Translations under genes and position numbers: made by a program
The notes under the pieces: model-generated
Told to the model about the DNA's origin: nothing
What the model saw: only the letters and a program-made list of their open reading frames with translations
Databases searched by the model: none
DNA from: an uncultured cyanobacterium
GTDB lineage: Bacteria; Cyanobacteriota; Cyanobacteriia; PCC-6307; Cyanobiaceae
Direction of reading: 5' to 3'
Assembly (NCBI GenBank): GCA_903858015.1
Contig: CAIOGZ010000046.1
Coordinates: 1-64,000 of the forward strand
DNA length: 64,000 bases
In this document: in pieces, positions 1 through 64,000 of the stretch
Layout of the letters: each line of letters starts with the position of its first letter
How positions within the stretch are numbered: the first letter of the stretch is position 1

Positions 1-419
1 CGGTTTGGTGGTAGTGCTCCGAACAGGGTCACAGACCGGCCCACCCTTTGCCACAACAGAGAACTGAGGGAGGCGAGCCGTCAGCCCCGGCTACGCCGGG
101 GCTGCTCCTCCTGAGTTACACCACTCCACGGGACGCTGCTGGGCCTGCGAAATCGAACTCACAGAGGATGCGCATCGCGACGCCAACCAAAGCGGCGCAA
201 TGGTCGTCTCGTTCCTGCGGACCGGGGGATGAACCTGCTGTGCTAGGACGGCGAAGACTCAATTCGTAGGGGGCTCAACAAACCGTTCCGATGATCAAGA
301 TGCTACAGCTGAGGGAGGTGTCGGTTGCATTGAACGCGCCTTGATCACACTTTTAGACAGCCCTGGCTGGGTTGGCGAGCGCTCATGCGATAAACTGTGG
401 TTGTTTTACCTTCAAAGCG
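1..419. other. Left-edge non-coding stretch with a GC hairpin
   Basis: I see no convincing gene here. A perfect inverted repeat, AGCCCCGGC (83-91) and GCCGGGGCT (95-103) with a 3-base loop, could be a transcription terminator stem, but no T-run follows it. The sequence after it (about 110-170) looks like the edge of a mobile element, but I cannot name the family. Confidence 0.4.
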
Positions 420-1136
420 ATGGGCACTTTTTTCAATCGTTACACTCTTCTAAATCAATACGGAATTTCCAGCAACACGAACAAAGCCACCCAATGGCTC
501 GATCCTGACGCGGATTACAAACTTCACAAACTCGGCGATGGCTTGCTGCGCAAGTACGAACACTTTCTTGGGCCAATCCGATCCAAGCGCCAGCTGCGCA
601 TACTGGAACTAGGCGCAGGTCCAGATAATAATATTGGCGCCTCGATGCGGTGCTGGAAAAATTATTTTAGTGCCGATGCTGAACTGCATGTGGCTGATAT
701 CAAAGAGTCTTCTTTGGAACTGGCGAACGAAGGCTTCCATGTCCACGTTTGCGATTTAGGCTCACCAGAAGCACTCGCCTCGCTTGCAGCACTAGAATGG
801 GACTTCATTCTTGACGATGCCTCCCATTTCTGGTCCCACCAAAAGTTGGCATTTCAACATCTTTTTGGATCCATTAAATCTGGCGGAATCTATATTATTG
901 AGGATCTTTGCACATCCTTTGGCAGCTACACAGCTAGCTACAACCCAAGCAACGAAAGCATCGATGCAGCGACCTACTTTTTTGCCCTGTCAAGACGGGC
1001 CATGGCACCCTGGTGTCCACTCGAGGATATCAACAAGGGTGCGGTTGTGCAACTTAGCGAAAGCGAGAATGCACTTGCCCTGCAGTTAGATATGATCTCG
1101 ATTATGGAAAATTCCTGTATCATGATTAAGAGATGA
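420..1136 (+). CDS. Class I SAM-dependent methyltransferase, glycan-type
   Basis: Predicted 238-residue class I methyltransferase that would move a methyl group from S-adenosylmethionine to a sugar or other small acceptor. The glycine-rich SAM-binding motif ILELGAGP is at residues 61-68 and the acidic end of strand 2 (VADI) at 91-94. A conserved DFILDDASHFWSHQ segment (128-141) and GGIYIIEDL (155-163) resemble macrolide and sugar O-methyltransferases of the MycE/CmcI type. The ATG at 420 is chosen over an in-frame TTG at 372, because the extra 16 residues look non-homologous. Base composition is AT-richer than the housekeeping genes further right, like the other genes of this island. The acceptor is unknown; a surface-glycan role is inferred from the neighbours. 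Confidence 0.75.
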   Translation: MGTFFNRYTLLNQYGISSNTNKATQWLDPDADYKLHKLGDGLLRKYEHFLGPIRSKRQLRILELGAGPDNNIGASMRCWKNYFSADAELHVADIKESSLELANEGFHVHVCDLGSPEALASLAALEWDFILDDASHFWSHQKLAFQHLFGSIKSGGIYIIEDLCTSFGSYTASYNPSNESIDAATYFFALSRRAMAPWCPLEDINKGAVVQLSESENALALQLDMISIMENSCIMIKR

Positions 1137-1818
1137 TCGAATAATGCTGGCCGTTCAGAATCAGTTACGATTGTCTCCGGTCAAAGCGCCCCCTCCTCGG
1201 CAGCACCACGATCCATTCAGGTTGTTGCAACTGCTGTTGAGCTTGGCTTGTCGTTATGGTAACTCTTGTAGGCAGCATTGCTGGCTGAAACGAGTGCGTT
1301 TATGCGGCCAGTAGCCAGCTCCGCACCAGTAATACAGTTCAAGCTACAGGCCAGGCAATACCCAAGGCGGATCGGGGTGGTCAAGAGATTAATACAGCTA
1401 CTTAGCCTATGCCAAAACCCGTCAAGCATCCAAGACAGCAGCCCCCCCCCTAGCCATGGTCGAGGCAAGCACTCTGTTGGTGCAGAAGGTCGATACGCTC
1501 AGCATCGAGCCAGGCCTGGAATCCAACGGAACTTAACTTGGTGGGACAACCATATCGCTTCATGATTAATGGCTCCCTGCCCACCCGATGAGCTGAGACT
1601 ACCTCTACCGCATTGTATCTCGATGTTGAGTCCGCCACATAAGTTCACGCACCCAGGTTAAAGTCGACTGCGATATTGTCCGTTTCCGAAGAGCTACTCG
1701 CCGCAATTGCACTTCCGTCTCTGGCTGGGAGTACAGAGGAGAATCACCCCGATCAAGGAGACTCTCGATAGCCAGCCAAGACTTGCTTTGCTACCATAGA
1801 AACAACTACTAATCCTCC
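1137..1818. other. Intergenic gap between the two methyltransferase genes
   Basis: This 680-base stretch has only short, overlapping, unrecognisable open frames on both strands (for example 1450-1638 minus). I could not identify a gene, RNA or mobile element. It may hold remnants of lost glycan genes. Confidence 0.35.
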
Positions 1819-2676
1819 ATGGCATTTCCGCCTGAGCTTGATGTTTCAACCTACCGTAGCTTCCACAAGGACTTGCTAGAACTTAGCCCAACTCAGTTAA
1901 TAAAGCATTGGGAAAACTTTGGATTACCAGAAGGTCGTACTGCATCAAAGGTTCAAGATCGTATGAGCCTATTGAACCTTCTGCAACCATGTCAGTCGAT
2001 TCTTGAGATAGGCGTTTTCGATAGCCCTTCCTTGGAATTTCTGAGGGGAGAAAGCAGAACGATCCACTACGCGGATTGGCTGGACAAGGAATCCCTAATC
2101 CGCAGAGCAACATCTGTCCCGGGTCGGCATCCCGAGAACGTCCCTGATATACAGTATGTACTCTCTAATGGCTACGATCAGATTAGCACACGATATGATG
2201 CGATTGTATCCCATCACTGTGTTGAGCATCAACCTAATCTCGTCCAACACCTGATCGATATTCAATCCAAGCTTAACCCGGGTGGATTTTATTTGTTCAG
2301 CGTCCCTGACAAGCGCAGATGCTTTGATCATTTCATTCCTGAGTCAACGCTATTGGATGTTGTTGAAGCTTATTATTCTCAGCGTCAAAAGCCTTCATTG
2401 AAATCCGTATTAGAGCATAGATGCTTTACACGCCATGATTTTTTGACATCACCAGATCCTTACATTTCTACCTCACCTGAGACGCGGGCATGCTTAGACA
2501 ACGCATTCTCAGAGTTTTCGCAGAATGCTTATGTTGATGTTCACTGTTGGCAATTTACGCCATACGGCTTCAAGCAGCTTTACAATCAGTTGCTTTCCCT
2601 GGGTATTGTTCCGCCTTATCGAGATTTCTGCGTATATTGTGCTGGATCTGAATTTTATGTTGCCTTGGCATTTTAG
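1819..2676 (+). CDS. Class I SAM-dependent methyltransferase, Methyltransf_11/23-like
   Basis: Predicted 285-residue methyltransferase. The N-terminal segment (about 10-42) resembles the short helical segment often fused to cyanobacterial glycan enzymes. The SAM-binding motif SILEIGVFDSP is at 60-70, followed by HYADWLD at 83-89. The motif YDAIVSHHCVEHQPN (126-140) and the loop LNPGGFYLFSVPDKR (152-166) are typical of Methyltransf_11/23 enzymes, where this region follows strand 4. It starts with ATG. It sits in the AT-rich glycan island upstream of two polysaccharide biosynthesis proteins, so a sugar substrate is likely but not shown. Confidence 0.75.
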   Translation: MAFPPELDVSTYRSFHKDLLELSPTQLIKHWENFGLPEGRTASKVQDRMSLLNLLQPCQSILEIGVFDSPSLEFLRGESRTIHYADWLDKESLIRRATSVPGRHPENVPDIQYVLSNGYDQISTRYDAIVSHHCVEHQPNLVQHLIDIQSKLNPGGFYLFSVPDKRRCFDHFIPESTLLDVVEAYYSQRQKPSLKSVLEHRCFTRHDFLTSPDPYISTSPETRACLDNAFSEFSQNAYVDVHCWQFTPYGFKQLYNQLLSLGIVPPYRDFCVYCAGSEFYVALAF

Positions 2677-3519
2677 ATATGGCGCCACAAAATCGATCGA
2701 GCGGGCTGGCTTCAAGGAACTACTGGGCAACCTTATTCTGATGCTGTGCTGATCCAGGTCGATGCCCTCCCCGGTTCTTTGAGTAGTGCCTCGCCCAGGG
2801 GGACGACATGCTTTTGCCCGTGATAGGCAATCAGAAAACCCTCAACATCAAATGTTGCTGCCCGGTTCAGTGATCACTACTGGTATCCGCGGAGGGAAGC
2901 AGGCCAAACAGACCTGCACCTGCTAAACCAGGATAAATAGCACCTCGAACGCGAAGATTAAGACTGGTTCTCATTGCTGGCGACTTGATGTGCACAGTAT
3001 CAACTACGTTGGTGAGCGCCGAACCAAGCGTCGCCGCACAGTGAGGTCCAAGCCCTCCAAAGGTTGCGGCTTGGCGAACTTTTCGATAAACCTGCGTGCC
3101 ACAAAGGATTGGAAATCTTCAACTATACTTTTTAGTCTGACCCTAATCTTACGGCATCCGAGGTTTGGCAAGCCTGGCGCTTGACCGTGATGTAGTATTG
3201 CATTGTTTTTGCAGCATACCTGCCAAACCATGGGACACCATGTCGCTGACAGAGCCCAGACAGCCTTCGCACCGGCCGATCAGATTGGCTCTCGACTGAA
3301 TAATCTTACTTTTACCTCTCTATATAATCTCTTCTCGACACGACTGATGCCATTAAAATGAGTTATTTACATTCCGAACGGCTGGCAAGATCACGGCTGT
3401 GGTTTTACTGTCATGCCCAGTAAATGTGCAGTTTGATCTCGATTATTGATATCAAGCATGTCTCGTCCAAGACTCGAACCATGAAGATCCTTCCCAAGGC
3501 TTAGGAGGCATTGCCATCA
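2677..3519. other. Long intergenic gap before the glycan operon
   Basis: No gene is recognisable in this 840-base gap. A good -10-like hexamer TATAAT lies at 3325-3330, about 190 bases before the start of the next gene, but I find no convincing -35 partner. A strong Shine-Dalgarno sequence AGGAGG at 3503-3508 belongs to the next gene. Confidence 0.35.
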
Positions 3520-6459
3520 ATGATCAAGCCAATTCTTCCAGAAATTCACGGGTTAATTAACGCCGAAAAGTTTGGAGATGCTATAAACCTTTGCGATGAT
3601 CTTATAGCACGAGATAACTATCCTAAAAGCGTGCTTGAATACGCAAAATTTATTAAGAGCAGATATTCAGCTGCCAAAGCTTCAGCCATGAACAATGGCA
3701 TTTCCAAGGAATCAATCAATACTATCCCGCCGCAATTGAACTATTGCCAGTTCTATGAGCGTCAAGATCCTCGTGTTGTACCATCCTATGTAAAAACAAT
3801 TGCTTTTTATTTGCCTCAGTTTCATGAGATAGCCGAAAACAATCAGTGGTGGGGCAATGGATTTACTGAGTGGACTAACACTTCAAAAGCTGTGCCGCGT
3901 TTTCCTTCACATTATCAACCAAGAGTCCCGCATCCTGATATAGGTTATTACGATTTACATGACGACAATGTTATCGACAAACAAGTTAAGATCGCCAAAG
4001 CTTCTGGTATCGATGGCTTTTGCTTCTATTATTACTGGTTCAGTGGCAAAAAGCTACTCGATAAACCCATTAACAATTTCATTCGACGCCAAGACATTGA
4101 TCATGGTTTTCTTATATGCTGGGCCAATGAAAACTGGACGAGAAGATGGGATGGACTCGACAAGGAAATCCTCATAGAGCAACAATACGAGAAAAATTGG
4201 GACATCCGATTTATCGAGGACATTTCAGGGCTATTCCACGATAGACGTTATATTCGTCTAAATGAAAAGCCAATTGTAATCATCTACAATCTATCAGAGA
4301 TTCCCGAGCCTGAGTTAGTCATCAAAAATTGGCGCGAATGGTGCAGGGACAATGGCATAGGTGAAATTAGTGTTTGGACTGTGTATAACAATTCATTTTT
4401 TAACCAAGAGCCCTCCTACATCGATAAATTCATTGAATTTCCTCCGCGCCCGATCGCAACGGTGGAGCATTTAGACAAGGGCTCATTGGCTTGCAATGAT
4501 TCAGATGCGTACATCTTTGACTACGAGAAATTTGTAGACTCTATTCTTCTAAACAAAGGTTTAGCTGATAATGTAAGTTTTCCCATTTATCGATGTGTGA
4601 TGATGGGTTGGGACAATTCTGCTCGGCGCAAAGGAGCATTTCACGCTTGGGCTAAATTTAGCGGAGATAAATTCTACAGCTGGTGTCGTAAAGTATGGGA
4701 CTATACAGTCCATACATTTCCCGATCGTGAGCGTTTTATTTTTGTCAACGCATGGAATGAATGGGCAGAGGGAACATACTTGGAGCCGGATACACGTTTT
4801 GGCTATGCCAATATCAATACACTATCGAGAGCGATAACTAAATTACCCAATCATCCAGCGCCAATTGCCAAAGAATCAATAACATCCGCTCACTTGCATG
4901 ACGTTACTATCATCGTTCATCTTCACCTATACTTTGTTGACCTTCTTGACGAGTTTATCGATTCTATTAATTGCATTCCCACGGCCCACGATTTAATTGT
5001 TACCGTTTGTGATCAATTCTCCCTGGACTTGGTAGAGAGCAACAAACACCGCTTCATTCATGTTTCGAATATCTGGATCAAGTTGGTTTCGAATCGTGGC
5101 CGCGACCTGGGGCCGTTTATCGTTGAGCTTTCAGATATTATTGACCAATACGATTTTGTTTTGCACATCCACAGTAAAAAATCACAGACCGTGAATTGGG
5201 GCCACCTATGGAGGAGATACCTCACCAAAAATCTTCTAGGAAGCAGGGAGAATATAAAGCAGATTTTAAATACATTTCTTAGTAATCCTGATATTGGAAT
5301 TATTGGAGTTCCTGTCTATGCTCCCATGAGTACTCATATGTCCTGGGGCCCAGATCAGAAATCAAGATGTCAAAACTTATTAAATGATTGTTTAGGGGAT
5401 GCCTCGATTGTGCCTTCACTTCCCGCCGAACCCGATTTTTCGGCTGGAAGCTTTTTTTGGGCGCGTACAGACTCGATTCGGCAACTATTTTCTCTCGGCT
5501 TGACATATGAATCATTTGAATCCGAAGATCAACAAGTCGAATCTACGCTCGCCCACGCTGTGGAGCGTGTTTTTCCCTATCTGGCTAGATGCAACCAATA
5601 TTCTTACGAAAAAGTTGTCGCATTTAACACAAGATCGGGAACCGCCTCTCGTAAAAGAGTAGCTATTTATGTTTATTTCGGCAACGAGACAGTTGTGTCA
5701 GCCGAGAATGAATATTTCATCGGTTCGCTCTACTCAGATGTCGATTTCTTGCTGATAGTTTCTAATTCAAGGCTATCATCTACTGAGAGGTTATGCTTAG
5801 AACGAATTTCTTCCAATATTTACTGTCGAGATAACGTTGGCTTTGACTTTGGCGCTTGGAAGGATGCGATTACTTATCTTGGAATAGATTTCTTATCCGC
5901 TTTTGATGAACTTTTGCTTGTCAATTCCAGCTGTATCGGCCCATTTATTCCATGGTCATCAGTCTTTGAGACAATGGAAAAGAAAAATGATGATTTTTGG
6001 GGTCTTACAATTTTTCCTGAGATTTGTGATTCACATCGCCCTGAAGCGTCATATTTACCTAACAAACGAATTCCGCGACATATACAGTCTTTCTTCTTAG
6101 CATTCACTAATAAGGTTTTCACAAGTCAAGCCTTTAAAGAGTATTGGGATTCGGTTAGATTTGTAACCACACTAACTGATGCTGTCGCACGATTTGAATG
6201 CACTCTAACTGAACATCTTGCTAATTCGGGATTTAACTACTCAGCATATGTTGAAGATCATGAACCATTTCAGCTTCATGCATCGACTAGCCCTAATTTT
6301 AATGCTATTTACAATCTTCCTTATCAAATGCTAACGATTGGATCACCAGTCATTAAGAATAAACTCAATATGACACATGAAAACCAACTTGCACTGATAA
6401 AAGAATTCTTAGCAAAGCACACGGATTACCCTGCAAACATTTACCAAAACTGGCATTGA
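3520..6459 (+). CDS. WbsX glycan protein fused to two RgpF-like domains
   Basis: A 979-residue multidomain protein for surface polysaccharide synthesis. After a short helical N-terminus, residues about 85-440 match the WbsX family (glycoside hydrolase 99-like): IAFYLPQFHEI, WWGNGFTEWTN, CWANENWTRRWDG and VNAWNEWAEGTYLEPD are all present. Two RgpF-type (rhamnan synthesis protein F) domains follow. The first, about 470-690, has NRGRDLGPFI and HIHSKKS. The second, about 710-950, has the matching NVGFDFGAWKDA and LLLVNSSCIGPF. I start it at ATG 3520, 11 bases after AGGAGG; an in-frame TTG at 3511 is too close to that site. The next gene starts one base after its stop, so the two form an operon. 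WbsX proteins occur in O-antigen clusters, but their reaction is poorly known. Confidence 0.85.
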   Translation: MIKPILPEIHGLINAEKFGDAINLCDDLIARDNYPKSVLEYAKFIKSRYSAAKASAMNNGISKESINTIPPQLNYCQFYERQDPRVVPSYVKTIAFYLPQFHEIAENNQWWGNGFTEWTNTSKAVPRFPSHYQPRVPHPDIGYYDLHDDNVIDKQVKIAKASGIDGFCFYYYWFSGKKLLDKPINNFIRRQDIDHGFLICWANENWTRRWDGLDKEILIEQQYEKNWDIRFIEDISGLFHDRRYIRLNEKPIVIIYNLSEIPEPELVIKNWREWCRDNGIGEISVWTVYNNSFFNQEPSYIDKFIEFPPRPIATVEHLDKGSLACNDSDAYIFDYEKFVDSILLNKGLADNVSFPIYRCVMMGWDNSARRKGAFHAWAKFSGDKFYSWCRKVWDYTVHTFPDRERFIFVNAWNEWAEGTYLEPDTRFGYANINTLSRAITKLPNHPAPIAKESITSAHLHDVTIIVHLHLYFVDLLDEFIDSINCIPTAHDLIVTVCDQFSLDLVESNKHRFIHVSNIWIKLVSNRGRDLGPFIVELSDIIDQYDFVLHIHSKKSQTVNWGHLWRRYLTKNLLGSRENIKQILNTFLSNPDIGIIGVPVYAPMSTHMSWGPDQKSRCQNLLNDCLGDASIVPSLPAEPDFSAGSFFWARTDSIRQLFSLGLTYESFESEDQQVESTLAHAVERVFPYLARCNQYSYEKVVAFNTRSGTASRKRVAIYVYFGNETVVSAENEYFIGSLYSDVDFLLIVSNSRLSSTERLCLERISSNIYCRDNVGFDFGAWKDAITYLGIDFLSAFDELLLVNSSCIGPFIPWSSVFETMEKKNDDFWGLTIFPEICDSHRPEASYLPNKRIPRHIQSFFLAFTNKVFTSQAFKEYWDSVRFVTTLTDAVARFECTLTEHLANSGFNYSAYVEDHEPFQLHASTSPNFNAIYNLPYQMLTIGSPVIKNKLNMTHENQLALIKEFLAKHTDYPANIYQNWH

Positions 6460-6460
6460 A

Positions 6461-8152
6461 ATGAAACCGTCATTTATCGCTCGTATCGACCTCAATTCTG
6501 AGCAGTGGCTTAATGAAACTCTATTCCAAAATCAAAGCATAACATCATATATAATCCCTTTAAATATTGAAGAAAATGGTTATATTGCAAACATTGCAAA
6601 TTTATTCCCATGCAACAGTCCATCAGCCCTTAACTACACATTTATTTTTGAATTTAGTTTCCACAGACAACCTGTACCAGCAGCATTTAATTCATTGGTT
6701 TTGAGCATCCGTCCTTGTATCCGAAACCTTGCATTATTTTCTATTAACTCAAAGCCTTTATTCTTGATTAGAACTCCTGTTAGGAATAAATCTTTGCTGT
6801 CACGCTATCGATTAAAGCTTCTTATCAAAGAGCTTTGGCCTGAATATAGTGATCCCATCTTCTTAACCAGTCCCGATCTTCAAGCGCATGCTGATGGAGT
6901 CATCGAGAATTCAATCACTTCGATCAAATGTTCGGAAAAATCCGGTAAGTTGGATTATGACTCATACAGATATCATTCTCATTTCCGGCCTTATCCGATT
7001 GGTTCCTATTTCATCCCAGCTTGTCACGCGCTTAATCATGCTAATTGTGATTTTTTCACCAATTACTCACCTGAATCATATTTAGATTGGATTAGGGTAA
7101 GTTTAGCCTGGTCTTATTTATTTTACTATCCATCAACTCTAGCCCTGGTGCATATCGAAGATCTTGAGGTTCATTCCCAAATTAATACAAATCAACCATG
7201 GGATTTTGAGAAACCTAAGTTGCAATGCAAATCATTCACTGTGCCTATTCCTGACATAGGGGTAGGACTGTCAAACGTTAGCAATACCGCTCTAGCAATC
7301 CATGTTTTTTATCCTGAAAGCTTGCCTGGAATCCTTGATCTTGCTTCGCCATCCAAAGACGTTATAGACTACCTTATAACCACCACTGCCGATAAAGTAG
7401 AATCCGTGGCTTCTTGCCTAGAGAATTATAATATACCAACCTATCGAATCTATGTCGTTCAGAATCATGGTCGTGATGTTGCCCCATTCGTGAATGTAAT
7501 TCTGCCCGCTCTTGTGGATTATGGCTACGACAACTTCATTAAGGTTCATACCAAAAAGTCTCTTCATCGTGATGATGGATCCGACTGGGGATCACACTTA
7601 ATCTCCAGCATGGTCTCTGAAGACTCAATCAACTACATACGTCGCGTATTTAGTCTCAAAAATGATGTTGGTCTGCTTGCGCCACCTGGATCAATCATTC
7701 CACTTACCGCATGTTTAAGTATGAATGTTCTGTGGTTGGCTGAACTACTAGCCGAATTCAACATATCTCCTCAATGGGCCCTGCAAAGAAATTTCGTAGC
7801 CGGTAGTATGTTTGCGGGGAGAGTTGATTCGTTAAGGCATTTAATTCAAAAGTCTCCAACCCTGGATAGCTATGAACCCGAAGTCGGCCAAGTTGATGCC
7901 ACTCTCGCACACGCCATGGAGCGGTTTTTAAGTCTATTTGTTAAGCATCAAGGCTATGATCTTGATGAAGTTCCTGGTGACACCACATCGGCTCCCGCCT
8001 TTGGTTATCAAGATTCACGACCGGTTTCAGATTTTTCAACAACTCTTGATCAAAAAATCGTGAGTCTATCGAGTCACAATAACCGCGAACGCTTATCGTT
8101 TGCCTATTCATCTGTAGCGGCATTCAAGAAAAGCTCATTGGGTCCTCACTGA
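6461..8152 (+). CDS. RgpF-domain glycan protein with degenerate WbsX-like N-terminus
   Basis: A 563-residue protein whose ATG is one base after the upstream stop, so it is translationally coupled to it. Residues about 285-530 form an RgpF-like domain, with NHGRDVAPFVNVILPAL, KVHTKKSLHRDDGSDWG and VAGSMFAGRVDSL matching the upstream paralogue. The first 260 residues are weakly alignable to WbsX by my reading: NSKPLFLIRTP parallels NEKPIVIIYN, and HIEDLEVHSQINTN parallels the acidic end motif. They lack the FTEW and NAWNEW signatures, so this half may have lost catalysis or become a binding module. The role is inferred from the pair. Confidence 0.7.
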   Translation: MKPSFIARIDLNSEQWLNETLFQNQSITSYIIPLNIEENGYIANIANLFPCNSPSALNYTFIFEFSFHRQPVPAAFNSLVLSIRPCIRNLALFSINSKPLFLIRTPVRNKSLLSRYRLKLLIKELWPEYSDPIFLTSPDLQAHADGVIENSITSIKCSEKSGKLDYDSYRYHSHFRPYPIGSYFIPACHALNHANCDFFTNYSPESYLDWIRVSLAWSYLFYYPSTLALVHIEDLEVHSQINTNQPWDFEKPKLQCKSFTVPIPDIGVGLSNVSNTALAIHVFYPESLPGILDLASPSKDVIDYLITTTADKVESVASCLENYNIPTYRIYVVQNHGRDVAPFVNVILPALVDYGYDNFIKVHTKKSLHRDDGSDWGSHLISSMVSEDSINYIRRVFSLKNDVGLLAPPGSIIPLTACLSMNVLWLAELLAEFNISPQWALQRNFVAGSMFAGRVDSLRHLIQKSPTLDSYEPEVGQVDATLAHAMERFLSLFVKHQGYDLDEVPGDTTSAPAFGYQDSRPVSDFSTTLDQKIVSLSSHNNRERLSFAYSSVAAFKKSSLGPH

Positions 8153-8236
8153 ACAACAAGGTAACCGTTCCAGCGTCGGGACATCCCAGCGCAAACCTCA
8201 TCCCCACTCAACCCTTGAAGGCGGCTTGATTCCAGT

Positions 8237-8560
8237 TTGTATTTCAGGCAGAAACTGCTTGTGATGGGCGCCCCTCCGGCTGGGATTTCAGAGGCGGACT
8301 GGCTGGCGACACCAGCTGCTGTCGGTGCGTTGATCGTTGCTGAGCAGGAAGAGCTCGAGCAGCTGCACACCCAGCTCACCGCCCGAGCGAGTGCCCTGGC
8401 CCAGCTGCTGAGGTGGATCGGCCGCAGCTCTGGCAACTCCTCCAAACCACCCTCCAGCGTTGGCCCGGAGCCCCCTCTGCCAGGCAACAGCCTTGGGGGC
8501 CAAGTCCGCCAGCGGTGCCATCTGCCGAGCCGAATGCCCACGGTCACCACCGCCTTGCGG
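8237..8560 (+). pseudogene. IS66-family transposase N-terminal remnant
   Basis: The frame from about 8264 encodes an ISEADWLATPAAV segment, a helical run, and SGNSSKPPSS. These are the hallmarks of the N-terminus of IS66-family (TnpC) transposases. The zinc-binding and DDE parts are absent: after about residue 85 the sequence stops looking like a transposase and runs into the kdsB remnant. It marks the right edge of the AT-rich glycan island. Confidence 0.6.
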
Positions 8561-8561
8561 C

Positions 8562-9134
8562 AACAGGGCCCGGATACCGCAAGCTGGTCGCTGACATCGG
8601 TGGCAAACCGATGCTCCAGCATGGGCTGAAACGCTGTTTGCAGGCCAAAACGGCAAGCGCCATCGCGCTCTGCACCGATAGCCAGGAGCTGGCCGACCAG
8701 GCTGCCGGCTTGGGGGTTCAGGCACTCCTGAGCAGCGCCGATTGCCGATCCGGAAGTGAGCGCATTGCCCCGGTGGCTGCCCAACTGTTGGCCGCGGTGA
8801 GCAGCGAACCGGATCGCACCATCATCATCAATGCCCAGGGCGATCAAGCGTTCCTGGACCCCGCCATGCTCGACGCCATGGCCGCTGCCTGCATCGCTCG
8901 CCAGCCGACCCCAGCGGTTTTTATGTTTCCCGCTCCGCCCTGCCGCACGGGCGCGAAGTTGATCCGGCCGACTGGGCTGCCCACGCCAACTTCTGGGGGC
9001 ACGTGGGCCTCTAGGCCTACCGGGCTGATGGGTTGCTGCGCTGGCCCCAGCTGCCCGTTTCGCCGCTCGAGCAATTGGAAAAGCTCGACCAGCTGCAGCA
9101 GGCGCAGGCCATCGCCGCCAGCCAGAAGCCCTGA
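8562..9134 (+). pseudogene. Broken kdsB (CMP-Kdo synthetase)
   Basis: Remnant of 3-deoxy-manno-octulosonate cytidylyltransferase, which activates Kdo with CTP. The frame starting near 8575 reads LVADIGGKPMLQH, SGSERIAPVA and IINAQGDQAFLDP, all KdsB signatures. About 20 N-terminal residues, with the first nucleotide-binding motif, are replaced by IS66 sequence. After about 8930 the homology moves to another frame (YVSRSALPHGRE, then ANFWGHVGL), missing a stretch of the family. A TAG then interrupts what should be GLYAYR, before LPVSPLEQLEKLDQLQ. Four independent lesions argue for a true pseudogene. The intact kdsD follows. Confidence 0.75.
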
Positions 9135-9213
9135 GCCCCCCTTGGCCCCCGCAGGGCTTGGGCGGCGGCCTGGTCGTCGCGGCATGATGCGCCCAGGCTG
9201 CGGCACCCAAGCC

Positions 9214-10248
9214 ATGCCCACGCAACAGGCCACCAGCACCGCCCTGAGCCGCTGTCTGCAGCAGGAGGCCACTGCCATTGCGGCCGCCGCCGCCCGGCTC
9301 GATCCAGGCCAGGTGGAGGCAGCGCTGGCCTTGCTGGCGAGCTGCTCAGCCCGCAGGGCGAAGCTGGTGGTGAGCGGAGTGGGCAAAAGCGGCATCGTGG
9401 CGCGCAAGATCGCCGCCACCTTTTCCTCGCTCAGCCTCACCGCCGTCTTTCTCCATCCCGGCGACGCCCTGCACGGCGATATGGGCATCGTTGCCGCCGA
9501 CGACGTGGTGCTGCTGCTCTCGAACAGCGGTGAAACGGAAGAACTGCTGGCGATTCTTCCCCACCTCCGCCGCCGCGGCACCGCCCGCATCGCCGTGGTC
9601 GGCCGGACCCACTCCAGCCTGGCGGCCCACTGCGATGTGGTGTTGGATGCTTCGGTGGATCGGGAGATCTGCCCCCTCAACCTCGCCCCCACCGCCAGCA
9701 CCGCCGTGGCGATGGCGATCGGCGATGCCCTGGCGGCGGTCTGGATGGAGCGGGCCGGCATCTCGCCGCAAGACTTCGCCATCAACCACCCGGCCGGCGC
9801 CTTGGGGCGCCAGCTCACCCTCACCGTGGCCGATTTGATGGTGCCGGCCAAGGATCTGCCCCCCCTGGCAGCGGATGCCCCCCTGCCGGCCGTGATCGCC
9901 AATCTCACCTCAGGAAGCCCCAGCCTGGGCAGCCTCGGCGCCGCCTGGATCCACACCGCAACCGACCCCAGCCGCCTGGCAGGCCTGATCACCGACGGCG
10001 ATCTGCGGCGCTGCCTGCAGAGCCACAGGGCCGCTGACTGGAGCCAGCTCAGCGCCGCCTCGATGGCGACGCTCGATCCGATCACCGTGACCCCGGAGAC
10101 GATGGCCGCCACGGCCCTCGAGCTGATGGAACGCAATGGCAGGCGAACGATCTCGGTGCTGCCCGTGGTCGATCCCGCCGATCAGCGCCGTCTGCTCGGC
10201 ATGCTGCGCCTCCATGACCTGGTCAAAGCCGGACTTGGCAAGCCATGA
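9214..10248 (+). CDS. kdsD: Arabinose-5-phosphate isomerase (KpsF/GutQ family)
   Basis: A 344-residue KpsF/GutQ-type isomerase that interconverts ribulose-5-phosphate and arabinose-5-phosphate, the first step toward Kdo. The SIS domain spans about 35-190, with VSGVGKSGIVARKIAATF and LLSNSGETEELL. Two CBS domains follow (about 205-265 and 275-335). The ATG at 9214 is preferred; in-frame ATGs at 9184 and 9187 would add ten residues. It lies directly behind the ruined kdsB, so its product may no longer feed a Kdo pathway. It converges with menE. Confidence 0.88.
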   Translation: MPTQQATSTALSRCLQQEATAIAAAAARLDPGQVEAALALLASCSARRAKLVVSGVGKSGIVARKIAATFSSLSLTAVFLHPGDALHGDMGIVAADDVVLLLSNSGETEELLAILPHLRRRGTARIAVVGRTHSSLAAHCDVVLDASVDREICPLNLAPTASTAVAMAIGDALAAVWMERAGISPQDFAINHPAGALGRQLTLTVADLMVPAKDLPPLAADAPLPAVIANLTSGSPSLGSLGAAWIHTATDPSRLAGLITDGDLRRCLQSHRAADWSQLSAASMATLDPITVTPETMAATALELMERNGRRTISVLPVVDPADQRRLLGMLRLHDLVKAGLGKP

Positions 10249-10368
10249 GCCCTCGCTTGCCTTGGATCGCCGGCCCCTGGGTGAGCGAGAGCCGCGATTG
10301 ACTCCCCCACCCAGACCCGCCACCCTGAACTGGCCACCCCGGCGCCGGCCGCCACCCTGGCGCCACCG

Positions 10369-11670
10369 TCAAGGCAGGTCTCGCCCGTGCCCTGCCTGGC
10401 TCCGCTGCAGCCAGTCCCGCCAGCGCTGGCGTTCCCACTTGCCGAGCGGCGAGGGGGCCAGCTCCGGGCAGGCCAGCCAACGCCTTGGCCGCTGGCTGGG
10501 GGGTAGCGCCGCGGCCAGCGCCACCAGGGGCGCGATCAAGGCCCCAGCGGCGCCAGCTGGGGCGGCGCCGCCCGATCGGGCTGGGCCCTCGGCCCGCACC
10601 AGCGCCACCAGCCGCTCGCCCCAGAGCGGATCGGGCTCCGCCAATAGCAACAGGTGGCGCAGCGGCAGTCCCGCTTGCCTGGCGGCGGCCGTGAGCTGAA
10701 GCTCCACCTGCTCGGGAAACACGGTCTCGCCGCCGCTGCTGATGGCGCCATCGCATCGGCCGAGCAGCTCCAAGCTCCCGCCCTCGCCCCAGCGGCCCAG
10801 ATCGCCGCTGCTCCACCAGCCAGCGGCCAGCGGCAGCGGCTGGAAGCGGCCAGCGGCATGCTCCCCCAGCGCCAGGCTGGCGGCCCGCACCTGCACGGCA
10901 GCGCTGGCCGGATCGATCCGCAGCTGGGCATGGGGCAGGGCCGCGCCGCAACCTGCCTGCCCCGCCAGAAACAGCTCCGGCGCCAGCGCCGTCACCATGG
11001 CGCCGGTCTCGCTGCTGCCATAGCAGGGGGAGATGGGCAGCCGCAGCCGCCGGCAGCGGTCGGCCAGGTCCTGGGGCAGGGCCGCGCCACCCACCCAGAT
11101 CAGCCGGCAGCCCTGCAGCCACTCCGCTCCGGCGCCGTGCTCCAGCAGCCGCCGCAGCTGGGTGGGCACCAGCGACAGCAGCGCCGGCTGATCGGCCGGC
11201 AGGGGGCAGGCTGCCGCCAGGGCCGCTGGATCGCGCAGCAAGGCTGGGGCCAGCCAGCGCAGCCGCCCCCCCAGCCGACGCGCCCGCAGCCAGGGCATCA
11301 GGCCGCTGACGTGGTGGAGGGGCAAGGGATCGAGCCACTGGCAGGCCGCCGGATCCACTCCCTGCGCCAGCAGCCACTGCCCCAGCCCGTCGGCGGCGGC
11401 CTCCAGGCCGGCAACCCCCAGCTGCACCCAGCGGCGGCCTCCGGCACTGCCGCCGCTGCCGAGCACCACAGCCGGGCCCGGCGGAGCCTGGGGAGCCATC
11501 GCCGCCGCCATCGCCGCCGCCTCGGCTGGCGCCGGCAGGGCGATCACGGCGCCAGCGTCTAGGCCCTGCTCCAGCAGCGCCGCCGCCAGCGCCGGGTCGG
11601 CGGCGGCGGCGGCCGCCGGCAGCGCCAGGGGGCGCACCGGCCCCGGGGGCCAGGGAACCGCTTGATTCAC
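10369..11670 (-). CDS. menE: o-Succinylbenzoate-CoA ligase
   Basis: ANL-superfamily adenylating enzyme that makes OSB-CoA in phylloquinone synthesis, 433 residues. The seryl/glycyl-rich P-loop is reduced here (VVLGSGGSAGGRRW); later motifs are clearer: LIWVGGAALPQ, CYGSSETGAMVTA, WWSSGDLGRW, GRCDGAISSGGETVFPEQVE and the end SPLGKWERQRW with the catalytic lysine. The start is a GTG at 11670 that overlaps the menC stop as GTGA, so translation is coupled. The longer upstream frame is rejected because it lies within menC. Very alanine/proline-rich and high GC. Confidence 0.85.
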   Translation of the reverse strand: MNQAVPWPPGPVRPLALPAAAAAADPALAAALLEQGLDAGAVIALPAPAEAAAMAAAMAPQAPPGPAVVLGSGGSAGGRRWVQLGVAGLEAAADGLGQWLLAQGVDPAACQWLDPLPLHHVSGLMPWLRARRLGGRLRWLAPALLRDPAALAAACPLPADQPALLSLVPTQLRRLLEHGAGAEWLQGCRLIWVGGAALPQDLADRCRRLRLPISPCYGSSETGAMVTALAPELFLAGQAGCGAALPHAQLRIDPASAAVQVRAASLALGEHAAGRFQPLPLAAGWWSSGDLGRWGEGGSLELLGRCDGAISSGGETVFPEQVELQLTAAARQAGLPLRHLLLLAEPDPLWGERLVALVRAEGPARSGGAAPAGAAGALIAPLVALAAALPPSQRPRRWLACPELAPSPLGKWERQRWRDWLQRSQAGHGRDLP

Positions 11671-12713
11671 GGCCCTTCCGGCTGCAGAGCAGCCCAGGCC
11701 ACGGCGGGATCGGCGTTGAACAGCGGACCGCTGGGCCGCCATTGGGGCGCCAGGCCGGGCGCAGTGGGGGTTGGACCGCGCCACTGCAGGGCCGCAGCGT
11801 GCTCCACCAGCCGCCGCCCGACACCGGTTTCAAAGGCGGTGCTCACCATCCAGCCGGGCCTGCCGACGGCCAGGGCCGCCAGCAGGGGCCGGGGATCCCC
11901 CTCCTGCGCCGGCCGCCGCACCTGCCAGCCGCTCCAGCGCTCCCGTAGCCAGGGGTGGCGCCTCAGGGATTCATCCAGCGCCACCGGCAGCCGATGCGCC
12001 AGAGCCTCCAGCCCTTCGATGTCGTCGTCGGCCAGGGGCTGCTCCAACCATTCCAGCCGCGGCTCATCGACCAGCCGTTCGGCCCAGGCGGCGGCGGTGG
12101 CCCGATCCCAGCCAGCGTTGGCATCGAGCCGGAGCCGGGCAGCCTCAGGCAGGCGTTCCAGCAACACCTCAAGCAGCTGCCGTTCCAAAGCATCATCGCC
12201 GGCGGCGACCTTCCACTTCAGCGTCTGGGCGTTGCTGGACAAGGCCTGCTCCAGGGCTGGCAGCAGCGCCGCACCCGCCGGCAGCAGCCAGGCCGATGGC
12301 GGTGCCTGCAGCCATCCTGTCGCCAACCATCCTGCCGGCAAGCTTCCTACCGGCAAACTTCCAGCCGGCAAACTTCCAGCCGGCAAGCTTGCTGCCGCCT
12401 CAGCAGCCAAGCCATCGAGCTCCGCCAGGGCTGCACCCACGGCAAAGGCCAGGGGCCCGGGCAGCGCTGGGAGCGCCTCCTCCAGCTGCTGGCGGCCCTG
12501 GCAGGGACCAAGCTGGGCGATCGACAGCCTGCAGGCCTGGATCGGATCCGAGCCCGGGAACGGCGCCGCCTCCCCCCAGCCCAGCCGGCCATCGGCGGCC
12601 TCCAGCCGCAGCAACCAGCCCCGCCGTTCGGCCAGCCTGCCCTGGGCCGTGACCAGGGCCCGCGCCAGCGGGAACTGGAACGGCCGCCATGCCAACCGCA
12701 GCAGCGCCTTCAC
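11667..12713 (-). CDS. menC: o-Succinylbenzoate synthase
   Basis: Enolase-superfamily enzyme that dehydrates SHCHC to o-succinylbenzoate; 348 residues from a GTG at 12713 which overlaps the menA stop as GTGA. Signatures: WGEAAPFPGSD near the N-terminus, LKWKVA (the first lysine motif), RLDANAGWD (metal-binding Asp), WLEQPLADDD (Glu) and VALDESLR. An unusual linker of pentapeptides of the LPAGS / LPVGS type, between about 105 and 137, is encoded by six 15-base repeats (12304-12393). It sits in the loop between the capping domain and the barrel. The neighbours menA and menE complete the pathway segment. Confidence 0.88.
   Translation of the reverse strand: MKALLRLAWRPFQFPLARALVTAQGRLAERRGWLLRLEAADGRLGWGEAAPFPGSDPIQACRLSIAQLGPCQGRQQLEEALPALPGPLAFAVGAALAELDGLAAEAAASLPAGSLPAGSLPVGSLPAGWLATGWLQAPPSAWLLPAGAALLPALEQALSSNAQTLKWKVAAGDDALERQLLEVLLERLPEAARLRLDANAGWDRATAAAWAERLVDEPRLEWLEQPLADDDIEGLEALAHRLPVALDESLRRHPWLRERWSGWQVRRPAQEGDPRPLLAALAVGRPGWMVSTAFETGVGRRLVEHAAALQWRGPTPTAPGLAPQWRPSGPLFNADPAVAWAALQPEGP
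12304..12393. repeat. Six 15-base tandem repeats inside menC
   Basis: Six consecutive 15-base units, the last four being variants of GCCGGCAAACTTCCA. They are read in menC as five-residue units. The unit length is a multiple of three, so copy number can change without shifting the frame. Similar 15-base arrays occur in six other genes of this window. Confidence 0.85.
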
Positions 12714-13756
12714 CGCAGGCCCAGGGGGACCAGCAGTGGCGTCAGCAGTGGCGCCAAGGCCAGCCCAACCGCCAACCCCAGGCCATTGAGGGCCTGGAAG
12801 CGCAGGGCCAGGAATTTGCTGCCGCCGATCCGCTCCGGCTGGTCGTGGTGGTCGCGCAGCAACTGGATCAGGGCCCGGGCCGGCGGCAGGCCGATCACCC
12901 CCAGCAGGGCCGTCGGCGGCCAGAGGCCCAGCAGCACCGGCGCCCACTGCAACGCCAGGCTGGCGGCGATCAACCAGGGCACCAAGGAAGCGGCGGCGGC
13001 GGTGCCGAGCTGCACCACCGGCGAACGCTTGCCATGGGCCGCATCCTCCTCCACCTGGTGGAAGTGGGAGCAAAAGAGCACCAAGCTGGTGGCCAGGGCC
13101 GGACCGCTGCCCAGCACCAGCGCCGTCCCCCAGGGCACCGCCGTGGGCCCGCTGGCGGCTGTGCCGCTCGCGGCCAAGCCGTTGGCGGCCAAGCCGCTGG
13201 CGGCGGGGGCGAGGGCCAGCAGGGCGGCGGCGGTGGCGCAGGGGCCGAAGGCCAGCCAGCAGAGGGGTTCCCCCAAACCCCGGTAGCCCAACCGGAACGG
13301 CGGCCCCTGGTAGAGGTAGCCCAGGCCGCAGCAGGCCAACACCAGGGCCAGCACCACCGCACTGCTGCGTAACGCCACCAGGGCCATCAGGGCCAGCCCC
13401 AGCAGCAGGGCGCCATTGGCCAGGGCCGCCACCCGGTCGCGCCGGCCGGTGAGGTTGACCAGCGAATGGGGCTTGCCGCTGGCATCCACGCCGGTATCGG
13501 CATCAAAGACATCGTTGGCCAGGTTCTCCCAGGCCAGCAGCAACACCGCCGCCAGCAGAAACAGCAGCAGCTGGTCGGCGCGCACCGGCAGCCCCCGGCC
13601 GTGCCGCCAGCCCGCCGCCAGCAGCACCGGCATCACCGCCACGGCATACATCGGCCACTTGATCGCGGCCTTCCAAAGGCGGCGCCGGGCCGGGCCAGAC
13701 GCTGGCGCGCTCGGCAACGGGGCGTAACGGCTTGCGACGACCTGGGGCTCGGACAT
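12710..13756 (-). CDS. menA: 1,4-Dihydroxy-2-naphthoate phytyltransferase
   Basis: UbiA-family membrane prenyltransferase that attaches the phytyl chain to DHNA for phylloquinone; 348 residues, about eight to nine hydrophobic segments. The first UbiA motif is the conserved NLANDVFDADTGVD; the second is in SHFHQVEEDAAHGKRSPVV. The ATG at 13756 opens with MSEPQ. A pentapeptide linker (AASGLAANGLAASG type) coded by four 15-base repeats (13151-13210) lies in a loop between membrane segments. It is the first gene of menA-menC-menE and is divergent from menF across 75 bases, which must hold both promoters. Confidence 0.9.
   Translation of the reverse strand: MSEPQVVASRYAPLPSAPASGPARRRLWKAAIKWPMYAVAVMPVLLAAGWRHGRGLPVRADQLLLFLLAAVLLLAWENLANDVFDADTGVDASGKPHSLVNLTGRRDRVAALANGALLLGLALMALVALRSSAVVLALVLACCGLGYLYQGPPFRLGYRGLGEPLCWLAFGPCATAAALLALAPAASGLAANGLAASGTAASGPTAVPWGTALVLGSGPALATSLVLFCSHFHQVEEDAAHGKRSPVVQLGTAAAASLVPWLIAASLALQWAPVLLGLWPPTALLGVIGLPPARALIQLLRDHHDQPERIGGSKFLALRFQALNGLGLAVGLALAPLLTPLLVPLGLR
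13151..13210. repeat. Four 15-base tandem repeats inside menA
   Basis: Units of the form GCTGGCGGCTGTGCC, GCTCGCGGCCAAGCC, GTTGGCGGCCAAGCC and a variant, exactly 15 bases each. They add five-residue AASGL-like units to a loop of the membrane protein. Confidence 0.8.
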
Positions 13757-13831
13757 AGGGGCGAGGGCCGGCAGGCCGGCAAAGACCCATACATTTGAGC
13801 AGCCTTCCGTGCCGGTTCCGAGGCCCTCCTG

Positions 13832-15310
13832 GTGCAGGCCCCCCCGTCCTTCCCTGCGCTGCTTGCGGAGGCCACCGCCGCCATCAACGCCATGGGCGGC
13901 TGGCTGGGCGGTCGGGCCGCTGCCTGCCCGGATCCGGAGGGGGATGGCGATCGGGTGCTGAGCCTGGCCCTTCCCCTGCAGGCGGTGCCCGGCCTCGACC
14001 CGCTCGCCCTGCTGCCGCAACTGGCCACGCCCGATGGCTTCCGCTTCCTCTGGGATGGGGCACCGGGCCTGTGTGTGGCCGCTGCCGGACGCTGCAATGC
14101 CCTGGAGCTGAGTGGGGCGCGGCGCTTCGAACTGGCCCAGCGGTTCAGCAGCGCCAGCCTGCGGCGGCTGGCCATCCCCCCCGCCCCACCCTTGCCGCCG
14201 CTGGCCCGGCCGCGGGTGCTGCTCGCCTTTGCCTTCTTCGATAGCCCCCTGCAACAGGGGGATGGTCCGGCCGGCGTGCAGGCGGTGCTGCCCCGCTGGC
14301 AGTTGAGCCGCCAGGGCCGCCAGGTTTGGCTGCGGCTGCAGCGCACCCTCGGCGGCGGGGTCACGGCCCGGAGTGTGGCCGAGGAGCTCTGGGAAAAGGG
14401 TCGCCAGCTGCAGCACCAGGCCGCCAGAGAGCCCGTCGCCCAGGCTCCGCCCCCGGTGGGCATCCGCCATCGCTCCAGCTGGCACGCCGGCTACCGCGTC
14501 GCGCTGGAGCGGGCCATCGAGTTGGTCGAGGGCGGCGAGCTCAGCAAGCTGGTACTGGCGGTGCGCCAGCAGCTGGAACTCGATAGCAACCTCGACCCCC
14601 TGGCCCTGCTCGCCAACCTGCGCGGCAGCCAGCCGGGCAGTTGCCGCTTCCTCTGGCAGCAACAGAGCGGTGAGGCGCTGCTGGGGGCGTCCCCGGAGCG
14701 GCTGCTGACCCTGCGCCAGGGCCAGCTGCGCAGTGATGCCCTGGCCGGCACGGCTCCCTTGGGAACGATGGCCGCCGACCTGCTGCACTCCGACAAGGAC
14801 CGCCACGAGCATGAACTCGTGGTGGAAACGATCAGCTCGGTGCTGCGCCGGGCGGGCCTCTCGCCCCGGCGGCCGCGCCACCCGCGCCTGGCCCGCCATG
14901 GCGCCCTGGTGCACCTGCACACCCCGATCACGGCGCGGCTGGAGGCCAGCACCAACTTCGCGCGCCAGCCCCTCGGCCTCGCCGAAGCGCTCCATCCCAC
15001 CCCAGCCGTGGCGGGCCTACCCCGGCGGGAGGCGATGGCCTGGCTGCGCAGCCTTGAGCCCTTTGAGCGGGGCTATTACGCCGCCCCGATCGGCTGGATC
15101 GATAGCGAAGGCGACACCGACCTACGGGTGGCCATCCGCAGCGGCACCCTGCGGGGCCGCCAGCTCGAACTCACCGCCGGGGCCGGGCTGGTGCGGGGCT
15201 CCCGGGCCGAGAAGGAATTGCAGGAAGTGGCCCTCAAGCTCGACGTGCTGCAACACCAACTCAACCTGCCGATCAGATCTGGCAGCCCGAGGGCCCGGGG
15301 CCCGGCCTGA
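13832..15310 (+). CDS. menF: Isochorismate synthase
   Basis: Chorismate-binding enzyme that converts chorismate to isochorismate, the entry to phylloquinone synthesis; 492 residues from GTG 13832. The catalytic domain fills residues about 215-480: GGELSKLVLAVRQ, the substrate-binding LLGASPERLL, ALAGTAPLG, DKDRHEHELVVETI with the Mg-binding glutamate, the late LPRREAMAWL and GYYAAPIGWID. The N-terminal third is less conserved, as usual. It faces away from menA; its stop is 19 bases from the gshB stop (convergent). Starts on GTG without a strong ribosome site. Confidence 0.9.
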   Translation: MQAPPSFPALLAEATAAINAMGGWLGGRAAACPDPEGDGDRVLSLALPLQAVPGLDPLALLPQLATPDGFRFLWDGAPGLCVAAAGRCNALELSGARRFELAQRFSSASLRRLAIPPAPPLPPLARPRVLLAFAFFDSPLQQGDGPAGVQAVLPRWQLSRQGRQVWLRLQRTLGGGVTARSVAEELWEKGRQLQHQAAREPVAQAPPPVGIRHRSSWHAGYRVALERAIELVEGGELSKLVLAVRQQLELDSNLDPLALLANLRGSQPGSCRFLWQQQSGEALLGASPERLLTLRQGQLRSDALAGTAPLGTMAADLLHSDKDRHEHELVVETISSVLRRAGLSPRRPRHPRLARHGALVHLHTPITARLEASTNFARQPLGLAEALHPTPAVAGLPRREAMAWLRSLEPFERGYYAAPIGWIDSEGDTDLRVAIRSGTLRGRQLELTAGAGLVRGSRAEKELQEVALKLDVLQHQLNLPIRSGSPRARGPA

Positions 15311-15328
15311 GCGGCCTGGGGCGCTGGC

Positions 15329-16381
15329 TCAATGCGCCAGCAACCGCTCGATGATGAGATCGGCCAGGGCAATGCCCCCAAGCCGCTCCACCTCCCGCAC
15401 CCCGGTGGGGCTGGTCACGTTGATCTCGCTGAGGCGGCCGTCGATCACATCGATGCCCACGAAGAACAGCCCTTCGGCCCGCAGCACCGGCGCCAGCTCG
15501 GCGCAGATCTCCAGCTCAGCGGCGGTGAGTTGGGCCGCCTCAGGGGCTCCGCCGACGGCCAGGTTGCTGCGGAATTCGCCACCGGTGGGCACCCGGTTCA
15601 CCGCCCCGAGCGGTTCGCCATCCACCAACAAGATGCGCTTGTCGCCGGCGCTCACCCCGGGCAGGAAGGCCTGGGCCATCACCGGCAGGGCCTCCATCTG
15701 GGTCACCAGTTCGAGCAGGGCCCGCAGGCCAGGCGTGCCCGCCGCCGCGAACACCACCCCCTGACCGGCCCGCCCGCCGAGGGGCTTGAGCACCACCTCA
15801 CGCTGCTCGATCGTGAAGGCCTGCAGGGCCGCCACACGGCTGCTCACCAAGGTGGGAGCCATGCGGTGGCTGAAGCGCAGGGCGCCAAGTTTTTCATTCC
15901 AGGCACGCAAGGCGGCCGGCCGGTTCACCACCCGCACGCCGTGGCGTTCGGCTAGATCGAGCAGATGGGTGGCATAGAGATAGGCCTCATCGACGGGCGG
16001 ATCCTTGCGCATCCAGACCACCTGAAAGTCCTCCAGGGGGACCAGGGCCGGTTCGCCAAGGCTGAACCAGGGCTGGGGCACCTCCCAACCCTGGGGCTGG
16101 CAGTGCATCGGGGCCAAGCTGATGGCCTGGGCCCGGGCCCAGGCCCGGTGGCCTGAACCGATCGGCTCGCCAGCGGCGACCGGCTGGTTGGGCCCGGCGG
16201 CGGCGGAAAGGTCGGCGGGGGTGCAGACCCAGGGCTGCAGCCCCGCCCGATGCGCCGCCTGCATCAAGGCCACGCTGGAGTCCTTGGCGGGGTTCAGCCG
16301 GGTGATCGGGTCGATCACGAACAGCTGGGCCCGCTGGGCCGGCCGCTGATCAGCCGGGCCTGGATTAAACGATGCGCTCAT
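15329..16381 (-). CDS. gshB: Glutathione synthetase
   Basis: ATP-grasp ligase that joins glycine to gamma-glutamylcysteine; 350 residues. Motifs: [17 protein letters not shown] at the N-terminus, [32 protein letters not shown] (ATP-grasp loop), [18 protein letters not shown], and the C-terminal [19 protein letters not shown] with metal-binding residues. The start ATG overlaps the grxC stop as ATGA, so the two glutathione genes are coupled. Glutathione supports glutaredoxin, made from the upstream gene. Confidence 0.93.
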
Positions 16382-16719
16382 GCGCCGACGCCGAGGAGTT
16401 GATCCAGCAAACCAGCTTGATCGAGCTCCATCAGGTTGTCACAACCGCCGATCGGTTGGTTGTTGATAAAAATCTGGGGCAAGCTGCTGCGGCCTTCGGC
16501 CCGGCGGGCCATGGCTTGGCGGGCGGTATCATCGCCATCGATGAGATATTCGTTATAGATCACCCCTTTGCGATCGAGCAACCCCTTAGCCCGGATGCAG
16601 TAGGGACAAAATCGCCAAGTGTAAATTTCTACCTTGGTGAGCTGGTCGTCGCCCTGCCGCTCCTGGTTAGGAGCGGCCTGGTTGTCAGCATTGCCCTGGA
16701 GATTGCTTTGGGATGACAT
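16378..16719 (-). CDS. grxC: Glutaredoxin 3
   Basis: Small dithiol glutaredoxin of 113 residues, reducing disulfides and glutathione mixed disulfides. The active site CPYC is at 38-41; [18 protein letters not shown] carries the cis-proline and the GG glutathione-binding motif. About 27 hydrophilic residues rich in Gln and Asn precede the fold and are not part of the family. It is the first gene of grxC-gshB; both read away from prfB across a repeat-rich gap. Confidence 0.92.
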
Positions 16720-17216
16720 TCGCGGCTTGGAGATTGGCGTTGGGGTGATTGGGCGGAGATGCTCTTGCTTGTTTAACTTGCCTGCTTGTTTAGCTTGCTG
16801 GTTGTTTAGCTTGCTGGTTGTTTAGCTTGCTTGCTTGTTGAGCAAGGTTGTTTGTTAAGCAAGTTTTCTGGCTAAGCAAGCTTTTTGGCTAAGCAAGCTT
16901 TCTTGTTTAGCAAGCTTTCTTGTTTAGCAAAGGTTCCTGAGGCTTGTTTGCCCCAGGGCTAGTTGGGGGTTGTTTTTAGCTTGGCCTTGGCTTGGTTTTG
17001 GCTGGCTTGTCGGTTAGTTGTGGGCTGCTTGTAGCATGGTTGAAGATTGTTGGAGGCCTTGGGAGTTCGCCCAGGCAGTCTAAGGGCGAAGCCCCGCCAG
17101 CCCTAGCGAAGGGGCCGGCGCACCAGCCCTGGAAAGGGCCCGCCCAGCAGCACTAGCCGCCCCCCAAGCCGGGGCGGGCCGGGCTGGTACGTTCAAGCCA
17201 CCCCGCCTTAGCCTTG
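16720..17216. other. Repeat-filled gap between grxC and prfB
   Basis: This 497-base divergent gap must carry the promoters of grxC (leftward) and prfB (rightward). Its left half is an array of GCTTGCT / AGCAAGC units (separate entry). The right half (16990-17210) is GC-rich with no gene. I did not find a clear promoter for prfB. Confidence 0.5.
16757..16940. repeat. Inverted array of 16-17-base TTGTTTAGCTTGCTGG-type units
   Basis: The left arm has several copies of TTGTTTAGCTTGCTGG (16 bases) reading one way. After about 16840 the complementary motif appears in AGCAAGCTTTCTTGTTT (17 bases, two perfect copies near 16895-16930) and related forms. The array can therefore fold as many alternative hairpins. 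It is far more AT-rich than its surroundings. Confidence 0.8.
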
Positions 17217-18336
17217 GTGCTCGACCTCACCGATTTCAAACGCGACCTCTCCGAGCTCACCGACCGCCTGGGCCATGCCCAGGACTGTCTTTGACGTACC
17301 GGCCCTGAAGGCCCGCCAGCAAGACCTCGAACAGCTGGCCTCCCAGGGCGACTTCTGGAACGACCAGAAGCAAGCCCAGGCCAAGATGCGCCAACTCGAT
17401 GAGGTCAAGGCCCAGCTGCAGCAACTGGAGCGCTGGCAGGCGCTCGTCGCTGACGGCCGCGCCACCCTGGAGCTCTACGAGCTTGAAGCCGATCACGAGC
17501 TGCTGGCCGAAGCCGCTGGCGGCCTCCAGACCCTGAAGGCGGATCTCGACCGCTGGGAGCTGGAGCGCCTGCTGAGCGGCACCTACGACAAGGACGGGGC
17601 AGTGATCTCGATCAACGCCGGCGCCGGCGGCACCGACGCCCAGGACTGGGCCTTGATGCTGATGCGGATGTATACCCGCTGGGCCGAAGACCACGGCATG
17701 AAGGTGAGCGTGGACGAACTCTCCGAGGGAGAGGAAGCGGGCATCAAAAGTTGCACGATTGAAATCGACGGCCGCTACGCCTACGGCTACCTGCGCAACG
17801 AGAAGGGCACCCATCGCCTGGTGCGCATTTCCCCCTTCAATGCCAACGACAAGCGCCAGACCAGCTTCGCCGGCGTAGAAGTGATGCCCAAACTCGAGCA
17901 GGAGGTGAAGCTCGACATCCCCGACAAAGACCTGGAGGTCACCACCTCCCGCTCCGGCGGTGCCGGCGGTCAGAACGTGAACAAGGTGGAAACGGCCGTG
18001 CGGATCCTCCACATCCCCACCGGCCTAGCCGTGCGCTGCACCCAGGAGCGCTCCCAGCTCCAAAACAAGGAGAAGGCGATGGCCCTGCTGATGGCCAAGC
18101 TGCTGGTGATCGCCCAGGAGCAGCGGGCCTCGGAGATTGCCGATATTCGCGGCGACATCGTGGAGGCGGCTTGGGGTAATCAAATCCGCAATTATGTATT
18201 CCATCCGTACCAGATGGTGAAGGATCTCCGTACCCAGCACGAAACCACCGAAGTGCAGCGGGTGATGGACGGCGACCTCGATCCCTTCATCCAGGCCCTG
18301 CTGCGGCAGGGGGTGGAGGTGGGCGGTAGCGACTAA
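17217..18336 (+). CDS. prfB: Peptide chain release factor 2, with programmed +1 frameshift
   Basis: Release factor 2 recognises UGA and UAA and triggers peptide release. The zero frame starts at GTG 17217 and stops after 25 codons at TGA 17292-17294; the long frame resumes at GAC 17293 and gives a full-length protein of about 372 residues. The CTT TGA C context is the classical prfB autoregulatory shift site. The stop-codon recognition motif SPF (in RISPFNAND) and the peptidyl-transferase GGQ motif (in [12 protein letters not shown]) are present. An ATG at 17275 in the downstream frame should not be taken as the start, because it would lose conserved N-terminal residues. Repeat-filled upstream gap. 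Confidence 0.93.
17286..17295 (+). promoter_or_regulatory. prfB programmed +1 frameshift site
   Basis: Sequence TGTCTTTGAC: ribosomes at CTT face TGA and slip one base to continue at GAC. Low release factor 2 favours the shift, giving feedback control. The upstream AGGA at 17281-17284 is only a weak match to the anti-Shine-Dalgarno stimulator seen in E. coli. Confidence 0.88.
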
Positions 18337-18337
18337 G

Positions 18338-18951
18338 TCAAAGCTCAAGCAAGTGGCGGCGTTGCAGAGGTTCGAGGTTGGCGATGCGAAGGCCATCCGC
18401 TGCGTCCACCAGGGTGCCAACGCTGCGCAAGCGCGTCAGGATGGTGGAGGTGGTGCCCCGGGCCAGGTCTGCGATGGTGGCGATCTGCCGCTGGACCAGC
18501 GCCGGAATCGGTTCCTGGGGATCGCGGCTGGCGTTTCCTTTGCGGGCCAGCGCCAACAAGGTAGCCATCACCCTGGTGGTGGCATCCTCCCCGCGCAGGG
18601 CAAACCGCTCGCCCAACTCGCGCCGATGTCGGCGGATCGCAAACCGCCTTCGATCAGCAGGGCCTGCTCGCCAACAATTTCGCCAATCCCAACCAAACCC
18701 ACCACAACCTCGTCCCCTTCCATGGTGAAGCGCCTCAGCTTGGCAAGGCCATGAACGATCAACAAGACACCATCGTTCCAATCAGCCTGCTGAACCGCCG
18801 GCTGGGACTCGCCGAGCCGAACCAGACGATGGCCCTGTAACAAAGGGAGCTTCTGCTCCTTGCTCAGACCAGCGAAAATAGGGAAGCCCGCTAAAGCATC
18901 AACCGTGAATTCGGCTTGGTCCATAAACGATTTAGGGCGTCGTAAAGCCAT
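18338..18951 (-). pseudogene. Broken Crp/Fnr-family transcription regulator
   Basis: Two frames together give one Crp/Fnr protein. The first (start 18951 or 18924) holds the cyclic-nucleotide-binding-like domain: FPIFAGLSKEQKLPLLQG, LLIVHGLAKLRRFTMEGDE and IGEIVGEQALL. The second holds the dimer helix end and the winged helix: TTRVMATLLALARKGN, RQIATIADLARGTTSTILTRL. They join near 18630-18660 where roughly 25-30 residues of the family and the frame are lost. This looks like a deletion rather than a one-base error. It converges with prfB. Confidence 0.7.
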
Positions 18952-19180
18952 GCAGCCGGCCAGGATAGGCGCTGCAGTCGATCCGATCCCAATCAATGGC
19001 AGCTGAAACAGCCGGATCGCGGTGATGCCCCCACCGGCGTTACTGCCACTGGCGATCGGCCTGGGCCCAGCTCCCCGAAGACTCCCAGCGCCAGCCCAGC
19101 AGCGGCCCATACCCCACCACCACGGCCCGGGCGACGCGGTGCCAGGATGGTCTTCCATCTTGATGTAGGCCTTAGCGCGG

Positions 19181-19393
19181 ATGCCCCAGCCTGCCGAATC
19201 TCCTGGAGCCGCCGCGCCCCCCGGGCCCGCCCCAGCAGCCGAGGCGGCTGGAGCACCCTTCATCAAGCTGGCGATGCGCAACATGGTGCGCAAAGGTCGC
19301 CAGAGCCTGGTCCACTTTGGCCTCACCGCCCTGGGGTTAACCGGTTTTCTGGTGCTGATCGCCTGGCTGGGCCGCCCCAACCTGCCCCAGTGA
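19181..19393 (+). CDS. Small DUF3285-like membrane protein
   Basis: A 70-residue protein with a proline/alanine-rich N-terminus and one C-terminal membrane helix (FGLTALGLTGFLVLIAWLG) after a basic KLAMRNMVRKGRQS segment. This layout matches the cyanobacteria-only DUF3285 family, which from memory sits between prfB and ybeY in related genomes. Function unknown. Its stop overlaps the ybeY ATG by one base (TGATG), so it is coupled to it. Confidence 0.75.
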   Translation: MPQPAESPGAAAPPGPAPAAEAAGAPFIKLAMRNMVRKGRQSLVHFGLTALGLTGFLVLIAWLGRPNLPQ

Positions 19394-19962
19394 TGGCGGC
19401 CCCCGGCACCCCGCCCAGCCTCGACCTGGCCTTTCGCCTGGAGGATCAGCACGGCCAAGGTCTGGCGCCTGGGCTGCAGCCGCTGCTGGCCGCGGCGGGG
19501 CCGCTAGCGGATCGGCTGGCGGACGACCATTGGCAACAGTTGCTGGGCCACTGGCTGGCGCAGCTGGCCGGGGAGCTCCCCGCCGAGCTGCGCAGCCCCG
19601 CCTACAGCCTCGGCCTGCAGCTCACCGACGACGCCAGCATCGCCCTGCTCAACGGCGCCTGGCGGCAGCAGAACGAACCCACCGATGTGCTTTCGTTCGC
19701 CGCCCAGGAAGCGGCTCTCGACGACCTGCCCGCCATCCCGCTACCAGCGCTGCCAGGGGGGGAAAGCCTCGAACTGGGCGACATCGTGATCTCGCTGGAA
19801 ACCGCCGCCCGCCAAGCCGAGGCCCAGGGCCACGACCTGCCAACGGAACTGCTGTTCCTAGCCAGCCACGGGCTGCTGCACCTGCTCGGCTGGGACCACC
19901 CCGACGCCGCCAGCCTGGCCGCGATGCTGGCCCGGCAGGAGGCCCTGATCGCCAACGGTTGA
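19393..19962 (+). CDS. ybeY: Endoribonuclease / rRNA maturation factor YbeY
   Basis: Zinc-dependent enzyme for 16S rRNA 3'-end maturation and ribosome quality control, 189 residues. The three-histidine zinc site HGLLHLLGWDH lies near the C-terminus, after LELGDIVISLETA. NEPTDVLSFA is the other conserved motif. The N-terminal 65 residues are longer than in E. coli. The ATG overlaps the upstream stop. Confidence 0.92.
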   Translation: MAAPGTPPSLDLAFRLEDQHGQGLAPGLQPLLAAAGPLADRLADDHWQQLLGHWLAQLAGELPAELRSPAYSLGLQLTDDASIALLNGAWRQQNEPTDVLSFAAQEAALDDLPAIPLPALPGGESLELGDIVISLETAARQAEAQGHDLPTELLFLASHGLLHLLGWDHPDAASLAAMLARQEALIANG

Positions 19963-19965
19963 TCT

Positions 19966-20017
19966 GCGCAGTTGAACGGCGCAGTTGAACAGTGCCCTGG
20001 AACAGTGCCCTTGGGCG
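19966..20017. repeat. Four 13-base tandem units between ybeY and dgkA
   Basis: Two nearly perfect GCGCAGTTGAACG units are followed by GTGCCCTGGAACA and a further variant, each 13 bases. The array lies just behind the ybeY stop. Unlike arrays inside genes, the unit is not a multiple of three. Confidence 0.65.
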
Positions 20018-20178
20018 GCGCACTTCTAGGGCAAACTGCAACGGCTGACTACAAAGGCAGGCTTGAAGGGCCTGGTCCAAGCCGCACCCCGAGGCCGTCT
20101 GCAGCGGTGGCGACCGCAACCAAGTTGGGCCGTTGAACCGCTGTAGGGTGCCCGCTTGAGGGAGGCTTTGCCCGATCG

Positions 20179-20661
20179 ATGCTGATTCCCGATCCCTCCC
20201 CAGCCAAGCTCCGGCCCCTGCCATCCCTGCGGGAAACGGACCAGAGCAACGTGCATCTTCGCGGCCGGAGGTTGCGGGTGCGGGCCTGGAAAGTAGCGGG
20301 CGATCTGCCCGCCAGCTTCCGTTATGCGGCCCAGGGCCTGGCCTACGCCTTCGCCAGCCAACGCAATTTCCGCATCCACGTGATCACCGGCGCGGTGGTC
20401 TTCAGCCTGGGCTTGTGGTTACAGCTCAGCCTCGACCGCCTAGCGGTGCTCGTGCTCACCGTGGCGGCCGTGCTGGTACTGGAGTTGCTGAACACCGCCA
20501 CCGAGGCCGTTGTTGACTTGGCGATCGGCCGCCAATTTCACCCCCTGGCCCGCATCGCCAAGGACTGCGCCGCCGCTGCGGTGCTCGTGGCGGCCCTGGC
20601 TTCGCTCATGATTGCCCTGCTGCTGCTGGTGCCGCCCCTGCTGGTGCGGCTCGGCATCTGA
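20179..20661 (+). CDS. dgkA: Diacylglycerol kinase (prokaryotic DgkA family)
   Basis: Integral membrane kinase of 160 residues with three membrane helices after a 60-residue cytoplasmic part. The family signature [14 protein letters not shown] and the [21 protein letters not shown] segment are present. It may phosphorylate diacylglycerol or undecaprenol; cyanobacterial members are closer to the undecaprenol kinase side, so the substrate is open. Follows ybeY and precedes the glutamine amidotransferase, as in related genomes. Confidence 0.85.
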
Positions 20662-20711
20662 AGCTGAACCCTCTGAAGCTCCCAAGCGATCGAGCGCTGA
20701 TCTTGCCGCCC

Positions 20712-21335
20712 ATGTTTCTGGTCCTCGACAACTACGACAGCTTCACCTTCAACCTGGTGCAATACCTCGGCGAACTGGCCGTGGACCACCCCCTAGCCGC
20801 CAACCTGCGGGTGGAACGCAACGACGCCTTGAGCATCGAGCAGATCCGGGCCCTGGATCCGGCGGCGATCCTGATCTCGCCGGGCCCCGGCGACCCCGAC
20901 CAGGCAGGCATTTGCCTGGAGGTGCTGCGCCAGCTGGGTCCGAGCGTGCCGATCCTGGGGGTGTGCCTGGGACACCAGTGCCTGGCCCAGGTGTTCGGCG
21001 GGCGGGTGGTGCGGGCCCAGCAGCTGATGCATGGCAAAACCTCGCCGGTGCACCACTGCGGCGAGGGGGTATTCGCGGGATTGCCCGATCCCCTCACCGC
21101 CACCCGTTACCACAGCCTGATCGCCGAACGCGAGAGTCTGCCCGCCTGCCTGGAGGTCACGGCCTGGTTGGCGGACGGCACGATCATGGGCCTGGCCCAC
21201 CGCGACTATCCCCACCTGCAGGGGGTGCAATTCCACCCCGAGAGCGTGCTCACCGAGCACGGCCACCAGCTGCTGGCCAATTTTCTCACCCTGGCGGCGG
21301 GCGACCCCACGGAACCGCTCCTGAACCGCTGCTAG
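20712..21335 (+). CDS. trpG: Anthranilate / aminodeoxychorismate synthase glutamine amidotransferase subunit
   Basis: Class I glutamine amidotransferase of 207 residues that supplies ammonia for anthranilate (TrpG) or aminodeoxychorismate (PabA) formation; the two roles cannot be told apart here. Motifs: [27 protein letters not shown], the catalytic cysteine in [11 protein letters not shown], and the His-Glu pair in [17 protein letters not shown] 20712 is preferred over an in-frame TTG at 20703. Confidence 0.9.
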
Positions 21336-21376
21336 TTTCGCGCCACTGCCGGGGCCCCAGCGGCCAAGACACGCCC

Positions 21377-22141
21377 ATGGCTCCCGCCAATTCCCCCGTT
21401 TGCCTGCGGCTTGCCGCCACCGCAGCGGCCCCGCTACTGCTGTTCGGTGCCACGGTGGCGCCGCTCGCCCCGCCGGCGGCGCAGGCCGGCGGGGGCGGCG
21501 GCGTCACGATCACCAGCTATGGCCACAGCGCCCTGCTGATCAGCGGGGGCGGCGCCAGGGTGCTGCTCAATCCGTTTCAAGCGGTGGGCTGCGCCGCCGG
21601 CCTGGCCGAACCGCGGCTGAGCGCCGATGTGATTCTGGCCAGCAGCCAGCTGCGCGATGAAGGGGCGCCGGTGGCCTCCGGCCGCTTCCTGGTCAAGCCG
21701 GGCTCCTATCGGGTGGCGGGGCTGGCGATCGAGGGCATCGGCGCCCCCCACGACCGGGTGGGCGGCAAACGCTTCGGCCTCTCCACCCTCTGGCGCTGGC
21801 GCCAGGGCGGCCTCGAGATCGCCCACCTGGGCGGCACCGCCGGCAGCCTCGCCCCGGAAGATCGGGTGCTGCTCGGCCGGCCCGATCTGCTGATCATCGG
21901 CGTGGGGGGCGGCGCCAAGGTGTACGACGGCAAGGAGGCGGCGGCCGTGGTGCGCCAGCTGCAGGCGCGGCGGGTGATCCCGGTGCAGTACCGCCCCGGC
22001 GGCCCCAGCGCCAGCTGCGACCTCAGCAGCGCCCAGCCCTTCCTGGAGGCGATGGCCGGCACGCCGCAGCGGCGGGTGGGCAGCAGCTTCAGCCTGGTGC
22101 CGCCGCTAGGCGATGGCACCGTGATCGAGTTGATGCGCTGA
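21377..22141 (+). CDS. Exported MBL-fold hydrolase, UlaG-like
   Basis: A 254-residue protein with a signal-peptide-like N-terminus (basic start, then AATAAAPLLLFGATV and AQA) followed by a metallo-beta-lactamase-like fold: ITSYGHSALLISGGGARVLLNPF, then GAPHDRVGGKRFG. It resembles the L-ascorbate-6-phosphate lactonase/UlaG branch but has only part of the usual His-rich metal motif, so catalysis is uncertain. Conserved neighbour of the amidotransferase in related genomes. Highly GC-rich. Confidence 0.75.
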   Translation: MAPANSPVCLRLAATAAAPLLLFGATVAPLAPPAAQAGGGGGVTITSYGHSALLISGGGARVLLNPFQAVGCAAGLAEPRLSADVILASSQLRDEGAPVASGRFLVKPGSYRVAGLAIEGIGAPHDRVGGKRFGLSTLWRWRQGGLEIAHLGGTAGSLAPEDRVLLGRPDLLIIGVGGGAKVYDGKEAAAVVRQLQARRVIPVQYRPGGPSASCDLSSAQPFLEAMAGTPQRRVGSSFSLVPPLGDGTVIELMR

Positions 22142-22178
22142 TCAGACCCGGGAGCAGGCGGCCGATGCCGAACCAGGA

Positions 22179-23516
22179 TTAAGCGCCGCTACCTACATCA
22201 ATCCGGCTGTAAACATCCCAAAAGTGTTGCATCTGCTCCAGAGTGCCCAAGCTGACCCGTAGGGAGCCATCGATGAGCGGTTTGCCGGCCATCGAACGCA
22301 CCAAGATGCCCGCCGCCCTGAGCCCTGCTTCCACCTGCACCACCGGCGTCCCGGGCCAGAGCAGCAGGTAGTTGCCGCCCGCGACGTGGTGTCTCACCCC
22401 TGCGGCTTGTAGCTGCGCCACCAACCAATCGCGGGCGCGCCACACCTCGGCCACGTAGGCATCCACGTAGGCCTGATCCGCCAGGGCCGCAAAGGCGGCG
22501 GTGACGGCGAAGCTGTTGATGTCGTAGGGCCCCGTCACCCGGCTGACCCGATCCACCACCGCCGCCGGACCGATCGCAAAGCCGATCCGCAGCCCGGCGA
22601 TGCCGGCGGTTTTGGAGAGCGAGCGCAACACCAGCAGGTTGGGATAGGCGGCGAAGGGATCCCCGGCGTCGGCCCGCTGAAGCAACAACGGCAGCACGCT
22701 GTCGCCGCTGAAGGCCTCGTAGAGCTCATCCACCACCACCAGGCTGTGGGGCGCAGCGGCCGCCAGCTCCAGGATCAGCTCCGGCGCCAGGCGGGTGCCG
22801 GTGGGGTTGTTGGGGTTGCAGAGCAGCAGCAGCCGGGGCGGCTGCGGGCGGCCTGGGGGCTGGGCCAGGCCGGCAGGGGCCGCTGGGCAGAGGGCAGCGC
22901 GGATCTCCTCCAGCGGAAAGGCGAAATCGGGCAGCCGGTAGGGAATCGCCTCAATCTCCATCCCCTGCATGCGGGCGCAGGGGCTGTAATACCCGAAGGT
23001 GGGGCTGGTGGTGAGCAGCAGATCAGCGCGGGCTCCGTAGGCCTGGAACACCGCGTGGATCGCCGCATCGACGCCATTGAACAGGCCGATCTGCTCCGGC
23101 CGCAGGCTGGGCCCGGCAGCAGCGGCGGCGCTCAGCGAGGCCGCTACCGCCTGCCGCAGGCCGTCGTATTCCGGATAGATGGCGTAGTGGTCGGCGGGAA
23201 TGGCGCGGATCGCCGCCACCACCTGGGGGCTCGGCCCCACCGTGTTCTCATTGAAATCGAGCCGCAACAAGCCGCGCCGACCCTCCAGCGGGGCGCTATA
23301 GGCCTGGAGGGCCTCCACCTCGGGCCGGGCCAAGGGAGTAGCCGCCGCTCCAGCCGCCGCCGCAGGCGGGGCAACCGCAGGCAGCCCATCGGCTGGCAGG
23401 CCAGTGGCTGGCTGGGCCTCGGCAGGCAGGCCATTGGCTGGCAGGCCAGTGGCAGGCTGGGCCACGGCAGGCAGGGGTGACGGCTCAGCCGCCGGGGGAA
23501 CACCGGATCTGTCCAT
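22179..23516 (-). CDS. Class I/II aminotransferase, histidinol-phosphate aminotransferase-like
   Basis: A 445-residue PLP enzyme of the HisC-like group. Signatures: RLDFNENTVGPSPQVV, NPNNPTGTRL, VVVDELYEAF and the PLP-binding lysine in LRSLSKTAGIAGLRIGFA. The fold starts near residue 68; before it is an unusual 65-residue tail of repeats (PATGLPANGLPAEAQ type) coded by six 15-base units. An internal start after the tail would also give a normal-sized enzyme. Whether it acts in histidine synthesis is not settled. Confidence 0.8.
   Translation of the reverse strand: MDRSGVPPAAEPSPLPAVAQPATGLPANGLPAEAQPATGLPADGLPAVAPPAAAAGAAATPLARPEVEALQAYSAPLEGRRGLLRLDFNENTVGPSPQVVAAIRAIPADHYAIYPEYDGLRQAVAASLSAAAAAGPSLRPEQIGLFNGVDAAIHAVFQAYGARADLLLTTSPTFGYYSPCARMQGMEIEAIPYRLPDFAFPLEEIRAALCPAAPAGLAQPPGRPQPPRLLLLCNPNNPTGTRLAPELILELAAAAPHSLVVVDELYEAFSGDSVLPLLLQRADAGDPFAAYPNLLVLRSLSKTAGIAGLRIGFAIGPAAVVDRVSRVTGPYDINSFAVTAAFAALADQAYVDAYVAEVWRARDWLVAQLQAAGVRHHVAGGNYLLLWPGTPVVQVEAGLRAAGILVRSMAGKPLIDGSLRVSLGTLEQMQHFWDVYSRIDVGSGA
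23377..23466. repeat. Six 15-base tandem repeats in the aminotransferase N-terminus
   Basis: Six consecutive units of the GCTGGCAGGCCAGTG kind, two of them identical, followed by a partial seventh. On the coding (minus) strand they encode pentapeptides such as LPANG and LPADG. Confidence 0.88.
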
Positions 23517-23525
23517 CCGCCGACG

Positions 23526-23867
23526 CTAGGTTGCGGGCTGGACGGGTGCTGGGGAAGGCGCCGGCGTTGGCAACTGGAGGCCCGGTGGCATTGAGGGTGT
23601 TGCCGGCCAGCAACCGGGCCCACGGCTCGCTAGCAAATCAAGCTCCGGGCGGCGGGATTTCGCCTCGTTGACGAGCTGCGGGATCAGCAGTTGCGGGTGC
23701 TTGTCGTAACGGTAGGCAAACGGGACCGTAGTGCCGTCGATCGCCAGGCAGGCCAGCGCTGAGATCCCAACCCCATGGCTGACGGCTAAATGTTGGCTAT
23801 TGTTTGTCCTCAATCTCGTCGCCTTGGCCCCAGCCTCGACAAATTGGTTTGATTTTACCGATGGCAT
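23526..23867 (-). CDS. Short ORF of unknown origin, possible gene fragment
   Basis: An open frame of 113 codons. The middle (AVSHGVGISALACLAIDGT) looks like a piece of a real protein, perhaps a transposase, but I do not recognise it. The C-terminus is low-complexity proline-rich, continuing the style of the adjacent repeat DNA. It may be a remnant. Confidence 0.25.
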   Translation of the reverse strand: MPSVKSNQFVEAGAKATRLRTNNSQHLAVSHGVGISALACLAIDGTTVPFAYRYDKHPQLLIPQLVNEAKSRRPELDLLASRGPGCWPATPSMPPGLQLPTPAPSPAPVQPAT

Positions 23868-23880
23868 CTGTCGCCATCAG

Positions 23881-24561
23881 CTAAAACGCTACGGCTTGAA
23901 CTGAAGACGGAGATGGGTGCCGGTGAATCGTCTGCTTGATCGTCTCGCCGGACTTCTCGGTGGCGAGGTCAAGCTCGTAACTATTCTGGAGGTTCATCCA
24001 AAAGGCAGCCTCGACGCCGAGCAACTGTTCCAGGCGCAAGGCGGTATCGGCCGTCATCGCCCGCTTACCGCTGATGAGCTGATAAATCCGATTGGAAGGC
24101 ACATGCAGCTGCCGGGCAAGTTCTGCTGCCGACATGTTCAACTCCTGCAACTCATCTGCCAGAATCGTGCCGGGATGAATGGGATAAACCGGGCGTTTTT
24201 CTGTCTTGGTCATGGTGGCTCTGCTTGAGTGATAATCAACAATCTCGATATTGAATGGTCTTGGTGAGCGCTCGGGCCATTCAAAGCAGATGCGCCACTG
24301 CTGATTGATGCGGATGCTGAACTGCCGCTTGCGGTCTGCGCCGAGGGCCTCAAAGCGGTTGCTCGGCAACAGCATCAAGCCCTGGCGTGAGACGGCGGCT
24401 CTGGGGATCTGAAGGCGCTTGTTGGCCTGCTCCTCGAAAGCCTGAAACTCCCTGACCCGCTCACCCATGGCAAATCGCGCCGTGCGCTTGTCCCGGTACA
24501 GGGGCGGCGCTCGCTCCTCGTTGGGCCCCTCGGGACTTTGATCATCTTCATCAGCCTTCAT
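23881..24561 (-). CDS. higB-higA: HigB toxin and HigA antitoxin joined in one reading frame
   Basis: The first half (about residues 20-112) is a RelE-fold mRNA interferase of the HigB type: YRDKRTARFAMGERV, LPSNRFEALGADRKRQFSIR, NQQWRICFEW and EIVDYH. The second half (from the Met at base 24213) is a HigA/VapI-type XRE antitoxin: IHPGTILADELQELNMSAAELA, VPSNRIYQLISGKRAMTADTALRL and FWMNLQNSYELD. Normally higB ends with a stop just after VDYH; here the frame runs on into the antitoxin with about nine linking residues. The antitoxin could still start alone at 24213. An acidic N-terminal extension of about 19 residues is unusual. Confidence 0.8.
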   Translation of the reverse strand: MKADEDDQSPEGPNEERAPPLYRDKRTARFAMGERVREFQAFEEQANKRLQIPRAAVSRQGLMLLPSNRFEALGADRKRQFSIRINQQWRICFEWPERSPRPFNIEIVDYHSSRATMTKTEKRPVYPIHPGTILADELQELNMSAAELARQLHVPSNRIYQLISGKRAMTADTALRLEQLLGVEAAFWMNLQNSYELDLATEKSGETIKQTIHRHPSPSSVQAVAF

Positions 24562-25109
24562 GGGAACAGACTGCCAGTAGCGACGTGCTACGTCAAGCGT
24601 TTATCCTTGGCTGCGGCGGCGATTGCCTGCTGGTTTGAGCCGCCTCAACGCCCACGCTCAACCTCTCCACAAACGCCCCTGGCAGCCGAGGCAGAGCAGG
24701 AATCCTCGGCGGGAAAAGGGTTTTACCCCCAGGATGCTGACGCAGACTTCCGCAAAGGAGTGGAATTCTGCAAAGGGGTAGAATTGGCAAAAGAGTAAAC
24801 TTATGTGCAGGAGTTGGCAATCATGGAGCAGTCGCTCGGTCAAACGGTCGTCCAAAATCTACTGGAGTTTGTCTACGAAAAGCTCCTGTGCAGGGGCGAA
24901 ATGCATCAGCGTTGAAGCTACGCGCAACGGGCTCCCAGAGCCCCAATGCCCCCTGCACTCCGGTGATAGCAAGCCCCCTCCGCAACGAACGCAAGCGATG
25001 GCCAATCGCGCCAGATTGCAGCAGCCGAGCCTTGCCGCCGTTGGTTGCCAGCAGCTGCCATCTCTAGGATTAAGGGAACCCACCCCAGGCGGCGGCAGCC
25101 GCCATCCCG
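24562..25109. other. Gap before the sulfatase with a short tandem repeat
   Basis: At about 24748-24797 two 18-base units TTCCGCAAAGGAGTGGAA and TTCTGCAAAGGGGTAGAA plus a shorter third lie in tandem. Apart from a possible 30-codon ORF I see no gene. The region just before the sulfatase gene has no obvious ribosome site. Confidence 0.4.
24823..24915 (+). CDS. Possible 30-residue peptide
   Basis: ATG at 24823 preceded by AGGAG with a nine-base spacer; it encodes MEQSLGQTVVQNLLEFVYEK and ten more residues, mostly helical, then a stop. It may be a leader or the start of a lost gene. No homology recognised. Confidence 0.22.
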   Translation: MEQSLGQTVVQNLLEFVYEKLLCRGEMHQR

Positions 25110-27476
25110 ATGGCTTCCAGGCAGGATCTCCCCCGCAGCGTGCTGCCGATTCCCGATCGGCAGCCGCCGGGCTTCACCAGCTTCGACGCCAAGGATCCAG
25201 GCACCCATTACCCGCCGATCCAGCCGCTGCGCCCCCCCGCCGGCGCCCCGAATGTGCTGGTGGTGTTGCTCGACGACGTGGGCTTCGGCGCCTCCTCCGC
25301 CTTCGGCGGGCCGGTGCACACCCCCACCGCCGAGCGCTTGGCGGCCAACGGCCTCAAGTACAACCGCTTCCACACCACCGCCCTCTGCTCCCCCACCCGG
25401 GCCGCCCTGCTCTCGGGCCGCAACCACCATTCGGTGGGCTTCGGGGCGATCACGGAGATGGCCACCTCGGCGCCGGGCAATAACTCACTGCGCCCCAACA
25501 GCTGCGCCCCCCTGGCCGAAGTGCTCAAGCTGAATGGCTACGCCACGGCCCAATTCGGCAAATGCCATGAGGTACCGGTGTGGGAGACAAGTCCGGTGGG
25601 GCCGTTTAATAGTTGGCCCACCGGCGGCGGCGGCTTTGAATATTTCTATGGCTTCATCGGTGGCGAAACAAACCAATACCAACCCGCCCTCTATGAAGGC
25701 ACCACCCCGGTCGAACCAGACCGCAGCCCGGAGCAGGGCTACCACCTCAGCGAAGACCTCTCCCGCCGAGCGCTGCGCTGGGTGCGGCAGCAAAAATCGC
25801 TGATGCCCGATAAGCCCTTTTTTATGTACTGGGCCCCCGGCGCCACCCATGCCCCCCACCACGTGCCCGCCGTCTGGGCCGACAAGTACAAGGGCAAGTT
25901 TGACCAGGGCTGGGACCAACTGCGCCAGCAAACCCTGGAGCGCCAAAAGCGGCTCGGCGTGGTGCCGCCCGATACGCTGCTCACCGAGCGCCACGGCGAA
26001 ATCCCGGCCTGGGATGAGGTAGCTGCCGAGATGAAGCCGGTGCTGGCCCGGCAGATGGAGGTGTATGCCGGTTTCCTCGAACATGTGGACCACCACCTCG
26101 GCAGCCTCGTGGATGGATTAGCCGATCTAGAGATCCTCGACAACACGCTGATTTATTACATCCTTGGTGATAATGGTGCCTCGGCCGAAGGGTCGCTGCA
26201 GGGCACGTTTAATGAGATGATCACGCTGCAGGGTTTCGGCCATCTGGAAACCGCTGAGTACATGCGAGAGCGGCTCGATCAGTTCGGCGGTGTTGAGGCC
26301 TACAACCATTACGCCGTGGGTTGGGCCCATGCGATGTGCACCCCCTACCAATGGACCAAACAAGTTGCCTCCCACTTCGGCGGCACCCGCAATGGCACGA
26401 TCGTGCACTGGCCAGCCGGCATCAGCGCCAAGGGGGAACTTCGCAACCAGTTCCACCATGTGATCGACCTGGCCGCCACGGTGCTGGAGGCGGCCGGCCT
26501 GCCCGAACCCCAATTCGTGAATGGGGTGCAGCAGAAGCCGCTCGAAGGCGTGAGCATGCTCTATTCCTTCAACGATAAGGAGGCAGCCGAACAGCACGAA
26601 ACCCAATACTTCGAGATGATTGGCAACCGCGGCATCTTCCACAAGGGCTGGACTGCCGTAACCCGCCACCGCACCCCCTGGAAAACAGGCGCACAACAAC
26701 TGCCCCGCTTCGACGACGACGTTTGGGAGCTCTATGACACCAACAGCGATTGGAGCCAGGCGCGGGATCTAACCCAAGAACAACCAGACAAGCTGAAGGA
26801 ATTGCAGCGTCTTTGGTTGATCGAGGCCACCAAATACAATGTGTTGCCCCTGGATGATCGCTTCGCCGAGCGGGCCAATGCCACCCTCGCCGGCCGCCCC
26901 CAGCTGGTGCAAGGCAACCGCCAACTCCTGTTTGGCGGCATGGGCCGCCTCAGCGAAGGATCGATCATCGATTACAAAAATGCCTCCCATGCGATCACGG
27001 CTGAACTGGAGGTGCCGCCGGAGGGCGCCGATGGCGTGATCATCGCCGTGGGCGGCAGCATCGGGGGCTGGGCGCTCTATGCCAAAGCGGGGCAACTGCG
27101 CTATGTCTACAACTTCTTTGGCCTGACCATCACCATTGTGGAGGGGCAGCCCATCCCCAGCGGCAACCATCAGGTGCGGATGGAATTTAGCTACGACGGC
27201 GGTGGAATCGCCAAGGGCGGCGGCGTGGCCCTCTACCTCGATGGCAGCAAGGTGGGCGAGGGCCGGATCGAGCAAACCGAACCGTTCCTTTTCTCCGCCG
27301 ATGAAACCTGCGACATCGGCTACGAATCCGGCACCTGGGTAAGCAGCGATTACAGCAGCAATCGCTTCAGCGGCGAGGTAAACTGGGTGCAGATTGATGT
27401 CGGCGAAGACGCCAACGACCTCGACCACTTCATCAACCGCCAGGAGAGATTAAAGTTGGCGATGGCCCTGCACTGA
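25110..27476 (+). CDS. Arylsulfatase
   Basis: A 788-residue type I sulfatase that hydrolyses sulfate esters. The formylglycine signature CSPTRAALLSGR starts at Cys93, which an FGE-type enzyme would oxidise. Metal-binding segments are VLVVLLDDVGFG near 50 and the YYILGDNGASAEGS region near 350. A C-terminal beta-rich part (about 600-780) follows, as in other large bacterial arylsulfatases. No signal peptide is seen, so it may be cytoplasmic. It is followed after 14 bases by the persulfide dioxygenase-rhodanese gene, which suggests a shared sulfur role. I saw no maturation enzyme in the window. Confidence 0.9.
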   Translation: MASRQDLPRSVLPIPDRQPPGFTSFDAKDPGTHYPPIQPLRPPAGAPNVLVVLLDDVGFGASSAFGGPVHTPTAERLAANGLKYNRFHTTALCSPTRAALLSGRNHHSVGFGAITEMATSAPGNNSLRPNSCAPLAEVLKLNGYATAQFGKCHEVPVWETSPVGPFNSWPTGGGGFEYFYGFIGGETNQYQPALYEGTTPVEPDRSPEQGYHLSEDLSRRALRWVRQQKSLMPDKPFFMYWAPGATHAPHHVPAVWADKYKGKFDQGWDQLRQQTLERQKRLGVVPPDTLLTERHGEIPAWDEVAAEMKPVLARQMEVYAGFLEHVDHHLGSLVDGLADLEILDNTLIYYILGDNGASAEGSLQGTFNEMITLQGFGHLETAEYMRERLDQFGGVEAYNHYAVGWAHAMCTPYQWTKQVASHFGGTRNGTIVHWPAGISAKGELRNQFHHVIDLAATVLEAAGLPEPQFVNGVQQKPLEGVSMLYSFNDKEAAEQHETQYFEMIGNRGIFHKGWTAVTRHRTPWKTGAQQLPRFDDDVWELYDTNSDWSQARDLTQEQPDKLKELQRLWLIEATKYNVLPLDDRFAERANATLAGRPQLVQGNRQLLFGGMGRLSEGSIIDYKNASHAITAELEVPPEGADGVIIAVGGSIGGWALYAKAGQLRYVYNFFGLTITIVEGQPIPSGNHQVRMEFSYDGGGIAKGGGVALYLDGSKVGEGRIEQTEPFLFSADETCDIGYESGTWVSSDYSSNRFSGEVNWVQIDVGEDANDLDHFINRQERLKLAMALH

Positions 27477-27490
27477 GTACCTACGACCGC

Positions 27491-28606
27491 ATGGATCAGC
27501 TGCCCCCGATTTCCCTGTTGGCCGCTGCGGGCGGCAGCTCCCTACTGTTCCGCCAGTTGTTCGATGCGGGCAGCGGCACGTTCACCTACCTGCTGGCCGA
27601 TGGGCCCAGCCGCCAGGGGCTGATCATCGACCCGGTATTCGAGCAGCACAACCGCGATCTGGCCCTGATCCAGGAGCTGGGCATTGCGCTGCTGGCCTCG
27701 CTCGACACCCATGTCCATGCCGACCACGTGACCGGCAGCTGGCTGCTGCACGAGGCCAGCGGCTGTGGGATCGGCCTGGCCGCCGTCGCCGGCGCCGCCA
27801 ACGTGACCCTGCCCCTGGCCGATGGCGATCAAATCAGCTTCGGCAGCCGCTGGCTGCAGGTGCGCGCCACCCCCGGCCACACCAACGGCTGCCTCAGCTT
27901 CGTGCTCGACGACCAAAGCCTGGCCTTCAGCGGCGATGCGCTGCTGGTGCGGGGCTGCGGCCGCTGCGATTTCCAACAGGGCAATGCCCACACCCTTTGG
28001 CGCTCGATCAACGAGCAGATCTTTACCCTCCCCGATCACTGCCTGCTCTATCCAGGCCACGACTACACCGGCCGCAACGTAACTTCCGTGGTGGAAGAGA
28101 AGGCCTACAACGCCAGGCTGGGCGGCAACGCCAGCGAGCGCGATTTCGTTGGCCACATGGCCAACCTCAAGCTGCCCCACCCCAACAAAATCGCCGAGGC
28201 CCTGCCCGGCAATCTGCGCTGCGGCAAACCCCACACCAGCGCCACGGAGCCCAGCTGGGCACCCCTGAGCCGCAGCTATGCCGGCCTGCCCGAACTCAAC
28301 CCGGCCTGGGTAGCGGCCCATCAGGCCAGCGTCACCCTGCTCGATGTGCGCTCGGCCGAGGAATTCGATGGTCCCGACGGCCACGTGGCCGGCAGCCTGT
28401 TGATCCCCCTGCCGGAGCTGGAGGGCCGCTGGAACGAGATCCCTGACGATCGGCCGCTGGTGGTGGTTTGCCATTCCGGCAGCCGCTCGGCCCTGGCCAC
28501 CCAGCAACTACTCAAGGCCGGCCGGCCCCAGGTGGCCAACCTGCGCGGCGGCCTGGGCCGCTGGGCCGCCGAGGGCTACCCGCTGCTGGGTGCGACACCG
28601 AGCTGA
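27491..28606 (+). CDS. Persulfide dioxygenase (ETHE1-like MBL fold) fused to rhodanese
   Basis: A 371-residue fusion. Residues about 15-240 are an ETHE1/Blh-type MBL protein: DTHVHADHVTGSW is the metal site, with GHTNGCLSFV and YPGHDYTG giving the remaining ligands. It would oxidise glutathione persulfide to sulfite. Residues about 275-365 are a rhodanese with the catalytic loop CHSGSRS. Placed 14 bases after the sulfatase, likely in one transcript. Links to the glutathione genes of this window are plausible only in general terms. Confidence 0.87.
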   Translation: MDQLPPISLLAAAGGSSLLFRQLFDAGSGTFTYLLADGPSRQGLIIDPVFEQHNRDLALIQELGIALLASLDTHVHADHVTGSWLLHEASGCGIGLAAVAGAANVTLPLADGDQISFGSRWLQVRATPGHTNGCLSFVLDDQSLAFSGDALLVRGCGRCDFQQGNAHTLWRSINEQIFTLPDHCLLYPGHDYTGRNVTSVVEEKAYNARLGGNASERDFVGHMANLKLPHPNKIAEALPGNLRCGKPHTSATEPSWAPLSRSYAGLPELNPAWVAAHQASVTLLDVRSAEEFDGPDGHVAGSLLIPLPELEGRWNEIPDDRPLVVVCHSGSRSALATQQLLKAGRPQVANLRGGLGRWAAEGYPLLGATPS

Positions 28607-28780
28607 GGCGCCAGGTGCAGATCACGGCCGGCAGCGCCAACAACCGCAGCTGGATTGCCCTCCCTTTCGCCTTGATTTGATCGCCTTGCTGCTCTGCGAA
28701 CACCGGCATGGCGTGGTGCACAGCCAGGAGCAGGAGCTCACGCTTGATAGGGAGAGCTGAGGAGCGCGTAGCCACGCCAC

Positions 28781-29131
28781 TTAGAGCAGCTCGTAACCGG
28801 CGCCGGCAGGAGCCACGACCGAAATAAACAGCAACGGTTCGCTGCCATCGTTGACAACCCCATGCACCTCACCTGGGCTGGCGACAACAATGTCGCCGGC
28901 CACAATGGGGCGTTTCTCACCAGTTGCGGCCACTTGATACTGGCCCTGCCCCGCAAGGATCGTCCAAGTATCTTGGCCGCTTGGATGCACATGGGCGGCA
29001 ATCCGTTGGCCAGGTTTGACATGCCAGGCGACGATCACAGCTTGCGGAGATTCTGATACAACCGATCGGATTGGATCGGCGTCAGTTGGCTGGAAGCAAT
29101 TGGCGCTTTTGTAGATCCGCTCTTGACCCAT
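28781..29131 (-). CDS. Single-domain cupin protein
   Basis: A 116-residue small beta-barrel. The cupin metal motif reads IAAHVHPSGQDTWTILAGQG (His, His, Gln and a usual Glu position replaced) with the second motif GEVHGVVNDG. The ligand and reaction are unknown. It lies just behind the attC-like site and TIR gene on the same strand. Confidence 0.75.
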   Translation of the reverse strand: MGQERIYKSANCFQPTDADPIRSVVSESPQAVIVAWHVKPGQRIAAHVHPSGQDTWTILAGQGQYQVAATGEKRPIVAGDIVVASPGEVHGVVNDGSEPLLFISVVAPAGAGYELL

Positions 29132-29157
29132 GGAACCCTTGAAATTTGCTGAGCGTA

Positions 29158-29274
29158 CACTAACTTCAGGCCGCAGTGGTTTTGGGATGCCGAACGCCCA
29201 TCATCACCCGCCCGAGCCCACCCACGCGGGAAACCAAGCGCATGCATCGGGTCGGGTGCATGATGTTGTTAGGC
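29158..29274 (-). other. attC-like site behind the TIR gene (tentative)
   Basis: Read on the minus strand, the segment opens with GCCTAAC, a perfect match to the integron R'' box RYYYAAC, and ends 117 bases later with GTTAGTG, two mismatches from the R' box GTTRRRY. A palindrome CATGCA...TGCATG lies inside. The inner arms pair only poorly by eye. Position (behind the TIR stop) and a truncated integron integrase elsewhere in the window support the idea, but it is unproven. Confidence 0.3.
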
Positions 29275-29300
29275 CTCGCTCGCCACCAGAGCCTGAGTAC

Positions 29301-30245
29301 TTAGCCTTTGAGCGATCGCTTCAGTGTTGGGGAAACGTTGTAGACCCGTTGGAGGCCTCCAATCATCTTCGACAGGGCGATATGGCCATTGCTTTCCAGC
29401 AAAACTAGTATGTTATCAACCAGCATTCTTGGCTGGCCGAGTTCTTGCTCTAATTCAACGTTGGCAAGAATCTGTTTGTTCACTATCGCGGAAACTAGAT
29501 CTGCAACGGCCTGGTCATATTTGGGAATGCATGAGCGGGCAAAGGTTTCAAAGCCATAGTTTGTAACTTGAAAATGATGAATCCCGGGCCCTATGGTGCG
29601 TGAAAGTTTTATGTAGCCTTGTTGATCCAGCACTTCCAGAGAGTCTGATAGTTCCGACCCTGGAAACAAGTGATCGCCATTTTTCAAATAGACATTGCCA
29701 GGATTTATGAAGGCATGGCCTGTCTTCAGCGCGTCCTCGCAGGCCAGTTTGAGGACCAGACTGTCGATGTTGTTTAAGCCGCCAATTGAGGAGACAAAGG
29801 CCGTGCTGTACATCGGCGCTTGTCCAAGTGGCGGCTTGTCCGTGGTGCCGAAGATTGCCGCTACGATGCGGTCGAGGCTAGCTGGGTAGGAAACTAAGTC
29901 TTCTATGCGTTGCCACAGTGTACTGCTGAGCGCCTCCGGTACGTCGCACTCGTCGATTATGACAGGGATCAGTTTGCTTCCTGAATTGACTCGCCGGACA
30001 AATGCGACGTTCAGTTCTTCCCGGACCCATGGCTTCTGAACACTGAACTTGGACAGTACAACGATCACGGCGGAAGCGTCCTTGATTCCTTCTTCAAAGA
30101 TCTTGTCAACAAGGCTGTCGCCTGGGAGCATTTCCCATTTGTCTAGCCAGACATCGACCCCTCGGGCACGGAGCTCAGTTGCGAAACCAAGAACGAACCT
30201 GTCCTTGTCTTCGCTCGCGTGACTAACAAAGACCTTCGGTGCCAT
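29301..30245 (-). CDS. TIR-domain protein, candidate defence NADase
   Basis: A 314-residue protein with an N-terminal TIR domain (about 1-135): KVFVSHASEDKDRFV, DVWLDKWEMLPGDSL, AVIVVLSKFSVQKPWVREEL; Glu76/Glu77 is the position of the catalytic glutamate of TIR NADases. The C-terminal half (about 160-314) has DSLEVLDQQGYIKLSRT, which looks like winged-helix or all-helix sensor modules, unassigned. ATG 30245 follows AGGGAGA by seven bases. An upstream longer frame is discounted. No partner effector gene is adjacent on the same strand except a cupin. Confidence 0.8.
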   Translation of the reverse strand: MAPKVFVSHASEDKDRFVLGFATELRARGVDVWLDKWEMLPGDSLVDKIFEEGIKDASAVIVVLSKFSVQKPWVREELNVAFVRRVNSGSKLIPVIIDECDVPEALSSTLWQRIEDLVSYPASLDRIVAAIFGTTDKPPLGQAPMYSTAFVSSIGGLNNIDSLVLKLACEDALKTGHAFINPGNVYLKNGDHLFPGSELSDSLEVLDQQGYIKLSRTIGPGIHHFQVTNYGFETFARSCIPKYDQAVADLVSAIVNKQILANVELEQELGQPRMLVDNILVLLESNGHIALSKMIGGLQRVYNVSPTLKRSLKG

Positions 30246-30318
30246 GTGATCTGTCTCCCTGGAATGAGCGGTTGAATTGTTGACGCTGATGGAAGCTGCT
30301 AGTCCTAACTCTTTATTT

Positions 30319-30468
30319 GGAGGTTCCGAGAACCACGCCCCAAGTGCCCTCCCCTTTCCGAGAACCACCCTGGGGCATCGGGCTGGATACCCGCAAAACC
30401 ATTGCGGTGCAAAGCTCCTTGGCAAAGGCCAGCCAAGCATAGGCGTGGTTTGCGGGTCCGATAACCAC
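30319..30468. repeat. 150-base dispersed repeat, copy A
   Basis: It aligns without gaps, about four-fifths of positions identical by eye, to 44639-44788 (copy B). It contains three CCGAGAACCAC-like words and a long stem CCCGCAAA...TTTGCGGG with about 55 bases between the arms. On the minus strand a shared frame beginning VVIGPANH reads into a TAA at the end of the homology in both copies. This may be a duplicated small gene end or a structured mobile unit. It occupies most of the 30246-30820 gap with copy C. Confidence 0.75.
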
Positions 30469-30609
30469 ATGCTTGGCAAGATACAAAACTCAGATCGGAT
30501 GGCCAGACTGGCCATGAGCCCAATTGAAAGCGAAGATAGGCGGCATAGCCAATCCGATCCCTCGAACTCTTTATAAACGCCTCAACAAACTACAGCCCTC
30601 CGGCCGTTG

Positions 30610-30719
30610 CTTTCCGTGAACCACGATACGATCACATGGCTATTGCCTTGCATCACTTGCCCCATAGTGCTTTAGAAAGCCTTGCCCAAGATAGCGGTAG
30701 TTCAGGGTCCGATAACCAC
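30610..30719. repeat. Degenerate third copy (C) of the dispersed repeat
   Basis: Only the ends match copies A and B: CTTTCCGTGAACCAC at the left and GGGTCCGATAACCAC at the right. The interior differs and the shared minus-strand frame is broken by stops. It may be a decayed relative. Confidence 0.4.
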
Positions 30720-30820
30720 TTGTTCAGGACACTAAACCATGCCGACTGCGCCACCCGCCTTTCAGCGCCCCATTCCGCCGGTGGGCCCAGCCCTCACCCG
30801 CCCCCGACAGGGCCGAGGCC

Positions 30821-32782
30821 TCACCCCTTCGCCGGCTCCGCAGCACCCGCCAGGGCAATCCCCGCCTGCTGCAGCGCCTCCACCAGCCGCAGCAGCAACT
30901 CCCGCTCCACCCGCCCCTGCCGGCCGGCCAGGGTGACCACCACCAGCGCCACCTCCAGGCCCTGGGGGTTCACCTGCCGCAGGCCCAGCAGCTGGGGGGG
31001 CTCGAGCAGATCGGCGCTCCAGGCCGGGTCGGCGGCGAAGGCGGCGGCGGCCTGGCCGAGCACGGCGAGGGCCCGGCGGGGATCGGCGCCGCCGTGGGCG
31101 AGGGTGAGGCGTAGCTCTTTTCCGGAGCGCAGCTTCGTGGTGTTCACCACCCGCTTGCACTGGTTGTTGGGGATCACCACCACCCGTTGGTCGGGGCTGC
31201 GCAGTTGGGTGCTGAGTAGATCTACATCGATCACTTCACCGCTGAGGCCGTCGATCGTGATCGCATCGCCGATGGCGTAGCGATCTTCCAGCAGCAGCAC
31301 CAGGCCGGCGACGAAATCGCGCAGCAAGTCTTGAAATACCAGGGCGAGGGCACCGAGCAGGGCGCCGCTGGCGAGCAGGGCGTGGTTGGAGAGGTCGCGG
31401 ACGCCGGGGATGGCGGCCACCACCCAGACGGCCACGAGCGTGATGCAGGCCAGGTGCACCAAGCGGTTCACCACCCGCTTCAGGCTGCGGTAGCGCTGGT
31501 TGCGGCGGGCTCGCTGCTCCGGCGGCAGCAATGGATTGCCATTCCACTGGCTGAGCAGGGCCGCCAGCACCGCCTGCAGCAGCAGGGCCAGCAGCCAGCC
31601 AAACAGCAGTTTGCCCACCACCGAGAAGGGCTGCAGCAGCAAATCGATCGCCAGGGGGATCTGACCCGGCACCGCCAGCACCGCCACCCCCACCATCAGC
31701 GGCAGCAGCAGCAGCACAGCCGCCAGCAAGCTGCGGCTCAGCAGATGCAGCGCCGGGATCAGCAGGGCTGAGGCTCGGCCTCGGCCTGAGGCTGGGCCTG
31801 GAGCTGGAGCTGGAGCTGGAGCTGGGCCTGGGGCTGGGGCTGGGGCCGGGCCTGGGGCCTGGGCTGGCGCTAAGGCTGGGGCCGGCTGGGAACAAGGCCG
31901 GGAGGCGGCCGACACCTTCACCTGCCGCAGCTCCAGCTGGCCAAGCCGCCGCTTGACCAGCCGCCAGAGCACCAGGCCCGTGAACAGCAGCGCCCCCAGC
32001 CCCAGCTCCAGCAGCGCCATCGCCCGAAAGCGGCGCCCCAACACCCCCGACTCCAACAAATGGCGCGCGAACCGCAGCCGCCGCTCCAGCAGCAACCGCC
32101 AGCGCTCGGCCAGGTGCTCGGGCGTGGTGCCGTTGAGCCGGGCGTCTTCAGCGGTGACGCTCAGCAGGGGCAGGGGCAGCTCCCTGCCCGGCACCCGCGC
32201 CTGCAGCACGGGCGGGCCGCCACTGCCGGCGGCCACCTCCACCCGCAGGGCGCCGGGATCGCCCAGCAAACCAAGCTGGTTGCTATCGCAGACGCGCTGG
32301 CCGCTGCGCAGGTAGAGCTGATCGAGGATGAATTCACCGAGTCCTTCCGCCTCCGTGCACACCTGCTGGGCGCGATAGAGCAGTTCGAGGTTGCCCTCGA
32401 TCACCTGGGCCCGCTGCCGCGCATCCGGCCCGCCCGAAGCCGCCACCACCGGCGAGGCCACGGTGAGCACCGGAATACCGAGGATGCGCACCTTGGCGCG
32501 GTGGAAGCTGCCGCTATCGCGCACCTCCTCGGCCGCCTGGGGCCGGGGCGCCGAGGCCTGGGGGGCGGCGATGCTGGTGGGCTCGGCCGCCAGGGGAAGC
32601 TGGCCGAGCAGCAGCACCAGCAGCCCGGCTAGCAGCAGGGGCAGCAGCCGCCGGCGTCGTCGTCGAGGGGTGGCGAAGGGAGGCAGGGGGAGGTGGGAGG
32701 AAAGGCCCCTCCTTCCGGTGGTCGCAGCGCCGGCTGGGGTCCCCCGTAAGCGGCGCTGCGGCAAAGGCATGGGGAGCGGCAT
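30821..32782 (-). CDS. Mechanosensitive ion channel, MscS family
   Basis: A membrane channel of about 653 residues that would open under membrane tension. A signal-like first segment (LLPLLLAGLLVLLLGQLPLA) is followed by a periplasmic part, then several membrane helices. The MscS pore helix and beta domain cover about 480-570: GALALVFQDLLRDFVAGLVL, RYAIGDAITIDGLSGEVIDV and VVVIPNNQCKR. A Pro-Ala-Gly linker (about 330-360) is coded by hexamer repeats (31785-31870). I start it at ATG 32782; an upstream Met at 32920 lies in repeat DNA. Confidence 0.82.
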   Translation of the reverse strand: MPLPMPLPQRRLRGTPAGAATTGRRGLSSHLPLPPFATPRRRRRRLLPLLLAGLLVLLLGQLPLAAEPTSIAAPQASAPRPQAAEEVRDSGSFHRAKVRILGIPVLTVASPVVAASGGPDARQRAQVIEGNLELLYRAQQVCTEAEGLGEFILDQLYLRSGQRVCDSNQLGLLGDPGALRVEVAAGSGGPPVLQARVPGRELPLPLLSVTAEDARLNGTTPEHLAERWRLLLERRLRFARHLLESGVLGRRFRAMALLELGLGALLFTGLVLWRLVKRRLGQLELRQVKVSAASRPCSQPAPALAPAQAPGPAPAPAPGPAPAPAPAPGPASGRGRASALLIPALHLLSRSLLAAVLLLLPLMVGVAVLAVPGQIPLAIDLLLQPFSVVGKLLFGWLLALLLQAVLAALLSQWNGNPLLPPEQRARRNQRYRSLKRVVNRLVHLACITLVAVWVVAAIPGVRDLSNHALLASGALLGALALVFQDLLRDFVAGLVLLLEDRYAIGDAITIDGLSGEVIDVDLLSTQLRSPDQRVVVIPNNQCKRVVNTTKLRSGKELRLTLAHGGADPRRALAVLGQAAAAFAADPAWSADLLEPPQLLGLRQVNPQGLEVALVVVTLAGRQGRVERELLLRLVEALQQAGIALAGAAEPAKG

Positions 32783-32875
32783 GGCGCCGGAACGGGGGGC
32801 GTCGGAAGGTGCGGGTCGGCAGGTGGCTGACCGCTCGGGCGCCCCCGGTGGCGGGGAGGGCCAACAAACCTGGTC

Positions 32876-32945
32876 ATCATGGCGGCCTGCTTTTGCGGCC
32901 ATGCCTGCCTTTGCGGCCATGGCAGCCTGCCTTTGCCGCCATGCC
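32876..32945. repeat. TTGCGGCCATGCCTGCC-type tandem units upstream of mscS
   Basis: Three to four units built on TTGCGGCCATGSCTGCC, 18-22 bases long, lie between mscS and the divergent doxX gene. They are readable as repeated MAAKAG peptides if mscS is started upstream, but are probably part of the untranslated leader. Confidence 0.55.
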
Positions 32946-33082
32946 AGCTAGTGGTGGAGCTGGCCTGGAGCCAATCGCCTGCTGGCTGCACGGCTTTGAG
33001 GCCCAGCTTCTCAGGCGCTTCACGTTTCTTCACCTGGATTGTCAGACTGGCTTCACCAGCCACCAGTCGCCAGTCCCCGGCC

Positions 33083-33769
33083 ATGTCCACTCCCCTGTTG
33101 CTTGAGCTGTTCGCCGGCTTCGTTGCTGCCTGCGTCGCCCTCTGGTTTGTGCTGCTGAGCCGCTCCGCCAAGCCCCGCGAGGTCGGTGCTGAGGCCGTCG
33201 CGGCCGCCCCCGCCCTCGGGCTCGGAGGCCCGGGCGGCCTGCCGGTTGCGCTGCGCCGCCTGGCTGCCACCTACTTCCTGCCCGAGGGCCCCCTGGCCAG
33301 CACGGCCCTGTTGCTGCTGCGGCTCACGATCGGCGTGATGATGATCCACCACGGCCAGGAAAAGCTGGCCGATCCCCAGCAGTTCGCCAACACCTATGTG
33401 GCGTCGCTGCATCTGCCCTTCCCGCTGTTCTTCGCCTACGCCGCCGGCTTCTCCGAACTGATCGGCAGCTGGCTGCTGATCCTCGGCCTGCTCACCCCAT
33501 TCGGGGCCCTGGCGATCACCGGCACGATGGGGGTGGCGGCCTACCAGCACATCCTCACCGCCGGCCTCAACATCTACGTGCTGGAGCTGGTGGTGCTCTA
33601 TCTGGGCGGCAGCCTCGCCCTGCTGCTGCTCGGTCCCGGCCGGATCTCCTTCGATGCCGCCATCGTGCACGACCTGCTCGAAGATCCCAGCAGCTCGCCC
33701 AGCAACGATCAGGCCAACCAACCCCTCACCCCTGCCTACGCGATGGTGCGCGGCGACAGCCGGGGCTGA
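33083..33769 (+). CDS. DoxX-family membrane protein
   Basis: A 228-residue membrane protein. After an N-terminal helix and a linker it shows the four-helix DoxX core: LLLRLTIGVMMIHHGQEKL, FFAYAAGFSELIGSWLLILG, ITGTMGVAAYQHI and VLYLGGSLALLLLG. DoxX proteins are linked to redox and thiosulfate metabolism, but the function here is unknown. It is divergent from mscS across the repeat region and converges with phr. Confidence 0.8.
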   Translation: MSTPLLLELFAGFVAACVALWFVLLSRSAKPREVGAEAVAAAPALGLGGPGGLPVALRRLAATYFLPEGPLASTALLLLRLTIGVMMIHHGQEKLADPQQFANTYVASLHLPFPLFFAYAAGFSELIGSWLLILGLLTPFGALAITGTMGVAAYQHILTAGLNIYVLELVVLYLGGSLALLLLGPGRISFDAAIVHDLLEDPSSSPSNDQANQPLTPAYAMVRGDSRG

Positions 33770-33823
33770 TCGCGGCCAACACCTCCAGCTGGGCAATCGA
33801 TCGCGGTGGCTCTACCGCCGCGG

Positions 33824-35428
33824 TCAGCCCAGGTTCAAATCGAGGCCCAGCTGAATCACGCTGTTGTCGGCGGCGGCGGCGCTCTTGCGCCGACGGCCCC
33901 CAGCACCGTTGGCTTTACCAGCGCTGGCTTTTCCAGAGTTGGCTTTTCGAGCGGAGCGGCGGGATCCGTGCTTGCTGTGGATGGCGGCGGCCAGGGCGCC
34001 GAAGTTTTGCTGCTGGCGGCGGCCCCAGAGCCGCTCCCGCGCCGCGCGGGCAGCGGCCACCGGATCCACCACCGGCTCGGGGTAGTCCACCCCGAGCCTG
34101 AAACCCAGCCGCCGCGCCTTGCTGGGCGGCAGGCACCAGGGTTCATGCAGGTGCTCCAAAGGCACGGCGGCCAGTTCCGGCAGCCACTGGCGCAGAAACA
34201 CCCCCTGGGGGTCGTGATCTTGACCCTGTTTGATCGGGTTGTAGATGCGGATCGTGTTGATGCCGGTGGTGCCCGCCTGCATCTGGCATTGGCTCCAGTG
34301 GATGCCGGGCTCGTAATCGAGGAAGAGGCGGGCCAGGTGCAGGCCGGTGGCGCGCCAGGGCAACTCCAGGTGGTGGCTCGCCACCGACAGCAACATCGCC
34401 CGCATGCGGAAGTTGATCCAGCCGGTGGCGATCAAGGCGCGCATGCAGGCATCCACAAACGGCAGGCCGGTGCGCCCCTCACACCAGGCCGCCAGCCGCT
34501 CCGGGTCGGCGTCGCTGGGGTCGACGACCGTGAGCGGATGCAGTTCGCGGAACTCCAGATCCGGCTGGCTTTCCAGCTTCTGGATGAAGTGGCAGTGCCA
34601 GTGCAGCCGCTCCTCGAACCCCCGCAGCGCCCGGGGCCATTCGCCGCGCTCCGCCGCAGGCAGGGCCCGCAGGGCGGCGCCGCGCTGGCGGCTGGCCTGC
34701 ACCACCTCCCGCATCGACAGGGTGCCCCAGGCCAGGTGGGCCGAGAGCCGCGAGCAGCTGGCGAAGGCGGTGGTGGGGCTGGAGAGCTCGCGGTGGTAGC
34801 GGGCGCCGCGCTGCTGCAGAAAACTCTCCAGCACGGCCAGGCCCTCACGGCGGCCACCCCGCTGGCGGCCCGCGCAGGGATCCGGCGCCAGGGCCAGCTG
34901 GGCGGCCGGGGGAATCGGGCCGGGATCGAGGCCCGGCAGGGGCGTCAGCGCCGCCGGGGGCGGCGCGATCGGCTCGGCCATGCGCGCCTCCCAGCGGCGG
35001 GCCCAGCCATCGCGGCTGGCCAGCCGCCGGATCACGCCAAACTGCGGGATCTCGTGCCAAGGGATGCCGTGGGCGCGGGCCCAGGCGGCGACGCGCCGGT
35101 CGCGGGCGTAGGTCCAGCCATTGCCGGTTTCCTCATGGCTCCACAGCCCGGCCACCCCAAAGCGGCGCTGGGCCCGCTCCAGCACCTGCTCCACCACCCC
35201 GGCCCGCACCACCAGGGGCTGGCCAAGCCGCGCCAACTCCATTCGCAACTGCTCCAGGCCCTCGGCGCAGAAGGCCCAGTGGCGAGCTGAGGCATCAGCC
35301 TGCAGCCAAAACTCCGGTTCCACCACGAACAACGGCAGCACCGGGCCGAGCCGACTGGCCTGCAGCAGCGGCTGGTGATCGCAGCTGCGCAGGTCGCGCT
35401 TGAACCAAACGATCTGCAGCGGGCCCAT
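33824..35428 (-). CDS. phr: Deoxyribodipyrimidine photolyase / cryptochrome family
   Basis: A 534-residue FAD flavoprotein expected to repair UV dimers with light. It opens IVWFKRDLRSCDHQPL (antenna domain). The FAD-binding domain includes LSAHLAWGTLSMREV, WRATGLHLARLFLDYEPGIHWSQ, TTGINTIRIYNPIKQGQDHDP and an N-terminal HEETGNGWTYARD. It belongs to the FAD-binding/DASH-related branch; photolyase activity is not proven. The C-terminal tail with SGKASAGKANG comes from three 15-base repeats (33908-33952). Its 5' end was duplicated to 42084-42511. Confidence 0.87.
   Translation of the reverse strand: MGPLQIVWFKRDLRSCDHQPLLQASRLGPVLPLFVVEPEFWLQADASARHWAFCAEGLEQLRMELARLGQPLVVRAGVVEQVLERAQRRFGVAGLWSHEETGNGWTYARDRRVAAWARAHGIPWHEIPQFGVIRRLASRDGWARRWEARMAEPIAPPPAALTPLPGLDPGPIPPAAQLALAPDPCAGRQRGGRREGLAVLESFLQQRGARYHRELSSPTTAFASCSRLSAHLAWGTLSMREVVQASRQRGAALRALPAAERGEWPRALRGFEERLHWHCHFIQKLESQPDLEFRELHPLTVVDPSDADPERLAAWCEGRTGLPFVDACMRALIATGWINFRMRAMLLSVASHHLELPWRATGLHLARLFLDYEPGIHWSQCQMQAGTTGINTIRIYNPIKQGQDHDPQGVFLRQWLPELAAVPLEHLHEPWCLPPSKARRLGFRLGVDYPEPVVDPVAAARAARERLWGRRQQQNFGALAAAIHSKHGSRRSARKANSGKASAGKANGAGGRRRKSAAAADNSVIQLGLDLNLG
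33908..33952. repeat. Three 15-base repeats in the phr C-terminus
   Basis: Units GTTGGCTTTACCAGC, GCTGGCTTTTCCAGA and GTTGGCTTTTCGAGC, exactly 15 bases each, read on the minus strand as (S/A)GKA-type pentapeptides in the C-terminal tail. Confidence 0.8.
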
Positions 35429-35629
35429 GGCGGCGGAAGCTAACCAGGGGAAGGGGGTAGGTGCGGTGGGCTGAACGAATGCGGTGGCGCCTGCGGATGG
35501 GGTGGCGGGGGCGCCATCATTTGGAGCACAGGGGGGTCTCGCCAGTGGCCCTGGGCCCCTTGTGCTGCATCGGAGCTTCCTGCCGCCCAATCCGGCCAGG
35601 CTGGAATCAGCAGCTCAACGGAGGTGCCG

Positions 35630-36334
35630 ATGGCCCGGTTTCTGAATCGTTTCAGCGCAGGCAGGGGCCGTTCGTTGAAAGGCATCGCTCCAGCGGCAGC
35701 GGCCTTGCTGGTTCTGGCCAGCTCCGTTCAGGCGGGCCCCAGCGCCGCCGGCCCTGGATCCGGCCCTGCGGCTCCGTCCACCGCGATGCCCCCTGGCAGT
35801 GGCCGCAGCGGCATGCCGATGGGTCAGCGTTCGGCCGATGCCCACTTCATCGTGATGATGATTCCTCACCACGAGGGGGCCATCGCCATGGCGGAGCTGG
35901 CCCTGCAGCGCTCCAGGCGTCCGGAGATCCGGGCCTTGGCGGAGAGGATTCGCACCAGTCAGAGCCAGGAGAATGCCCAGATGCGGCGCTGGTATCGCCA
36001 GTGGTACGGCAGCGACGTGCCCCCCTGGCCAGGCCAGGGGATGGGCATGGGGGGTGGCATGGGCATGGGCATGAGGGGTGGCATGGGAATGGGCATGCCT
36101 GGTTTCAGCACCAGCCTTGATGCCCTGCGCACAGCTCCCGACTTCGATCGGGCCTTTCTCGAGCAGATGATTGCCCACCACCGCATGGGCGTGATGATGG
36201 CCTCCCATGCCCAATGGGGCACCGTCCATCCCGAGCTGCGGAAGCTGGAGGCGGCAATGGTGCGGGTGCAGAGCGAGGAGATCGAGCAGATGGCCCGCTG
36301 GTATCAGCAGTGGTTCGGCACAGCGAACCGCTAA
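35630..36334 (+). CDS. Exported DUF305 protein, probable periplasmic copper binder (copy 1)
   Basis: A 234-residue protein with a signal peptide (basic start, then [14 protein letters not shown]) and two DUF305-type four-helix units: [21 protein letters not shown] and [20 protein letters not shown], each carrying HH and Met ligands. Between them is a Gly-Met-rich loop ([14 protein letters not shown]) suited to copper(I). The family includes CopM of Synechocystis. ATG 35630 follows GGAGG at 35620-35624. It is near a MerR regulator and a second DUF305 gene. Confidence 0.82.
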
Positions 36335-36384
36335 GCCGCCAGGGGTTTCCCCAGACCGCCCCAGTCAGGTGGCGAAGATCAAGC

Positions 36385-36813
36385 TCAGCGGTTGGCGGCG
36401 ACCAGCACGGCAGTGGGAGCAGCCGGCGTACGGCCACCACAGGCTTCCCAGCTGTTGAGCAGGGCAAACAGCTCGGTCTGTAGGTTTTGCATCGCTGTGA
36501 TCTTCTCGCCGATCTCACCGGCCTTGCTGCGGATCCGCGCCTTCAGGTCGCTGCAGGTGCAGACGCCCGAGCGCCGCGCCGCGAGGATCTGCCGCACATC
36601 CGGCAGCGGCATCTCCATGGCCCGCAGGGTGCGGATCAGGGCCAGTTCCGAGAACACCCCGTCATCGAAGAGCCGGTAGCCACCGGCGCTGCGGCTGATC
36701 GGCTGGATCAGCCCTTCATCGCAGTAGAAGCGGATCGTCTTGACGGTGAGGCCGGAGCGGTTGGCCACCTCGCCGATCTTGAGGGGCGGCTTCCCAGGCG
36801 GGGCAAGCACCAC
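36385..36813 (-). CDS. MerR-family metal-responsive regulator
   Basis: A protein of about 142 residues: helix-turn-helix IGEVANRSGLTVKTIRFYCDEGL, wing YRLFDDGVFSEL, LIRTLRAMEMPLPDVRQIL, then a dimer coiled coil. Cysteines in GVCTCSDL and in WEACGG near the C-terminus are candidate metal ligands. The exact metal is not clear. It starts on GTG (36813 or 36810), right beside the operator 36814-36844. It controls, by position, the divergent DUF305 gene, and an identical operator half-site precedes the glutaredoxin-MauE gene. Confidence 0.85.
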   Translation of the reverse strand: MVLAPPGKPPLKIGEVANRSGLTVKTIRFYCDEGLIQPISRSAGGYRLFDDGVFSELALIRTLRAMEMPLPDVRQILAARRSGVCTCSDLKARIRSKAGEIGEKITAMQNLQTELFALLNSWEACGGRTPAAPTAVLVAANR

Positions 36814-36844
36814 TTGACTCTCCAGCAAGGGGAGAGTGCATGGT
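36814..36844 (+). promoter_or_regulatory. MerR-type operator and 19-base-spacer promoter
   Basis: A perfect 7-7-7 dyad ACTCTCC-AGCAAGG-GGAGAGT (36817-36837) lies between -35 TTGACT (36814-36819) and -10 CATGGT (36839-36844). The 19-base spacing is the hallmark of promoters that MerR proteins twist into activity; the dyad layout equals that of CueR-type copper boxes. It faces the DUF305 gene starting at 36874. Confidence 0.82.
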
Positions 36845-36873
36845 AGGGCTGATCCGTTGGCTGCGTTGCCTCG

Positions 36874-37593
36874 ATGCGCCCTGCTCCCGCCGTTCTGGCG
36901 CTGTTTGGCCTGCTGGCGGCCCCAGTCCCGGCCCTGGCCCAGCTGGATCCCCACCACGGCCACCATCAGCACCACCCAATGGGGGCTCCACCCCCCGCGT
37001 CATCGCCGGCTGCCGCAGCCGTCGATCACAGCGCCCACAACCACGAGGTCGGTCCAGCCGGGCGCACCTACGACCTGCGCTGGCTCGACGCGATGGTGCA
37101 GCACCACACCGGTGCGCTGCGGATGAGTGCGTTCGTGTTCGACATCGGCCAGCCAGGCGTGGGTGCGCTGGCCAAGCAGATCTGGCGCGACCAGGCCCAG
37201 GAGATCAAGGCGATGGGCCAATGGCGCAAAGCCTGGTATCCCGAGGCGCCCGTCTACCCCGTGGCCTTGAAGACCGATGGCGATCCCAACAGCATGGAAA
37301 GCCTGGAGCGCATGGGCGCCGCTCAGATCGAGGCGATGCAGATGATGGGCTCCACGCCAACGCGGGAGAACCGTGTCACCTGGTTTCTCGAAGGGATGCT
37401 CGCCCACCATGGCGCTGCGCTGGTGATGGCCCACGACGCGCTCAGGAAGAGCCGCAACCCCACGATCAGGAGGCTGGCGGGCGCGATCATCGTGGCCCAG
37501 CGGCGCGAAATCCTTGAGCTGCGCCGCATGCTCAGCCATGACGGACTCAACAAACCCGAGTACCACCAGTTCGATGCCCTGTTCTCGTTCTGA
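36874..37593 (+). CDS. Exported DUF305 protein, probable periplasmic copper binder (copy 2)
   Basis: A 239-residue protein with signal peptide (AVLALFGLLAAPVPALA) followed by a His-rich start (HHGHHQHHP and HSAHNH). DUF305 motifs are DAMVQHHTGALRMSAF and EGMLAHHGAALVMAHDAL. It is transcribed from the MerR-type promoter 30 bases upstream. Directly behind its stop two perfect copies of CTGATCAACGCCTGG (37590-37619) form another 15-base repeat. Copy 1 (35630) is its paralogue. Confidence 0.83.
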   Translation: MRPAPAVLALFGLLAAPVPALAQLDPHHGHHQHHPMGAPPPASSPAAAAVDHSAHNHEVGPAGRTYDLRWLDAMVQHHTGALRMSAFVFDIGQPGVGALAKQIWRDQAQEIKAMGQWRKAWYPEAPVYPVALKTDGDPNSMESLERMGAAQIEAMQMMGSTPTRENRVTWFLEGMLAHHGAALVMAHDALRKSRNPTIRRLAGAIIVAQRREILELRRMLSHDGLNKPEYHQFDALFSF

Positions 37594-37680
37594 TCAACGC
37601 CTGGCTGATCAACGCCTGGGGGTGGCTGCGCTGGCGCTGGCCTGTGCTCAGCAGCGGCCGGGCCCGGGCCTGAGGGCCGC

Positions 37681-38406
37681 TCAGCCGCCGGCGAGCATCG
37701 CCGCGCCCATCGCGGCCATGGTCAGGTTCTCGGCGAAGCTCACCACGCCGAGGGGCGTCTTGGCGTTGCCGCCCACGCAGGCGCAGTTGAGGGCGAGGTG
37801 ATCGAGGAACACCGCCTTGCCCACCGACACCATCCCCATCGCCCCGAGCCCCACAGCCGTAGCTCCCACCAGCTGGGCAGCCGCGGTGGGCTCGGGTTGG
37901 AGCAACATTCCGAGGCCCACCAGCAGTTCAATGCCTGGATAGAGGCGTCCCCAGGCTCGCCAGCGCTGGCTGAGCAGGTCGTACTTGCCGAAGCTGGCGG
38001 CAAAGGCCCCCACATCGATCAGCTTGAGCATGGCCAGCAGGCAGATCGAAATCCCCATGAAGCCGCTGACCCCGGCGCTCAGCACCAGGGCCATCAGGCC
38101 GGCGGTGAGGAAGACGGCCAGCAGCGGCGTGTAGGAGATGGCTGCGGTTTCCGGCCGCACGCCCAGCCGGGCTGCCAGGTCGGTGTAGCCACCGATCCGC
38201 TCCTGCCCTGCGAACAGCTGCGGCGTGGTCGCCACCCCGTGGGCCGCCTTGAAGGCGGCCACCTCCTCGCTGCTGGTGAGGCGATGGTCTGCAAAGGGAA
38301 TGTGCCGCTCCTGCAGCAGGCGCACGGCCCGCAGCCCCCAGGGGCAGGGGTGGTCCGGCAGATCGATCCGATAGAGGCGGACGGCATGAAGGGTGGCGGT
38401 GGCCAT
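37681..38406 (-). CDS. Glutaredoxin-like domain fused to MauE/DoxX-type membrane protein
   Basis: A 241-residue fusion. Residues about 5-80 are a glutaredoxin fold (LYRIDLPDHPCPWGLRAVRLL, then TTPQLFAGQERIGGYTDLAARLG); the active site reads CPW with a single cysteine instead of CxxC. Four membrane helices of the MauE/MerT-like type follow, with FLDHLALNCACVGG near the end. Similar fusions accompany copper and mercury genes. It has its own MerR-type operator 36 bases upstream (38435-38465), so it likely belongs to the same regulon. Confidence 0.78.
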   Translation of the reverse strand: MATATLHAVRLYRIDLPDHPCPWGLRAVRLLQERHIPFADHRLTSSEEVAAFKAAHGVATTPQLFAGQERIGGYTDLAARLGVRPETAAISYTPLLAVFLTAGLMALVLSAGVSGFMGISICLLAMLKLIDVGAFAASFGKYDLLSQRWRAWGRLYPGIELLVGLGMLLQPEPTAAAQLVGATAVGLGAMGMVSVGKAVFLDHLALNCACVGGNAKTPLGVVSFAENLTMAAMGAAMLAGG

Positions 38407-38434
38407 GGGCAGCCAGGGAGAACGGGATCCCTCC

Positions 38435-38465
38435 AGCCTGATGGCTCCAGTTGCTGGAGAGTCAA
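38435..38465 (-). promoter_or_regulatory. Second MerR-type operator
   Basis: On the minus strand: TTGACT (38460-38465) then ACTCTCC-AGCAACT-GGAGCCA (38442-38462). The left arm and most of the spacer equal the 36814 operator; the right arm is degenerate. A 19-base spacer leads to a weak -10 CAGGCT. It serves the glutaredoxin-MauE gene. Confidence 0.65.
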
Positions 38466-38609
38466 GAGGGCGGCTGTCCGGGTCGCGTGAAGGTCCGCGG
38501 CTGGAGCTCAGCACAGGCAGGCCGCCCGCGGATCAGCCGGAGGCACGGCTCCAGCCGCAAGCTTGGGCCCAGGGGTGGCGCCGGTTCGAGCTCAGCCGGG
38601 GCAAAGCGC

Positions 38610-39107
38610 TCAAGCTCCGGGCCGAAACCGCCAACAGGGCTGGAAGGTCTGCCCGCCGCAGTGAGCTTGTGCGATGCAAGCCGCCGCCGCGGCAAGGCTC
38701 TGACGCCAACTGCATGGGGAGATCTGTAAGCCCGCCATGCTTCTGATCCCGTTCTGGCCGCTCACCACGGCGAAGGTTCTGGCCCTCAAGGCCACCATCC
38801 TGGTGCTGTTGACGCTGCTGATCAAGGCCAAGGTGCGCATCACCGCCCTCTCGGGCCTGGGCTTCTTCTTGCTGATCGTCCTGACCCTGGTGTTCCTGGC
38901 GGTCAGCGGTGGATTGGTGCTGGCGGCAGCAGTGGGGCCACGGCGCCCGCGCACCCGAACCGTGCCATGGGCCGGCCCCAGATGGTCGATCAGGGCCTCT
39001 CGGGCCTCGTGCTGCAGCTCCTCAAGAGTTGGTGCGGTAAAGCGGATGGGCAGGGTTTCGGCCTGGGCTTCCAGGTGGCCGGGACGCTCAGCCTCCAGGC
39101 GGAACAC
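38610..39107 (-). CDS. HicB-like antitoxin-type fragment (frame uncertain)
   Basis: The frame from GTG 39107 encodes about 55 residues (FRLEAERPGHLEAQAETLPI, APTLEELQHEAREALIDHL and HGTVRVR) that match the small HicB-like antitoxins that pair with HicA. An ATG further up is shifted out of frame by a run of eight C (39119-39126). The rest of the frame runs on antisense to the membrane ORF at 38737, so a stop was probably lost. I see no intact hicA. Confidence 0.4.
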   Translation of the reverse strand: MFRLEAERPGHLEAQAETLPIRFTAPTLEELQHEAREALIDHLGPAHGTVRVRGRRGPTAAASTNPPLTARNTRVRTISKKKPRPERAVMRTLALISSVNSTRMVALRARTFAVVSGQNGIRSMAGLQISPCSWRQSLAAAAACIAQAHCGGQTFQPCWRFRPGA

Positions 39108-39225
39108 GACCTCATGCAGGGGGGGGATCTCCCTTTCTTGCCGGCTCCATCGTTGGCCTGCTGAGGCAAGAGCGCAGGTGCGGCCGGATACCGGCAAGCG
39201 GCCCTGCGGGCACCCGTTGCAGTAG
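38737..39225 (+). CDS. Small two-helix membrane protein with a doubtful C-terminus
   Basis: The first 70 residues look real: PLTTAKVLALKATILVLLTL then a second helix GLGFFLLIVLTLVFLAVSGG. The following 90 residues are antisense to the HicB-like frame and look spurious, so the true stop may have been lost by a frameshift. Function unknown. Confidence 0.4.
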   Translation: MLLIPFWPLTTAKVLALKATILVLLTLLIKAKVRITALSGLGFFLLIVLTLVFLAVSGGLVLAAAVGPRRPRTRTVPWAGPRWSIRASRASCCSSSRVGAVKRMGRVSAWASRWPGRSASRRNTTSCRGGISLSCRLHRWPAEARAQVRPDTGKRPCGHPLQ

Positions 39226-39358
39226 CGCGAGCCCGCCACCAAGTCGGCGCCAGCTTCATTAATGACGGCACACTGGTGATGGATCCATTCAGCCAGAGGC
39301 TGTGGATTCGGGCGGTGCCCCGAGCGGCTTGGCGGTGACGGGCGTCAAGCAGTGAGGC

Positions 39359-41821
39359 TCACACCCCAATCAGATCGGTGCCGACCAGGCTGCTCACCCC
39401 CTGCAGCACCGCGATCAATTCATCCCGGCTTGAGCCTTTACTGTTGAGCTGGCCATTGTTGTTGCGGTCCCAATATAAGGAAAGACCGCTGGCGGAAACA
39501 TTGTACAAATAGGACGTGCCTGCCTTGACCTGGAGTTTGTCGATGCCGGAGACGAAGTCATTGATCTTGGCGTAATCGCTGCTGCCAAGATTGCCGGCGA
39601 TACGGTCGTCATAGAACACGCCTCGGGAGTCGCCCAGCAGGAACACATCGGCACCAGCCAGGCCGATGAGGGTGTCGATCTGGCCAGCGCCCATCGCGGT
39701 GGCGGTGGTGCCCGTGGAGCTTACGCCGGCCAGACGGTCAGCGCCGTTGCTACCGGTGATCGTGTCAGCTCCCGTCGTTCCCCACAGCGTTAGGCCGATG
39801 GGTTTGGATGTGTCGTTGAGGAGGACTTGCGTGCCTGCTACCCGGTTGGTCAGAGCTGAATCCGTAAACAGATCATAGAAGAGGCTTTCGTTGCCCTCGC
39901 TGGTGAGATCGGCTGCAACGGTAGTTGTCAACAGGGCTGAGCCGTTGGCATTCACTGTGATCGTTCCCTGGAGAGAAGCGAGCCCGACAAAATCCGCAGC
40001 AGTGACTCCGTTGCCGCCCATCCGCCAGTACAACGGCGTGTTGGGTGCCACGTTGGTGGTACTGACGTTGAAGGTGAGGGGGGATCCCTCATTCACAGCA
40101 GACGGGGCGCTGATGGCATAGGTCGGAGCATTCGGATCCACCAGCTGGCTCAGGCGTATGAGTGCGCCGTTCGTGTCCAGACGCCCGCCGGTGACGCTCT
40201 TGCCGGCCAGGGAAGTTGTCTGCACAACGCTGTCCAGGAGCGCCTGCTTCAACTGGTTCATTGTGGCCGTGGGGTAAGCGGAGCGCATCAAGGCCAGGGC
40301 CCCTGTGACATGGGGCGCGGCCATGGAGGTGCCGCTGTAGGTGCCGTAAGTGTTGTCGGGCAAGGTGGAATAAATGCCTCCCCCTGGTGCCCCAAGGTCC
40401 ACCCAGGTGGAGCTGAAGTTGGAAAAGCTAGAAAGGCCGCCGTTGCTGTCGATAGACGCCACCGAGATCACATTCGGCAGGTCGTAGCCGGCCGGATAGG
40501 AGAGAGTGCTGGTGCTGCTGTTGCCGGCGGCGGCCACGAAGAAGATGTTGGCGGCATTGGCCCGGGCGATGGCGTCATAGAGGCCCTGCGAATAGCCACC
40601 ACCTCCCCATGAGTTGTTGGTGGCCACCAGATTGAGGCCATGGCGTGTCTTGAGGTCGGTGAAGTAATCCACCGCCTTGATCGCATTGGCGGTGGTGCCG
40701 CCGTTCGCACCGAGAAACTTGGCGGAGAGGAGGCTCACATCCCAGTTGACCCCGGCCACTCCGGTCCCGTTGCCTCCTTGCCCTCCAATGGTGCCGGCAA
40801 CATGCGTGCCATGATCATCGCCGGTGCCATCGTAGATCGTGTTGTTATTTCCATCAAAATCCCAGCCATAGATGTCATCGACATAACCATTCGAGTCGTC
40901 ATCGATGCCATTTCCCGCAACTTCTCCTGGATTTTTGCCGGCATTCCCAGCCAGATCAGAATGGGTGTATTGATAGCCCTCATCGATGATCCCAACCACC
41001 ACGGCATCGGATCCCGTTAAGCCGCGGCTCCAGGCCTCGGCGGCCTGGGAGCCGAAGACATTGGCGGGGCTGGAGCTCTCGCCGTACATACCCCAGAGAT
41101 TGCCACCGGTCAGGGCGGGATCGTTGCTGGTGGCCTGGGTCTGGAGCACCCAGTTCTTCTCCGCGAAGGTCAGACCAGGCCGCTGAGCCAACTGCTGGAT
41201 CACCTCATCGGCGCTGCGGCCTGGAGGGAGGGTGAGCCATTCCAGGGGGCCGGCCCCCGCTGCCTGCATGGCCCGGGTGTGGATGGTCTCCCTCAGGCCG
41301 AGGCCGAAGGCGGCGCGGGCATTGGCCCTTTCCTGGGCGATGGTCTTGGGGTTCCAACTCACCAAGATGCCGTCGAATTCCGGTGCGGTCGCCGCCGCCC
41401 CCAGGAAGGTCTCGGGGGGCGTGGGGGCGCCCGCCGCGCTTGATGATTCGCTAGTGGCTGGATTTAATGAGGGGGTAACCGGTGAGGTGCTCGATCCCGA
41501 GCTGAGGGCTGCGTCAGGTGACGTGCCGGCGGGCTGGGCGCTGGCGGGGGAGGTGCTGATTGCCGGGCTGGTCACTGCGAAAGATGACCTGCTGGCGGGC
41601 TGGGTGCTGGTGAAAGATGTACTGGAGATGGGGCCGCTGGTGTTGGTGGTCGTGCCGTTGGCTGGGGCGGCTGTAGAAACGCTGGTGCCGCCCTGAAGCG
41701 GCGCAGCCTGGCTGGCGGTAGTCGCAGCGACAGCACTGGAAGCCAGCGGGATATCGTCGGTGTTGCTGGAGGACTGGCGACCCATGGCCAGATCAGGGAA
41801 GAGCTTCAGAAGGTCTTGCAT
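39359..41821 (-). CDS. Subtilisin-family (S8) serine protease with C-terminal calcium-binding repeats
   Basis: An 820-residue protease. After a 100-residue Ser/Thr/Pro-rich region, residues about 150-230 resemble the I9 inhibitor-like propeptide. The S8 catalytic triad is Asp280 (VVVGIIDEGYQYTHSDL), His337 (DDHGTHVAGT) and Ser499 (SGTSMAAPHVTGA), with Asn433 as oxyanion. A Calx-beta/immunoglobulin-like part (about 565-680) precedes RTX-like repeats (TGADTITGSNGADRLAG, LIGLAGADVFLLG). No classical signal peptide is seen; RTX-type C-termini usually imply type I secretion. A 13-base direct repeat CTATGCRCAAAGA lies about 110 bases upstream (41931-41956). Confidence 0.9.
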   Translation of the reverse strand: MQDLLKLFPDLAMGRQSSSNTDDIPLASSAVAATTASQAAPLQGGTSVSTAAPANGTTTNTSGPISSTSFTSTQPASRSSFAVTSPAISTSPASAQPAGTSPDAALSSGSSTSPVTPSLNPATSESSSAAGAPTPPETFLGAAATAPEFDGILVSWNPKTIAQERANARAAFGLGLRETIHTRAMQAAGAGPLEWLTLPPGRSADEVIQQLAQRPGLTFAEKNWVLQTQATSNDPALTGGNLWGMYGESSSPANVFGSQAAEAWSRGLTGSDAVVVGIIDEGYQYTHSDLAGNAGKNPGEVAGNGIDDDSNGYVDDIYGWDFDGNNNTIYDGTGDDHGTHVAGTIGGQGGNGTGVAGVNWDVSLLSAKFLGANGGTTANAIKAVDYFTDLKTRHGLNLVATNNSWGGGGYSQGLYDAIARANAANIFFVAAAGNSSTSTLSYPAGYDLPNVISVASIDSNGGLSSFSNFSSTWVDLGAPGGGIYSTLPDNTYGTYSGTSMAAPHVTGALALMRSAYPTATMNQLKQALLDSVVQTTSLAGKSVTGGRLDTNGALIRLSQLVDPNAPTYAISAPSAVNEGSPLTFNVSTTNVAPNTPLYWRMGGNGVTAADFVGLASLQGTITVNANGSALLTTTVAADLTSEGNESLFYDLFTDSALTNRVAGTQVLLNDTSKPIGLTLWGTTGADTITGSNGADRLAGVSSTGTTATAMGAGQIDTLIGLAGADVFLLGDSRGVFYDDRIAGNLGSSDYAKINDFVSGIDKLQVKAGTSYLYNVSASGLSLYWDRNNNGQLNSKGSSRDELIAVLQGVSSLVGTDLIGV

Positions 41822-42083
41822 GGCTGCAATCTGCTGCGTATCACTTCACTTTATACCATCGCGACCAACCCAATAATTAACAACAACCAGGGGTCAGCAA
41901 TAAATCCGCAGAATTCATGGCTATGCGCAAAGACTATGCACAAAGACCAACCAAAAGAACCGCTACAATAAAGATAACTCTGAATCAAGGCGCAGCTCTC
42001 CTGGCAGCGATTGCTTGAGGGTAGTGAGCTGGCCCGGCCGTAGCCGGCGGCTGTTGGGCAAGCCCGCGGCCGAGCCGGCCGGG

Positions 42084-42511
42084 ATCGCGGCTGGCCAGCC
42101 GGCGGATCACGCCAAACTGCAGGACTTCGTGCCAGGGGATGCCGTGGGCGCGGGGCCAGGCGGCGACGCGGCGGTCGCGGGCGTAGGTCCAGCCGTTGCC
42201 GGTTTCCTCATGGCTCCACAGCCCGGCCACCCCAAAGCGGCGCTGGGCCCGCTCCAGCACCTGGCGCAGAAGGCCCAGTGGCGAGCTGAAGCATCGGCCT
42301 GCAGCCAAAACTCCGGTTCCACCACGAACAACGGCAGCACCGGGCCGAGCCGACTGGCCTGCAGCAGCGGCTGGTGATCGCAGCTGCGCAGGTTGCGCTT
42401 GAACCAAACGATCTGCAGCGGGCCCATGGCGGCGGAAGCTAACCAGGGGAAGGGGGTAGGTGCGGTGGGCTGAACGAATGCGGTGGCGCCTGCGGATGGG
42501 GTGGCGGGGGC
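42084..42511 (-). pseudogene. Truncated second copy of the photolyase 5' end
   Basis: Bases 42084-42511 repeat 35009-35512 nearly exactly, including 80 bases upstream of the phr start. A 76-base piece is missing (bases 35189-35264 of the original), which shifts the frame after residue 54, and the gene stops being homologous left of 42084. The right part is almost identical and the left part a little more diverged. A recent segmental duplication that cannot make a photolyase. Confidence 0.9.
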
Positions 42512-42695
42512 AGCACTTTGCTGGCAGTCATAATGTCGGATAGTAGTAAAGTAAGCACTGAATTTCTAGTTTTTGGTTTCAAGGTCCCCCAGGATGTACC
42601 AGCCATTGTTGAAGGCAGCCCAAAATAGAGGCGTCAATTCTTCAGGTGCAGCCTGGGTGACAACAATGAAATCCTTCTAGAGGACTTGGCTGGGA

Positions 42696-43088
42696 TCAGC
42701 GGGAGAGCATTTTCTTCAGGGGCCGCACCAGCTTGGATGTCCAGATGCGTTTCAGCCAGTGCTTGGATGGCTTGGGCTTCAAAAAAAGTTTTCCCTGCGA
42801 AACGGCGTACAACTTTTTGGTATCATTCAGGTATGTTTCAACATCGGCGCAAAGTTTCTCAGTTGTCGTGTCGTCCCTGGCCGGGCACTGGCTGCAGCAC
42901 TTCAGCAATTCGCCTGTCAAAAGAGAACTACGTAAGTGCTGGGCCTTCAAGCCACTGACGATTGCATCTAGGTCGGCCGAATTGACATTTCCAATCGGTT
43001 CAGACCAGCAACACAAGCAAACATTACCGTCTGCTTTGATCAGCAAAAACGACCAAGGATCCAGGCAGGCTTTGCTTATGGTAGACAT
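42696..43088 (-). CDS. SPASM-domain protein, C-terminal half of a split radical SAM enzyme
   Basis: 130 residues: CLDPWSFLLIKADGNVCLCC carries the auxiliary iron-sulfur cluster cysteines of the SPASM domain, followed by LKCCSQCPARDD. SPASM domains normally sit behind a radical SAM domain in one protein; that domain is encoded just upstream in another frame with a 13-base overlap. No ribosome site is seen before this ATG. Function of the pair unknown. Confidence 0.65.
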   Translation of the reverse strand: MSTISKACLDPWSFLLIKADGNVCLCCWSEPIGNVNSADLDAIVSGLKAQHLRSSLLTGELLKCCSQCPARDDTTTEKLCADVETYLNDTKKLYAVSQGKLFLKPKPSKHWLKRIWTSKLVRPLKKMLSR

Positions 43089-43870
43089 GGTGAATTTGAC
43101 AGTGAAAGGGCAGCTAAGTTTAATTCGATTTCACTGAAGATGCGTGGTTGCACACTCAGGAAAACGTTCCTGACTGGATCGTCATCGCCTCCATAGGTGA
43201 TCAGCACACGTTTCAGTTTCAGCAATTGCTCTTGGCTTAAGGCGGAAAGGGGGCTTATCTGGAAAGAAGAGTCAGGAGGCATCGGGTATTCCGTCAAGCT
43301 ACATAGCTGGATCGTGTGAATATTCATGCATTGAGCTGCAAGGATGAATTCCTCCAAGTGCTCACTGTTTTCAGCTCCGAGAACGCAGCTCAAAATGATC
43401 GCTGGTGGCTTCTGACGTCGTTTTATTGCAGCTAGGCGAATGCGGTGAATGGCGCGGAGAACAAAACGCAATTCAGACTTGCGTCGAAAGCGTGCGTAAA
43501 GCTCCGAATCGAAAGTATCACATGAAATCGTGATGCTCTTCAGGCGACACAGGGCGTCAATTTCAGCATCACTGAAGGACTTGGCCGCATTTGTGATGAT
43601 GTGACAGCGGGCTTCACTCTCGAGCAAAGGCGCCACGATGGAGTCCCAGTCTCGCACAATAGTGGTTTCTCCGTGGCCATTAAGATTGACATTGGGCACG
43701 CCATTCTTGATAAGCCACTCCGTGATTGCGCTTGCCTTGTCCATCGAGATGGATACCCCCACATACCCAGGCTGGGATACGGCACAATAAACGCAGGCAA
43801 GATTGCAGCTGCTCGTGATCTCAAAGTGGGCCCATTCACACCTGAATCCTTGAGTAAGGCTTGGAGACAT
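43076..43870 (-). CDS. Radical SAM domain protein
   Basis: 264 residues. The cluster motif is CNLACVYC (CxxxCxxC) in FEITSSCNLACVYCAVSQPG. VNLNGHGETTI gives the usual GGE-like motif region and ITISCDTFDSELYARFRR matches the next strand. It ends SNSPCLP where the SPASM part would continue, so the gene is either split in two overlapping genes or frameshifted. Substrate unknown; surrounding sequence gives no peptide substrate. Confidence 0.75.
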   Translation of the reverse strand: MSPSLTQGFRCEWAHFEITSSCNLACVYCAVSQPGYVGVSISMDKASAITEWLIKNGVPNVNLNGHGETTIVRDWDSIVAPLLESEARCHIITNAAKSFSDAEIDALCRLKSITISCDTFDSELYARFRRKSELRFVLRAIHRIRLAAIKRRQKPPAIILSCVLGAENSEHLEEFILAAQCMNIHTIQLCSLTEYPMPPDSSFQISPLSALSQEQLLKLKRVLITYGGDDDPVRNVFLSVQPRIFSEIELNLAALSLSNSPCLP

Positions 43871-44131
43871 GCTTGGCTGTCCTTAGGATTAGCTAAATAG
43901 TGAAATGACTTGGCCCCGATGGGCTCGAAGCAAGCACTTCAGCAAGTACAAACCGATCCTACGACAAGAAGCTGGAAGCGATCATGCGCTCGTGGGGCTG
44001 AATGAACAGCGCAGGGGATCAAGCGATCCCGTCGAATGGGCGCCGTGGAGCCCAGCTCCTCTCCCTTGCGCAGGGTTGCCTGGCGGGTCGATTGGCCACC
44101 CTAGGTCTCCACTCCCTGGATCTTCGGGCGC

Positions 44132-44551
44132 CTAGTGATCATGCGGGACTGGGCCAGTGCGAGCGCAGCCTAGAGCGCGGCTAAGCAACAAGTGAAGCTC
44201 AAAGTGACATAGCCCCGCAGGCCTCCCCAAATGGATGGCGCTTGCGAGCAGGTGCGATTGAAGCAAGCCGGCAGGGCTGCGCACACCCAGGGGGCCGCGT
44301 TCGAGTAAGTGGGTGGCAAACGAATGGCGGAAGGTGTGGCTCGTGGCAGGCGTGATCATTCCAGAGGCAAGCAACGCCCACCGCACGGCCTTTTGAATCA
44401 CGCTGGGATCAAGGGGAGGCGCACCGTGATCAGCAAGCGCTGAATCCAGGTCAAGCACCCGGAGCCGCAACGCCTCCAAACGAGCAAGGATGTAGACGAC
44501 CAAATGGGAGGCTGGGGGGCTGCGAAGATTAGCCATCACCCTGGGTCCCAC
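44132..44551 (-). pseudogene. Integron integrase (IntI) remnant with an internal deletion
   Basis: The frame includes [18 protein letters not shown], then [20 protein letters not shown], then [12 protein letters not shown]. These match the C-terminal part of IntI-type tyrosine recombinases ([30 protein letters not shown]). Between HLLE and RGPLG the family should have about 30 residues (VQELLGH ... IYTHVLN) with catalytic His and Tyr; they are deleted. No N-terminal domain is present. It is therefore inactive. Confidence 0.75.
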
Positions 44552-44638
44552 ATCCTGAACTGAACGTGCTTGTTGGCTGCGTGAAAGTCTTGGTCCGTCG
44601 TCAACAGGGTCAGATCGTTACTGCGACACAACTGCTTA

Positions 44639-44788
44639 GGAGGTTCCGAGAACCACACCCCCGAGTGTATCCGCTTTCCAAGAACCTCTCTGGGGCATCG
44701 GGCTGGATACCCGCAAAATCATTGCGGCGCAGTGCTCCTTCGCGAAGGGGTCCCAGGCATCGCTGTGGTTTGCGGGGCCGATCACCAC
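44639..44788. repeat. 150-base dispersed repeat, copy B
   Basis: Aligns without gaps to copy A at 30319. Read on the minus strand it encodes VVIGPANHSDAWDPFAKEHC... up to GVVLGTS and a TAA. The frame is open upstream to at least the FSKYCVGNQL segment. It lies 90 bases from the integrase remnant, on the side where the cassette array of an integron would begin. Confidence 0.72.
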
Positions 44789-44965
44789 TAGTTGGTTTCC
44801 TACACAATATTTACTGAACTGTAAGCCTAATGGCTGCAGTCACGGCCATGGGTCTAGATCATTGTGCTGCTCAAGTCCCCCTGATCCAGTTGGAGCACAA
44901 CCTCCACCTGTGGTGCCCTGCCCGTCTTGGTGCCACTATGGGTGGAGGCAGCAACTCTTGCGCTG

Positions 44966-45259
44966 ATGGCACTCACCCACTACAACGTCCAGAACCTGCG
45001 GGGACAGTCCCTGCTGTTTCGCTGCATGGAGACTGGCTTTGTGACCACCGCCCCAGCCCTGACCCGCTACCAGCAGGGCAGGGGCATCGACCCGAGCCGG
45101 CGGGAGCTGGTGGGGGAGCGGCCGGCGCAATGGTGCCGGAGTCGCCCCGTGACGATCTGCGAGCACTGCGGCCAGGCGATCAAGGGCAACCAGTGGACGC
45201 TGCGTCAACACCAGCAGAGCAAACGCTGTAGAAAAACAAGGCCGCCGCTGCCGCTCTGA
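44966..45259 (+). CDS. Small protein with a C2-HC zinc-finger-like end
   Basis: A 97-residue protein (an upstream in-frame start at 44927 is also possible). Its C-terminus reads TICEHCGQAIKGNQWTLRQH then a Cys in KRC, a plausible zinc site (CxxC ... H ... C). The middle has LTRYQQGRGIDPSRRELVG. I do not recognise the family. Its stop overlaps the next ATG (TGATG), so the two are coupled. Confidence 0.5.
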   Translation: MALTHYNVQNLRGQSLLFRCMETGFVTTAPALTRYQQGRGIDPSRRELVGERPAQWCRSRPVTICEHCGQAIKGNQWTLRQHQQSKRCRKTRPPLPL

Positions 45260-45447
45260 TGGACCACCCGATCGGGTTGCTGGTGCCCTGGCTGGTGTTC
45301 GCCCTGGCCGCCGGGCTCAAGGCCTGGCAGATCGGCCGGCTGATCCACGATCAGCTGCGCAACCACCGGCGCGGCACGGCCCGGGGGATGGAGCGCTTCC
45401 GCGCCGAGCTGGAGCTGAGCTGGCAGCGGAGTCAGTCGCTGCGTTGA
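45259..45447 (+). CDS. Small single-helix membrane protein
   Basis: 62 residues: a hydrophobic segment IGLLVPWLVFALAAGLKAW followed by a charged cytoplasmic tail. Coupled to the preceding gene by one-base overlap. Function unknown. Confidence 0.5.
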   Translation: MDHPIGLLVPWLVFALAAGLKAWQIGRLIHDQLRNHRRGTARGMERFRAELELSWQRSQSLR

Positions 45448-45515
45448 GGGCAGCAGCAGGCTCCTGGCCCCGGTGTCAGAGCACCGAGACCGTGATCCAG
45501 CGGCTGGTTGTGTTC

Positions 45516-46091
45516 CTATCGAGAACGTATGGAAGCTGAAGCACAGCGTTTCTTCAGGCGGCGGCTCCAGCGAAGGGCGGCCAGGGCGCCCAGGAAAGGA
45601 ACCGGCCCAGGCGCACTCGCAGGCGTAGGTGTCGGTGGAAGTGGAGGGTTCGGGTCCCCTTGGCTGGAAAAGACACCGATTTCTGTTCCCCGGAAGCAGC
45701 CAGGCGCATAGGGAAATTCATTGTTAAGATGATAGTGATACATGTCTGCTTGAATACCGTCCCAATCGATGTTGCCGGAGTGTCCATGACACACGTCCAG
45801 GTCTTCGTTGGTCAGCAACACACCACCATCTCCGCGGGGGCCGAATACGCCAAAACCGTCTAGTGCAATTCCGAATAGTGGGGAATGCTCATTTTCATTG
45901 CCCTGGCTGGGAAAACACTTCCAGGAGTAGCCATGGTAGTGGTATTGCATGTGAACAGGATGGCCCCAGCATTGATTCATCGGCAAGCCTGCAATCGGAT
46001 CAACCTATGGGATTTGGATCCTTCGCTAAGGCAAGGTTGACGAGGAAAGTGGCACCGGACTGGGTGGCTATAGCGAATGTCAACGTTTCTG
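45516..46091 (-). pseudogene. YHYH-domain protein remnant with a C-terminal sorting-like signal
   Basis: The core from 45986 reads MQYHYHGYSW, HSPLFGIALDGFGVFGPRG, LDVCHGHSGNIDWDG and MYHYHLNNEFPYAPGCFRG, the YHYH-domain signature. The C-terminus is PGPVPFLGALAALRWSRRLK, resembling PEP-CTERM-like sorting tails. Upstream, SETLTFAIATQSGATFLV and LALAKDPNPI appear in another frame, with a stop between, so the N-terminal half is cut off by a frameshift or deletion. Confidence 0.55.
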
Positions 46092-46093
46092 AC

Positions 46094-46168
46094 CCCATGG
46101 GGGCCGCCCCGATGGGAACCGCCCCCATGGAGACCGCCCCGATCGGGGCCACCCTCATCGAGCCTCAA
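46094..46168. repeat. 15-base tandem units behind luxR
   Basis: Five consecutive units of the pattern CCGATGGGAACCGCC / CCCATGGAGACCGCC. They lie at the very end of the LuxR gene and in the gap to the YHYH remnant, and show the same 15-base period as the arrays inside genes. Confidence 0.75.
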
Positions 46169-46892
46169 AGCTACGCAGCACAGCATGGAAGCCAAGGCCA
46201 ACCGCACGACGCAGGGCCTTCTGGCGATTGTTGACACCGAGCCGTCGCAATAGATTCACGCTGTAGGTCTGCACGGTGCGTACCGACAGGCCGAGGCGTT
46301 TTGCCGTCTCCTGGTTGCTCAGGCCAAGGGCATAGGCCTCCAGCAATTGGCGATCCCGCAGGCTGAGATGAATGGTGTTTGCATCCCCATTGGCGGGCTG
46401 CTGATTCAGCTCCTCAAAGTGCTGCATGATCGATGGACTGTAATAACTGGTATTGCTGACCACAGCCATGGACATCAATGTGAGGGTGTCTGGGTGGACG
46501 ACAAGATCATGGTCAGCCACAAGGATGGGATGGACTGTGGCGGGATCGAGCGCAGCGAGACTGGTGATGAAAACCACCGTTCTGATCGCTGGATCGATGG
46601 TGCGAACTTGGCGAACCAGCTCGTCTGGGGAGATGTCTGGGAGGTCATCTACGATGATCAGAAGACCTGGTTTCTGCCAGGCGAGGAGTTCCAAGACAGA
46701 AGCGCCAGTGGTGCAGACCCCAAGGCAATCGCGATAGCTGCCACCCATCGCCCGATAAAAGTTGACCAGTTGGAGTTGCCTGCTTGAGGCATAGATCACT
46801 GTGGGCTCAAAGCCAGTGGAGAGACAGGCCAACAAAAATCGGGGTTGAAACCGGCCCGCGGCATTATCAAGTTGACTCGGCAGAAAGATCAT
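46155..46892 (-). CDS. LuxR-family response regulator-like transcription factor
   Basis: 245 residues. The C-terminal 65 form a LuxR-type helix-turn-helix: LSLRDRQLLEAYALGLSNQE, LGLSVRTVQTYSVNLLRRLG. The N-terminal 150 look like a degenerate receiver or PAS-like domain (LLIIVDDLPDISPDELVRQV, TVVFITSLAALDPATV), with an Asp pair and a Thr/Ser-Ser at the right spots. No sensor kinase is adjacent. Target unknown. Confidence 0.8.
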   Translation of the reverse strand: MIFLPSQLDNAAGRFQPRFLLACLSTGFEPTVIYASSRQLQLVNFYRAMGGSYRDCLGVCTTGASVLELLAWQKPGLLIIVDDLPDISPDELVRQVRTIDPAIRTVVFITSLAALDPATVHPILVADHDLVVHPDTLTLMSMAVVSNTSYYSPSIMQHFEELNQQPANGDANTIHLSLRDRQLLEAYALGLSNQETAKRLGLSVRTVQTYSVNLLRRLGVNNRQKALRRAVGLGFHAVLRSFEAR

Positions 46893-47276
46893 ACCCCCGC
46901 GCTAAAAGGCTAAGAACGTGTTATCGACGACTATCGTACCCATCAGCAGGAGCAAGCGCCCAAGAGGCTCCAGGGGCATCGGCGGGGCCCGATGAAGCAC
47001 TTGCGCATGGGAGTCTGCAAAGAGAAAGGAACCGAGTTGCATCAACAGTTTCAAGCATGTTTAAGCTTCGGATTCTATCCGAAATTGATTAAACTTGGTG
47101 ATGCCTGCGCTTGCGTAAATCGCCTCCAATCTTATCGTAACACCCTCTGTTTGCGACTGTGAGCCGCCATGCGGGCCTCCTGCCGGAAGCCCGGCACCAG
47201 CTGCAGCAGGATCCGCTCACCGCTCGCCACCGGCATTACTCCCAGCAGGCCGTCGATCCGCGTCGAGCGGCTAGGG
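46893..47276. other. Gap between luxR and hdeD with a possible coding scrap
   Basis: On the minus strand behind the hdeD stop, one frame reads DGLLGVMPVASGERILLQLV and then ARMAAHSRKQ, which looks like a piece of a protein but has no start. Otherwise no gene or RNA seen. Confidence 0.3.
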
Positions 47277-47903
47277 TCACTGCGGCCGCGGATGGAAGCG
47301 GCTGCTGAAGCAGAGCAGGTCGAAGCCGCTGAACAGGAAACTGATGCCCACCAGCAGCCCGATCACCGAGAGCAGGCCGGCCGGGCCCATGCTGAGGATC
47401 ATGCCCCCGAGCACGAGGGTAACGAGGCCATTGGCCAGCCCCCAGCCCCAGCCCCGGGTGGAGCGGTGGGCCAGGGAGACGAAGGCATTCACCACCTCTT
47501 CGGCTAAAAACACGATGCCAATCGCTGTAGCCAGGGCCTTCACCTGCAGGGCGGCCGGCACGATGCCGGATTTGAACTCGATCACCATCCAGAGGCCGGC
47601 GACCAGAAACAGGGTGGACACCACCAGCCGCCAGAAGCAATACCACCGGCCGAGGCGTTTAGCCCGCAACAGCGTGTCGATCCAGCCCACGATGCCGCCC
47701 ACCAGGAAGGCGATCGCCACCATCAACGTGACCGAAGCGGAGGCCAGCACCGGGAACGCCAGGGCCAATAGCCCGAGCACGATCATGATGATGCCCTCGG
47801 CCTGGGTAAGGCCGCGCAACCGCCCCTCCTCCTCGGCGATGCGATCCTGGCGATCGGGAAGATAATCGTCGTCGGGGGTGTTGAAGGCAGCGCCGGAAGG
47901 CAT
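47277..47903 (-). CDS. HdeD-family (DUF308) membrane protein
   Basis: 208 residues with about six membrane helices in two repeated DUF308 units: GIIMIVLGLLALAFPVLAS with FLVGGIVGWIDTLLRA, then a second unit GLVTLVLGGMILSMGPAGLL. HdeD is linked to acid resistance in E. coli; the role here is open. Clear ATG at 47903. Confidence 0.85.
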   Translation of the reverse strand: MPSGAAFNTPDDDYLPDRQDRIAEEEGRLRGLTQAEGIIMIVLGLLALAFPVLASASVTLMVAIAFLVGGIVGWIDTLLRAKRLGRWYCFWRLVVSTLFLVAGLWMVIEFKSGIVPAALQVKALATAIGIVFLAEEVVNAFVSLAHRSTRGWGWGLANGLVTLVLGGMILSMGPAGLLSVIGLLVGISFLFSGFDLLCFSSRFHPRPQ

Positions 47904-48162
47904 GGTGATCAGTTGATAGCTTTCGATCCAACCTTAGCAGGGATGATGCAGCAAAATGCTGCTCGCCATGGGGTGGGATCAGCGGCATGTTCCGGGATGA
48001 AGATTCCTGGGCTGAGCACAGCCAGCGGTGCGCAACGATCGGCGCTGTCGTATTGACGCAATCGCGCTGATGTGGCCGTAGCGACTCGGCTGGGCTGAAG
48101 CAATCGTGCTAGTTCGGACGTACTGACAGGCTCACGCTGACGCGATCGAGTTCAGAAATGGC

Positions 48163-48369
48163 TCAAAACTTACGCAGTTCCCTGCGGATCTTGAACGAAT
48201 CGCCGGAATGCCACTGGTTGAACAGCAAAATTGGCACGGTGGCTAGCAGCAGCAGGATTGCGGCGCCAACAGCCCAGGAGTTGGCCGGCCGGCTCGCAGG
48301 GGGAAAGGCGCCGGGCCTGGTTGGCTTGGCTCGGCGACGCGGCCGCGATGGCCTGGGGGACCTTGCCAT
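48163..48369 (-). CDS. Possible small membrane protein
   Basis: 68 residues: a basic proline-rich start then one hydrophobic helix SWAVGAAILLLLATVPILLF and a charged tail. Plausible but without family recognition. Codons on the opposite strand look less natural. Confidence 0.35.
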   Translation of the reverse strand: MARSPRPSRPRRRAKPTRPGAFPPASRPANSWAVGAAILLLLATVPILLFNQWHSGDSFKIRRELRKF

Positions 48370-48636
48370 GGCTGGAGGCTGGAGGGCCCAGTTTATTCTT
48401 TAGTCTGGAGCCAATTCGTTGATCTGCTGGCCAGGTCTGGTCCCGAGATCCGCTCCGCTGGCGATCGCGATGCGGCAACCAAACGAACGGGGCGACCGAC
48501 GGGCGGTTGGCCCCCAGGTGTTCTGGCAGGTGTTCTGGGATGCCGCCGCCGCCAGGCGTTTCGCCAATGCTGCGCTGCTGTCCTGCCTCCAGCCCGCCAG
48601 CGCCGCCCTGCCCCGCGCCGCCTGCCCCCCTGGCCG

Positions 48637-50904
48637 ATGAACCGCCGCACCCTGCTGATCCAACTGCTCGGCCTCGGAGGCGCCGCCCTGGGCGCTCCAG
48701 CCCTGGCCAACAGCCCACGCCCCAGCAGCGCAGCGTCGGCGCCTGGAGCGCTGCCGCCGGCCCTGCTTCCGCCTGCCTCGCTGCCGCCGCCAAAACTGCC
48801 GTTCCAACCGGTGCGGGGCCCCATCCCCCTAGCCAGCGATGGCCTCAGCGCCGCCGAGCAACGCCAGCGTTATGGCCGCCTCAGCCTTGAAGATCGGCTG
48901 GTGCTGCCCGAGGGCTACCGCAGCGAGCTGCTGTTGCGCTGGGGCGACCGGCTGGGGGAGGGCCGCTTTGGCTTCAACAACGACTACCTCGCCTTCCTGC
49001 CGATCGCCAAGGATCGGGCCCTGCTCACGGTGAACTTCGAATACATCAGCGCCCGGCCCTGGTGTGCCGGCTACGAAGAGATCAGCGGTGAGGTGTTGCC
49101 CTTCCAGTTCTTGGCCAAGGAGCTGGCCCGCCGCGGCGACAGCGTTGACCTCGCCTCCCTGGCCCCATCCGACCCCCTGCGCCAGCCGCTGCTGGCGGTG
49201 GCCAGCGCCGCCATGGCCGACCTCGGCATCGGCGTGGCCGAACTCCGCCGCGACGCCAGCGGCAGCTGGCGCCACCAACCGGGGCGCTTGGATCGCCGCC
49301 TCAGCGGCCTCACTGGCTGGCAACGGCCGGAGCAGCTGCTGCGCAGCAGCGGACCGGCGGCGGCCGTGTTCCGCCGCCAACAGCGGCTCGGCTACAACGA
49401 CGGCCTCGGCGACCGGGTGATCGGCACCTTCGCCAACTGTGCCGGCGGCCAGACGCCCTGGGGCACGGTGCTATCGGCGGAGGAAAACATCCAAACCCAT
49501 GTGGTGGAAGCGGTCTACGCCGATGGCTCCTCCCCCTCCCCGGCCGAACGGCCGTTCAGCTTCGATGGCGCCCGGCTGGAGGGCCTGGGCAACCCCTTCG
49601 GCCTCGCCGGCAACAAGTACGGCTGGATGGTGGAGATCGATCCGCGCCAACCGGAGCGGCCGGCCGTAAAGCACAGCTGGCTGGGCCGCTATCGCCACGA
49701 GGCGGTGGCCGTCAAGGCCCGGGCCGGTGAGCCCCTGGTGGTGTATTCCGGCTGCGACCGCCACGGCGGCCACCTCTACCGCTTTGTCAGCGCCGCGGTG
49801 ATCCGCGACCCCCAGGATGGCGCCAACTCCCGCCTGCTGGAGCAGGGGCGCCTGGAGGTGGCCCAGTTCCAGCCCGATAGCAGCGGCCGCTGGATCCCAC
49901 TCAGCGCCGCCACCCCCCTGGCGCCGGTTCCCCCCAGCCACTACGGGCGCCATGGCCTCAGCCAGGCCTGCCTGCTGCCCCACAGCGATCGCCGCCGCGC
50001 CGGCGCCGAGGCCCTTCAGAGCGATCAAGACCTGCAGGCCTACCTGGGCCGCTACCGCCGCCTCGCCGACCTCTACCCCGGCGGGGGCGAAACCCAGATG
50101 GGGGCGATTTTGATCGATGCCCACCTGGCCGCCAACGCCGTGGGCGCCACCGCCACCGCCCGGCCCGAAGACACCGAACTGGATCCGCTGCAAGGCGATC
50201 TGCTGATCACCTTCACCGCCGGCGGCTCCGATGGGGAGGGCCGCGCCGATCCGGCCATCTTCCGGGGGCCGGCCGGCGAAAGCAGCTGGCCCTACGGCTG
50301 GGTGATGCGGCTCGAGGATGGGCCGGCGGCGGCCTCTGCCGCCGGTGGCAACTTCCGCTGGCGGATGGTGGCCACCGGCGGCACCCCCTGGCAAGGCGGC
50401 CTCGGCTTCGCCAACCCCGACAACCTGGCCATCGACCGCCGCGGCAACGTCTGGCTGGTCACGGATCGCTCCACCAGCAGCAGCGAGCTTGATGTCTTCG
50501 GCAATAACAGCTGCTGGCTGTTACCCGCCAGCGGCACCACCGGCTCTGGCACCGCCGCCGCTGGCACCGCCGCCGCTGGCGCCGACCCATCTGGCACCGG
50601 TGCCACCGAGGCCCTGCTGTTCGCCACCGGACCGATGGAGTGCGAACTCACCGGCCCCTGCTTCGACGGCGACGAAACCACCCTGTTCCTCGCCGTCCAA
50701 CACCCTGGCGAAGACAACGCCGCCCACCTGCCAGGCCGGGAGGAGTTCCAGGCCCACCAACTTCAAGACCGCGACGGCCGGCCGTTCGAGCAACTGCGGC
50801 GGGTGCCGCTGGGATCGAACTGGCCGTCGGGGGTTGCCGGGCGGACGCCCCGGCCGGCCGTTGTCGCAATCCGCCGCAACGATGGCGCGGCTCTGCTCGG
50901 TTAA
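48637..50904 (+). CDS. phoX: PhoX-family alkaline phosphatase (DUF839)
   Basis: A 755-residue PhoX phosphatase that releases phosphate from esters outside the cell. Tat-type signal: MNRRTLLIQLLGLGGAALGA. Conserved segments include FGFNNDYLAFLPI, NCAGGQTPWGTVLSAEEN, WLGRYRHEAVAV, YSGCDRHGGHLYRFVS, FANPDNLAIDRRGNVWLVTD and LFLAVQHPGED. PhoX enzymes use calcium and iron. A Gly-Thr-Ala linker (GTAAAGTAAAG) near 635-655 comes from 15-base repeats. A Pho regulator site upstream was not identified. AgrE follows 79 bases after its stop. Confidence 0.92.
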   Translation: MNRRTLLIQLLGLGGAALGAPALANSPRPSSAASAPGALPPALLPPASLPPPKLPFQPVRGPIPLASDGLSAAEQRQRYGRLSLEDRLVLPEGYRSELLLRWGDRLGEGRFGFNNDYLAFLPIAKDRALLTVNFEYISARPWCAGYEEISGEVLPFQFLAKELARRGDSVDLASLAPSDPLRQPLLAVASAAMADLGIGVAELRRDASGSWRHQPGRLDRRLSGLTGWQRPEQLLRSSGPAAAVFRRQQRLGYNDGLGDRVIGTFANCAGGQTPWGTVLSAEENIQTHVVEAVYADGSSPSPAERPFSFDGARLEGLGNPFGLAGNKYGWMVEIDPRQPERPAVKHSWLGRYRHEAVAVKARAGEPLVVYSGCDRHGGHLYRFVSAAVIRDPQDGANSRLLEQGRLEVAQFQPDSSGRWIPLSAATPLAPVPPSHYGRHGLSQACLLPHSDRRRAGAEALQSDQDLQAYLGRYRRLADLYPGGGETQMGAILIDAHLAANAVGATATARPEDTELDPLQGDLLITFTAGGSDGEGRADPAIFRGPAGESSWPYGWVMRLEDGPAAASAAGGNFRWRMVATGGTPWQGGLGFANPDNLAIDRRGNVWLVTDRSTSSSELDVFGNNSCWLLPASGTTGSGTAAAGTAAAGADPSGTGATEALLFATGPMECELTGPCFDGDETTLFLAVQHPGEDNAAHLPGREEFQAHQLQDRDGRPFEQLRRVPLGSNWPSGVAGRTPRPAVVAIRRNDGAALLG
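50533..50607. repeat. Five 15-base tandem repeats inside phoX
   Basis: Five units beginning GGCACC, including two perfect GGCACCGCCGCCGCT copies, each 15 bases, read as GT-type pentapeptides in a linker near the C-terminus. Confidence 0.85.
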
Positions 50905-50983
50905 GGCCCGGCAGCGGGTGCGCCATGGACCATGCCAGGGCCAGATCCAGGCCACGATCACCGCCAACTTGTGCGGTGCTGTT

Positions 50984-53359
50984 GTGATCAGCGAGCCCCG
51001 ATTCCTGATGTGCGAGCCCGTCTATTACGACGTGGACTACGTGATCAATCCCTGGATGGAGGGCAACCTGCACCGCTCCTCCAAGCCCCGGGCCAGGGCC
51101 GAATGGGAAGGGCTGCGGCAGCTGTTGGCGCAGCGGTCCCAGGTGGAGCTGATCGCCGCCGAGCCGGGGCTGCCCGATCTGGTGTTCACCGCCAATGCCG
51201 GCGTGCTGGTGGACAACACGGTGGTGGTGTCGCGCTTTTTCCACCCCGAGCGGCAGGGGGAGGAGCCCTGCTTCCAGCGCTGGTTTGAGCAGCAGGGCTA
51301 CCGGGTGGAGCTGTTGCCGCCCGATCTGCCCTTTGAGGGGGCCGGCGATGCCCTGCTCGATCGCGCTGGCGGTTGGCTGTGGGCGGGCTATGGCTTCCGC
51401 TCCGAACTCGATGCCCACGCCTATCTGGCCCGCTGGCTGCAGCTGGAGGTGTTGTCGTTACGGCTGATCGATCAGCGCTTTTACCACCTCGATACCTGCT
51501 TTTGCCCGCTCAGCGATGGCAGCCTGCTCTACTACCCACCTGCCTTCGACTCCTATTCCAATCGGCTGATCGAGCGGCGGGTGCCGGCCGAGCAGCGCCT
51601 GGTGGTGGGGGAGGCCGATGCCCTGGCCTTTGCCTGCAACGCCGTCAATGTGGGCCGCAGCGTGATCCTCAACCAGGCCAGCGCCGAGCTGAGGCGGCAG
51701 CTGGAGGGGCGGGGCTTTGAGCTGGTCGAAACGCCCCTGGCCGAGTTCCTCAAGGCCGGCGGCGCCGCCAAATGCCTCACCTTGAAACTCGATGAACCCC
51801 GCCCCGCCGCTGCCACCGGAGCAACCAGCGAGGCAGCCGGCGGTGTACCCGTTGGGGCCACCAGCGGTGTAGCCGTTGGGGCCACCAGCGGGGCCAGGGA
51901 CAGCGAAGCCAGGGGAAGCGAAGCCAAGGGAAGCGAAGCCAAGGGAAGCGAAGCCAAGGGAAGCGGGGGCCTCCCCAGCCAAACCCGCACCATCCGGCTC
52001 GAGGGCCACCTGCTCGATTCCGGCCTGATCAACCAGGCCCTCGATCGGATCGTGGAGGGGGGCGGCAGCTTCCAGGTGCTCGACTTCGCCCTCGGACAAC
52101 AGCGCCACAGCCCCTCGAGCGCCTCGATCCGGGTCAGCGCCCCCGATGCCGCCGTGCTGGCCGATCTGATGGCGCGGCTGATTGAACTCGGCGCCCAGGC
52201 CAGCCTGGAGCAGGAGTGCGACGCCGCCTTGGCCCCGGTCGAGCAGGCGGGGGTGGCGCCCGACGCCTTCTACGTGAGCACGATCTATGCCACCGAAGTG
52301 CGGCTGCGGGGCCAGTGGTGGCCGGTGGGGCGGCAACGCATGGATGGCGCCCTGGTGGTGCGGCAGGCGCCGGAGGGCGGCGGCGAGGCCCCCCAGGTCG
52401 AATGCCGCTTGCTGAGGCAGCTGCGGGTGGGGGATCAGGTGGTGGTGGGGGTGGAGGGCATCCGCAGCCAGCGCCGCGATCCAGCCCGGGGGCAGCGCGA
52501 AACGGGGTTCAACTTCATGGCGGCGGGGGTGTCGAGTGAGCGGCACGTGGAGCTGGTGGTGGAGCAGATCGCCTGGGAGCTGCGCCGCATCCGTGAACGC
52601 GGCGGCAAGGTGGTGGTGGTCGCCGGTCCGGTGGTGATCCACACCGGCGGCGGCGGCCACCTGGCCCAGCTGATTCGCCACAACTTCGTGCAGGCGCTGC
52701 TGGGCGGCAACGCCATCGCCGTGCACGATGTGGAGCAGGCCCTGATGGGCACATCCCTGGGGCTGGACCTGCGCCAGGGGGTGGCGGTGCAGGGCGGCCA
52801 TCGCCACCACCTGCAGGCGATCAACACGATCCGCCGATGCGGCGGTTTGGCGGCTGCGGTGGAGCAGGGGGTGCTCAACGAGGGCATCTTCCACGCCTGC
52901 GTGCAGCAGGGTGTGCCGTTTGTGCTGGCGGGCTCGATCCGCGACGACGGCCCGCTGCCGGATACGGAAATGGACCTGATCCGCGCCCAGGAGGCCTACG
53001 CCGAAGCATTGGTGGGGGCCGATCTGGTGTTGATGCTGTCCTCGATGCTGCATTCGATCGGCGTCGGCAACATGACGCCAGCAGGGGTGACGTTGGTGTG
53101 TGTCGACATCAACCCGGCGGTGGTGACCAAATTGAGCGACCGCGGCTCGCTTGAATCAATCGGCGTGGTTACGGATGTGGGGCTGTTCCTCAGCTTGCTG
53201 GTGCAGCACCTCGGCCTGCTGAAACCAAGCCATCGAAAAGAAGATCCGAACGAAGATCCGAAGGAAGATGCGAAAGAAGATCCGAAAGAAGATGCGAAGG
53301 GAACCCAGACCTCGCACCCTGTGAATCCTGAGCCAACCATGGCCGCTGCGCCGGGCTAA
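50984..53359 (+). CDS. agrE: Arginine dihydrolase / ornithine cyclodeaminase fusion (AgrE/ArgZ)
   Basis: A 791-residue enzyme that hydrolyses arginine to ornithine plus ammonia (N-terminal half) and turns ornithine to proline (C-terminal half), as in cyanobacterial AgrE/ArgZ. With the start at GTG 50984, Asn22, Asn71, His168 and Cys264 fall at the catalytic positions known for Synechocystis ArgZ. Other motifs: PFEGAGDALLD, LDTCFCPLSDG, VAPDAFYVSTIYATEVR, VVIHTGGGGHLAQLIRHN, MLSSMLHSIGVGNM. A 55-residue insertion of repeats (about 285-330) separates the halves, and an acidic repeat tail follows residue 745. A longer upstream frame is rejected. Confidence 0.92.
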   Translation: MISEPRFLMCEPVYYDVDYVINPWMEGNLHRSSKPRARAEWEGLRQLLAQRSQVELIAAEPGLPDLVFTANAGVLVDNTVVVSRFFHPERQGEEPCFQRWFEQQGYRVELLPPDLPFEGAGDALLDRAGGWLWAGYGFRSELDAHAYLARWLQLEVLSLRLIDQRFYHLDTCFCPLSDGSLLYYPPAFDSYSNRLIERRVPAEQRLVVGEADALAFACNAVNVGRSVILNQASAELRRQLEGRGFELVETPLAEFLKAGGAAKCLTLKLDEPRPAAATGATSEAAGGVPVGATSGVAVGATSGARDSEARGSEAKGSEAKGSEAKGSGGLPSQTRTIRLEGHLLDSGLINQALDRIVEGGGSFQVLDFALGQQRHSPSSASIRVSAPDAAVLADLMARLIELGAQASLEQECDAALAPVEQAGVAPDAFYVSTIYATEVRLRGQWWPVGRQRMDGALVVRQAPEGGGEAPQVECRLLRQLRVGDQVVVGVEGIRSQRRDPARGQRETGFNFMAAGVSSERHVELVVEQIAWELRRIRERGGKVVVVAGPVVIHTGGGGHLAQLIRHNFVQALLGGNAIAVHDVEQALMGTSLGLDLRQGVAVQGGHRHHLQAINTIRRCGGLAAAVEQGVLNEGIFHACVQQGVPFVLAGSIRDDGPLPDTEMDLIRAQEAYAEALVGADLVLMLSSMLHSIGVGNMTPAGVTLVCVDINPAVVTKLSDRGSLESIGVVTDVGLFLSLLVQHLGLLKPSHRKEDPNEDPKEDAKEDPKEDAKGTQTSHPVNPEPTMAAAPG
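51842..51971. repeat. Tandem repeats between the two AgrE domains
   Basis: Two 24-base units beginning GGTGTAC/GCCGTTGG are followed by five 15-base units of the AGGGAAGCGAAGCCA kind, two of them identical. They are read as VGATSGVA and SEAKG peptides. Confidence 0.88.
53225..53300. repeat. 12-base tandem repeats in the AgrE C-terminal tail
   Basis: About five units GAAGATCCGAAA/G (12 bases) give a KEDPKEDA tail. The tail is absent from typical AgrE. Confidence 0.8.
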
Positions 53360-53590
53360 GCGTTCAGCGCGATTCAGCCGAGCCAGCCAAAGCCCACCAG
53401 CACGAACAACAAATCAATAATCTTTGCGGCTCGTTGCTGCACTCCTGCTGTGCCAACCCGGCTGCACCCGCCAGCCCCATCCCACCCGGAGACCTGGTGA
53501 CACCGTATAGGTTTATGACATTAGATATCCAGTGAAGACCCTAGCGCATACCCCGGCTAACATGGGGGCAAACACTACTAACTAGCGACC

Positions 53591-56500
53591 ATGGCTCCAG
53601 CCTACCCCTATACCAATCCCAATCAAGACCCCAGCTGGAAGCACAATAAAGACCCCGACAACGAGCCCCAGGGCAAAGCCAGCCCCGAGCCCGACCAAGA
53701 AGATCCAAGCAAGTGCTCCGAAGCGGGCCATATCGGCCTTGCCTTCTCCGGGGGAGGCTATCGGGCTGCCGCCTATTCCCTGGGCACGATGGCCTTACTG
53801 CAGGACCTCAAGCTACTGGGCAAAACAAGGGTTTTGTCTGGCGTGTCCGGTGGCTCGCTGGCCGTGGGCGCCTATCTTTGCGGCAAGGCAGGCTCGGGGG
53901 CAAAATCAGAACAGGAGTTTGACTTCTATAGGAGTGTTTATACCCCATTAATGCAAGAAATGGATAGCGAAGATTTTGCCGCCGCCTTCGTCAGCCTACC
54001 GCGGCTGCTGCAGGGCCAGAAACTGATCCTCCGCGCCGCCGATGCCACCCAGGCCTTAATGAGCAGGCTCTTGGGCGAGCCGGCCAGTTTCGGCAGCGAG
54101 CGCCTCACAACGATGCTAAGCAACTCAAATCTTTCCCCCGACTACGCCTTCTTCAACACAACCAACATCAGCTCGCTGGATCTGTTTCGCTTTGGAATCC
54201 AGAAGGGCAGAGTTGCTACACCCGATGGCCAGGGTGATGGTGATAGCACGAGTGATGGTGACACCAAGGGCGGCAGGCCCGGCGTCGCAAAGCCCGCCGC
54301 GCCCGCTACTGCATCGACTGCATACATCTTAAATCGCTACCTTCTGCGGCCCGATGCGCGTGGAGTCGGCGCAGATCTTCGCGACCACGCCAAGCTATTG
54401 CGCATCGGAGATTGCATCGCTTCTTCCTATGCTTTTCCCGGCGGGTTTGATCCGCTGATTTTTCCCTATGACTTTTTCCGGCCAGAGGAGCGCTACCCCG
54501 GCCAGGATGGGGCTTCAGCGAAGGAAGCCTTCTCCGATTCACTGATCTGTGATCAAAAACCCTACATCGCCTTTCTCGATGGGGGCCTCTACGACAATCT
54601 CGGCCTGGCCAGTGTCGAAGATATCCGAGCCTTCCTGGCTCGCAAGGCCCAGGAAAACGACAGGATCAAGCCGATTCGTTATGTGATTGCCACCGATGTT
54701 GATAACATCAATCCCGCCAATAGTGCCTACAGGGAGCCCAGCCTGGAGCGCAGCCTCGCATCTCACGCCCAATCAAAGTCGCCAACCCAATGGGCGTCGC
54801 CAACCCAATCGCCGTGGGAGGCCGAAGCCGGCTCCCGGAGCAGCAGGTCGCTGATCCACAACCCAGCCGCCGCCGAGCAGCCGAGCCCCAGCCTGCGCCG
54901 CCCCGCCCGCCTGGCCCTGCGCAAGATCTCCCTGCCCCTGGCCCTGCTGCTGGGGGCGCTACTGGGGGTGGGCGCGGCTTTCTTGCTGACCTGGGTTCTT
55001 GGTCAGGGCGCGGCTTTCTTGCTCGCCGGGCTGCTGGGGCAGGCCGATGCGACGCTCCAGCTGGGCCTGGCGAGCCAGGTGTTGCAGCGAGCGGCGGTCG
55101 CCCTGGGGATCGGCTTTGTGGTCGCCCTGGGGATCGGCTTGGGGCTGGTGGGGCTCCTGCTCTGGCTGGGCTGGCGGCGGCTGGGCTGGCGGAGGCTGGG
55201 GCGCAGCGGCTGGCTCAGCGGCGGGATCAGCGGCAGGATCAACGCCATCAAGCGCTGGTGGGCTGCGGTCAAGCAGGGGGCTGGTCTGCAGCCAAGGCAG
55301 TCCTCCCAGCCTGGCCCCGCCTGGACCATGCAGCTGGGGCTGAGCAAAAGCTTCCAGAGCGGTTCGATCGACCTGGATCCCTTCGCTGTGCTGAGGCAAT
55401 TCCTGGGGCAACTGGTGCGCAGTGCCGATCCCGCTCCCCAGGTGGGGGCCTTGAAGACAGCCTTGATTGAGCGCCGGCTGGGCCAACTGGGACCGGCATT
55501 CAGCGGCTACTTGAAGCGCACCCGTTCACTCACCTATGGGTTTTTGGAGCAGTCCTATGCCCAGAAGCGGCAGCAAGCGGCCAACCAAAACCCTGCCAAG
55601 CCAGGCGATCCGGAGCACTGCCTCAGCCCGGAGCACTGCCATTTGATTCGCAACATGATCTTTGAACTGATCCCTGGACCCGATCTGGATCCAGACCGTG
55701 CAGCCAACCTGATCACATTGCCGGTCAAGGAATTCGAACTGCATCGCCAGGCTGAGCCGCTGCCGCCGATCATGCGGAAATTGCGGCATGCCGAGCTTGT
55801 GGTTGAGCTGATCGAGGCGATCGAGGCGAACAAGACAATCAAGGCGATCAGCACGAACAAGGCGATCGACCGGCCGCCGGGGAATCTCGGCGGCCAGCAT
55901 CCAGCCCCGATCGCTGGGCAGCGGCTGGAGCTGGCGCGGGAGTTGATCTGGGATGATCCTGATTTCGACCGGATTAGCAGCGATTTAAATAGTAAGCAAG
56001 TGGCATCAATCTGGAGATGGTTAAACGCCAAGCTTGTCTTTGAACCGGGCCATGTCAACCCTCAGCCAGCTTGCGCGGCTCCTTCAGCAGAGCCCATCAG
56101 CAAACTTGTTGATACGGTGCTCCAGGGCCTGGAGGGGGCAAAAAGGGAGGGCCTCAGCAATGGCTATGGGAGTGGCGATGGGAGTGGCGATGGCGATGGG
56201 AATGGCAATGGCGATGGCGATGACACCGACACTGGGCTAGAGCGAGAGCTGCGTGAGCGTTGCACCGTCAAGCTTGGCGATACCGCCGATAGCTATTCCT
56301 GGATACCACTAATCTGCGAAATGGCCACCAACCTCAGCACCACCCTCTGGGCGCGCGGATTCCGCTGGTATGCCATGAATAAGCTGGAAGATCAGCAGAT
56401 CATCGAACCGGGAGGCTGGTATTCCTATCGGCCGACCCCGGCCGAACTTCGCGGCAGAGTTTTACTGGATTTGGGGAAAAATAGCCATGCCGCCTTGAGG

Positions 56501-56848
56501 ATCACAGCCCTGGCTGGATACTTGAGCATGGCCTTCAACCTGCTGGAATTTCTCTATGCCACCATCGGCACATCCGAACAGGCCGCCGATAGGCTTGCCA
56601 ACAAGCTTGCAGCCATCTTGAGCGAAACCACGCAAGCCAAGCCAAGCGGCAACAACCAGCCGAATCAGCAGGATGATCTATTCAGGCAACTCATCCAATT
56701 GCCCTTCCATTTAAGACAACAAACCTTCCAGCGCCTCCGGGCCCCCGAGTTCAGCCTCAAGCCGCTTCAGCTCGCCCTGCTGGAGCCCTGGCTGAACAGC
56801 CGCGAAGGTTCGCCCGAAACCTGGCGAGAGCGCCGCGATCAGGCCTGA
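53591..56848 (+). CDS. Large patatin-like phospholipase with membrane segments
   Basis: A 1085-residue protein. The patatin domain has the oxyanion loop GGGYRAAAY (54-62), the nucleophile motif GVSGGS (Ser86) and the DGG motif at Asp330 (FLDGGLYDNLGLASVEDIRAF). The Ser-Asp dyad is thus complete. After a Ser/Trp-rich bridge, residues about 450-540 contain three to four hydrophobic segments (LALLLGALLGVGAAFLLTW; VALGIGFVVALGIGLGLVGL) with internal duplication. The rest is a large cytosolic part of unknown fold, with a run of GDGNGD-type repeats (56160-56225). ATG 53591 is preceded by a GC-rich leader. It may act on lipids at the membrane; defence use (patatin effectors) is possible but unsupported. 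Confidence 0.8.
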   Translation: MAPAYPYTNPNQDPSWKHNKDPDNEPQGKASPEPDQEDPSKCSEAGHIGLAFSGGGYRAAAYSLGTMALLQDLKLLGKTRVLSGVSGGSLAVGAYLCGKAGSGAKSEQEFDFYRSVYTPLMQEMDSEDFAAAFVSLPRLLQGQKLILRAADATQALMSRLLGEPASFGSERLTTMLSNSNLSPDYAFFNTTNISSLDLFRFGIQKGRVATPDGQGDGDSTSDGDTKGGRPGVAKPAAPATASTAYILNRYLLRPDARGVGADLRDHAKLLRIGDCIASSYAFPGGFDPLIFPYDFFRPEERYPGQDGASAKEAFSDSLICDQKPYIAFLDGGLYDNLGLASVEDIRAFLARKAQENDRIKPIRYVIATDVDNINPANSAYREPSLERSLASHAQSKSPTQWASPTQSPWEAEAGSRSSRSLIHNPAAAEQPSPSLRRPARLALRKISLPLALLLGALLGVGAAFLLTWVLGQGAAFLLAGLLGQADATLQLGLASQVLQRAAVALGIGFVVALGIGLGLVGLLLWLGWRRLGWRRLGRSGWLSGGISGRINAIKRWWAAVKQGAGLQPRQSSQPGPAWTMQLGLSKSFQSGSIDLDPFAVLRQFLGQLVRSADPAPQVGALKTALIERRLGQLGPAFSGYLKRTRSLTYGFLEQSYAQKRQQAANQNPAKPGDPEHCLSPEHCHLIRNMIFELIPGPDLDPDRAANLITLPVKEFELHRQAEPLPPIMRKLRHAELVVELIEAIEANKTIKAISTNKAIDRPPGNLGGQHPAPIAGQRLELARELIWDDPDFDRISSDLNSKQVASIWRWLNAKLVFEPGHVNPQPACAAPSAEPISKLVDTVLQGLEGAKREGLSNGYGSGDGSGDGDGNGNGDGDDTDTGLERELRERCTVKLGDTADSYSWIPLICEMATNLSTTLWARGFRWYAMNKLEDQQIIEPGGWYSYRPTPAELRGRVLLDLGKNSHAALRITALAGYLSMAFNLLEFLYATIGTSEQAADRLANKLAAILSETTQAKPSGNNQPNQQDDLFRQLIQLPFHLRQQTFQRLRAPEFSLKPLQLALLEPWLNSREGSPETWRERRDQA

Positions 56849-57135
56849 TCCAGGTCCCCCACGGCGCCGATCCAGCCCTGCAGCTTCCAGTCCACGCAGC
56901 CGCTGCGCAGCATCGGATCGTCGCGGATCAACGCCTCGGCGCTGGCGTAATCGGCCGCCTCCAGCAGCAGCAGGCCGCCGCCGCCGGGGCGCCCCTCCCC
57001 ATCCACCAGGTAGCCGCTGCTGATCCGCACCCCCCGGGCCCGCAGCCCGCTGACCCAGGCCCGGTGGGCCGCCAGATGGGGTTGCGCCGCAGCGGGCGAG
57101 CCCCGGAAGGTTTCGGTTTTGATGAACCAGGCCAT
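56839..57135 (-). CDS. YciI-like protein
   Basis: 98 residues: AWFIKTETFRGSPA, LAAHRAWVSGLRARGVRISSG, GGGLLLLEAADYASAEALIRDDP and ending VDWKLQGWIGAVGD. The YciI fold is a small dimeric ferredoxin-like barrel. Starts at ATG 57135. Converges with the patatin gene (10-base overlap of ends). Exact role unknown. Confidence 0.82.
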   Translation of the reverse strand: MAWFIKTETFRGSPAAAQPHLAAHRAWVSGLRARGVRISSGYLVDGEGRPGGGGLLLLEAADYASAEALIRDDPMLRSGCVDWKLQGWIGAVGDLDQA

Positions 57136-57244
57136 GGGGGCAAGTCTGGCCTGCTGATCCCTGGCCGTGGCCAGGATGATGCTGTCCGCCATCGGTAGCT
57201 GCAAGGCAGGGCTGAGCTGGGCGGCCGCCGACCCAGCCTGGGCG

Positions 57245-57460
57245 TTACGGGCGATCTCCCTGGCGCTGGAAGCTGTTCTTACCCGGCAGAAAACCACGCA
57301 GTGCCGCTAGAGATTGGGTGGGCAGCAACGCGATGCGCCCCGGCAAGGCGATCACCCCAAGGATCGGCCCGGGGCTGAGGCCGAACTGCGCGCGGACCCG
57401 CTTGGCAATCACGACCTGGAGCTTGGGGGAGACGGTCGTGACATCCAGGGCAACATCGTC
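57245..57460 (-). pseudogene. AbrB/VapB-type antitoxin without a start (second)
   Basis: The frame reads LDVTTVSPKLQVVIAKRVRA, FGLSPGPILGVIALPGRIAL and LAALRGFLPGKN, an AbrB-like antitoxin. It has no start codon in place: it begins inside the remnant vapC, one frame off. Probably a deletion junction. Confidence 0.6.
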
Positions 57461-57469
57461 AGACGCAAT

Positions 57470-57612
57470 ACCGTCTCCGCCAGCACACCATCAGGGAGGT
57501 AGGCGCCACCGGAGGCGATCGCCGCCAGAAAGGCCCGCTCGGCGATCGGTGTCTGCTGGGGGTCATCGCCGATCAGCAGCTGGGCGACGACGTTGGTGTT
57601 AAGCGTGCTCAC
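57470..57612 (-). pseudogene. Truncated PIN-domain toxin (vapC remnant)
   Basis: From GTG 57612: LNTNVVAQLLIGDDPQQTPI and AIASGGAYLPDGVLAETVLR are the N-terminal PIN-domain signature with the first metal-binding Asp replaced (NTNV). After that the frame passes into the next antitoxin. Only the first third of the toxin remains. Confidence 0.6.
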
Positions 57613-57862
57613 GCTCGTCTGGATTGGCGACGGCCGCGGCGATGGTCTGCTCCATCTGCTCGAGGCTCAGGCAGCGGTTGAGCTTGGGGCGGTTGAGAAA
57701 AAATCTTCCGGCTCATCCTGCGAGGGCACCAGCAGCAGAGGTCCCTGCCGGTCGGTGCTGGCCTGAAGCCGGGCCCCGGGCGCCGGGCGCCAAGCCGAGG
57801 GCATCCCGCAGGGGCCTGGGCAGGGTGAGCTGACCCTTGGAGGTGAGGGTGACGGCGCTCAT
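57599..57862 (-). pseudogene. AbrB/VapB-type antitoxin, frameshifted (first)
   Basis: From ATG 57862: SAVTLTSKGQLTLPRPLRDA, then LGLAPGA in frame; the continuation QASTDRQGPLLLVPSQDEPE and FLNRPKLNRCLSLEQMEQTI appears in other frames. At least two shifts. It overlaps the vapC remnant start, as in real VapBC operons. Confidence 0.6.
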
Positions 57863-58667
57863 GACGTGATCGCAAGGCGATCTGCCTTAGGCGCTGTTCC
57901 CATGGCCGATTCGTCCTCGAGGTCTATGGCCGCCTTCGTGATGGCTTCTTTTATCCCCTGCTGCGAAATCCGCCAGCTGCTGGTGCCTGTCGATCCGAGG
58001 GGCGCAGCTTCATCGCGGCTGAGCTCGCCCATCAGTGGGGCACGCAAGCTGCAGGCCCGGCGCCTCGGCACCGTCTCGGGCTCTGAGCCGGCGGGCTGCT
58101 GCCGAGGCTGCTCACGGGGCTCCGGCTTCCTTCAGGGTCAGAACAGATCAGATTGTTCGCCGACAAGGGGTGAAAAGAGCACCAGCGGATCGCGATCACG
58201 GGCCGACCAGGTTGCTCCGGCATGGGCTACAGATGCAAGATCATTTTGATTGTCCCGGTCAGGGCTGGGACAGGGTATGGATCGGCTTCCCCCATGGCTG
58301 CCTTGGCATCCTGCGTTCAGGGATGGCAGGTAATCAGCCAGCCGCTGCAGGGGCTAAGGGCCTCCGAGCGCGGAAGCCACCTCAACTAGCTAATCGCTAG
58401 GTCAGGGTAGTTGAACACCGCGATCGAGAGCTGCCGGCACCGGGCCCTCGCCCGTTCGGCCGCCTGGCGTTAGAGGCCGGTGTTGAACGCATTGAAACCG
58501 GCCAGCCAGCTACCGGACAGGGCCGGATTGGGCTCAGGACGAACCTGCACCCCACCGGACTTTCCTCGGTGGCTCCAGGGTAGTGACCCTCTGGAACCGA
58601 TTGCCCATTAACCCTTCGCCATGGGGTTTAGAAAGGGCGACAGGGAATCGGACGACACACGGCATCG
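57863..58667. other. 800-base gap between the vap remnants and the permease
   Basis: Short minus-strand frames occur; one (57859-58071) ends in TGA overlapping the vapB ATG and reads ISQQGIKEAITKAAIDLEDE, possibly a fragment of another antitoxin-like protein. I found no complete gene, RNA or promoter. Confidence 0.35.
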
Positions 58668-59624
58668 ATGAGCCTCGGAACGCTCGCGACCACCTGGGCC
58701 GTCTTCCAGGGACTGCTGATCGAGGCCATGCCTTTTCTGCTGATCGGGGTCGCGATCGCATCCTTCGCCCGCTGGATCAGCCCCGGCGGGCGCTGGCTGC
58801 AGCGGTTGCCTTCCCATCCGGTGCTCGGCCCCCTGACGGGGGCTGCCCTCGGCTTCGCATTGCCCGCCTGCGAATGCGGCAACGTGCCGGTGGCCAGGCG
58901 TTTGCTGGCCGGTGGGGCCCCGATGGCTACGGCGTTCGGATTTCTTTTCGCGGCGCCGGTTCTCAATCCGATCGTGCTGGCCAGCACCTGGACCGCCTTC
59001 CCCGATCGCCCCTGGCTGCTGCTGGCCAGGCCCCTCGGCGCCCTGACCATCGCCATGGTGCTGGCGTCGGTGCTGCGCCTCCTGCCGGAGGACGAGCTTC
59101 TCACCCCCGCACTCCTGGAGGAGCGCCGGCTTAGTCAGCCCCTGTCACAGGTCAGCCTGCTGGAACGCCGCAGTGGCGTGCTGGGTCAGCCCCCCCCGAT
59201 GCCGGCGCCGCCTTCGCGCATCCCGGCAGCGGAAGCCCTTGGCCATGGGGTGAGGGAGTTTCTGAACCTGGCCGTTCTGCTGGTGATGGGTTGCGCCATC
59301 GCCGCCCTGGTGCAGACCCTGCTGCCTCGGAGCTGGCTGCTGGCCGTGGGGAGCGCCCCCACGCTCTCGATCATCAGCCTCATGCTGCTAGCGGTGGTGG
59401 TTTCGGTGTGCTCCAGCGTGGACGCCTTCCTTGCCTTGGGCTTCGCTGCCCAGATCACGCCGGGTGCCCTGCTCGCCTTCCTGATCCTCGGCCCGGTGGT
59501 GGATCTGAAATCCCTCAGCCTGTTCAGCGTGCTGCTGCGTCCGCGCGCCATCGCTCTCACCGTGGGCGGGACGGCGCTGGTGGTGCTGCTGATCGGCCAG
59601 TGGGTCAATCTCCAGCAGCTCTGA
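58668..59624 (+). CDS. DUF318/ArsP-type permease
   Basis: 318 residues with about eight membrane helices. The signature CECGNVPVARRLLAGGAPM is conserved in this permease family. A charged loop (about 145-195) splits the protein. Family members export arsenic compounds or act in metal transport; in cyanobacteria they are paired with a TIGR03943-type protein. The gene is followed after two bases by that partner. Confidence 0.82.
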   Translation: MSLGTLATTWAVFQGLLIEAMPFLLIGVAIASFARWISPGGRWLQRLPSHPVLGPLTGAALGFALPACECGNVPVARRLLAGGAPMATAFGFLFAAPVLNPIVLASTWTAFPDRPWLLLARPLGALTIAMVLASVLRLLPEDELLTPALLEERRLSQPLSQVSLLERRSGVLGQPPPMPAPPSRIPAAEALGHGVREFLNLAVLLVMGCAIAALVQTLLPRSWLLAVGSAPTLSIISLMLLAVVVSVCSSVDAFLALGFAAQITPGALLAFLILGPVVDLKSLSLFSVLLRPRAIALTVGGTALVVLLIGQWVNLQQL

Positions 59625-59626
59625 CC

Positions 59627-60301
59627 ATGGCCATTCCCGTGCGCTCGCTCTGCCTTGGCCTCTGGGGGGCTCTCCTGCTGCTCAGCTACCAAACGGGCCG
59701 CCTCGACCTGCTGGTGCGAGCCATCTTCCAACCCTGGATCGCAGCCACAGGAGTTGCCCTGATGCTTTTGGCGGGGCTTGATCTGCGCTGGGGTCGTCAC
59801 GGGGTTCGCGTTCCACCAACCGAGCTCTGGAGCTGGCTGATCGGCGGCCTCGTCGCCCTGGCGATGATGCTGGTGCCGCCCCAGCCCTCGTTTTCGGATC
59901 TGGCCGCCAACCGCAGCATGGACCAGCTGCCGCAGGAGGAACTGAGCTTTGTGCTGCCACCCGCCCAGCGCTCACTCACAGACTGGGTGCGGCTGCTGCT
60001 GGCCCAGCCCGATCCCGCCCTTTACAACGGTGAGCCGGTGCGGATCAGTGGATTCGTGCTGCCGGTGCCCGGCGAACCGCCGCGACTCGCCCGTCTGTTG
60101 GTTCGCTGCTGCCTCGCCGATGCCACGCCCATCGGACTGCCCGTGCGCTGGCCCTCCTCTACTCCCCTCCCCCAGGCCGACCAGTGGCTGGCGATCGAGG
60201 GGGTCATGGGGATCGAAACCACCGGCGGTCAACCCCACAGCGTGGTGCTGCCCAGCAGGATCACGCCGATCCCACGGCCGGCTCGGCCCTTTGAGGCATG
60301 A
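59627..60301 (+). CDS. TIGR03943-type permease partner
   Basis: 224 residues: three hydrophobic segments at the N-terminus, then an extracytoplasmic part RLLLAQPDPALYNGEPVRIS, ARLLVRCCLADATPIGLPVR typical of the TIGR03943 family. Start two bases after the permease stop. Its stop overlaps the next ATG (ATGA). Confidence 0.8.
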   Translation: MAIPVRSLCLGLWGALLLLSYQTGRLDLLVRAIFQPWIAATGVALMLLAGLDLRWGRHGVRVPPTELWSWLIGGLVALAMMLVPPQPSFSDLAANRSMDQLPQEELSFVLPPAQRSLTDWVRLLLAQPDPALYNGEPVRISGFVLPVPGEPPRLARLLVRCCLADATPIGLPVRWPSSTPLPQADQWLAIEGVMGIETTGGQPHSVVLPSRITPIPRPARPFEA

Positions 60302-61638
60302 AGGCGCTGTATCTACTCGCCAGCGGCGCAGTGGCGCTTGTCCTACTGCAGCAGCAACTGCTGCTCCGCCGCTCTCCCCGCTTGGCGATGGTCCGACCGG
60401 CCCTGGCGAGCTCCGGCCCTGGTGCGTTGGATCTGCGCTTCAGCCGGCCGATGCAGATTGCCAGCTTGACCAATGAAAGCCAGTTGCAACCTGCTCTCTC
60501 CCATCACTGGCTGGGGGCTGGTTCCTCATCCCGGCTGCTGCTGAATCCCGGCAATACGGTTCAGTCGCCCCTCCGTCTGCTGCTGCGCGGCAAGGACCTG
60601 CGGGGACTGTCAATGGCTCCCCAGCACTGGTGGTGGGATCCTCGCCCCCGAATTGTGGCCGTAGTCTCCCGGGACGGCGGTGAACAGGTCCAGCTGCAGG
60701 ATCACGACGGCAGCTGGCAAGTGCTCAGTCCGGTATGGAAAACGGTTCCAACCCTTCAGCCGCTGGGGGATGGCTCGGGTGTCGTGATGGCCGGTGCCGA
60801 TGCCCAGGGACGTCTGGAAGTGTGGCGACTGCCGATCAAACAACGCAATCTGTCCCCTTCAAGACAGGGCCTGGCGCCACCGCAACCGGGCTCCCCCCGG
60901 CGGCTCTCCCGCTCTCCCCTTCTGTTCGCCTATGTGAGCAGCAACCGGCGCGGAGATCTTCTCCTCCAAAGTTCGAGCCAAACCTCCGGGCAACCCGAGA
61001 CCGAAATCTGGGATGCCAAGGGTCAGCATTCACAACTGAAGGTGGAAAGCAGCGGACCAATTCGATTGGTGCCCCAGGGCGGGGCGATGGTGGTGCCCCA
61101 TCCCCAAGGCCTGATCCTGATGCGGCTGCCCGGCCAGCCCCAGCAACGCCAGATTCTTCCCGGTAGCCGCGACCTCAGCAGTTACTGCCCCACCGGCGGC
61201 AGGGCCCTGCTCATCCACCACCGCCCCGATTACACCCGCTCGCTGGAACTGGTGGAGCCCGGTCAGCCACCACGATCGCTTTGGCAAGGCAGCGAGGGGG
61301 TCACCGGCAGCGCCTGTGACCGCAGCGGTGATCGGGTGTGGCTGCTACTGATCGATGGTGTCGGACAGCCCCGCTTGCAGATCCTGGCCCTTAACCGCGC
61401 CGGGCGAATCCTGAACCAAAAGGTTCTCACGGGTTGGGAGCAGGAGCCCGGAACCGGTCTGGACTTCGACCCCAGCCGCAACCAGCTGCTGATGGCGCTC
61501 CGTCCCCTGCCAAGCAATCCAGACTCCATCAAGACGGCAGGCATCGCGGCAAGGCCCGCCCTGATCGACGCGACCACCCTGGAGCTGAGCATCCAGAACA
61601 AGTCGATCCGAGAAGTCCGCTGGCTGCCCGCCGGCTAA
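60298..61638 (+). CDS. Exported propeller-like protein of the permease operon
   Basis: 446 residues with an N-terminal membrane anchor or signal (ALYLLASGAVALVLLQQQLLL). The remainder has repeated strands of the WD/beta-propeller style (VSRDGGEQVQLQDHDGSWQV; ARPALIDATTLELSIQ) without clear WD motifs. It overlaps the permease partner by four bases, so it belongs to the operon. Function unknown; a periplasmic metal-binding or sensing role is a guess. Confidence 0.6.
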   Translation: MKALYLLASGAVALVLLQQQLLLRRSPRLAMVRPALASSGPGALDLRFSRPMQIASLTNESQLQPALSHHWLGAGSSSRLLLNPGNTVQSPLRLLLRGKDLRGLSMAPQHWWWDPRPRIVAVVSRDGGEQVQLQDHDGSWQVLSPVWKTVPTLQPLGDGSGVVMAGADAQGRLEVWRLPIKQRNLSPSRQGLAPPQPGSPRRLSRSPLLFAYVSSNRRGDLLLQSSSQTSGQPETEIWDAKGQHSQLKVESSGPIRLVPQGGAMVVPHPQGLILMRLPGQPQQRQILPGSRDLSSYCPTGGRALLIHHRPDYTRSLELVEPGQPPRSLWQGSEGVTGSACDRSGDRVWLLLIDGVGQPRLQILALNRAGRILNQKVLTGWEQEPGTGLDFDPSRNQLLMALRPLPSNPDSIKTAGIAARPALIDATTLELSIQNKSIREVRWLPAG

Positions 61639-61789
61639 TCACGGGGGAACCCCGCAGAACCTGCAGGGGGGGCAGGGCGATCTAGAACACACCCTCAGGC
61701 GCCCGGGGGAATGTTGATTGCCGGAGGCAACGCCGGGCTTTAGCCCAGGGCATCCAGATCCCGGGGACAGTTCCGGGCAGGACCTGGCG

Positions 61790-62288
61790 GCCTCGCGTCC
61801 GCCGAAGAGATTGCGGGCCGCCGGGCCGATCTGGAGGGCAGTGAGCCCGACCATCAGATGCACCAAGGTTCCTGGCCAGCTCAGGCCTGGCCCGATAACC
61901 GGCCAGACATCCACCAGCTCTCATAGGAACTGGACCAGTAAAGGGGGTCACGTCACTGCAACAGCGGGTGCTGGCTGACGCCCTGCCGATGCCCTGTGGC
62001 GAGCCCGATCCGATCCGCTGAAAGCTGCTGGCCGCCGCCGCAGACAATGTCCCACTGACCGGAACTCCAGCGTGCGGCCTGCACCTCGCAGGGTTCATGA
62101 AGCTGCAGTTCGCCGCGTCGTTGGGCCTGCCTGAGGTCTGCCCCAGCCTCTGGCGTGATCGAACCGCCGTCCCGTGCCTCCAAACGAGACGGCGGCGGCG
62201 GCACATGCAGGGTTCGGCATGAAAGGCCTTGCAGGCAACTGAGGGCGAGGGCCTGGGGTCCGGCCCCGACCATCACAAGATCAGCCAT
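61790..62288 (-). pseudogene. Remnant of an FAD-dependent (SidA/lysine N-monooxygenase-like) protein
   Basis: From ATG 62288: ADLVMVGAGPQALALS is the FAD-binding GxGPxxL motif. ITPEAGADLRQAQRRGELQL and IGLATGHRQGVSQH follow. The C-terminal ending LVHLMVGLTALQIGPAARNL is in another frame near 61800-61914. Large internal parts are missing. Its start overlaps the end of the Zur gene. Confidence 0.6.
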
Positions 62289-62686
62289 GGGCCAAGGGTT
62301 CACTCTGCTGACAGGAACGGCAGAGGCCGTGGATCTCGAAGGTGTGAAACAGAGGCTTGAATCCCTGCAACAACACCTTCGTCAGGCCGAGGCCTCCGAT
62401 CCCTATCGGGCAGGTCGGCAACGGTTCGCTGTGACCGCAGCCCACACAGGTCAGGTGATGGTCATCGCGCTCCAGGGGGGCATAGACGCTCTCCCCATTG
62501 GGCAACTTGCGGCAGCGCACCAGGCCTGAACGCTGTAGCAGCCGCAGGTTCCGTCCGATACACGGTGGCCAGCCCATGCCGCTGGGAGGCTTGCTTGAGC
62601 CGTTCATGCAGCTCCTGGCCGCTGAGCTCGGCATTCGCCTCACGCAGCACTTCCAGCAAGGCCCTCGGCCGGGGCCCCAGGGTCAT
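62281..62686 (-). pseudogene. Frameshifted Zur/Fur-family regulator
   Basis: The N-terminal part from ATG 62686 reads RPRALLEVLREANAELSGQE and GLATVYR; the remainder reads NLRLLQRSGLVRCRKLPNGE, HHLTCVGCGHSEPLP and GLCRSC in the next frame. In TVYR-NLRLL the bases CGGACGGA (62550-62557 region) contain a 4-base tandem duplication; removing one copy restores the family sequence. The zinc-site cysteines (CVGC, CRSC) and HH are intact. Opposite to cobW. Confidence 0.75.
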
Positions 62687-62752
62687 GGCTCCTGGAACGG
62701 GGGGATGGGCGTGCTGAGCCAGAGGCGGACCGCCAGGCGCGCAACCTGCTAG

Positions 62753-62771
62753 AACGAGAACCATTCTCAGC
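62753..62771 (+). promoter_or_regulatory. Zur-box-like palindrome upstream of cobW
   Basis: GAGAACCATTCTC (62756-62768) is a GAGAA-CCA-TTCTC dyad, close to Zur operator consensus of the TGATAATCATTATCA kind. It lies between zur and cobW, 30 bases before the cobW start. Confidence 0.6.
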
Positions 62772-62798
62772 ACGCGGGGCTCCGGCTCCTCCCTGGCC

Positions 62799-63782
62799 AT
62801 GGCCTTCTCCAGCCCTGTTCCCGCCGCCGAGCGCCTGCCGGTGACCGTGCTCACCGGTTACCTGGGTGCCGGCAAAACCACCCTGCTCAACCGGATCCTC
62901 ACCCACGAGCACGGCCTCAAGGTGGCGGTGATCGTGAACGAATTCGGCGAGGTGGGCATCGATAACCAGCTCGTGGTGGATGCCGATGAGGAGATTTTTG
63001 AGATGAACAACGGCTGCATCTGCTGCACCGTGCGCGGCGATCTCATCCGCATCATCGGCAACCTGATGAAGCGCCGTGGTCGCTTCGATCACCTGGTGAT
63101 CGAAACCACCGGCCTGGCGGATCCGGCACCGGTGATCCAGACCTTCTTTGTGGATGAAGACCTGCGCGATGAGCTGCGGCTGGACGCGGTGGTCACGTTG
63201 GTGGATCTCAAGCATGTGGAGCAGCACTGGGACACAGAAGAGGTGCAGGAGCAGCTGGCCTTCGCTGATGTGCTGGTGCTCAACAAGGCCGATCTGGTGA
63301 GCGACGCTGAGCGTGACGCCATTGAGCGGCGGGTGCGCGCCATCAACCCCGTGGCCCGCCTGATCACCAGCGAGAACGCCGATGTGCCGATGCAGGAGCT
63401 GCTGGGGGTGGAAGCCTTTGAGCTGGAGCGGGCCCTGAGCCTCGATCCGGGCTTTTTGGTGGACGAGCACGCCCATGAGCACGACGATGCCGTGGGCTCG
63501 GTGGCCCTGGTGGAGGAACGGCCGATGGACCTCGAGAAGCTGGGGCGCTGGCTGTCCGATCTGGTGGCCGTGCGCGGCCCGGATCTGTTCCGGATGAAGG
63601 GCATCATCCAGCTCCAGGGAGAAGCGCGTCGCTACGTGTTCCAGTCAGTGCACATGCTGCTGGATGGCGATTTCGATCGCCCCTGGAAAGCCGCAGAGTC
63701 GCGCCGCACCGAGTTGGTGATCATCGGCCGTGATCTCGATGCCAAGGCCCTGCGAGCCGGCTTCCTGGCCTGTGTCGCCTGA
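62799..63782 (+). CDS. CobW-family zinc metallochaperone GTPase
   Basis: 327 residues. G1 motif [16 protein letters not shown]3-like [17 protein letters not shown] guanine motif ([10 protein letters not shown]) and the metal-binding CICC in [13 protein letters not shown] His-rich stretch (HAHEHDD) lies near 225. The C-terminal CobW_C domain reads [20 protein letters not shown]. Proteins of this type deliver zinc to client enzymes. Probably Zur-regulated via the box upstream. Confidence 0.9.
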
Positions 63783-63789
63783 GCTGTCG

Positions 63790-64000
63790 ATGGCAACCTC
63801 GGCCCCGCTGGTCAGCAAACGGCTCTGCGGCGATCTGCAGCAGCCGATCTCGGCCCTGGCCTGGTCGGCCGACGGAGAGTTTCTGGCGATCGCCAGCGCC
63901 GGTGGTGAATTGCTGCTGCTCGATTTCCTCGCCGGCTGTGAGGAGCTGCTGCGGGGCGACCGCGACAGCAGCCTCGATGTGGTGGGCTTCAGCAGCGATG
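63790..64000 (+). CDS. WD40-repeat protein, 5' part
   Basis: The first 70 residues are visible before the window ends: ISALAWSADGEFLAIASAGG then LLLLDFLAGCEELL, a WD40 repeat. It starts seven bases after cobW, so they are likely co-transcribed. WD40 proteins next to CobW are common in cyanobacteria and may serve in zinc handling. Confidence 0.75.
   Translation, partial: MATSAPLVSKRLCGDLQQPISALAWSADGEFLAIASAGGELLLLDFLAGCEELLRGDRDSSLDVVGFSSD

Follow-up and report, generated by a model that had tools for sequence, protein, structure and literature searches.

An open reading frame in a 64,000-nucleotide stretch of DNA from an uncultured cyanobacterium, hereafter the window, is a pseudogene: a C-terminal leftover of the integron integrase gene intI that has suffered two or more deletions, the catalytic His/Tyr segment having gone in one of them. 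Its genome has 19 intI places, this one included, and from the edges and common deletions of the copies we think it probable that the intact IntI mobilises intI and attI as cassettes and that decay then scatters dead pieces such as this one. A more far-reaching version, which seems to us evenly balanced, is that the integron platform has become mobile within its own system. IntI would move intI-attI units and solo attI elements as cassettes with an attI as their site, dead units would be moved in trans, and the result would be a selfish non-autonomous family that fills the genome with docking sites and fossils. The mobile-looking attI/intI units are a possible new form of integron. In a literature search by titles and the beginnings of abstracts, with subscription papers mostly outside it, no account of intI or attI moving as a cassette was found, and the novelty of this proposal is provisional. 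If it is true, an integron can set copies of attI, its landing pad, into arrays and other locations, whether or not intI goes along, which would explain the scattered intI pseudogenes and cassettes of an integron-rich genus and would pose the question of whether a mobile cassette can use attI as its recombination site in vivo.

Results

The reported frame is an integrase gene remnant

Reading of the open frames verified the frame reported by the first-pass annotation (Table 1). Its residues 47-86 match positions 237-276 of the integron integrase profile TIGR02249 (6.8e-11, NCBIfam), the best match among tyrosine recombinases, followed by XerC (1e-7) and XerD (7e-6) from the same collection, Pfam PF00589 (5.6e-6, slightly below the gathering score) and the best phage integrase family of PHROGs (2.3e-5). 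At 42 bits, this piece (relic B) lies below the curated TIGR02249 cut-off of 265, and it is filed here as a pseudogene fragment, not a gene. Measured against the C37-type intI of its own genome, relic B has lost 28 residues in frame at the join, and the LLGH and tyrosine motifs went with them. The catalytic motif of tyrosine recombinases reads R...HxxR...H...Y; relic B keeps HTFRH and has lost LLGH and YTH, so that its set is incomplete. DNA alignment places a second deletion before LDPSVIQK, with a degenerate earlier patch still in frame. Also deleted is the patch that distinguishes IntI between boxes I and II; the intact copy has it when aligned to structure 2a3v. Because the catalytic His/Tyr segment is gone, relic B cannot make a working recombinase. 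The first-pass annotation had called the frame the end of an IntI lacking its catalytic segment, and had proposed a search with IntI and XerC/D models as the check; the call holds up, with IntI matching better than XerC/D and phage integrases.

XerC, XerD and phage integrases belong to the same superfamily and do match relic B, but we find descent from any of them hardly credible and rejected it on the weaker scores in NCBIfam and PHROGs. IntI gives the best score and the C-terminal end of relic B matches intI. Moreover, a sister relic on contig C60 (15.8 kb; locus L016), which is 76% identical in DNA to relic B over 180 columns and has a similar second deletion, is followed by an attI-like core and an open frame.

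On its own, relic B is an ordinary integron fossil. No attI was found on its 3' side, nor a clean G|TT edge, and its route of entry is not preserved at this spot. The complete arrangement of intI, adjacent attI and attC cassettes is present in this genome on contig C15, not here. A search of 42 genomes of the genus for a syntenic empty site, with seven candidates scored per genome, returned none; pieces of the flanks do match. The adjoining sequence at 44898-45454 has matches of 76-85% in relatives, in up to three places per genome, and is a multi-copy piece.

Table 1. Integron-related features of the window
Feature	Position	Strand	Details
Reported open frame spanning relic B	44132..44551	-	139 aa
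intI relic B, C37-type	44261..44478	-	part of box-I patch, DPSVIQK... segment, 28-aa deletion, C-terminal end
3' remnant of vapC-like gene	44536..44634	-	85.6% over 125 bp with L022 6676-6800 (contig C92)
Degenerate attI, C37 type	44634..44807 (about)	-	model positions 103-277
intI relic A, final codons of another, heavily decayed intI, immediately 5' of attI	44800..44879 (about)	-	DNA matches
Partial attI-like copy	30610..30736	-	1.7e-7
Solo attI element, ~265 bp	30302..30583	-	left end G|TTCGAG, right end G|TTAGGA
TIR-domain cassette gene, 314 aa	29301..30245	-	TIR_2 3.7e-27
Canonical attC closing the TIR cassette	29189..29274	-	56.4 bits

The relic locus and a second cassette cluster in the window

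The vapC remnant, the degenerate attI and relic A share the strand of relic B and are all upstream of it. The 40-residue frame of the vapC remnant matched no Pfam family; its fuller copy on contig C92 (L022) has a PIN domain (1e-14) and, in front of it, a VapB antitoxin (1.1e-15), the two forming a vapBC-like toxin-antitoxin pair at L022 6100-6810. Relic A and its attI (44879-44636) match L022 5831-6077 at 5e-22 and locus L017 at 2e-7, and the order on C92 is intI relic, attI, vapBC and, further on, another intI relic. The 150-base repeat that had been noticed near the frame does belong to an integron and is of attI type: positions 44636-44788 and 30316-30468 share 82% identity across 154 columns, the first copy being the attI of relic A and the second, at 30304-30570, being part of a complete solo attI element. 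The order of these features had been read as one inactive integron with its repeat on the expected side. The presence of an integron repeat nearby bears this out in part, but this attI goes with another intI relic, and the locus has the look of a tandem of integron pieces that has collapsed, not of a single inactive integron. The window relics fit, if indirectly, the decayed product of an intI/attI tandem, an origin that the edges of relic B no longer show.

The region at 29.2-30.7 kb is a small cassette cluster, which reads solo attI, TIR gene, attC on the minus strand, and its attC has the hairpin form RYYYAAC...GTTRRRY. CALINs are clusters of attC that lack an integrase; the attC-ended cassette at 29.2-30.3 kb resembles one in standing away from a working intI, and differs in that the cluster begins with a solo attI.

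Other repeats were seen in the window. A direct repeat of ~430 bp at 35009-35512 and 42084-42511 is 96-99% identical between copies 7 kb apart; the frame at 42084-42511 begins with what we take to be a photolyase/cryptochrome N-terminus (MGPLQIVWFKRNLR) and looks truncated. Positions 1-136 are 94.9% identical to L011 732-867 on contig C85, a contig-end repeat, and 15-base periodic repeats occupy 12305-12394 and 23362-23466.

One intact integrase among many relics

The genome (3.84 Mb in 100 contigs) holds a single intact intI, on contig C15, whose product scores 457 bits against the TIGR02249 cut-off of 265 and aligns with the solved IntI4 structure 2a3v over residues 12-323 of 327 (1.1e-81). 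A second long intI, on contig C37, lacks about 31 residues in frame, and the two represent coexisting lineages of 59% identity, C15-type and C37-type. At E <= 10 a profile search with TIGR02249 gave 32 matches, a single place sometimes accounting for several. Leaving out the recombinase on C49, which shares about 30% identity with IntI, the three weak places C23, C76 and C18:85.5k and a short fragment at C37:8.75k, and adding relic A, recognised by its DNA matches, we count 19 intI places, the intact one and 18 others: two each on C15, C37, C60, C92 and C46, four on C18, and one each on C85, C11, C71, C12 and C16. C85 and the C18 end overlap by 189 bp at 98%, and the intI copies there may be one place. 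Many of the copies are followed by attI and then by differing cassettes. The C49 recombinase, at L012 79-849, is a different tyrosine recombinase with one stop.

A covariance search of the genome for attC, as the first-pass annotation had proposed, found at least 42 sites at E <= 1e-3 on 20 contigs (44 listed at E <= 1). This is a lower bound, with 150 of 3036 first-look candidates scored by a model built from 13 attC sites, some of which stem from this genome and match by construction. A pattern scan over 410,773 real bases gave 16 matches, of which 13 had gone into the model; one shuffled set gave none. Hairpins of ~55 nt at L009 18191-18245 and L109 9498-9551, containing GATCGTG...CACGATC, are like short attC sites and are probably not attC. 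The intact intI and these sites lend no support to "inactive integron" as a description of the organism.

Edges and lesions of the intI-attI units

The left ends of the C15-type units fall at G|TT in four of four cases, amid unrelated flanks, the one at the C18 end being the least sharp. All five right ends that can be read break off after the attI core GCG|, with TTRGGC next in four and CTGGGC in C16, and the sequences beyond them differ from one another. Immediately in front of the C11 unit is a C15-type attI core (5.8e-6; top 0.1% among 1200 G|TT sites used as background), and immediately in front of the C15 unit a C37-type attI end (top 0.3%); of the other two, one lies inside another intI relic and one at no recognised site. 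Taken together with 20 left ends of solo attI elements (below), G|TT is found at 23 of 24 left ends. The comparisons with background sites come from an anchored test of two attI strings on each of the 24 edges, 48 tests in all. Several observations speak against mobility. G|TT apart, the left ends have no recognisable att site of their own. Some flanks are related (C57 with C18 at 72k; C15 at 43.4k with relative G005), so that the edges are not all independent. Finally, an exact TTCGAA occurs within 500 bp 5' of intI in one of 40 loci from relatives (L153), so the intI-bearing unit is known from this genome alone, apart from one relative intI (L150; one of 56 upstream regions) that stands behind a collapsed solo attI.

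The lesions carry a record of their own. Three dead C15-type intI copies have three deletion junctions in common and two of them a fourth, a nesting which indicates that a dead gene was copied at least twice. Several C37-type relics also have a small insertion in common, the 16-base core of which occurs exactly at four places in the genome, three of them in intI relics. The fourth, on C54, showed no similarity to either IntI when compared by tblastn at E <= 0.1, and the C15-type deletions, not the insertion, are therefore the main proof of copying after death.

Solo attI elements

An element of ~265 bp is scattered through the genome, with 11 recognisable left ends here and nine in six relatives, and at least a partial match occurs in 14 of 42 genus genomes, this one counted; L210, L219 and L220, from relatives and without the left arm, and partial copies were dropped from the set of 20. 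Of these 20, 19 have G in front of TT and one, C22, has A. Six (C48, C18 twice, C15 and relatives G025 and G030) have a canonical attC across the left end, an attI-like end precedes the edge in four (background fraction <= 0.007, two strings per edge), and the C6 copy has a weak attC there (16.5 bits). Nine left edges showed neither a recognised attC nor an attI end. Among them is that of the window copy at 30.58 kb, for which the anchored attI-end test gave no significant result (background fraction of 0.57), although nhmmer detects part of an attI 27 bp ahead of this edge.

In 11 of 56 intI loci searched, the stretch immediately 3' of intI resembles the 3' half of the element (E 5e-15 to 2e-20). 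Ten of these are among the 14 loci whose best match is the C37 type, and the C37-type attI end is readable in ten of the 11, always as G|TT. The element could instead be a cassette that has no gene and an unusual attC, or else a small repeat of transposon type, its likeness to attI being secondary. Its cassette-like position between cassettes in the C18 array and its fixed left arm speak for such an origin. We consider it quite improbable nonetheless, given the match behind intI and a folding unlike that of attC (z 0.15 for a copy on C15 versus -3.8 for a true attC, one copy each), and a transposon-like repeat of this length would be too short for a transposase. That the repeat is itself an attC was ruled out by this folding, which is less clear for the C37 attI (z -2.2, somewhat better than shuffles), and by the attI match in relatives. 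A G before TT would suit a cassette, but attC is absent from these elements and attI stands in its place.

The edges and lesions also bear on the possibility that nothing beyond ordinary decay took place, several integrons having been acquired through duplication as well as transfer, with intI decaying wherever it stood and no special mobility. In the available portion of PMC2426708, intI pseudogenes and several intI per genome are described as common and intragenomic duplication is proposed; the pseudo-integrons of that account resemble the present case in all three respects. The coexistence of two intI lineages likewise suits simple decay, as does the want of clean edges at most C37-type relics, including that of the window. 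Yet nested common deletions require copying after death, which, together with several edges at the integron crossover point, sets this genome apart from those pseudo-integrons as far as the same portion describes them. With 23 of 24 edges at G|TT and a solo attI directly behind an attC in six of 20 cases, we regard decay in place as an unlikely account of the whole.

Integrons across the genus

Integrons are not rare in this genus. TIGR02249 scores above its cut-off in 34 of 60 genomes and attC is found at E <= 1e-5 in 40 of 42 genus genomes, this genome counted in both, and for the genus the first-pass statement that integrons are rare in cyanobacteria has to be given up. The parts of two publications available to us agree in listing cyanobacteria among the phyla with integrons (PMC8618304) and in using attC models from cyanobacteria (PMC8352920). 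Among the matches listed, with 80 loci kept, the closest relatives of the intact IntI include those of Synechococcus sp. 1G10 and BSA11S, Cyanobium and Vulcanococcus, at 64-69% identity. In 40 intI loci from relatives, all 43 attC sites at E <= 1e-3, spread over 26 loci, lie 3' of intI on its strand, and none was found at that threshold in the 118.5 kb upstream of intI; att sites in front of intI are thus the exception. Relative G023 has five TIGR02249 matches over about one profile range, one of them about 450 bp from its intI.

Discussion

We think it probable that the scattered copies arose through the integron's own chemistry. An att site that had come to lie upstream of intI, or of attI, would be recombined by the intact integrase with the downstream attI, and the piece in between would leave as a circle still carrying attI, which could re-enter at another att site. 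Given that attC recombination proceeds through one strand and replication, the donor copy could remain, and repeated rounds followed by decay would scatter dead pieces of intI like those of the window. This scheme of excision, circle and re-entry is proposed because attC x attI recombination gives insertion and attC x attC recombination excision, as set out in the available part of PMC8618304. Alternatively, the duplications may have come about by homologous recombination between att repeats.

In having intI, attI and attC-bearing cassettes, and an intact IntI akin to IntI4, the system resembles a chromosomal (sedentary) integron. It departs from that type in that intI-attI and solo attI copies are many and dispersed in place of one platform, and in that intI is transcribed towards the array, an orientation known from other phyla. 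MITE-like elements are short, non-autonomous derivatives that lack a recombinase and are multiplied in trans. The solo attI elements would resemble them on each of these points; they differ in that their edges are integron crossover sites and in that inspection by eye revealed no terminal inverted repeats.

The cassette genes beside these sites include several with TIR, FRG or Schlafen-AlbA_2 domains, families often tied to phage defence, and in the C18 array, where two of three solo attI elements come immediately after an attC, these elements are flanked and separated by cassette-type genes with TIR-like, SLFN_AlbA_2 and FRG domains.
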